Part shown: piece by piece, positions 1 to 34,016 of the stretch
Position numbering within the stretch: position 1 is the first letter of the stretch
Layout: each line of letters opens with the position of its first letter
Source: Boseongicola sp.
GTDB taxonomy: Bacteria > Pseudomonadota > Alphaproteobacteria > Rhodobacterales > Rhodobacteraceae
Length of the DNA stretch: 34,016 bases
NCBI GenBank assembly: GCA_013042105.1
Contig: JABDQU010000038.1
Span: forward strand, 1-34,016
Direction of reading: 5' to 3'
Program-made: the position numbers and the translations under genes
The notes under the pieces: model-generated
The model's database searches: none
Seen by the model: the letters and a program-made list of their open reading frames with translations, nothing else
Told to the model about the DNA's origin: nothing

Positions 1-488
1 CGCTCGGCAAACATGGCCTTCGTCTCCTCAGCCGCCGCCTTTTGCGCCTCGCTGTAGTAATAAATCCCCGAGCGATACTGCGTGCCGACATCATTGCCCT
101 GCCGCATCCCTTGCGTCGGATCATGCCCTTCCCAGAACACCTTCAACAGCTCTTCAAACGAAATCACCGCAGGGTCAAAAACCACCCGCACAACCTCGTT
201 GTGTCCCGTCTGTCCCGAGCAAACTTCCTGATAGGTCGCATTCGGCGTAAAGCCCCCGGCATAGCCCACAGCCGTCAGATAAACACCATCCAGCTTCCAG
301 AACATCCGCTCAACGCCCCAGAAACAGCCCATGCCAAACATGGCCACGTCCATACCCTCGGGCACATCCGCGCTCAGGGGATTCCCGTTCACGAAATGTG
401 TTCCGGCCGTAGGGATGGCCTCACCCCGCCCCGGCAACGCCGCATCAGCGGCAACCATCTCGGACTTCTTGCGGTTCATGAAAAACAT
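1..488 (-). CDS. msrA: Peptide-methionine (S)-S-oxide reductase MsrA, 3' end truncated by window edge
   Basis: Not in the ORF track. Translating the minus strand from the ATG at 488 gives [79 protein letters not shown]..., with the MsrA GCFWG active-site motif; open to position 1. Confidence 0.95.
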
Positions 489-545
489 CGGGCGTTCCTT
501 CCTCTATCAATTCCCGCTTAATATAGGGTCGCCCCCGCTCCGCTT

Positions 546-1775
546 CTACTCCGCAGGGGCCGGTTGACCCTTTGTGAACACGGTCTCGTGACCCGGCACC
601 GGATGGCGCGGGATCAAAAGCGCCAGAACCAATGACGTCGTCGCCATCAAAGCCGCCAGAACGAAAACCCCACCGGGCGAGACGATCCACAGATACCCAA
701 GCAACGCAGGCAGAAACACTGCTGCGATATGGTTGATTGTAAACGCCACCGCCGCCGTCGGCGCGATATCCCCGGGGTCCGCAACCTTCTGAAAATACGT
801 CTTCAACGCAAAGGCCAACGAAAAGAACACATGGTTCACCACATAAAGCGTCGCCGCCACCGTCTGGCTCCACTCAAGATAATAGACACAAGCATAGGCG
901 ACAAAGACCGCGGTCAACCCGACATACTCAAACGCCAAAGCGCGCCGCTCGCCAAAATAGGCAACCGCTTGCCCCAGAACCGGAGCAATCAGCATGTTCG
1001 CAAGAAAGCTGTAAATGAACAGCGCCGTGACCTCATGCACCTCAAAGCCAAAGCGCTCGACCATCATGAAAGCTGCAAACACGACGAAAATCTGCCGCCG
1101 CGCACCCGACATAAACTGCAACGCATAATAGAGCCAATAGCGCTTTCGCAGCACCATCTTCTTCACCTGCGGATTGGGCGCCTCAAACTGCGGAAACGCG
1201 ACCATGCAGTAAATCGCAATCGCCAGACACGCCCCGCCCGACAGCAAGTAAACCGTGTTGTAGCTCAGGTTGAATACATCCCAGGTCGCCACCAAAAGCC
1301 CATAGCTCAACAGCGAAGCGCCCGATCCAAACGCCACCAGCCAGCCCAAAACCTGCGGCGCGCGCTCTTTCGGCAACCACTGCAATTGCAACGACTGGTT
1401 GACCGTCTCGTAATAGTGAAACCCGATCGACGACAGCAACGTGATGAACAACAACCCGCCAAAGCTTGGAAACCAAGCCGTAATCGCCGTCGCGGCCCCC
1501 AACAGCGCCAGAGACACCAATCCAAGCACCTGCTCGCGCACAAAAATGATGATCGCAATCACGCCGACCGCCAGAAACCCCGGTATCTCGCGCACCGTGT
1601 GAAGCCAGCCGATCTCGACCCCGGTGAAACCCGCCTGCTCAACAACGAAGTTATTCAGCAGCGCCGACCACGTCGAAAACGCCAATGGCATCGCAATAGC
1701 CATAAGGACCAACAATGTCGTGGGACGCCGCCAAAGCGGAAACTCTCGCGCCTCGGCTAATTGAACAATACGCAT
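546..1775 (-). CDS. MFS transporter, 409 aa
   Basis: Full ORF with many hydrophobic TM segments and MFS-like architecture (MRIVQLAEAREFPLWRRPTTLLVLMAIAMPLAFSTWSALLNNFVVEQAGF...). Confidence 0.85.
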   Translation of the reverse strand: MRIVQLAEAREFPLWRRPTTLLVLMAIAMPLAFSTWSALLNNFVVEQAGFTGVEIGWLHTVREIPGFLAVGVIAIIIFVREQVLGLVSLALLGAATAITAWFPSFGGLLFITLLSSIGFHYYETVNQSLQLQWLPKERAPQVLGWLVAFGSGASLLSYGLLVATWDVFNLSYNTVYLLSGGACLAIAIYCMVAFPQFEAPNPQVKKMVLRKRYWLYYALQFMSGARRQIFVVFAAFMMVERFGFEVHEVTALFIYSFLANMLIAPVLGQAVAYFGERRALAFEYVGLTAVFVAYACVYYLEWSQTVAATLYVVNHVFFSLAFALKTYFQKVADPGDIAPTAAVAFTINHIAAVFLPALLGYLWIVSPGGVFVLAALMATTSLVLALLIPRHPVPGHETVFTKGQPAPAE

Positions 1776-1842
1776 GGATTTGGCTTACGCCTAAGCCGGG
1801 GAACCGGCAAGTGCGCGCGTTGCGTTAACTATAATATGGTCA

Positions 1843-1895
1843 GAACGGGCGCACCGACGTGATACCGACGTGATACCGACGTCGCAAAATCCGCC
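1843..1895 (-). repeat. 53-bp intergenic element, copy 1: three 11-bp iterons (ACGTCGGTATC ACGTCGGTATC ACGTCGGTGCG) read on minus strand
   Basis: Reverse complement GGCGGATTTTGCGACGTCGGTATCACGTCGGTATCACGTCGGTGCGCCCGTTC; 47/53 identical, gap-free, to 28688-28740 on + strand. Confidence 0.9.
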
Positions 1896-1970
1896 GATTT
1901 CCTCAGAAAGTTAACAAAACGGGCCGATTCGGCGTCCGCGCCGCGCCCCACCGTGCGCAGGGCGCACGTC

Positions 1971-4160
1971 TCAATAAAAAGTCTGCGGATCAATATCGAT
2001 CGACAGCCTGAAATTGTTGGGCAATTTCACCTGATTGACCCAAGCCACCAAGGCCTCCTGCAAAGGCGCCGCCTTATCCGCCTTGACCAACAAACGCACC
2101 CGGTGCCGCCCCCGTATCCGCGCTATAGGCGCTGCCGCCGGGCCAAAAACCTGCGCCCCAATCCGCGCCAAAGGCTCGCGCCGCGTCGCCAAAATGCGCC
2201 CAATATCAAACACTTCCTGCACATCAGGGCTAGACAAAACGATCCCCGCCATCCGCCCAAAAGGAGGCACCCCCGCCGCCTTGCGCTCGCGCGCCTCGGC
2301 CTTCCAGAACTCTTCTTCGTCCCCGCTGAGGATCGCCCCGATCACCGGATGCGCCGGTTGATAAGTCTGCAACAAAGCCACCCCTAATTTTTCCGCCCGC
2401 CCAGCGCGCCCCGCAACCTGTCGCATCAGTTGAAAGGTCCGCTCCGCCGCCCTTAAATCCGAGCCTTGCAATCCAAGGTCCGCATCAATCACCCCAACAA
2501 GCGTAAGGTGCGGAAAGTTATGGCCTTTTGCGACGATCTGAGTGCCGATTATGATGTCTGCATCGCCCTCGGCGATCCGCTCAATCTCTGCCTTCAAAGC
2601 TCGCGCCGAGCCAAAAACATCCGATGACAAAACCGACGTCCGCGCCTCGGGAAAAAGCGCCTCAACCTCTTCTGCCAGCCGCTCCACGCCCGGCCCCACA
2701 GGCGCCATCCGTCCTTCCGCCTCACAGGATGGACACGCCTCCGGCAAGGGCTTTGACTCCCCACACTGATGGCACACAAGCCGCTTCAAAAAACGGTGCT
2801 CGACCATCCGCGCATCACAATGATCACAGCCAATCTGATGCCCGCACGCCCGACAAATCGTCACCGGTGCATACCCACGACGATTGAGGAACAACAACGA
2901 CTGCTCCCCGGCTTCGGTCCGCTTTTTCACCTCATCCACAAGGGTTTGCGAAATCCAGCGATCGCTCGGCAAGGCCGCATCGCGCATATCAATCGCGCGC
3001 ATTTCAGGCATTGCCGCGGCCCCGAAACGAGATGTTAACGTTACGCGGGTATACTTCCCAGCTTCAGCATTCGCCCAGCTTTCCAAAGACGGAGTCGCCG
3101 ACGCCAAAACCACCTGCGCCCCATTAATCGACGCCCGCAAAACCGCCATATCGCGCGCGTTATACAAAACCCCATCTTCCTGCTTGTAAGACGTGTCGTG
3201 TTCCTCATCGACAACGATCAAGCCAAGGTCCTGAAACGGCAGAAACAACGCCGAGCGCGCACCGACGACCAGTTGCGCGCCGCCTTCCCCAACCATACGC
3301 CACGCCCGGCGGCGCTCGGTCATCGTGACACCCGAATGCCATTCCGCGGGCCGCGCCCCGAAACGCGCATCGACCCGCGTCAAAAACTCTGCCGTCAACG
3401 CAATCTCTGGCAGCAAAACCAAGGCCTGCCGCCCCACCGCCAAACACGCGCCCACCGCTTCCAGATAGACTTCCGTCTTTCCCGACCCCGTCACGCCCTT
3501 CAGCAAAGTCGTTCCGTATTTCCGCCCGGCAACCCCCGTTGTCAGCGTTTCCGCCGCCGCCGATTGCTCCTCCGTCAACTCATACGGGCTCTCCCCCGGA
3601 TCAAGTCGCGGATAGGCCACATCGCGCGGGCTGGCTTCCTCAGCAACCACCCCCTGCTTCACCAACCCTTTGACAACACTGGAAGAAACACCGGCCATGT
3701 CAGCCAGCTCCTTCAGTGTAAACGCCAGACTTCCATAGCTATCCAACGTCTCGACAACCCGCCGACGTGCATCCGTCCAGCGATCCGGCTCGCCCGTCCC
3801 ACGCCGATAAATCGTGCGCATAGAAGGCGGATCCCCAAGCCCCGGAGAGCGCGTCGCAAGCCGCACCATCGCTGACATCGGCGTCAACGTATACGCACCC
3901 GCCCGCTCCAGAAACGTCCGCATCTCATCGCGCATCGGCACCGCGTCCAACACCCGAATGACCGACCGCACCTTGGCAAGGTCATAGCCACCCTCGCCTT
4001 TCCCCCAGACAATGCCCAACACCTTCCGCGGCCCCAGAGGCACCTCGACAAAAGCCCCCTTCATGCACCCGCCTTCAGGCGCCTTGTAGTCCAAAGCCCG
4101 GTCAATCGGCTGCGCTGTCAGCACCGAGATCAACTCGCCTTCATGGTAATGCTCGATCAC
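1971..4160 (-). CDS. priA: Primosomal protein N' (replication restart helicase PriA), 729 aa
   Basis: Walker A GVTGSGKTEVYLEAV, DEEH box, Cys-rich zinc-binding region (CRACGHQIGCDHCDARM...CHQCGESKPLPEACPSCEAEG), GTQIVAKGHNFP, QVAGRAGRA. Confidence 0.97.
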   Translation of the reverse strand: MIEHYHEGELISVLTAQPIDRALDYKAPEGGCMKGAFVEVPLGPRKVLGIVWGKGEGGYDLAKVRSVIRVLDAVPMRDEMRTFLERAGAYTLTPMSAMVRLATRSPGLGDPPSMRTIYRRGTGEPDRWTDARRRVVETLDSYGSLAFTLKELADMAGVSSSVVKGLVKQGVVAEEASPRDVAYPRLDPGESPYELTEEQSAAAETLTTGVAGRKYGTTLLKGVTGSGKTEVYLEAVGACLAVGRQALVLLPEIALTAEFLTRVDARFGARPAEWHSGVTMTERRRAWRMVGEGGAQLVVGARSALFLPFQDLGLIVVDEEHDTSYKQEDGVLYNARDMAVLRASINGAQVVLASATPSLESWANAEAGKYTRVTLTSRFGAAAMPEMRAIDMRDAALPSDRWISQTLVDEVKKRTEAGEQSLLFLNRRGYAPVTICRACGHQIGCDHCDARMVEHRFLKRLVCHQCGESKPLPEACPSCEAEGRMAPVGPGVERLAEEVEALFPEARTSVLSSDVFGSARALKAEIERIAEGDADIIIGTQIVAKGHNFPHLTLVGVIDADLGLQGSDLRAAERTFQLMRQVAGRAGRAEKLGVALLQTYQPAHPVIGAILSGDEEEFWKAEARERKAAGVPPFGRMAGIVLSSPDVQEVFDIGRILATRREPLARIGAQVFGPAAAPIARIRGRHRVRLLVKADKAAPLQEALVAWVNQVKLPNNFRLSIDIDPQTFY

Positions 4161-4268
4161 GCGTGGCCTCGGTTAATCGACTGGAGTGAGGGTTTGGGGG
4201 TTCAGCCCCCGCGTCCGATCCGCTATCAGTGCCACGAAACCGAACCTAAGTGCCAGAGGGGCTAACTG

Positions 4269-4922
4269 ATGAAATTCTTCGTCGATACCGCCGATACCGA
4301 TGCAATTGCCGAGCTGATTGAGCTTGGAATGGTTGACGGCGTCACCACCAATCCATCGCTGATCCACAAATCAGGCCGCGATATCAAAGAGGTAATCGCT
4401 CAGATCGCCAAGATGACCGACGGCCCGGTCAGCGCCGAAACAGTTGCCACTGACTACGAAGGCATGATCGCCGAAGGTCACGAAGTCGCAAAACTCGGCG
4501 ACAACATCGCGATCAAAGTGCCTCTGACCTGGGCCGGCCTGCGCGCCTGCAAGACGCTGACCAGTGAAGGTCACATGGTTAACGTCACGCTGTGCTTCTC
4601 CGCCAATCAAGCTCTTTTGGCCGCCAAAGCGGGTGCCACATTCATCTCGCCCTTCATCGGTCGTCTCGATGATCTGAACCTCGACGGCATGGATTTGATC
4701 GCCGACATCCGCGAGATCTACGACAACTACGGCTTCGAAACCCAGATCCTCGCAGCTTCGATCCGCTCCGCAAATCACATGAGCGATGCAGCCAAAATCG
4801 GTGCCGACGTTGCAACAGCCCCGCCGGATGTCATCAAGAAAATGGCGCAGCACCCGCTCACTGATAAAGGCCTTGATCAGTTCCTGAAGGACTGGGCCGC
4901 AACCGGTCAGTCAATCCTCTGA
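4269..4922 (+). CDS. fsa: Fructose-6-phosphate aldolase / transaldolase-like protein, 217 aa
   Basis: [38 protein letters not shown]..., with [19 protein letters not shown] and SPFIGRLDD, typical of the FSA/TalC subfamily. Confidence 0.95.
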
Positions 4923-4935
4923 TCTGGAAACATCT

Positions 4936-4973
4936 GTTGCGCCGGACCGCCCTCATGCGTTTTCCGGCGCAAC
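4936..4973. terminator. Stem-loop downstream of fsa (11-bp perfect stem, no clear U-tract)
   Basis: GTTGCGCCGGA ... TCCGGCGCAAC, 16-nt loop, 14 bp after the fsa stop. Confidence 0.55.
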
Positions 4974-5133
4974 ACCTCCCTTCTGCACGTTAAACTGACC
5001 CACGCTGCTCTCACATGCAGGTGAAGAATCGCGAGCGGGTGTTGGCTTGCGCATTTCATAACCTATCTTGATCATATGAAGCGTAAGGTGTCCGCCCCCC
5101 GGCACCGCGAGCAGACCACTGGAGGAACTCCAA

Positions 5134-6603
5134 ATGCAGAATTCTGCAGCACGAACACTGTCACCGTCGACCACAATGCTCCGTGCATTCTGGCTGACGA
5201 CTTTGGCGACAGCCCTGCTGATTGCGCAATCCATTGCCGCAGCGGCGCAGTCGCGTCCGTCCACATTCGCCGACCTTGCCGAACAGGTGAGCCCGTCGGT
5301 TGTGAACATCACAACGTCAACCACGGTCGCGACCAGCACGAACCCCGGGCCTGTCGTGCCTGAAGGATCCCCCTTTGAGGAATTCTTCGAAGATTTCATG
5401 GACCGCAACGGTCCAAACGGTCAGAGCCCGCGCCGCAGTCAGGCGCTTGGTTCGGGCTTTGTGATCTCCGAGGACGGTTTTATCGTTACCAATAACCACG
5501 TCATTCAAGGCGCTGATGAGATCCTGATCGAATTCTTCGAGGGTTTCGAACTAGAAGCTCAAATCATCGGCACAGACCCAAACACCGACCTTGCCCTTTT
5601 GAAGGTCGAAAGTGACGAACCTCTCGCCTTCGTTCCTTGGGGCGACAGCGAGATCGCCCGCGTTGGCGATTGGGTCATGGCGATGGGTAATCCGCTGGGT
5701 CAGGGCTTTTCGGTCTCGGCCGGCATCGTTTCGGCCCGTGGCCGCGCGCTTTCGGGAACCTATGACGACTACATTCAGACGGATGCAGCGATCAACCGCG
5801 GCAACTCCGGCGGACCGCTTTTCAATATGGAAGGCGAGGTTATTGGGGTGAATACAGCGATCCTCAGCCCCAACGGCGGCTCCATCGGTATCGGTTTCGC
5901 TATGTCGAGCCGTGTCGCAGAAAACGTCATCCAGCAACTTCGTGACTTTGGGGAAACTCGTCGCGGATGGCTTGGCGTGCGGATTCAGGACGTCACGGAA
6001 GACCTCGCGGACGGCCTCGGCCTCGAAGAAGCGCGGGGCGCACTGGTGACTGATGTGCCCGAGGGTCCAGCCCTCGAAGCTGGCATGGAAGCCGGGGACG
6101 TCATCCTCAGCTTCGACGGTGTTGACGTTGAAGACACGCGTGGGCTTGTGCGTCAGGTGGCCAATACAGCCGTCGGTGCCGAAGTGCGTGTGCTTGTCTT
6201 CCGCGATGGAGAAACCGAAACGCTGCGTGTTACATTGGGCCGTCGCGAAGAAGCCGAAAATGCTGTTCCGGCATCCGTGGACCGTCAGGAAGATCCAACC
6301 ACTGCCGACCTTCTGGGCCTCACGGTGTCGGATATGACGGATGAACTTCGCGAACAGCTTGGTCTTCCAGACGACGCAGAAGGCCTCGTGGTGGCCGATG
6401 TTGCCGAAGATAGCGAGGCTTTTGAGAAGGGCTTGCGCGTGGGCGACATCATCACCGAAGCGGCTCAAGAAAGCGTAGCCAGCATTGCCGATCTCAACGA
6501 ACGCGTCGAAGCCGCTCGCGAGGCTGGACGCAAATCCCTGGTGCTTTTGGTGCGCCGGGATGGCGATCCACGCTTTGTCGCTTTGACACTGAACGACAGC
6601 TAG
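5134..6603 (+). CDS. degP: Periplasmic Deg/HtrA-family serine endoprotease with two PDZ domains (start may be the internal ATG at 5176)
   Basis: N-terminal hydrophobic signal; catalytic triad NNHVI, DLALLKV, GNSGGPL; two C-terminal PDZ-like regions. Confidence 0.93.
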   Translation: MQNSAARTLSPSTTMLRAFWLTTLATALLIAQSIAAAAQSRPSTFADLAEQVSPSVVNITTSTTVATSTNPGPVVPEGSPFEEFFEDFMDRNGPNGQSPRRSQALGSGFVISEDGFIVTNNHVIQGADEILIEFFEGFELEAQIIGTDPNTDLALLKVESDEPLAFVPWGDSEIARVGDWVMAMGNPLGQGFSVSAGIVSARGRALSGTYDDYIQTDAAINRGNSGGPLFNMEGEVIGVNTAILSPNGGSIGIGFAMSSRVAENVIQQLRDFGETRRGWLGVRIQDVTEDLADGLGLEEARGALVTDVPEGPALEAGMEAGDVILSFDGVDVEDTRGLVRQVANTAVGAEVRVLVFRDGETETLRVTLGRREEAENAVPASVDRQEDPTTADLLGLTVSDMTDELREQLGLPDDAEGLVVADVAEDSEAFEKGLRVGDIITEAAQESVASIADLNERVEAAREAGRKSLVLLVRRDGDPRFVALTLNDS

Positions 6604-6629
6604 GACACGTCCCCTCGGTCTTGGTTGTT

Positions 6630-6660
6630 ATGGGCGTCCGTTCGCGGGCGCCCATTTTTT
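6630..6660 (+). terminator. Rho-independent terminator downstream of deg gene
   Basis: ATGGGCGTCCG-TTCG-CGGGCGCCCAT followed by TTTTT: 11-bp stem, UUCG-type tetraloop, T-tract. Confidence 0.9.
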
Positions 6661-6730
6661 GACCTGCATCAGCGCGCGCCCTCCTGATTTGTGCAAGACT
6701 CCTGTCGGATAAGACAAAAGGGACCACTGC

Positions 6731-7615
6731 ATGACTGAGACGACACACAAAAATGAAGCCGCCGAAAAAGGTGAAGATTCAATTTTAGCATTTGAAACAG
6801 GTGCTTATCCATATTCGGAGAAATTGAGCAGGTCGTCTTACGAAGCCGAAAAGGCCGCCCTTCAGGCGGAGCTTTTGAAGGTGCAGCTTTGGGTTCAGGA
6901 TACCGGCCAAAAGGTCGTGATGCTGTTCGAAGGCCGCGATGCCGCCGGGAAGGGCGGAACGATCAAGCGCTTCACCGAACACCTTAATCCACGTACCGCG
7001 CGGGTTGTCGCGCTGAACAAGCCCACCGACGAAGAGCGCGGCCAGTGGTTTTATCAGCGATATATCAAACACCTGCCGACGGATGGCGAGATCGTTTTCT
7101 ATGATCGCTCTTGGTATAATCGCGCGGGCGTCGAGCGCGTCATGGGCTTTTGCGAACCGGGCGAATATCTGGAATTCATGCGCGAAACACCTGAACTGGA
7201 ACGCATGCTGACGCGCAGCGGAATCAAACTGATCAAGTATTGGTTCTCGGTGACACAAGGCGAGCAACACCGCCGCTTCAAAGCCCGTGAAACCGACCCC
7301 CTGAAGCGCTGGAAACTATCGCCCGTGGACCGCGCAAGTCTCGACAAATGGGAAGACTACACCGAGGCAAAAGAAGCGATGTTCTTTTACACCGACACCG
7401 CAGACGCCCCTTGGACCGTGGTCAAATCCGACGACAAGAAACGCGCCCGGCTGAACTGCATGCGACACTTCCTTGCGCAGTTCGATTATCCAGACAAGGA
7501 CACATCAATCGCGCAGCTACCAGATCCGAAAATTGTCGGCGAAGCCAGCCACGTGATCCACGGCGCAGATCATATTCTTGCAGCATCGCTTCACCCGGCC
7601 ACACGGAGGAAATAG
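6731..7615 (+). CDS. ppk2: Polyphosphate kinase 2 family protein, 294 aa
   Basis: Walker A-like FEGRDAAGKGGTIKRFTEHLNPR, FYDRSWYNRAGVERVMGFC, KYWFSVTQGEQHRRF, diagnostic of PPK2. Confidence 0.95.
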   Translation: MTETTHKNEAAEKGEDSILAFETGAYPYSEKLSRSSYEAEKAALQAELLKVQLWVQDTGQKVVMLFEGRDAAGKGGTIKRFTEHLNPRTARVVALNKPTDEERGQWFYQRYIKHLPTDGEIVFYDRSWYNRAGVERVMGFCEPGEYLEFMRETPELERMLTRSGIKLIKYWFSVTQGEQHRRFKARETDPLKRWKLSPVDRASLDKWEDYTEAKEAMFFYTDTADAPWTVVKSDDKKRARLNCMRHFLAQFDYPDKDTSIAQLPDPKIVGEASHVIHGADHILAASLHPATRRK

Positions 7616-7627
7616 CAAGCGAAGGCG

Positions 7628-8362
7628 TCAGATTTTCTCGCGGTAGATGATCTGCTGTGCGACACCCGCAAAGGTCAGCCAAAGCGACGTGACAATCAGA
7701 CCCCAAAGCGCCCAGCTGTCCGGATCAAAAGCCACCCAGGCGGCCCAACCTGCGAAGAACGTCCACCCCAAAGCCATGGGCAGCGTCACGTTGCGCCACC
7801 GCTCGGTGCGCACGGGGTGGACAAATTTGACTGGCACAAACATCGCGACGGCCAATAGGGTGACGATTCCGATGCTTACCCAGAAATTCGGCTGCACGGC
7901 AAACAGCACGAGAACCACCATGTTCCAACACCCCGGGAAACCGGCAAAGGAATAGTCCGCCGTCTTCATCCTGGTGTCTGCAAAATAGAGCGCCGAAGTG
8001 AAGGTGATAACGATAATCGCGAACCACCCGGTCCAGCCCGGCAACAGCCCCGACGTAAACAAAGCAAAGGCCGGAATAAACACATACGTCAGATAGTCGA
8101 TGATCAGGTCCAATAGAACTCCGTCGATCCGGGGCGCGTTCACCTTCACTTCCGCCATCCGCGCAAGCGGTCCATCAATACCGTCCACGCCAAACGCGAC
8201 GACCAGCCAAACGAACATCATCGCCCAATCGCCAGTGACGGCTTCCAGCATCGCAAGCATTGCAAGCACCGCGCCAGTGGCGGTCAGAAGGTGGACGAGG
8301 TAGGCTTTGGTCTTGATATTCATTCGGGTCTCATGCCGGATTTGCTGTGCAAGCGCCAGCAT
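7628..8362 (-). CDS. pcs: Phosphatidylcholine synthase (CDP-alcohol phosphatidyltransferase); start may be internal ATG at 8323
   Basis: CDP-alcohol phosphotransferase motif region (DGIDGPLARMAEVKVNAPRIDGVLLDLIIDYLTYVFIPAF), multiple TM segments. Confidence 0.9.
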   Translation of the reverse strand: MLALAQQIRHETRMNIKTKAYLVHLLTATGAVLAMLAMLEAVTGDWAMMFVWLVVAFGVDGIDGPLARMAEVKVNAPRIDGVLLDLIIDYLTYVFIPAFALFTSGLLPGWTGWFAIIVITFTSALYFADTRMKTADYSFAGFPGCWNMVVLVLFAVQPNFWVSIGIVTLLAVAMFVPVKFVHPVRTERWRNVTLPMALGWTFFAGWAAWVAFDPDSWALWGLIVTSLWLTFAGVAQQIIYREKI

Positions 8363-8376
8363 TTCCCGGTTTTACG

Positions 8377-9300
8377 TCAGGTCTGTTGCGCTCTTGGATG
8401 CGCGGCTTTGTAAACATCCATAAGGCGCGCCGCGTCAACTGCGGTATAGCTTTGAGTTGTGGAAAGGGACGCATGCCCCAACAACTCCTGAATAGAGCGA
8501 AGGTCTCCGCCCGCGTTCAACAGGTGCGTCGCAAAGCTGTGGCGCATGGCATGCGGTGTCGCCGTCGCCGGAAGGCCCAGCTGCGCCCGTGCGCGCTCCA
8601 TCACTTTCTGGATCAATCGCGGATTTAACGCTCCGCCTCGCACCCCCCTAAACAAAGGCGCCGCGGCATTCAGATCAAATGGACAAGCCGCGACATAAGC
8701 GTCTACAGCCCGTTGTGCCGAAGGGATCACCGGCACGATACGCTCTTTGCCGCCCTTGCCGACGATCCGGATCGTATCGCCCAAAGGCGCATCTCCACCA
8801 GTCAGGCCCAGCGCTTCTGAGATCCGCAAACCACATCCATAAAGCAACGTCACCACAGCCGCATCACGGCGTGCGACCCAGTCCGTCGTAGATTGCAGTT
8901 CAACGGTATCGATCATCGCTTTGGCGGCACCGGCCTCCAAAGGCCGCGGCAGTTTGCTCTGAAATCTCGGGCTACGCGTCATCAGAACGGCCGTTGGATC
9001 AAACCCATCACGCTCGGCCATCCATCCGACAAAATTCTTCACCGCCGACAAGGACCGGGCCAACGACCGCGCGCTTACTCCACGACCACGCTCATGCGCC
9101 ATCCACGCCCGCATGTCGCGTGTTGTGAGACTGCTCAACACCCCGGTGCCAGCGGTGTCGCCTAGATGTATCTGAAGGAACTCAAGGAACCCGAAGACAT
9201 CCGTCCTATACGCAGCGACTGTCTTTGTCGCCCGCCCGCCAACCGCCGAAAGCTCGGCCAACCAGCGTTGAACCGCGTCCCTGAGAACTGCCGAGATCAC
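8377..9300 (-). CDS. xerC: Tyrosine recombinase XerC, 307 aa
   Basis: Catalytic residues in YGCGLRISEALGL, HAMRHSFATHLLNAGGDLRSIQELLGHASLSTTQSYT; 4-nt overlap with the DUF484 gene. Confidence 0.93.
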   Translation of the reverse strand: MISAVLRDAVQRWLAELSAVGGRATKTVAAYRTDVFGFLEFLQIHLGDTAGTGVLSSLTTRDMRAWMAHERGRGVSARSLARSLSAVKNFVGWMAERDGFDPTAVLMTRSPRFQSKLPRPLEAGAAKAMIDTVELQSTTDWVARRDAAVVTLLYGCGLRISEALGLTGGDAPLGDTIRIVGKGGKERIVPVIPSAQRAVDAYVAACPFDLNAAAPLFRGVRGGALNPRLIQKVMERARAQLGLPATATPHAMRHSFATHLLNAGGDLRSIQELLGHASLSTTQSYTAVDAARLMDVYKAAHPRAQQT

Positions 9301-9998
9301 CCCAGCCAGCGCCGCATCGCACGCTCGAACACACTTCCCATAAAGCTCAGAAGGTCGGTCCCGTGATTGGCGGAAAACTGATGCGGATCATCCGAGCCAA
9401 GCGCCAGCATGCCCGGCAACCGCTGTTCGCCGAAGTCTAGCAAAATGCAGGCTTCTGACTTCACCCATGCGCTGTCCGCCCCATAAATCATGCTTTCTCC
9501 CGGTGCCACGCCGCGCAACGTCACCTGCCGCGGAGCTTTTCCGTGTCCAGCGTAGTGTTCGCAAAACCCTGGCTCGGCGATTGACAAAACATCGCTTATT
9601 TCCACCAGGTTTGGATCCAGCGCAGTCTCGTGACTTTCCAGCAGAAGTCTCACTTTTTTGACCCGCAGGATATCCATCACGTCCTCGCCAAGGCAGCGAA
9701 TGAACGCCTCAAACTCATGCGGCTCAAGAAAAGCAAGGATCGCGCGGTGAATCTGGTTGGTCCCTGCCAAATTCTCATAAGCCGCTGCGATAACAGAGTT
9801 ATGCGTGTCTTCCAGCCGCGTCAGCCGGTCTTCAAGGCGCTCCATCGCGACACCGCGCAAATCTACGATGTTCGAACCCATTGCCTGCTCATTCGCCGCA
9901 ATAAGGGCGCGCATGACATCAGGATCACTCAGAATCATGTCAGGTTCACTTAGAATACGCGCACGCATATCCTCGGCCAATGGTGCCGGGTCGCTCAT
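9297..9998 (-). CDS. DUF484 family protein, 233 aa
   Basis: Sequence (MSDPAPLAEDMRARILSEPDMILSDPDVMRALI...LGSDDPHQFSANHGTDLLSFMGSVFERAMRRWL) and adjacency to xerC are typical of DUF484. Confidence 0.88.
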   Translation of the reverse strand: MSDPAPLAEDMRARILSEPDMILSDPDVMRALIAANEQAMGSNIVDLRGVAMERLEDRLTRLEDTHNSVIAAAYENLAGTNQIHRAILAFLEPHEFEAFIRCLGEDVMDILRVKKVRLLLESHETALDPNLVEISDVLSIAEPGFCEHYAGHGKAPRQVTLRGVAPGESMIYGADSAWVKSEACILLDFGEQRLPGMLALGSDDPHQFSANHGTDLLSFMGSVFERAMRRWLG

Positions 9999-10157
9999 GG
10001 CTGATGCCTCACTCGTTGCCTCGGGCCCGGGTTATCCCGGTGCCTCAATTGATATTTTTTTCACTCTGTCAGGAGCAAAGCACACGCTCAAGGGTGAGAT
10101 GCGAATGCGCATCAAAAGCGCGGCAGCGAAGCCACGGTTCTTTCTGGGCGGCAAACC

Positions 10158-10913
10158 TTAGGAAAACTGCTCGCGGATCAGGCGCTCTTCCAGACCGTGA
10201 CCCGGGTCGAACAACAAGCGGTGCACGATGCTGGTATCCGAATGCACTTCAACCCAGCGCACATCTGGCACGGTGCGACTGTCAGCGTCCGCCCTCACAG
10301 GACGTTTTTCGGGGTTCAGGACATCGAACCGCACTGTTGCGGTAATTGGCAAAAGCGCGCCCCGCCAACGCCTTGGTCGGAACGCGGCAACGGGTGTCAG
10401 TGCAAGAACATCCGCCCCGATGGGCAGAATTGGCCCATGGGCCGAATAATTATAGGCAGTGGACCCCGCCGGTGTCGCCACAAGGGCACCATCGCAAACC
10501 AACTCGTCCATTCGCGTGCGCCCATCGACCGAGATGCGCAATCGCGCCGCTTGAGGCCCGCCGCGCAAAAGTGAAACCTCATTCAATGCGAGGGCTTCGG
10601 TGATCTTCCCGTCAACGCCTTCCGCACGCATGGCCAGTGGATTGAGTTGCGCCTCCTCGGCTTCGGACACGCGCTCTGGCAGATTATCTTCGCTGTAGGT
10701 GTTCATCAAAAACCCGACCGTGCCACGGTTCATGCCATAGACAGGTTTGTCGAGCGCGCGGGCTTCGCTGAGCGTCTCCAGCATGAACCCGTCACCCCCA
10801 AGGGCCACGATCACATCGGCATCTTCCGCGTCCACCTGACCATATCGGTCTTTGAGTGCCGCAAGGGCCTCCTGTGCGACCTCCACATTACTGGCGCGAA
10901 AGGATAATTTCAT
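10158..10913 (-). CDS. nadK: NAD kinase, 251 aa
   Basis: [13 protein letters not shown] (GGDG motif), [38 protein letters not shown]. Confidence 0.95.
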
Positions 10914-11102
10914 TGCTCAAGCGTCCCGGATGCCTGTTGGTCCCGCGACGATTGCCCGAGCGCATCGGAAACACAAGTGCGCATAGGTGAACAACGTGAC
11001 GACTTCACGCATCAAACTGCCGGTTTCCCGGCTTTTCGGACGCGCCAATTGCAGGTATGACGGCGCGGAACTCCAGTAGCGACCCAAAAGGGGGCAAGTC
11101 TA

Positions 11103-12398
11103 ATGAATGTGACCCACCGCGATTCCGGCTTCTTCACCGAAAGCCTCTCTGACCGCGATCCCGAACTGCATCGTGCAATTCGCTCGGAACTTGGGCGTCA
11201 GCAGGACGAGATCGAACTGATCGCATCGGAAAACATCGTTTCGGCGGCTGTCATGGAAGCCCAAGGCTCAGTGATGACCAACAAGTATGCAGAGGGCTAT
11301 CCGGGCCGTCGCTACTATGGCGGTTGCCAATACGTCGACATTGCCGAGACCCTCGCCATAGATCGCGCAAAGGAACTGTTTGGGTGTGATTTCGCCAACG
11401 TTCAGCCGAATTCTGGCAGCCAGGCGAACCAGGGCGTGTTCACTGCCCTTTTGCAGCCCGGCGACACTATTCTTGGAATGAGCCTCGATGCGGGCGGCCA
11501 CCTCACACACGGCGCCAAGCCAAACCAGTCAGGCAAGTGGTTCAATGCGGTGCAATACGGTGTGCGCAAGGAGGACTTGCGACTGGATTACGATCAGGTC
11601 GCAGCACTCGCCGCCGAACATCAGCCAAAGCTGATCATCGCAGGCGGCTCGGCCATCCCACGCCAGATCGACTTTGCCAAAATGCGCGAGATTGCAGACA
11701 GCGTCGGGGCCTACCTTCACGTCGACATGGCCCATTTCGCAGGTCTCGTGGCTGCGGGCGAGCATCCATCGCCGTTCCCACACGCGCATGTTGCGACAAC
11801 GACGACACACAAAACCCTGCGGGGCCCACGCGGCGGGATGATCCTGACCAATGACGAAGCATTGGCCAAGAAATTCAATTCGGCCATCTTCCCCGGTATT
11901 CAGGGTGGCCCCCTGATGCACGTCATCGCGGCGAAAGCCGTCGCCTTCGGCGAAGCGCTGCGGCCCGAGTTCAAGGTCTACCAACAGCAGGTCATCAAAA
12001 ACGCTCAAGCACTGGCGGATGAGCTTATGAAGGGCGGGATCGATATCGTGACAGGCGGGACTGATACGCATGTGCTGCTGGTCGACTTGCGCCCCAAGGG
12101 CGTCACCGGCAAAGCGACAGAGGCCGCTTTGGGTCGCGCGCATATCACCTGTAACAAGAACGGCATTCCCTTTGATACGGAAAAACCAATGATCACGTCA
12201 GGTGTGCGTCTCGGGTCCCCGGCAGCGACGACGCGTGGCTTTGCCGAAGGCGAATTCCGCCAGATCGGGCGTTGGATTACCGAGGTCGTCGACGGCCTCG
12301 CGGCCAATGGTGAAGACGCAAACAGCGCTGTCGAGCAGCGTGTGAAAACCGAAGTCAAAGCCCTCTGTGACCGTTTCCCGGTCTATCCCGGTCTTTGA
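11103..12398 (+). CDS. glyA: Serine hydroxymethyltransferase, 431 aa
   Basis: [42 protein letters not shown] lysine region [19 protein letters not shown]. Confidence 0.98.
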
Positions 12399-12407
12399 TA
12401 CCAAACG

Positions 12408-13157
12408 ATGTTGAACGCCAACACCTTTGGCAGCGAAACTGAAACAACGCCGCTATTGATTGCGCACGGGCTTTTTGGCTCGGCGCGCAATTGGGGCGTT
12501 GTGGCAAAACGGCTTTCAGCCGATCGGCTGGTTACGGCGGTCGATATGCGCAACCATGGAGAAAGCCCTTGGTTCGACGGCCATCTTTATCCGGATATGG
12601 CCGAGGATCTGGCACAAGCGATCCCCGAGCGCGCGGATGTTCTGGGCCACTCGATGGGCGGCAAGGCCGCGATGCTTTTGGCACTTAAATCCCCGGACAA
12701 AGTCCGGAAACTGATCGTCGCAGACATCGCGCCGGTCGCCTATTCCCATACGCAGACCCCTTTGATCGATGCGATGAAGGCCCTCGATCTCGGACAGATC
12801 GAGACGCGCGGCGATGCCGACAGACTGTTACAGCCACGTATCGACGACGCGGGTGTCCGAGCCTTTTTATTGCAATCATTGGATGTCAAAGAGCGGCGCT
12901 GGCGGCTGAACCTGGATGTCTTGGCAAACGAGATGGAACACATCATCGGTTTTCCCGAGGTCTCCTGTGTTTTTGACGGCCCGACCCTGTTCTTGTCAGG
13001 CGCCAACAGCGACTACGTGATGCGGGAACACAGAGATCGCATTCGCAGTCTTTTTCCGGCAGCAAGGTTCGCAAAGATCCCCGGCGCGGGACATTGGTTG
13101 CACGCAGAAAAGCCACGTGATTTTGAAGCAGCGGTTTCTGCGTTTCTCTCTGCATAG
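12408..13157 (+). CDS. Alpha/beta-fold hydrolase (YbfF-like esterase), 249 aa
   Basis: LLIAHGLFGSARNWGVVAKRL, nucleophile elbow GHSMGGKAA, C-terminal GAGHWLHAEKP. Confidence 0.9.
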   Translation: MLNANTFGSETETTPLLIAHGLFGSARNWGVVAKRLSADRLVTAVDMRNHGESPWFDGHLYPDMAEDLAQAIPERADVLGHSMGGKAAMLLALKSPDKVRKLIVADIAPVAYSHTQTPLIDAMKALDLGQIETRGDADRLLQPRIDDAGVRAFLLQSLDVKERRWRLNLDVLANEMEHIIGFPEVSCVFDGPTLFLSGANSDYVMREHRDRIRSLFPAARFAKIPGAGHWLHAEKPRDFEAAVSAFLSA

Positions 13158-13180
13158 TCGCTGCGACCCGTCAAGAACTG

Positions 13181-13360
13181 CTATCTTCCGAAAAACAGCT
13201 CAACCCGAGTAGCCAGCCCCGAGACGGCACCCCCAATGCCCCGCCCAATGTCCGAGACAAACGTCTCCGGAGTCGACAGCATGCTCGCTGTCAGAAAATC
13301 ACCGAATGCCAAATAACCCGCCAATAAAAAAATGCCGGCGGATACTAATCGAAGGTTCAT
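13181..13360 (-). CDS. Small hypothetical membrane protein, 59 aa, glycine-rich C-terminus
   Basis: Below the length cut-off of the ORF track. Translates to MNLRLVSAGIFLLAGYLAFGDFLTASMLSTPETFVSDIGRGIGGAVSGLATRVELFFGR*; one N-terminal hydrophobic segment; G-rich sequence upstream of the ATG. Confidence 0.55.
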   Translation of the reverse strand: MNLRLVSAGIFLLAGYLAFGDFLTASMLSTPETFVSDIGRGIGGAVSGLATRVELFFGR

Positions 13361-13499
13361 AATAGCCCCCCTATCGCCCGTCTAATCAGTCTACAGTAGT
13401 GACAAAACCCTTGAAGCTCGAGAGCACGCTGTGATCTCACCCAACAATCCGTGAAACACCGTGAAAATCGCCAATAATGTGGCTATTCACTGCGTCTGA

Positions 13500-13730
13500 C
13501 TAATTGCCAACGGCACCAAAAGCACCGGAAACGCCACTCGCCAATCCTTTGGCGGAACTTCCGATTGACCGTCCGCTATCCACAGCAAGCCCGTAACCAC
13601 CGGCAAACCCGCCACCGCCGCCTCCGGATACAAAGGATTGTAGCGAATGGACCGGGTTCCGACCGGTGTATTGGTTGTATGCGAAGCCGGCTGCCGCAAG
13701 AGCAACAGCAAAAACGAAAATACGTCCCAT
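13500..13730 (-). CDS. Small hypothetical membrane/exported protein, 76 aa, glycine-rich
   Basis: MGRIFVFAVALAAAGFAYNQYTGRNPVHSLQSFVSGGGGGGFAGGYGLAVDSGRSIGSSAKGLASGVSGAFGAVGN*; strong RBS (GAAGGAGAAACACG-ATG) supports this internal start over the 226-aa ORF. Confidence 0.65.
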   Translation of the reverse strand: MGRIFVFAVALAAAGFAYNQYTGRNPVHSLQSFVSGGGGGGFAGGYGLAVDSGRSIGSSAKGLASGVSGAFGAVGN

Positions 13731-13974
13731 CGTGTTTCTCCTTCCCCCAAAGGACCCACCGTCGCAACTATATCTGTTTTTCCGGCAAATTGCTGAAAAT
13801 TTTCTAGAAACACTTAGGTGATCAATGCTTACCAATTGGAAAGCAGCCCGAAACAGAATCTCTGAAGACCTGACTCTTTCGGTCTGGCACAACATATAGT
13901 TGCCAGATCCCCGGTTATACGGTATCGCCACACCATAGGTGCGTAGACGCGGTATGCATGCTCTGACGAGAAGC

Positions 13975-14004
13975 GGGGGTCGACTGTTTTCACAGTTGGC
14001 CCCC
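13975..14004. other. Strong intergenic hairpin (13-bp stem, 4-nt loop)
   Basis: GGGGGTCGACTGT-TTTC-ACAGTTGGCCCCC, all 13 positions paired including G-U wobbles. Confidence 0.7.
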
Positions 14005-14645
14005 GTGGCATTCCAGAAGCCCGAATTTCGGGCCAGAAATAGCAGAAGGCGCCAGGTGCTCAGACGCGGTCTTTGCATTGTGCTGTTGCCAACACGCCCT
14101 GACGCCTTCTTTGAACCTATTTCCCCGAAGGGAAGCAGGCCCGTTTGCAGCGTTCCCGGAGGTTCGCCACCACAAACCAAAATCTTGCGATCCTGATCTG
14201 CGCACTCTGCCCTTTATCCACCCGGCTTTCCGATCCGACCCGAAGGCCATCTCGGTCCGCCTAGCTTCCTCAAGTTCTTCCCGATCCGATCCGGTACTGA
14301 TGTCCCTTTTCAAAACGCTTCAACCTTGAGAGGCCTAGCACCCCGCTCCTTCGCCGAAGCTCCGTTGCGGTGCCATCAATGTTGCAAAGAAGTGCCGTTG
14401 CGCCAAGACAAAAGCACCGCAGCATCAAAATTTCTTGGGGACAGTTCTGGGGACGGATTTGAGGATGCCTTGTGGATCGATTGAAATTTTTTCTGAGGCG
14501 CAATCACTTAAACCGGGAAAAGTGCTGAGCGCACGGTGCTAGAAAACTCTGCAGCATTCTGCAGGTGCGAGAAGGTTTATTTGGCAAGACTTGTCTTTGA
14601 AGGCGCCTCGGTGGGCCAAAACTTCGAATCAATAACGGTAGGCTT

Positions 14646-15518
14646 CTATCCAGTCGCCGCGTGAATTGCCGCTGTCTGAAAGGGATCGCGGAGATTTCGA
14701 AGCCGGTATTGGCGTGGTGTGATGCCGTACTGTCGGCGAAACAGACGATAAAAGTAGCTGTTGTTGTCAAACCCGCAGGCTTCCACCACGTCGTTGATGG
14801 ATCGCTCATCGCTGCGAAGCAAATGCGCCGCAAACTCGATCCGGATCTGGTTGATATATTCTGATGGTGTAAGCCCCGTCACTGTTTTGCAGGTTCGGCA
14901 AACATGTTCATGGCTGCGCCCGGCGGCAGCGATGAAACCCGCCGCGCCTTGGCTGAAGACCTCTTGCGATTGCGCGGCGCTGCAAGCCTCTGCGAACCAG
15001 CGCGGGGACGTGTTGCTGACACCGCTTGCCGCGTCCGCAACACGATTGGTCAAGACAAGCAGAAATTCCTCAATCCGTGCCAAAGACCGGTGTGCCGTTT
15101 GCAGTTGCTGCGCCACGTTGATGGCGCGGGCAAAGCGCGCAGGGCCAAGAATATGCATGTCCGGCATGGGCGTCTTGGCATCAAAGAACTTCCCAGCGAT
15201 CGCATCCCCATATCGGCGCGCGAGATGTTCCGCCGTTTCCATGCGAAACATGACATTGATGATCTGGCACCCCATCGTGCGATCTGCACGAAATGCATGA
15301 GCGTCCTGTGGGCGCACAAATGTAAGCTGTCCAGGCTCGAGGGTCTGCACCACACCATTGATCCAATGGCTCGTCCGACCGCTCTCGATCAAAAACACCT
15401 CAAAATAATCGTGGTCGTGTGCACTGTCGGGAAAGCGCGATGCAAGATTCTTTCGTGCAAAGTGAAAAGCTTCTTCGGGCCGAATATACGTATCAATCTT
15501 GAATGTCGTTGTTTTCAT
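14646..15518 (-). CDS. AraC-family transcriptional regulator with N-terminal cupin-like sensor domain
   Basis: N-terminal HDHDYFEVFLIESGRTSHWINGVVQTLEPGQLTFVRPQDAH; C-terminal HTH VTGLTPSEYINQIRIEFAAHLLRSDERSINDVVEACGFDNNSYFYRLFRRQYGITPRQYR. Confidence 0.93.
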   Translation of the reverse strand: MKTTTFKIDTYIRPEEAFHFARKNLASRFPDSAHDHDYFEVFLIESGRTSHWINGVVQTLEPGQLTFVRPQDAHAFRADRTMGCQIINVMFRMETAEHLARRYGDAIAGKFFDAKTPMPDMHILGPARFARAINVAQQLQTAHRSLARIEEFLLVLTNRVADAASGVSNTSPRWFAEACSAAQSQEVFSQGAAGFIAAAGRSHEHVCRTCKTVTGLTPSEYINQIRIEFAAHLLRSDERSINDVVEACGFDNNSYFYRLFRRQYGITPRQYRLRNLRDPFQTAAIHAATG

Positions 15519-15545
15519 GCCGCAAGATTAGCAAAGAAAAATCGT

Positions 15546-15617
15546 ATTTGAAGGTCGGAAAATCAAAATAGTGCAAAAAAAAGTCAAACTAAGTTGCTGA
15601 CATTCTAGGCTTCAAAT
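15546..15617. promoter_or_regulatory. Candidate operator: inverted pair ATTTGAAG (15546-15553) / CTTCAAAT (15610-15617) in the AraC-operon intergenic region
   Basis: Perfect 8-bp inverted repeat, 64 bp centre to centre, in an AT-rich divergent promoter region. Confidence 0.4.
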
Positions 15618-15647
15618 CCGAACGTGAGCTCAAGGGGAGACTTACTC

Positions 15648-16472
15648 ATGTTGGACGACGCTCAAGATCTGAGCTTTCAGCCGGTGGATGAAACAGCTGC
15701 GAGAATTCTATCGGGCGACGCAGTTGCCCATTACAACAAGGAAGGCTTTGTCCAGCCTTTCGACATATTTGACGCCGCAGAGATTGCGACGATCCGCGAC
15801 TATCTCGACGGATTGATGCGCGATATGGGTCCGGACGGGGCTTATGGAATCAATTGCTATCAGGCGCGGCTTTCCGGACTATGGGATATCGCAACGGACC
15901 GGCGGATTCTTGATCTGGTCGAAGACATCATAGGTCCGGATATCCTGTGCTGGGCTTCCGCGATACTGTCAAAGAAGGCACATGATCCAAAGGCTGTTCC
16001 CTGGCACCAGGACGCTTCGTTCTGGTCTTTGAGTCCGGCACGCACGGTCACGGTCTGGCTTGCGATTGATGACGCAGACGCCGAGAACTCGGCGATGCGC
16101 TTTATTCCCGGCACGCACGACAAAGGCGCGATGAAAGTGCAATCCACCGGCGAAAACGCGGTCTTCCACAAGGAGACAGCCAATGTTGACGAACTTGGAG
16201 AGCCGTTCACCAATGCGCTGAAGGCGGGTCAGATTTCCATGCATGCAGATATGCTGGTTCATGGTTCGCTTCCCAACAACAGTGACCGTCGCCGATGCGG
16301 CCTCACCCTTCGATATTGCCCTCCCAGTGTCGAGATCACAGATCCGGCATGGGCGTCCGGGGTTGAAGCCATTCTGTGTCGTGGAGACGCTGGCAAATGG
16401 AAAACCCATCCGCGCCCAAGCAACAACGACATCACCAAAACCCAAAGCCCCCATGTTGTGGGGAACAATTGA
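15648..16472 (+). CDS. Phytanoyl-CoA dioxygenase (PhyH)-family Fe(II)/2-oxoglutarate oxygenase (ORF opens at 15624; ATG at 15648 preferred)
   Basis: WHQDASFWSLSPARTVTVWLAIDDADAENSAMRFIPGTH and MHADMLVHGSLPNNSDRRRCGLTLRYCP, consistent with an HxD...H triad plus co-substrate Arg; RBS AAGGGGAGA upstream. Confidence 0.88.
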   Translation: MLDDAQDLSFQPVDETAARILSGDAVAHYNKEGFVQPFDIFDAAEIATIRDYLDGLMRDMGPDGAYGINCYQARLSGLWDIATDRRILDLVEDIIGPDILCWASAILSKKAHDPKAVPWHQDASFWSLSPARTVTVWLAIDDADAENSAMRFIPGTHDKGAMKVQSTGENAVFHKETANVDELGEPFTNALKAGQISMHADMLVHGSLPNNSDRRRCGLTLRYCPPSVEITDPAWASGVEAILCRGDAGKWKTHPRPSNNDITKTQSPHVVGNN

Positions 16473-17152
16473 TGAAGATTACCTGGTTTGGTCATGCCGC
16501 CTTTGGACTGGAGCCCGAAAATGGGCCCAAGATCATCACCGATCCCTATACGCCTGAAGGCGTAGGCTATGCTCCGATCAAGGAACCTGCGGACCTCGTT
16601 ATCATTTCATCTGATGACGACAGTGCGCATTGCCGTGCGGACCTCATTGATGGCGATCCCGAGGTTGTCAACGCGCTGACGGTCGCTCAGAACGGCGGCT
16701 CTTCTCAGGCGTTAGGCGTCGACATAACAGCGATTGAAGCCGCCGAATGGGACCATCATCCGGAACATGAGGTGCCAGGCCAGAACGGCATGTATCGCTT
16801 CACACTGGATGGCATACGTTACGCACATATGGGCGACGTCGGAAACCCGCTGACAGATGCGCAGCAGCGTTTTTTCGAAGGCACAGACGTACTTTTTGCT
16901 CTGGCGGGTGGCTATCTGACGCTTGAACTGCCGGACCTGATGGAGATGATCCACCGCACACGACCCAAGCTGGTCATTCCGATGCATTTCCGGACACTCA
17001 CTTACCGACCGCGCAACACGATGTGGATTGAAAGTTTTCTCAGCCATTTCAAAGAAGAAGACGTCGATTTCGCGTTCGGTCCCAAACACGAACTCAGAAA
17101 GGAAGATTTGCCAGACCACACGCGCGTTCTGGTGATGGATTACGTTCGCTGA
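16472..17152 (+). CDS. MBL-fold (UPF0173/UlaG-like) protein with atypical metal motif
   Basis: MKITWFGHAAFGLEPENGPKIITDPYTPEGVGYAPIKEPADLVIISSDDDSAHCRADLI...YAHMGDVGN...LVIPMHFRT; start overlaps the previous stop (TGATG). Confidence 0.85.
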   Translation: MKITWFGHAAFGLEPENGPKIITDPYTPEGVGYAPIKEPADLVIISSDDDSAHCRADLIDGDPEVVNALTVAQNGGSSQALGVDITAIEAAEWDHHPEHEVPGQNGMYRFTLDGIRYAHMGDVGNPLTDAQQRFFEGTDVLFALAGGYLTLELPDLMEMIHRTRPKLVIPMHFRTLTYRPRNTMWIESFLSHFKEEDVDFAFGPKHELRKEDLPDHTRVLVMDYVR

Positions 17153-17196
17153 CGTGAACGAAAAAAGGGGCGTGGGCCCCACAAAGGGAGGAAAAA

Positions 17197-18927
17197 ATGA
17201 AACTTAAGACAACACTTTTGGCCAGTTCGGCCCTTGCGTTTGCCGCAATGGCGGGTACCGCATTTGCGCAGGACGTTTCGCGCGAAAACACAGTCATCTT
17301 CGACCTCGACCGCACGATTCAGGACCCTGAAAACTTCAACTGGATGACACCTGGCACCAAGCGGATGCACGGCGCCCACCAGACGATGTGGGAACCGCTG
17401 TTCATTCTGAATTACGGCACCGGCGCGCTCGATCCTTGGTTGGCCACAGGATTTGAAAGCAATGCCGAAAGCTCTGAATTCACGATAAGTCTGCGCGATG
17501 GTGTGGAATGGTCCGACGGAGAAGCTTTCAACGCCGATGATGTGGTCTTCACCACGAACCTCGCCATGACCAATGAAGAGATCTCGAGCCGCGAGGCTTC
17601 CACGATCCGCTCGCAGGTGGCGACGGTTGAAAAAATTGACGATCTGACGGTTAAGTTCACGCTAAACAACCCGAACCCGCGCTTCATAGTTGAGAACTTC
17701 GGTGTGCGGATTTTCGGTTCGTTTCTGATCATGCCCGAGCATATCTGGTCGGGCGAAAACGCCGCGACCTTCACCTTCAATCTGCCAATCGGCACAGGAC
17801 CTTACACATTCTCCTCGGCCGCTTCTAACCGGGCGATCTGGGACCGCAACGATGACTGGTGGGGGGCCAAAACCGGCTTCATGGACTTGCCAGCACCGCA
17901 GCGTGTGATTTTCCTTGAGTCCGGCGGCGAAGAAAGCCGCGCACAACTCATGGCCTCAAACCAACTTGATGCAGCACAAAACGTGACGATCGGCACGTTC
18001 GAGGCCATTCAGGCACAGAACCCGAACGTCATCGCATGGCACGACGGCTATCCCTACGCCGCTTCAGACCCGTGCGCGCGTCAGCTTGAGATCAACACGA
18101 CTGTCGCCCCATGGGACAACGCAAACATGCGTAGAGCCGTGGCGCACATCATTGATCGCAATCAAATCGTCAATGTTGCCTATGAGGGCACCACCGAAGC
18201 AAGCCGCACGATGTTTGCGCAGTATGGTTCGATGGCCCCGTTCATTGATGCCGTTGTTGAAGCGGGCTACGGACTGCCAGCTGCAGCGGACACCGCTGGC
18301 GGTCAGGCTCTGATCGAGGCTGAAGGCTGGACCCGTGATGGCGACTATTACACCAAGGATGGTGAGACGCTGTCGGTGAACATCCATGTGAACTCGGCCT
18401 CAACCGAATACACGCGGACGATCGACGTCATCGTTGAGCAGCTTCAGCGCGCTGGCGTTGATGCTCGTGCTGTGCCGGTCGAAAATGGTGTGTTCTGGGG
18501 CGAAGTCCTGCCATTCGGTGGTTTCGAGATGTCCTATAGCTGGCTCTCATGTGGATCGGTCAACGAGCCCTGGGCCTCGATGGGTCGCTATACCGTCAAG
18601 GATGTGGTTCCTGTGGGCGAACGCTCACCGGGCTTCAACAACACCAGCCGCTGGGACGGTCCGGGTGCTGAGGCCTATTCGGCGATCGTGGACGATATCG
18701 CGTCCCGTCAGCTTGGTGATCCGGAAGTTCCGGCACTTGTCGCAGAGGCGTATCAGTATCTCGATGCCGAGATGCCGTTCATCCCGCTTGCGCAGGCTGC
18801 AAAGCTTCTGCCGATGAACACCACTTACTGGACCGGTTGGCCTACGGCGGACAATTACTACAACCACCCGTTCTTCTGGTGGAACCACACGCATCAGATC
18901 ATTCACAACCTCGAACCTGCGAACTGA
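17197..18927 (+). CDS. ABC transporter substrate-binding protein, family 5 (peptide/oligosaccharide type), 576 aa
   Basis: Sec signal peptide MKLKTTLLASSALAFAAMAGTAFAQ; family-5 SBP features (FTISLRDGVEWSDGEAFNADDVVFT; GTGPYTF; NANMRRAVAHIIDRNQIVNVAYEG); RBS GGGAGG. Confidence 0.93.
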   Translation: MKLKTTLLASSALAFAAMAGTAFAQDVSRENTVIFDLDRTIQDPENFNWMTPGTKRMHGAHQTMWEPLFILNYGTGALDPWLATGFESNAESSEFTISLRDGVEWSDGEAFNADDVVFTTNLAMTNEEISSREASTIRSQVATVEKIDDLTVKFTLNNPNPRFIVENFGVRIFGSFLIMPEHIWSGENAATFTFNLPIGTGPYTFSSAASNRAIWDRNDDWWGAKTGFMDLPAPQRVIFLESGGEESRAQLMASNQLDAAQNVTIGTFEAIQAQNPNVIAWHDGYPYAASDPCARQLEINTTVAPWDNANMRRAVAHIIDRNQIVNVAYEGTTEASRTMFAQYGSMAPFIDAVVEAGYGLPAAADTAGGQALIEAEGWTRDGDYYTKDGETLSVNIHVNSASTEYTRTIDVIVEQLQRAGVDARAVPVENGVFWGEVLPFGGFEMSYSWLSCGSVNEPWASMGRYTVKDVVPVGERSPGFNNTSRWDGPGAEAYSAIVDDIASRQLGDPEVPALVAEAYQYLDAEMPFIPLAQAAKLLPMNTTYWTGWPTADNYYNHPFFWWNHTHQIIHNLEPAN

Positions 18928-18938
18928 TCTGACATTCT

Positions 18939-18969
18939 CCCAGCCCGCCTCCCTCCTGGGTGGGCTGGG
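18939..18969 (+). other. Stem-loop between SBP and permease genes
   Basis: CCCAGCCCGCC ... GGTGGGCTGGG, 11-bp stem with one G-T pair, 9-nt loop, no T-tract. Confidence 0.7.
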
Positions 18970-18992
18970 ATATCTTCCGACATTGAGCGAAG

Positions 18993-20012
18993 GTGGCCAC
19001 TATGGGGCGTATTCCACGCGACTATCTCATCAATCGACTGGTCACGCTTGTGCTGACCATCTTGATCGCAGCAACAATCATCTGGATAATCCCGCGCCTT
19101 TCGCCGGTTGATCCTGCCGAGATTGCACTTGGACGCATGGCGGCCGGGGCTGGCTCGGTTGCAAACTCCGAGGAAATCCTCGCGCAACTGCGTGCCAACA
19201 TGGGCATCGATCAACCGCTCATCGTCCAATACCTCAAATATATCTCGGGCGCGCTGGTATTTGACTTTGGTCTGTCCACCGCAGCTTTCCCAACCCCTGT
19301 CTCGACCCTGATCATGAATGCCCTGCCATGGACGCTCGGTCTGATGATCCTCTCGCTGATCATCACTTTCGTCATCGGCAACCTGCTGGGTGCTTTGATG
19401 GTCTGGGATCGTTCGCCGAAACTGGTCAAAGTCGCAATTCCCGCGGCAATGGTTTTTACATCGATCCCGCCGATCCTATCGGGTCTATTGCTGATGTGGA
19501 TTTTCGCCGCCAAGCTCCAATGGTTTCCGCTCACAGGGGCCTATAGTATCTTCGTCGAGCCGGGCTGGACCTGGACCTTCGTGCAATCCGTCCTTTACCA
19601 CGGTTTCTTGCCAGCCCTTTCCATCGTTGTCGTGACCTTCGGATTTTGGGCGCTTGGTATGCGGGGTCTAATGATCACCGTGCAAGGTGAGGACTACGTT
19701 AAACTTGCCGAAGCCAAGGGCCTGAAGCCTCGCTACATTCTCTACCGCTACATGATCCGAAACGCGATCCTACCACAGATCACAGCCTTTGCTCTGAAGA
19801 TCGGCCTGCTGATCGCGGGACAAGTCCTTGTCGAAAGGATTTTTGCTTACAACGGGATGGGAAAACTCCTTTACGACGCGATCCTCAATCAGGATTTCCC
19901 CGTCATTCAGGGCGTTTCCTATGTCATCATCCTGATAACGGCTCTGTCGGTCTTCCTCGTCGATCTGCTTTACCCGTTTATCGATCCACGGATCCGGCAC
20001 GAGGCGAATTGA
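18993..20012 (+). CDS. ABC transporter permease (DppB-like), 339 aa
   Basis: Multiple TM segments; permease EAA-type loop (YVKLAEAKGLKPRYILYRYMIRNAILPQITAFAL). Confidence 0.93.
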   Translation: MATMGRIPRDYLINRLVTLVLTILIAATIIWIIPRLSPVDPAEIALGRMAAGAGSVANSEEILAQLRANMGIDQPLIVQYLKYISGALVFDFGLSTAAFPTPVSTLIMNALPWTLGLMILSLIITFVIGNLLGALMVWDRSPKLVKVAIPAAMVFTSIPPILSGLLLMWIFAAKLQWFPLTGAYSIFVEPGWTWTFVQSVLYHGFLPALSIVVVTFGFWALGMRGLMITVQGEDYVKLAEAKGLKPRYILYRYMIRNAILPQITAFALKIGLLIAGQVLVERIFAYNGMGKLLYDAILNQDFPVIQGVSYVIILITALSVFLVDLLYPFIDPRIRHEAN

Positions 20013-20111
20013 TATGATGCAGAGAGATCTTATCAAATCGTGCGCGAAGACACGCTGCGTCGCAATGTGTCAGCGTCACCCATCCGCCAATCAATTTGCG
20101 AGGGCCGCATT

Positions 20112-21044
20112 ATGACCTCTCAAGACAACGTCCCACTCACCCGCGCACAGATCCGGCAAGCCAAACGCATCAAGCGCTTTGACAACCCGTGGATGAACCC
20201 GAAGCTGATCTGGGGGGCTGGCCTTTTGCTTGGGATCATCTTTCTCGGCATCATCGGACGGTTTATCTGGGACCTCGATCTGGTCTTCACTGGCTCCAGC
20301 CCGCTAAAGCTGCCGCCCCTTGGGTTTGAGAACCTGCGCGGTCAATCAGGCGTCATTGATCATCCCATCGGCACCGATGGTGGAGGTCGAGACCTTTTGG
20401 CGTTGATCATCGTAGGTGCGCCAAACACCTTGTTCGTTGGTCTTCTGGCGTCTTTCATCGGGATGTCGATTGGCATTTTCTTGGGCTTCTCGGCAGGTTT
20501 CCTCGGAGGCCGCACAGACGACGTCATCCGCGTCGGCGCCGACGTAATGATCACGATCCCGCCGCTTCTTATCCTCGTTGTCTTTCAATCCGCCTTCGGA
20601 GACGTCACGCTCACAATGATGGCGCTGCTGATCGCGGGCTTCGTCTGGCAGTCGCCGACACGTCTGATCCGTGCGCAAGTGCTGTCGATGAAGCAATCGG
20701 GATACGTCCAGATGGCGCAACTCTCAGGTGCTTCCACTGGACACATCATGTTCCGCGAGATGATGCCGAACCTCGTGCCTTACCTCTTTGGGTCGTTCAT
20801 CGCCTCGGTGACAACGTCCATCGTGACCGCTGTCGGCCTTGAAGTTCTCGGACTTGGACCACAGCGTATCCCGACACTGGGCCGCACAATCTACGAGGCG
20901 ATCAACGCTGGCGCTTTGATCCAGAACCTCTGGTGGTGGTGGGGCATCCCGACGCTGCTGCTTGCGGTTATCTTCATCGGTTTGTTGCTGATCAATCTCG
21001 GCCTTGATGAAGTCTCGAACCCACGCCTGAGGAAGTTGTCATGA
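20112..21044 (+). CDS. ABC transporter permease (DppC-like); ORF extends to GTG 20040 but ATG 20112 preferred
   Basis: TM-rich; GTDGGGRDLLALIIVGAPNTLFVGLLAS and YVQMAQLSGASTGHIMFREMMPNLVPYLF typical of DppC/OppC; overlaps next gene by 4 nt. Confidence 0.92.
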   Translation: MTSQDNVPLTRAQIRQAKRIKRFDNPWMNPKLIWGAGLLLGIIFLGIIGRFIWDLDLVFTGSSPLKLPPLGFENLRGQSGVIDHPIGTDGGGRDLLALIIVGAPNTLFVGLLASFIGMSIGIFLGFSAGFLGGRTDDVIRVGADVMITIPPLLILVVFQSAFGDVTLTMMALLIAGFVWQSPTRLIRAQVLSMKQSGYVQMAQLSGASTGHIMFREMMPNLVPYLFGSFIASVTTSIVTAVGLEVLGLGPQRIPTLGRTIYEAINAGALIQNLWWWWGIPTLLLAVIFIGLLLINLGLDEVSNPRLRKLS

Positions 21045-22783
21045 CCGATAAACCAGTACTCACGCTGCGCGATCTGTCGATCGAGTTCCCAACACCGACA
21101 GGAGTCGTCCAGGCCGTCAAGAACCTTGACCTGACGATCCAGAAGGGCCGCCGTGTCGGCTTTATCGGCGAAAGTGGCTCGGGCAAAACCACGACGGCGC
21201 TTGCCGTAATGCAGATGCTCGCTGAACCCGGCCGCATCGCTGGCGGGACAATCGATCTTGCCGGAATTGATGTTCTGAGCCTGACCGAAGAGGAAATGCG
21301 ACAGACCCGCCTCTCGCGCATCGCCTATATTCCACAGGGCGCGATGAATTCGTTGAACCCGGTGATGCGGATCGAACCGCAGATGTGGGACGGCATCATT
21401 GCCCACGAAGGCAATATGGATCGCGCCGAACTAAAAAGACGTTCTGACGAAGCGTTGATCAGCGTTGGCCTGCCTGTTCACACCGCAGACCTTTACCCGC
21501 ATGAGCTTTCGGGCGGCATGAAACAGCGTGTCTGTATAGCGATGGGGATCATCCTGAACCCTGACCTGATCATCGCTGACGAGCCGACGTCGGCCCTCGA
21601 CGTGGTCACGCAACGGCAAGTCATGCAGACGCTGAAGGACATTCAGAAGAAGATCGGTTCGGGTCTTATCCTGATTGGTCACGACATGGGTTTGATGGCG
21701 CAATCGGTAGATGAATTGGCTGTTCTGAAAGACGGCGAGTTGGTAGAGCATGGCACGGTTCAGCAGATCCTCGAAGCGCCGAAACACCCCTATACCAAAG
21801 ACCTGATCTCGTCAGTGCCGCTGGTTGGCGGTGACAGTTTCCTCAACCCTGACCGTGCGGCAGCCGCGCCTGCGCGCGACAGCAAGGAGCCGCTGTTGCG
21901 CTTTGAGAACGTCCGCAAGAATTATGGGGCCGTGACCGCTCTGCATCCGATGTCATTCACGCTGCAAGGCGACACGCCTCAGATCATCTCGATCGTGGGC
22001 CAATCCGGTTCTGGAAAGTCGACAATGGGCTCAATCATGCTGGGCTTTAACCCGCCTTCCGAAGGGCGTGTGCTGTTCGAAGGTCAGGACATCCAAGCCA
22101 TGTCACAGGGCCAGTCTCTCGAATTCAGGAAGAACGTGCAGGCGGTCTTTCAAGACCCCTACGCCTGTTTCAATCCGTTCTATCGTGTGAACCACGCCCT
22201 GAAATTCCCGTTCAAGAAATTCGGACTGGCCGAAAGCGAAGCCCACACCCAGCGCGCGATGGAAGACGCCTGCGCTGCTGTAGGTCTGGATCCTGATCTG
22301 GTCTTGCAGCGCTATCCGCATCAGTTGTCGGGTGGCCAGCGACAGAGGTTGATCGTCGCACGCGCGTTGATGCTATCGCCGAAATTGCTGATCGCCGACG
22401 AACCCGTGAGCATGGTCGACGCTTCCCTGCGCGCGTCGATCCTTGCCAATATTTACGACCTGAAAGATAAATACGGTATCTCGATCCTTTACATAACCCA
22501 CGACCTTGCCACGGCGTATCACGTCAGCGACTACGTCATGGTTCTGTTCAAGGGTCATGTCGTCGAAGCCGGTCCGCCGAAAGAAGTGATCGGCGCGCCG
22601 CAACACCCTTATACACAACTGCTGATCGACTCGATTCCATGGCCCGACCTTCACCGCTCGTGGGGGGACGGTCGTCAGGACTGGGACCCGGCGAAAAAGG
22701 AAGCGGAAGCGGCAAAAGCGGGCGCTGTTTATCGCGGCGATGTGCAGGGGTTTGATCTGGCAAAGGCGGCCACTCTGGGATGA
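21041..22783 (+). CDS. ABC transporter ATP-binding protein, fused double NBD (DppD-DppF like), 580 aa
   Basis: Two Walker A (GESGSGKTT, GQSGSGKST), two signatures (LSGGMKQR, LSGGQRQR) and two Walker B (LIIADEPTSALD, LLIADEPVSMVD) motifs. Confidence 0.97.
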   Translation: MTDKPVLTLRDLSIEFPTPTGVVQAVKNLDLTIQKGRRVGFIGESGSGKTTTALAVMQMLAEPGRIAGGTIDLAGIDVLSLTEEEMRQTRLSRIAYIPQGAMNSLNPVMRIEPQMWDGIIAHEGNMDRAELKRRSDEALISVGLPVHTADLYPHELSGGMKQRVCIAMGIILNPDLIIADEPTSALDVVTQRQVMQTLKDIQKKIGSGLILIGHDMGLMAQSVDELAVLKDGELVEHGTVQQILEAPKHPYTKDLISSVPLVGGDSFLNPDRAAAAPARDSKEPLLRFENVRKNYGAVTALHPMSFTLQGDTPQIISIVGQSGSGKSTMGSIMLGFNPPSEGRVLFEGQDIQAMSQGQSLEFRKNVQAVFQDPYACFNPFYRVNHALKFPFKKFGLAESEAHTQRAMEDACAAVGLDPDLVLQRYPHQLSGGQRQRLIVARALMLSPKLLIADEPVSMVDASLRASILANIYDLKDKYGISILYITHDLATAYHVSDYVMVLFKGHVVEAGPPKEVIGAPQHPYTQLLIDSIPWPDLHRSWGDGRQDWDPAKKEAEAAKAGAVYRGDVQGFDLAKAATLG

Positions 22784-25700
22784 CGGGAACAGGGCCCTTC
22801 ACGGCCGAAAAGATCGCGACGCGACTTGATCTGATTGCGCCGCACATTCATCGACGACGCCAAGCCTTACCGGAGTTCGGGATCATGCCCCTTGCGGGCG
22901 CGATGCTTGACGCGCCGATTTGCGAGGACCCCACCTATTGGGAAAAGATTCCGCACGACAGTTACTGGGGGCATGCGGATCTGAACTTCGTGATGAAATG
23001 CAACTTTACGGTTCCCCACGGCTGGGATGCGAACCATATTGCACTTCATTTTCCGCTCGGCGTGCTGGGCGATATTTTCAACCACCCCGAGGCTCTGGTC
23101 CATGTAGACCGCGTCCCGATTGGGTCGGCTGACAGGTATCATCACACGTTACCTCTTCGCCCGGAAGAAGCGGATGGGCGCGCGCATGTCTTGTCGCTTC
23201 ATGGCTGGACCGGATTGGCGGGCTGGCCACCGGACCCGAAGTGCAAAGCGAAGTTGTTCATGGGAAGTCCCGAGATCATTGAGCGTGACCCTGTATTGCT
23301 TGAGTTTTACCATCTCGCGGAGACCGTGCTGGATACTGTGCGCACGCTTGGAAGTGGAACTGAGTGCGGGGCTGCATTGCTGGAAGCGCTTGATCGCGCG
23401 TTCATCGTGCTGGATACACGCGACCCGATTGGAGACGACCTCTATGAAAGCGCGCCAGACGCGCTTGCGTTGCTTCGCGCGCATGTTGCAAAGGCGGGCG
23501 ACCCTCTCGATGTGACAGTGCATGGCATTGGCCATGCGCATATGGACATCGCCTATCTTTGGCCGGTCTCGCAAATTCGACTGAAGAACGCCCGCACCTT
23601 CAGCAACGTTTTGCGGCTTATGGAGGAAGATCCGGAGTTCACGTTCTCGCATTCTCAACCGCAGCTTTATGCGATGGTGGCCGAGGATTATCCTGCGATT
23701 TTCGAGCAGATCAAAGCCCGTGTGGCGGAGGGACGCTGGGAGGTCATGGGCGGCATGTGGGTCGAGCCCGACCTGAACGTCCCGGGATCCGAAGCGCTGA
23801 TCCGACAAATGACGCTGGGCCGGGGATACTTCAAAGACACCTTTGGCGATGTTGAAACGCCTGTTTTATGGCTGCCTGATACGTTTGGATTCCCAGCACA
23901 AATTCCGCAGTTGATGAAACTGGCTGGCCTGAAATGGTTTGTGACCAACAAGTTGAATTGGAACCAGATCAATCAGGTGCCTTCTTCCACGCACCATTGG
24001 GACGGTCTGGATGGAACCCGCGTTCTGGCGCATGTCCTGACAACGCCGCGGGATGTTCAGTATCTGCCCTTCCCCACCAACTATAAGAGCGATCTAAGCG
24101 CGCCCGAAGTGCTTGGCACTTGGACGCGATCGACCGCACCGGACACGGTTCGGGATTTGCCGATCTGTTACGGCTACGGCGACGGTGGTGGCGGACCGAC
24201 GGAAACACTTCTGGCAAAGGCGCGTCTGTTTCGGGATATGCCCGGAATGCCGCGATTTGACTACAGCACCGTGCGCCAAACCTTTGAACGTCTTGAGGCC
24301 AGCGCGGCGGATTTGCCCGTGTGGTCGGGCGAGCATTACATGGAGGGCCATCGCGGAGTCTATACGTCACAAGGCTGGATCAAACGCGCCAATCGGCAGG
24401 CAGAAGCTGCATTGCACGAGGCCGAGGCGCTGGCCGCGATGGCGGGTCAAACCCCCGATCTTGAGGAGGCCTGGCGGCTGCTTTGCCTGAACCAGTTCCA
24501 CGATATCATCACTGGAACATCGATTACCGAAGTCTTTGAAGATGCCCGAAAGGACTTTGCAGAGATCGCGAAAATAACTGAGGCCGCCGCGCAAGAAGCC
24601 GCTTTGGCTCTTTCGCTGGACACGCCTGCGGTTGCGAATGTCTCGCCCGTATCTGGCGCGCGGATGGCATGTGTTCAGGCCGATACTGAAGTCGAAGGTC
24701 AGGTCACGGATGACGGGAAACTCATCTATTTCAACGACCTGCCAAGTTATAGCATCAGATCTGTTAATACTGCGATCGCCCCTGAGACGCCGGTGAGCTG
24801 CACCAAGGTTGATGATACCGTCGTGCTTGAAAACGCGCACCTCAGGGTTGTTGTGATGAAGGATGGTCGGGTCGCGTCCGCCTACGACAAGGGTGCCGCA
24901 AGGGATATTCTGCGTAAGCATGCCTTCGGAAATCAGTTGATCGCATTTGAAGACCGTCCGATTTGCTGGGACGCATGGGATATCGATGCATCCTACGAAG
25001 ACCGGCCTGAATTGGTGCAAGGTGACGCGAGCCTGCGCATCGTTGAGGACGGACCGCTACGCGCCTCCATCGAGGTTGTCACGCGTTGGAAACGCAGCAC
25101 GATCCGCCAGCGCATTCAGCTTTGCGCGCATTCCACACGGTTGGATTTTGTGACCGATGTCGACTGGCATGAGCAGCACACACTTTTGAAAGCGGCTTTT
25201 CCAACCGGCATTGAAGCCAAAACGGCCGAGTTCGATATCCAATGGGGGCGGGTCGAACGCGCGACGACGCGTGACACTCCATTTGATGCGGCTCGTTTCG
25301 AGGTTCCTGCACAGAAATGGGCGCAGGTGCAGGATGAGAGCCTTGCCGTAGCTCTCTTGAACGACTGCAAATACGGATATGATGTGCTGGGTGGCAGGCT
25401 TCGGATTACTCTCATCAAATCAGCCACTTCCCCTGATCCTGTTGCAGATCAGGGGCAACATCGCTTCACCTATAGTCTGTTTTCCTACACTCCGGATCGC
25501 CCAGAGCTTTTGGATCATGAGGCCTATGACCTGAACGCGCCGTTGCGCATGCTTCGAAGCGTGTCACAGAGCAGTGAGACGAAAGAGCCATTCATAAAAA
25601 GCTGTAATCCGGGAGTGATCCTTGAGACCTTAAAGCCGTCCGTGAACGGCGACGCGGTGGTTGTGCGCGGGTTCGAGTCGACCGGGAAGCCCGGCGCGAC

Positions 25701-25857
25701 GACGCTTATGATGTCTGAGAAAGTGACACGTGCCAGCCTTGTGGATATCTTTGAAAACCCGATCAACGAGATCGCGTTTGACGGGAACACAGTCGACATG
25801 ACGCTTGGGCCATTCGAGATTTTCACTATTCGTCTCGAGCTTGAAGGCCGCGGTTAA
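22780..25857 (+). CDS. Glycoside hydrolase family 38 alpha-mannosidase, 1025 aa, no evident signal peptide
   Basis: GHAHMDIAYLWP metal site, nucleophile region LWLPDTFGFPAQIPQLMKLAGLKWFVTNKLNWN, HWDGLDGTRVLAH, GEHYMEGHRGVYTSQGWIKRANR, LCLNQFHDIITGTSI; MAN2C1-like N-terminal region; ATGA overlap with ATPase gene. Confidence 0.95.
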   Translation: MTGTGPFTAEKIATRLDLIAPHIHRRRQALPEFGIMPLAGAMLDAPICEDPTYWEKIPHDSYWGHADLNFVMKCNFTVPHGWDANHIALHFPLGVLGDIFNHPEALVHVDRVPIGSADRYHHTLPLRPEEADGRAHVLSLHGWTGLAGWPPDPKCKAKLFMGSPEIIERDPVLLEFYHLAETVLDTVRTLGSGTECGAALLEALDRAFIVLDTRDPIGDDLYESAPDALALLRAHVAKAGDPLDVTVHGIGHAHMDIAYLWPVSQIRLKNARTFSNVLRLMEEDPEFTFSHSQPQLYAMVAEDYPAIFEQIKARVAEGRWEVMGGMWVEPDLNVPGSEALIRQMTLGRGYFKDTFGDVETPVLWLPDTFGFPAQIPQLMKLAGLKWFVTNKLNWNQINQVPSSTHHWDGLDGTRVLAHVLTTPRDVQYLPFPTNYKSDLSAPEVLGTWTRSTAPDTVRDLPICYGYGDGGGGPTETLLAKARLFRDMPGMPRFDYSTVRQTFERLEASAADLPVWSGEHYMEGHRGVYTSQGWIKRANRQAEAALHEAEALAAMAGQTPDLEEAWRLLCLNQFHDIITGTSITEVFEDARKDFAEIAKITEAAAQEAALALSLDTPAVANVSPVSGARMACVQADTEVEGQVTDDGKLIYFNDLPSYSIRSVNTAIAPETPVSCTKVDDTVVLENAHLRVVVMKDGRVASAYDKGAARDILRKHAFGNQLIAFEDRPICWDAWDIDASYEDRPELVQGDASLRIVEDGPLRASIEVVTRWKRSTIRQRIQLCAHSTRLDFVTDVDWHEQHTLLKAAFPTGIEAKTAEFDIQWGRVERATTRDTPFDAARFEVPAQKWAQVQDESLAVALLNDCKYGYDVLGGRLRITLIKSATSPDPVADQGQHRFTYSLFSYTPDRPELLDHEAYDLNAPLRMLRSVSQSSETKEPFIKSCNPGVILETLKPSVNGDAVVVRGFESTGKPGATTLMMSEKVTRASLVDIFENPINEIAFDGNTVDMTLGPFEIFTIRLELEGRG

Positions 25858-25878
25858 GCGGCCTTCAAAGTTAACAGA

Positions 25879-28167
25879 TTACCCGCATTTTGAATGACCG
25901 CAGCTTGGGCAGGTCATGCATCCTTCGATCATCTGCATGCCGAACTGGCCGCAACTTGGGCAGGCCGGGCCGCGGGTCTCATTCAGGTTCACAACCTGCG
26001 CGCGCGGGTCTTCCTTCAGGCCCATGCCTTCACCTTCGATGAACCCGATGGACACGAGGTGACGCTCGATGACACTGCCGATGGCGGCAAGGATCGAGGG
26101 CACGTATTTGCCTTGCATCCATGCTCCGCCGCGGGGGTCGAACACGGCCTTGAGTTCCTCGACGACAAATGAGACGTCCCCACCCCGACGGAAGACGGCC
26201 GAAATCATGCGGGTCAGGGCGACGGTCCAGGCGAAGTGCTCCATATTCTTGGAATTTATAAATACTTCAAAGGGTTGGCGGCGTCCGCCATGGATGATGT
26301 CGTTGATTGTGATGTAGATCGCATGTTCACTGTCGGGCCATTTCAGCTTGTAGGTCGAGCCTTCCAGAGCCTGCGGGCGGTCCAGCGGTTCGGCGATATA
26401 GACGACATCGCCGTGCGGCGTTGCAGGGGTGTTGTCGTCCTTTGAAATCACTTCGGGGGCGCTTGGTTTTTCCTCTGAAACGCTCAGGACAGACCCGGTC
26501 ACGGCATTCGGGCGGTAGGTTGTGCAGCCTTTGCAGCCCGTCTCATAGGCCTGCAGATAAACGGTTTTGAAGGCTTCGAAATCGATGTCTTCCGGTACGT
26601 TGATGGTCTTGGAAATCGAACTGTCGATCCATTCCTGCGCCGCTGCCTGCATCTTGACGTGATCGGAGGGCGACAAGGTTTGCGCGTTAACGAAGTAGTC
26701 GGGCAATTCTGCATCCCCGAATTTATCGCGCCACATCTGAACGGCGTAATCGACGACTTCTTCTTCGGTGCGCGAACCGTCTTTTTGCAAGACCTTTCGG
26801 CTGTAGGCGTAGGCAAAAACGGGCTCAATCCCGCTGGAAACGTTGCCAGCATAAAGACTGATCGTGCCGGTTGGGGCGATCGAGGTTAACAAAGCGTTGC
26901 GAATGCCGTGTTCTCGAATTTCTGCGCGAACATCTTCGTCCATCGCCTGCATCGCGCCGCTTGCGAGGAATTTTTCGGCGTCAAAAAGCGGGAAAGCCCC
27001 TTTTTCTTTCGCAAGTTCCACCGACGCCAGATATGCGGCTCGGGCGATCTTTTTGAACCATTGGCCCGTCAGGCGCGCCGCTTCGTCAGAGCCATACCGC
27101 TGGCCCACCATCAAAAGCGCATCGGCGAGGCCCGTCACGCCAAGACCGATGCGGCGTTTGTTCAGAGCCTCCTGTCTTTGCGCCTCAAGCGGGAACCGCG
27201 AGGCATCTACCACGTTGTCCATCATGCGGACGGCGGTCGAAACCAATTCGTCAAGCGCCGTTTCACTAAGATGCGCGTTTTCGCTGAAAGGTTCGTTAAC
27301 GAGCCGCGCGAGGTTAACCGAGCCAAGAAGGCACGCGCCATAGGGCGGCAAAGGTTGCTCGCCACATGGGTTTGTGGCCGAGATTGTCTCACAGTAATTC
27401 AGGTTGTTCATCGCGTTGATGCGGTCGATGAAGATCACGCCGGGTTCGGCGTAATCATATGTCGAGCGCATGATCGTGTTCCACAAATCGCGCGCGTTGA
27501 CGGTTTTGTAAACCGTTCCCTCAAAAGACAATTCCCAGGGGGTATCCGCCTTGACGGCAGCCATGAACGCGTCAGTGACCAGCACCGAGACGTTGAAGTT
27601 GCGCAGGCGGGCGGGGTCGGATTTGGCTGTAATGAAGTCTTCGATATCTGGGTGGTCGCAGCGCATCGTGGCCATCATCGCACCGCGCCGGGATCCGGCG
27701 GACATGATGGTGCGGCACATCGCGTCCCAGACGTCCATAAAGCTTAACGGACCCGAAGCGTCCGCAGCGACGCCTTTGACGTCTGCACCTTTGGGACGAA
27801 TCGTTGAGAAATCGTAGCCGATCCCCCCACCCTGCTGCATCGTGAGCGCCGCCTCTTTCAACATATCAAAGATTCCGCCCATGCTGTCGGGGATCGTTCC
27901 CATGACAAAGCAGTTGAACAAAGTGACCGAGCGCGCGGTTCCAGCGCCGGCGGTGATGCGGCCAGCGGGCAGGTATTTGAAGTCGGAAAGCGCGGAGTAA
28001 AAGACGTTTTCCCAATACTTTGCGTCGCTCTCAACTGAGGCAAGAGATCGCGCGATACGCCGCCATGTATCTTCCACGGACGCGTCAATGGGCGTTCCAT
28101 CCGCCTCTTTAACGCGGTATTTCATATCCCAAATTTGCTCGGCGATTGGGGCTGCGAAGCTGGTCAT
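25879..28167 (-). CDS. nrdJ: Adenosylcobalamin-dependent (class II) ribonucleoside-diphosphate reductase, 762 aa
   Basis: LFNCFVMGTIPDSMGGIFDMLKEAALTMQQGGGIGYDFSTIRP, SATNPCGEQPLPPYGACLLGSVNLARLV, C-terminal CPSCGQFGMQMIEGCMTCPSCGHSKCG. Confidence 0.96.
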   Translation of the reverse strand: MTSFAAPIAEQIWDMKYRVKEADGTPIDASVEDTWRRIARSLASVESDAKYWENVFYSALSDFKYLPAGRITAGAGTARSVTLFNCFVMGTIPDSMGGIFDMLKEAALTMQQGGGIGYDFSTIRPKGADVKGVAADASGPLSFMDVWDAMCRTIMSAGSRRGAMMATMRCDHPDIEDFITAKSDPARLRNFNVSVLVTDAFMAAVKADTPWELSFEGTVYKTVNARDLWNTIMRSTYDYAEPGVIFIDRINAMNNLNYCETISATNPCGEQPLPPYGACLLGSVNLARLVNEPFSENAHLSETALDELVSTAVRMMDNVVDASRFPLEAQRQEALNKRRIGLGVTGLADALLMVGQRYGSDEAARLTGQWFKKIARAAYLASVELAKEKGAFPLFDAEKFLASGAMQAMDEDVRAEIREHGIRNALLTSIAPTGTISLYAGNVSSGIEPVFAYAYSRKVLQKDGSRTEEEVVDYAVQMWRDKFGDAELPDYFVNAQTLSPSDHVKMQAAAQEWIDSSISKTINVPEDIDFEAFKTVYLQAYETGCKGCTTYRPNAVTGSVLSVSEEKPSAPEVISKDDNTPATPHGDVVYIAEPLDRPQALEGSTYKLKWPDSEHAIYITINDIIHGGRRQPFEVFINSKNMEHFAWTVALTRMISAVFRRGGDVSFVVEELKAVFDPRGGAWMQGKYVPSILAAIGSVIERHLVSIGFIEGEGMGLKEDPRAQVVNLNETRGPACPSCGQFGMQMIEGCMTCPSCGHSKCG

Positions 28168-28194
28168 GGCGAATCCTCTGGTGAGAGAGATAAG

Positions 28195-28210
28195 CTACTA
28201 CATGTTGATG
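28195..28210 (-). promoter_or_regulatory. Candidate NrdR box upstream of nrdJ
   Basis: Minus strand CATCAACATGTAGTAG; core CAACATGTAGT resembles the NrdR consensus acaCwAtATaTwgtgt, 28 bp upstream of the start codon. Confidence 0.4.
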
Positions 28211-28258
28211 CTGCGCTTCAATGAGTTAGATTATCATGTGTGATCTGGGGAAGAATCT

Positions 28259-28687
28259 GTGGATAAGTCGCTACATCTTATTAAGCTTTGCGTCGGTGCG
28301 ACGAAGGTTGAGGACTTGCTGGAATGGCAGGCGAGTGCGCGGGCGAAGGGAGCGGACGGATTGCCGCGGCATGTGACGCGGATGTGGCCCAAGCGGGCGG
28401 ATGAGATCTTGGATGGGGGCTCAATTTATTGGGTTTTCAAAGGACTTGTTCTGGCACGTCAGCGGATCGTTCGGTTTGATGAATATGACCGAGGCGATGG
28501 GATAAGACGCTGCGCAATCGTAATGGATCCAATTGTTTACCGGACAGAGACCGTTCCAAAGCGCGCCTTCCAAGGGTGGCGATATCTACCGGAAAACGAT
28601 GCGCCGCGCGATCTTTCCCTGGACCGCGCGAACGAGGATTTACCGCCGAAATTGATGGCTGCTCTGGCCGATATCGGGGTCCGTTAG
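28259..28687 (+). CDS. DUF1489 family protein, 142 aa (GTG start)
   Basis: MDKSLHLIKLCVGATKVEDLLEWQ...RHVTRMWPKRADEIL.GGSIYWVFKGLVLARQRIVRFDE...RAFQGWRYL. Confidence 0.8.
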   Translation: MDKSLHLIKLCVGATKVEDLLEWQASARAKGADGLPRHVTRMWPKRADEILDGGSIYWVFKGLVLARQRIVRFDEYDRGDGIRRCAIVMDPIVYRTETVPKRAFQGWRYLPENDAPRDLSLDRANEDLPPKLMAALADIGVR

Positions 28688-28740
28688 GGCGAATTTGGCG
28701 ACGTCGGTACAACGTCGGTATTACGTCGGTGCGACCGTTC
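28688..28740 (+). repeat. 53-bp intergenic element, copy 2: three 11-bp iterons ACGTCGGTACA ACGTCGGTATT ACGTCGGTGCG
   Basis: GGCGAATTTGGCGACGTCGGTACAACGTCGGTATTACGTCGGTGCGACCGTTC; begins right after the DUF1489 stop codon. Confidence 0.9.
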
Positions 28741-28779
28741 GCAGCGTTAAGAATTCAGCGATTTTCGCGTGGATTTAAG

Positions 28780-29469
28780 CTAAATTGCGAGTTTTACGCG
28801 AAGGTCGCTCAAGAAGCCTTTATCTTTATTCGATAATTCGGCTGTGAGGGACTGAAACAGCGTCGCCTGACTTTTGTGCATGACATCGCCAATCACCTTG
28901 AGGTGGTTGGCGTCCAGAGTGGCGCCGGTGGAGGTGATGTCGGCGATGGCCTCGGCGGTCAGATTGGCGACGGTTCCTTCGGTCGCGCCCTGACTGTCGA
29001 CAAGCTGATAGCTGGCGACACCGGCGGCTTTCAGGTGCGCGCGCACGAGGCGGTGGTACTTGGTGGCAATGCGCAGACGGAAACCGTGCGTGCGCCGGAA
29101 GGCGTCGGCGACGGCGTCAAGGTCGGCGAGGTCGCGCACGTCGGTCCAGGTTTTCGGCACGGCAAGGATAAGGTCGGCGTGGCCAAAGCCCAGCGGCGCG
29201 AGAGGGGCTATTTTTGTCTCCCAGCGGGCGATTTTTTCCTGCACCACGTCCGAGCCGGTGACGCCGAGATGGATACGACCGGCGGCGAGTTCACGCGGGA
29301 TTTCTCCGGCGGACAGCAGGACAAGTTCGACGCCGTCTACGCCGTCGACGCGCCCGGCGTATTCGCGGTCGGTGCCGGTGCGCGTAATGGTGACGCCGCG
29401 CGCGCCGAACCAGTCGAAGGTGTCGGCCATGAGGCGGCCCTTGGAGGGGATGCCGAGTTTGATCGTCAT
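28780..29469 (-). CDS. hisG: ATP phosphoribosyltransferase catalytic subunit (short form), 229 aa
   Basis: KLGIPSKGRLMADTFDWF, ELVLLSAGEIPRELAAGRIHLGVTGSD, ATKYHRLVRAHL, EAIADITSTGATLDANHLKVI. Confidence 0.95.
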   Translation of the reverse strand: MTIKLGIPSKGRLMADTFDWFGARGVTITRTGTDREYAGRVDGVDGVELVLLSAGEIPRELAAGRIHLGVTGSDVVQEKIARWETKIAPLAPLGFGHADLILAVPKTWTDVRDLADLDAVADAFRRTHGFRLRIATKYHRLVRAHLKAAGVASYQLVDSQGATEGTVANLTAEAIADITSTGATLDANHLKVIGDVMHKSQATLFQSLTAELSNKDKGFLSDLRVKLAI

Positions 29470-30527
29470 GACGCCGCCTTCAATGCGAGCGCCGCGTCGG
29501 GGCGGATGACGCCGCCAACAGCAGGGATACTGCGGCCGCCGGACAGGGTCGCTGTGAGCAGATCGTAGCGGCCTCCGGTCGCGACGGTCGGAACGCCCGC
29601 GGCGGAGAAGCCGAAGACGAAGCCCGTGTAGTATTCGAGCGCGGTGAGGCCGTAGCTGGCTTCGAACCTTAGTGCGGCCGGGTCGATGTTTTTTTCGGCA
29701 AGCGCGTCGAGGCGTGCTTCGACGCCCCGTGCGGCGTCAACGATATCTTCATCTCCGCCTGCGATGTCTTTGATGTCGTCGACAGCGGCAGGCGCGGTGG
29801 AGCGGATCGCCATCAGCGCCATCAAACGGTCGACTTCGACGGACTTCAACGGGGGCGTTTCGGCCTCCTCGGCAAGGAGGGCAAGACGTGTTTCGATTTC
29901 TATCGGACTTCTGAGGCCGACGTGTGGGATGTGCAGATCAGCGGGCGCAGGCACGGGCGGTGCCGGGCGTGAGAACCTGTCGAGCAGGGCCTTGAAGCGT
30001 GTCGGACGCCAGAGATGGCGGAGCAGTGCATCCTTGCGACGGCGGGGTGTGTCGAGGCCAAGGATCGCAGTGGTCAACACGTTGAAGTCGCCAATTGTGC
30101 CGGTGACTGGCAGGCCCGCGAGGGCCTCGGCGATTGTCGCGAAGACCTCGGCGTCGGCGCTGATCTCGGCGTCGGGTCCGGGGGCGTGGCCAATGATCTC
30201 GAAGCCGACCTGCATGTATTCGGTTGGTCGGGTGTCGTCGTCTTCCTGACGGCGGAAGATCTCACCAGCGTAGGTATAGCGGGTTTCGGCGCGAGTGGCG
30301 TCGATGTGGGCCTGAACCAGAGGGACGGTGAAGTCGGGGCGCAGCATCATTTCGCCACGAAGCGGGTCCTGAGTTACGAAAGCGCGGGCGCGGATTTCCT
30401 CGCCGTAGAGGTTCAGAAGTGCGCCTGCGGGTTGCAGGATTTGCGGTTCGAAGGTTTCGGCACCGCGGGCTTCAAAGGCGGCGCGCAAGCGGTTGGCTTC
30501 GGCGCGGATGTCGGATTTGACGGTCAT
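29466..30527 (-). CDS. hisZ: ATP phosphoribosyltransferase regulatory subunit HisZ, 353 aa
   Basis: Class II aaRS-like fold ([46 protein letters not shown]) between hisS and short hisG with 4-nt overlaps on both sides. Confidence 0.92.
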
Positions 30528-32014
30528 GACCGATCAAGGATGGCGCGGACACGGGCGACCATATCGGCGCGGTCACATTCGAATTGCGCAGGCTGGTCTT
30601 TCCATTCCTCGTGGGTCGCGGTTTCGGCGATCTTGGCCCCGAGGACGAGGTCTTTGACTTGGACAACGCCCCGCTCGGCTTCGTCGGAGCCCTGGATGAT
30701 GGCGACGGGGGAGTTGCGCTTGTCGGCGTATTTCAACTGGTTGCCGAAGTTCTTGGGGTTGCCGAGGTAGACTTCGGCGCGGATGCCAGCGGCGCGCAAA
30801 TCGGCGGCCATTTTCTGGTAGTCGGCCATGCGGTCGCGGTCCATGACGGTGACGACGACGGGTCCGGTTGTGTCGGTTTGGTTCGCGCCTTTCATGCGCA
30901 GGGCGGCGAGAAGGCGATCGACACCGATGGAGATGCCTGTGGCGGGGACGGCTTGGCCAGTGAAGCGTTTGACGAGGTCGTCGTAGCGGCCTCCGCCAGC
31001 GACGGAGCCGAATTGGCGGGGGCGGCCTTTTTCGTCTTTGATTTCGAAGGTGAGTTCGGCCTCAAAGACGGGGCCGGTGTAGTAGCCGAGGCCGCGCACG
31101 ACGGAGGGGTCGATGACGATGCGGTCGGGGCCGTAGCCGGCGGCTGACATGAGGTCAGCAATCTGGGCGAGTTCGGCGACGCCTTCAGTGCCGGTCGGGT
31201 TGTCGCCGACAAGCTTTGTCAGATTTTTCAGAGTGGTCGCGTTGTCGGTGCCGGTGGCGGACATGAAGCCCATGATAGTTTCGGCTTGGGCATCTTTGAG
31301 GCCAGCGCCATCCGTGAAATCGCCACTGTCATCTTTGCGCCCTGCCCCTAGAAGCGCGCGCACGCCGTCTGCGCCGAGGCGATCCAGCTTATCGATGGCG
31401 CGCAGGACAATCCCGCGTTCGCGCGTGGCGTCTTCGGGGAGGCCTGCGACTTCGAGCACGCCGTTCAGGACTTTGCGGTTGTTGATACGGATGACGTAGT
31501 CGCCACGCTCGATGCCAACGGCTTCGAGGGCGTCGGCGAGCATCATGCAGATCTCGGCGTCGGCGGCGACGCTTGCGGTGCCGACGGTGTCTGCATCGCA
31601 CTGATAAAACTGGCGAAAGCGCCCGGGGCCGGGCTTTTCGTTGCGCCAGACAGGGCCCATCGCGTAGCGGCGATAGGGGGTCGGCAGGTCGTTGCGGTGC
31701 TGGGCGAAGACGCGGGCCAAGGGGGCCGTGAGGTCGTAGCGCAGGGCAAGCCAGTCGCCGGGCTTGTCACTGTCGGCTTCTTCCTGCCAAGCGAAGACGC
31801 CTTCGTTGGGGCGGTCAACGTCCGGAAGGAATTTACCGAGCGCTTCGACGGTTTCCACGGCGGCGCTTTCCAGCGGGTCAAAGCCATGGGCGTGGTAGAC
31901 CCGTGCGATGGCATCAAGCATCGCCTGACGTTCGGTCACGTCTGCGCCGAAGTAGTCGCGGAAGCCTTTGGGCGTTTCGGCCTTTGGGCGGGGGGTCTTT
32001 TTGATCTTTGCCAT
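30524..32014 (-). CDS. hisS: Histidyl-tRNA synthetase, 496 aa (track ORF extends to 32284; ATG at 32014 preferred)
   Basis: [32 protein letters not shown]...; [67 protein letters not shown]. Confidence 0.96.
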
Positions 32015-32092
32015 GGTATTTTCGGCGTCCGGCCTTATGCAATGTCGCGCGGGGTTTAGCCCGTGGTCGGTTGCGGGGCAAGGAGGACGGCG

Positions 32093-32290
32093 ATGAGTGT
32101 GGAGATTGAGGAACGGTTGGCGCATCTGGAGCGCGTTGTGGACGATCTGAACGATGTGGTGGCGCGGCAGGCCGAAGAGATCGCGGTGCTGACGCGGCGG
32201 GTGGCGATGTTGATGGAGCGGGAAGCAATGCGCGAGGCGGATGGCTCGGGCGGGGTCGTGATCGGGAATGAACGGCCGCCGCATTATTGA
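32093..32290 (+). CDS. slyX: SlyX family protein
   Basis: [65 protein letters not shown]; coiled coil ending in PPHY; RBS AAGGAGG. Confidence 0.9.
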
Positions 32291-32393
32291 GGGCTTGGGG
32301 AATTGTTCGGTTGCGCGCTGGCAGTGTTGAGCATTGCGGGATGTATGGCCCTGATGTCTGTGGTTAGTTTCCTTTGGAAAGAGGAGACCAGCA

Positions 32394-32882
32394 TTGACCT
32401 ACAAGGTACCAGACGAGACCCGCGTTGGGCATATTCATCTAAAAGTCAGCGATCTTGAGCGCTCGATTGCGTTTTACCGGGATGTGCTCGGGTTTGAGGT
32501 GAAGCTTCGGTATGGCGAGCAGGCCGCGTTTATGGCGGCCGGGGCGTATCATCACCATATCGGGTTGAATACGTGGCATAGCGCGGGTGGTGCGCCTGTG
32601 AAAAAGGCGGCAACTGGCATGTATCACGTGGCCTTTGTTTATCCAGATCGCGCGGCTTTGGGGCGTGCGGTGGGGGAAGTGCGTGCGGCGGGCGTGGATA
32701 TCTATGGGGCGGCGGATCACGGTGTGTCAGAGGCTGTGTATTTCGATGATCCTGACGGAAACGGGATTGAGCTTTACTGGGATCGCGCTGCAAAAATGTG
32801 GGAGACGACCGACGAGGGGATGATCAAGATGATCAATGCGCCTTTGGATGTGGATGCCCTGATAGCCGATGGACAGGCCTGA
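32394..32882 (+). CDS. Glyoxalase/VOC superfamily protein (TTG start), 162 aa
   Basis: [27 protein letters not shown] and [15 protein letters not shown], typical VOC metal-binding repeats. Confidence 0.9.
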
Positions 32883-32894
32883 CGAGGGGGCCGT

Positions 32895-32917
32895 TTTTGG
32901 ATATTTTTGCCAAAAAG
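32895..32917. terminator. Candidate AT-rich hairpin/bidirectional terminator
   Basis: TTTTTGG-ATATTTTTG-CCAAAAA, 7-bp perfect stem just after the VOC gene. Confidence 0.35.
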
Positions 32918-32992
32918 AAAGAGGTGTTTGGCGGCTTTGGGTTTCGCTGGACGTGAGGCATGTCCCGGCCTAGGGTCTGCTGTCGAAGGGGG

Positions 32993-33865
32993 ATGGCAAT
33001 GGCGGTTGGCAGCAATATTCGAACCTATGCGGACGGCGTCTGGCATGATGGCGATGTGGCGATCATGCGGGCGGCGGATCATGGGGCGTGGCTTGGCTCG
33101 ACGGTGTTTGACGGGGCGCGGTTTTTTGACGGGGTGTGCCCGGATTTGGAGGCGCACTGTGAGCGAGTGAACCGCTCGGCTGAGGCGCTGATGCTGACGC
33201 CGACGGTGTCGACCGGCGATATGGTTGAGATTGTGCGGGAGGGTCTGGCGTCGTTCGGTCGGGAGAGTGCTGTCTATATCCGGCCGATGTATTGGGGCAT
33301 TGACGGGGACCCGACGGCGATTGTTCCGAGCCCGGAGGCGACGGGGTTTGCGGTTTGTCTGGAAGAGATTGGCATGGCGCCACCTGAGACGTCGGCGCGT
33401 TTGACGCGGACGCAGTTTCGCCGGCCAGTTCTGGAAGACGCGGTGGTGAATGCGAAGGCCGGGTGTCTTTATCCCAACAATGCGCGGATGCTGGTCGAGG
33501 CGCGGCGGCGCGGGTTTGACAATGCTTTGGTGGCGGATGCCATGGGCAACGTGGCCGAAACCGCGACGGCGAATATTTTCATGGTGAAGGATGGTGAGAT
33601 TTACACGCCGATCCCGAATGGAACGTTTTTGGCGGGGATCACGCGGGCGCGGCATATGGTTAATCTGGCGAAAGATGGCAGTCCTGTGCGGGAAGCGGTT
33701 TTGTCGTTTTCGGATTTCGAAGATGCGGATGAGGTTTTCATGACCGGGAACATGTCGAAGATCACGCCTGTGACGGAGTTTGACGGGACCCATTATCAGA
33801 TCGGTCCGGTGACGCGGCGGGCGCGGGAAATGTATTGGGACTGGGCTTTGTCGGAGGGCAATTGA
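32993..33865 (+). CDS. Class IV aminotransferase (branched-chain amino acid aminotransferase-like); start 32993 or 32999
   Basis: GSTVFDGARFFDGV, VNAKAGCLYPNNARMLVEARRRGFDNALVAD..GNVAETATANIFMVKDGEIYTP, FLAGITRARHMVNLA, EVFMTGNMSKITPV. Confidence 0.92.
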   Translation: MAMAVGSNIRTYADGVWHDGDVAIMRAADHGAWLGSTVFDGARFFDGVCPDLEAHCERVNRSAEALMLTPTVSTGDMVEIVREGLASFGRESAVYIRPMYWGIDGDPTAIVPSPEATGFAVCLEEIGMAPPETSARLTRTQFRRPVLEDAVVNAKAGCLYPNNARMLVEARRRGFDNALVADAMGNVAETATANIFMVKDGEIYTPIPNGTFLAGITRARHMVNLAKDGSPVREAVLSFSDFEDADEVFMTGNMSKITPVTEFDGTHYQIGPVTRRAREMYWDWALSEGN

Positions 33866-34016
33866 TGCATTTGGGACCGGATCATCTTTATTTGCCGGAT
33901 ACGGCGCTGGACGCGTTGGACATCTCGCCGAGCGACATTGCCGATGCGATTGAGGCCGCGCTGGTCGAGAAGGCTGCGGGGCGACTTCAGACCTCGCCCA
34001 AGTCTGCGATATTGCC
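33865..34016 (+). CDS. Ornithine cyclodeaminase/mu-crystallin family protein, 5' part only
   Basis: Partial ORF MHLGPDHLYLPDTALDALDISPSDIADAIEAALVEKAAGRLQTSPKSAIL, start overlapping the preceding stop (TGATG); resembles the N-terminus of the family. Confidence 0.65.
   Translation, partial: MHLGPDHLYLPDTALDALDISPSDIADAIEAALVEKAAGRLQTSPKSAIL

Follow-up and report, generated by a model that had tools for sequence, protein, structure and literature searches.

Few replication-polar motifs have a known reader (KOPS, SRS, Chi, and Ter). The FtsK-orienting polar sequences, or KOPS (GGGNAGGG), and the SRS of SpoIIIE are short, non-palindromic, and distributed chromosome-wide on the leading strand. 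Architecture imparting sequences (AIMS) are leading-strand-biased octamers, common within clades and most of them without known function (PMC5993296); they are defined by an abundance and a bias that rise towards the terminus, and the criteria set for E. coli require 96 copies or more (PMC5993296). Ter sites of Tus or RTP are few, lie mostly in the terminus half, and are polar protein-binding sites oriented by chromosome arm. REP/BIME and REPIN repeats lie between genes in dozens to hundreds of copies per genome, and direct repeats in helical phase are found in iterons and ParR-type plasmid centromeres; parC of plasmid R1, for instance, has 11-bp repeats.

The element considered here, two copies of which lie in the window (the whole stretch of Boseongicola sp. 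DNA that was analysed, 34,016 nucleotides), is like each of these systems in part. We do not assign it to KOPS, AIMS, or Ter, from which it differs in sequence and in distribution. It is short, non-palindromic, leading-strand, and chromosome-wide, as are KOPS and SRS, but its core, RCGTCGGT, is neither the KOPS sequence nor a close relative of it (in 407 kb, GGGNAGGG occurs 43 times on the leading and 29 times on the lagging strand), and it forms sparse arrays, each with 3-4 units spaced 11 bp apart, that are confined to intergenic sequence and show no clear rise in number toward the terminus in genome G272. Leading-strand bias is common to the arrays (46/48 and 39/40 in two genomes) and AIMS, but ACGTCGGT has no such bias outside arrays, no clear rise toward the terminus is seen in the one genome examined, G272, and AIMS were described as octamers, not in arrays. 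Like Ter, the arrays are predicted to be polar protein-binding sites oriented by chromosome arm; however, they number 50-100, are spread along the whole chromosome (G272 and G412), and are unrelated in sequence. Unlike REP/BIME, they have no palindrome or hairpin, and they have a fixed polarity, an 11-bp unit array, and positions kept between species; REP/BIME are associated with RAYT transposases, and a comparison limited to array neighbors across genera found no recurrent gene. Finally, it has direct repeats in helical phase, as iterons do, and the earlier note calls it iteron-like, a misleading label for 50-100 dispersed chromosomal copies. No array copy was found on plasmids, phages, or virus contigs (IMG/VR), and the genes next to the two window copies are priA, MFS, DUF1489, and hisG, with no initiator or par gene adjoining.

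The arrays in the window and the source genome

Copy 1 occupies positions 1843-1895 on the minus strand. As the earlier note placed it, it lies between the priA stop, 88 bp upstream, and the called MFS start, 149 bp further on, with both genes also on the minus strand and both identities backed by Pfam. It consists of a 5' flank (1883-1895), a three-core array (1853-1882), and the 3' motif GCGCCCGTTC (1843-1852), and positions 1850-1882 read on the minus strand as ACGTCGGTATC ACGTCGGTATC ACGTCGGT GCG. The first two ACGTCGGT cores (1875-1882 and 1864-1871) are each followed by the spacer ATC, and the third (1853-1860) by GCGCCCG, a 3' motif common to nearly all arrays. The exact 11-bp spacing claimed for these cores is borne out, positions 1853-1882 being a tandem repeat of period 11 with 100% matches (Tandem Repeats Finder). 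A second exact array, again with three ACGTCGGT cores spaced 11 bp apart, lies at 28701-28733 on the plus strand, within a copy 2 that spans 28688-28740 and is made up of a 5' flank, cores at 28701-28708, 28712-28719, and 28723-28730, and the 3' motif GCGACCGTTC (28731-28740); its neighbors, the DUF1489 and hisG genes, are convergent. None of 100 shuffles matched the three-core array at up to three mismatches (0 expected), which upholds the view that it is not chance sequence. A GTTAAC box downstream of copy 1 (1824-1829, minus strand), which the earlier note did not describe, is kept in two orthologues, and GTTAAG stands in the corresponding place downstream of copy 2 (28746-28751, plus strand).

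GC skew changes sign across the window (1-34016), being about -0.2 at its left end and +0.29 at its right, and the cumulative minimum falls at ~22.7 kb. The two arrays point apart across this switch, as expected if it were a replication origin or the boundary of an inversion; neither a DnaA-box cluster nor a parS site was found at it.

The source genome, 84% complete at 3.06 Mb in 432 contigs, has 95 exact two-core matches, compared to none for the reversed control pattern. The element is therefore not confined to two copies, the outcome that the earlier note had taken as telling against it. We analysed 48 arrays, gathered by a pattern search that may have left the set incomplete; 30 of them have four cores, 15 have three, and three have two. 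The core consensus is RCGTCGGT with a period of 11 bp, or one unit per helical turn, and the spacers are mostly ATN, frequently in the order ATG, ATC, ATT. The 3' end is near-constant, the last core being followed by GCGMCCG, and the 5' end is variable. The conserved flanks proposed earlier both exist, to unequal degrees: the 3' one occurs as GCGMCCG(YK)CG in nearly all source-genome arrays, and the 5' one, GGCGRATTTKGCG, is only weakly conserved among them. A GTTAA/TTAAC word lies 10-45 bp downstream of about half of all arrays (26/48, versus 5/192 control windows). All 48 arrays are located between genes called by a codon-usage gene caller, with one starting 1 bp inside a gene end. Arrays on two contigs of the source genome, C51 (L012) and C91 (L024), have unlike 5' parts and the same 3' flank, possibly a sign of strain heterogeneity in the assembly.

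Strand polarity and conservation between sites

Strand polarity is also absent from the earlier note. The main comparison genome was that of Boseongicola aestuarii CECT 8489, of the same genus as the source. With the array left out, the array-strand GC skew of the flanks is positive for 46/48 arrays in the source genome and 39/40 in B. aestuarii, and the same is true at four-fold degenerate sites (46/48 and 38/40) and where genes mostly oppose the array (16/19 and 17/17), the counts for the two species coming largely from the same sites. Positive skew is also seen for 63/74 arrays of other genera in mixed short loci and, with 20-kb windows, for 23/27 arrays in G272 and 21/23 in G285. On a 3.58-Mb contig of G412, a split into two arcs fits 60/74 arrays among the matches listed, from an uneven array list in which part of the chromosome is under-sampled, and 0/2000 permutations were as good. 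The G-rich array strand would thus be the leading strand, as assigned from GC skew in what are mostly draft genomes, with an independent origin marker (parS) in G272 alone. Base composition fails to explain the polarity: by itself it predicts 80% leading-strand placement, and ACGTCGGT outside arrays occurs five times on the leading and ten times on the lagging strand (266 versus 10 when arrays are included, with the sequence oriented by the arrays). At one site, the source genome (L002) and B. aestuarii (L104) have the flanking gene pair in opposite orientations, yet in both species the array occupies the G-rich strand; ~60 bp could be aligned there, and an opposite-orientation remnant was not seen.

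Whole-arm concordance with the parS origin of G272 is 42-44/66 arrays. It is this low because patches of reversed skew carry reversed arrays, a pattern that suggests recent inversions, and wrong-way arrays are therefore tolerated for some time. Such reversals were observed on G272:C1 at ~1.71 and ~2.28 Mb (L197 and L200), where the local skew is opposite to that of the arm and the arrays are reversed likewise. Array density in this one genome, in bins from origin to terminus, is 10, 6, 13, 13, 13, and 11, with no clear rise toward the terminus, and the arrays have no regular spacing along it (CV 0.87, inside the random range).

In B. aestuarii, 31 orthologues of source-genome sites carry arrays, and 9/9 further sites located by flanking sequence alone also hold an array, some of them degraded (the L210 row shows that an array is present rather than a checked orthologue, because the flank used for it was not the one paired with it). 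In 11 flank-reached site comparisons, from orthologue sets that are not independent of one another, CGTCGGT is identical at 146/154 positions (95%) and the GCGMCCG motif at 69/77. The ungapped flank from +14 to +39 is identical at 189/284 positions (67%), and the first core base at 10/22. Between orthologous sites, repeat number differs in steps of complete 11-bp units, and the spacers change too; for example, three cores in the window correspond to four in B. aestuarii. G300 has no array at site 1. The better keeping of cores than of flanks at orthologous sites sets the array apart from a neutral repeat.

Distribution and diverged versions

The fixed pattern scores in 17/298 genera of the family and 27/395 genomes of the order, with 0-95 matches within single genera, and a carrier chromosome among marine Rhodobacteraceae has about 50-100 array sites. 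Outside the family, a degenerate pattern is found at background level only. Within it, G322 and G344, which score zero for the fixed pattern, hold a diverged four-unit array, ACGTCGGTATT GCGTCTGTATC GCGACTGTTTT GCGGAGGT, at orthologous sites in 6/8 site-genome comparisons, and with a profile of this version, 200 kb of G322 yielded six intergenic copies (scoring 47-60, compared to at most 16.6 for the reversed control). Another zero-scoring genome, G297, has three intergenic arrays with core RCGTCGGC and positive but weak skew. These were found by a de novo search, for which a reversed-sequence control is uninformative, since reversal preserves repeats, and to which a separate proper control was applied. 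The unit is RCGTCGGT in Boseongicola, GCGACTGT/GCGGAGGT in G322, and RCGTCGGC in G297. The apparent patchiness is at least partly an artefact of the pattern, because G322, G344, and G297 all carry diverged arrays. A patchy element depending on a gained or lost factor was considered and dropped, as the corresponding sites of zero-scoring genomes are occupied by diverged arrays. Some array positions are common to another genus.

Two other repeats were noted in these genomes. In G322, CCCCGGGATATTTTTGGTCAAATGAAG is another intergenic repeat, present several times within the 200 kb (L322, L319, L317, L318, and L321). The recurring GC-rich inverted repeats of G297, CCCCGGTGC...GCACCGGGG (L325 and L327), each with a T run after it, are probably ordinary intrinsic terminators.

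A probable polar binding site and its rivals

Taken together, the comparative data make it probable, if well short of certain, that the element is a functional, replication-polar protein-binding site, specific to the chromosome in Rhodobacteraceae. The phasing that the earlier note proposed has held up, with a constant 11-bp period and cores that are kept while spacers and copy number change. No recurrent neighbor emerged as a candidate gene for the binder, by shared neighbors across genera or among genes between close array pairs, and we infer protein binding because the cores are conserved and in phase on the helix. Molecules of a sequence-specific protein would sit next to one another on the cores, all along the same face of the DNA, and the fixed 3' end and common unit direction would give the bound complex a direction. 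The complex may act on something that travels with or behind the replication fork, for example a DNA translocase or a condensin, or on the fork as such, with the arrays marking the origin-to-terminus direction on each chromosome arm. The most likely use of the element is in chromosome maintenance. If the arrays set the direction of a translocase or condensin, or affected forks in one direction only, the polarity, the dispersal, and the restriction to the chromosome would be accounted for; of these putative roles, we slightly favor one in segregation or in orienting a translocase over one as a polar block to forks. Counted against the polar-site reading are the arm concordance in G272, the lack of a clear terminus rise, the spread of copy number within genera as scored by the fixed pattern, and the empty site in G300.

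The main rival, which we consider unlikely but deserving of weight, is that the arrays are fossil or slowly mobile elements, inserted at forks by a transposase- or reverse-transcriptase-like activity on the single-stranded lagging-strand template and carried as passengers like REP/BIME. Uniform polarity is known for fork-targeted insertion, and such an origin would fit dispersed intergenic repeats that share a 3' flank within a genome, big copy-number differences within genera, and the empty site 1 of G300. However, it explains polarity and dispersal and not core conservation, the cores being far better kept than the flanks. Most of the 48 source-genome arrays are paired with an occupied B. 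aestuarii site, which argues against recent movement there, and some positions are common to another genus. Nor is there a hairpin, a clear RNA or DNA fold signal, or a recurrent neighboring mobile gene: as RNA, the window copies have no stable fold (z-scores -0.68 to +0.48), and when DNA folds are included the best z-score is -1.86 (copy 2 as DNA), with the others between -0.68 and +0.79.

Direct repeats of 11-bp geometry are typical of OmpR/PhoB-type regulators, and some arrays are upstream of genes. It is nonetheless improbable that the arrays are transcription-factor operators, for instance head-to-tail 11-bp sites of such a response regulator with a large regulon. Gene context, from calls made with a simple script, could be assigned to 44 arrays, the rest of the 48 being at contig ends. 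The neighbors are tandem at 24 of these sites, divergent at seven, and convergent at 13, a somewhat higher share of convergent sites than in the background (28/182). At the tandem sites the direction of the array is independent of the genes (13 -E- and 11 +E+), and a regulator has no need of leading-strand polarity. The convergent enrichment might instead point to a transcribed RNA element or a terminator-like structure, but this is more improbable still, given the absence of a stable fold, zero Rfam covariance-model matches in the window, and an orientation unrelated to flanking genes. A neutral tandem repeat expanding and contracting like a minisatellite, as core numbers of two to six that differ between orthologous sites might suggest, is hardly credible for one unit found at tens of unrelated loci, in intergenic sequence only, with a constant 3' end, uniform polarity, and core positions that diverge more slowly than their flanks.

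The polar binding site thus remains our preferred reading. In its most specific form, which we offer tentatively as a serious possibility, the arrays would be a family-wide polar signpost: sparse intergenic arrays of 11-bp units kept on the leading strand. A lineage-specific protein, co-evolving with the unit sequence, would read them and act on a translocase, condensin, or fork by a mechanism unlike those of FtsK-KOPS and Tus-Ter. A search of open PMC papers found no description of the motif or of strand-biased repeats in the family. With ~50-100 delimited sites per genome, few enough to delete or invert, the system is a tractable one, and the differences in unit sequence between genera provide a natural test of the binder's specificity. 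Its study could reveal how direction is encoded in the chromosomes of the Roseobacter group, and whether arrays thinly spread between genes do the work that abundant octamers are credited with elsewhere.
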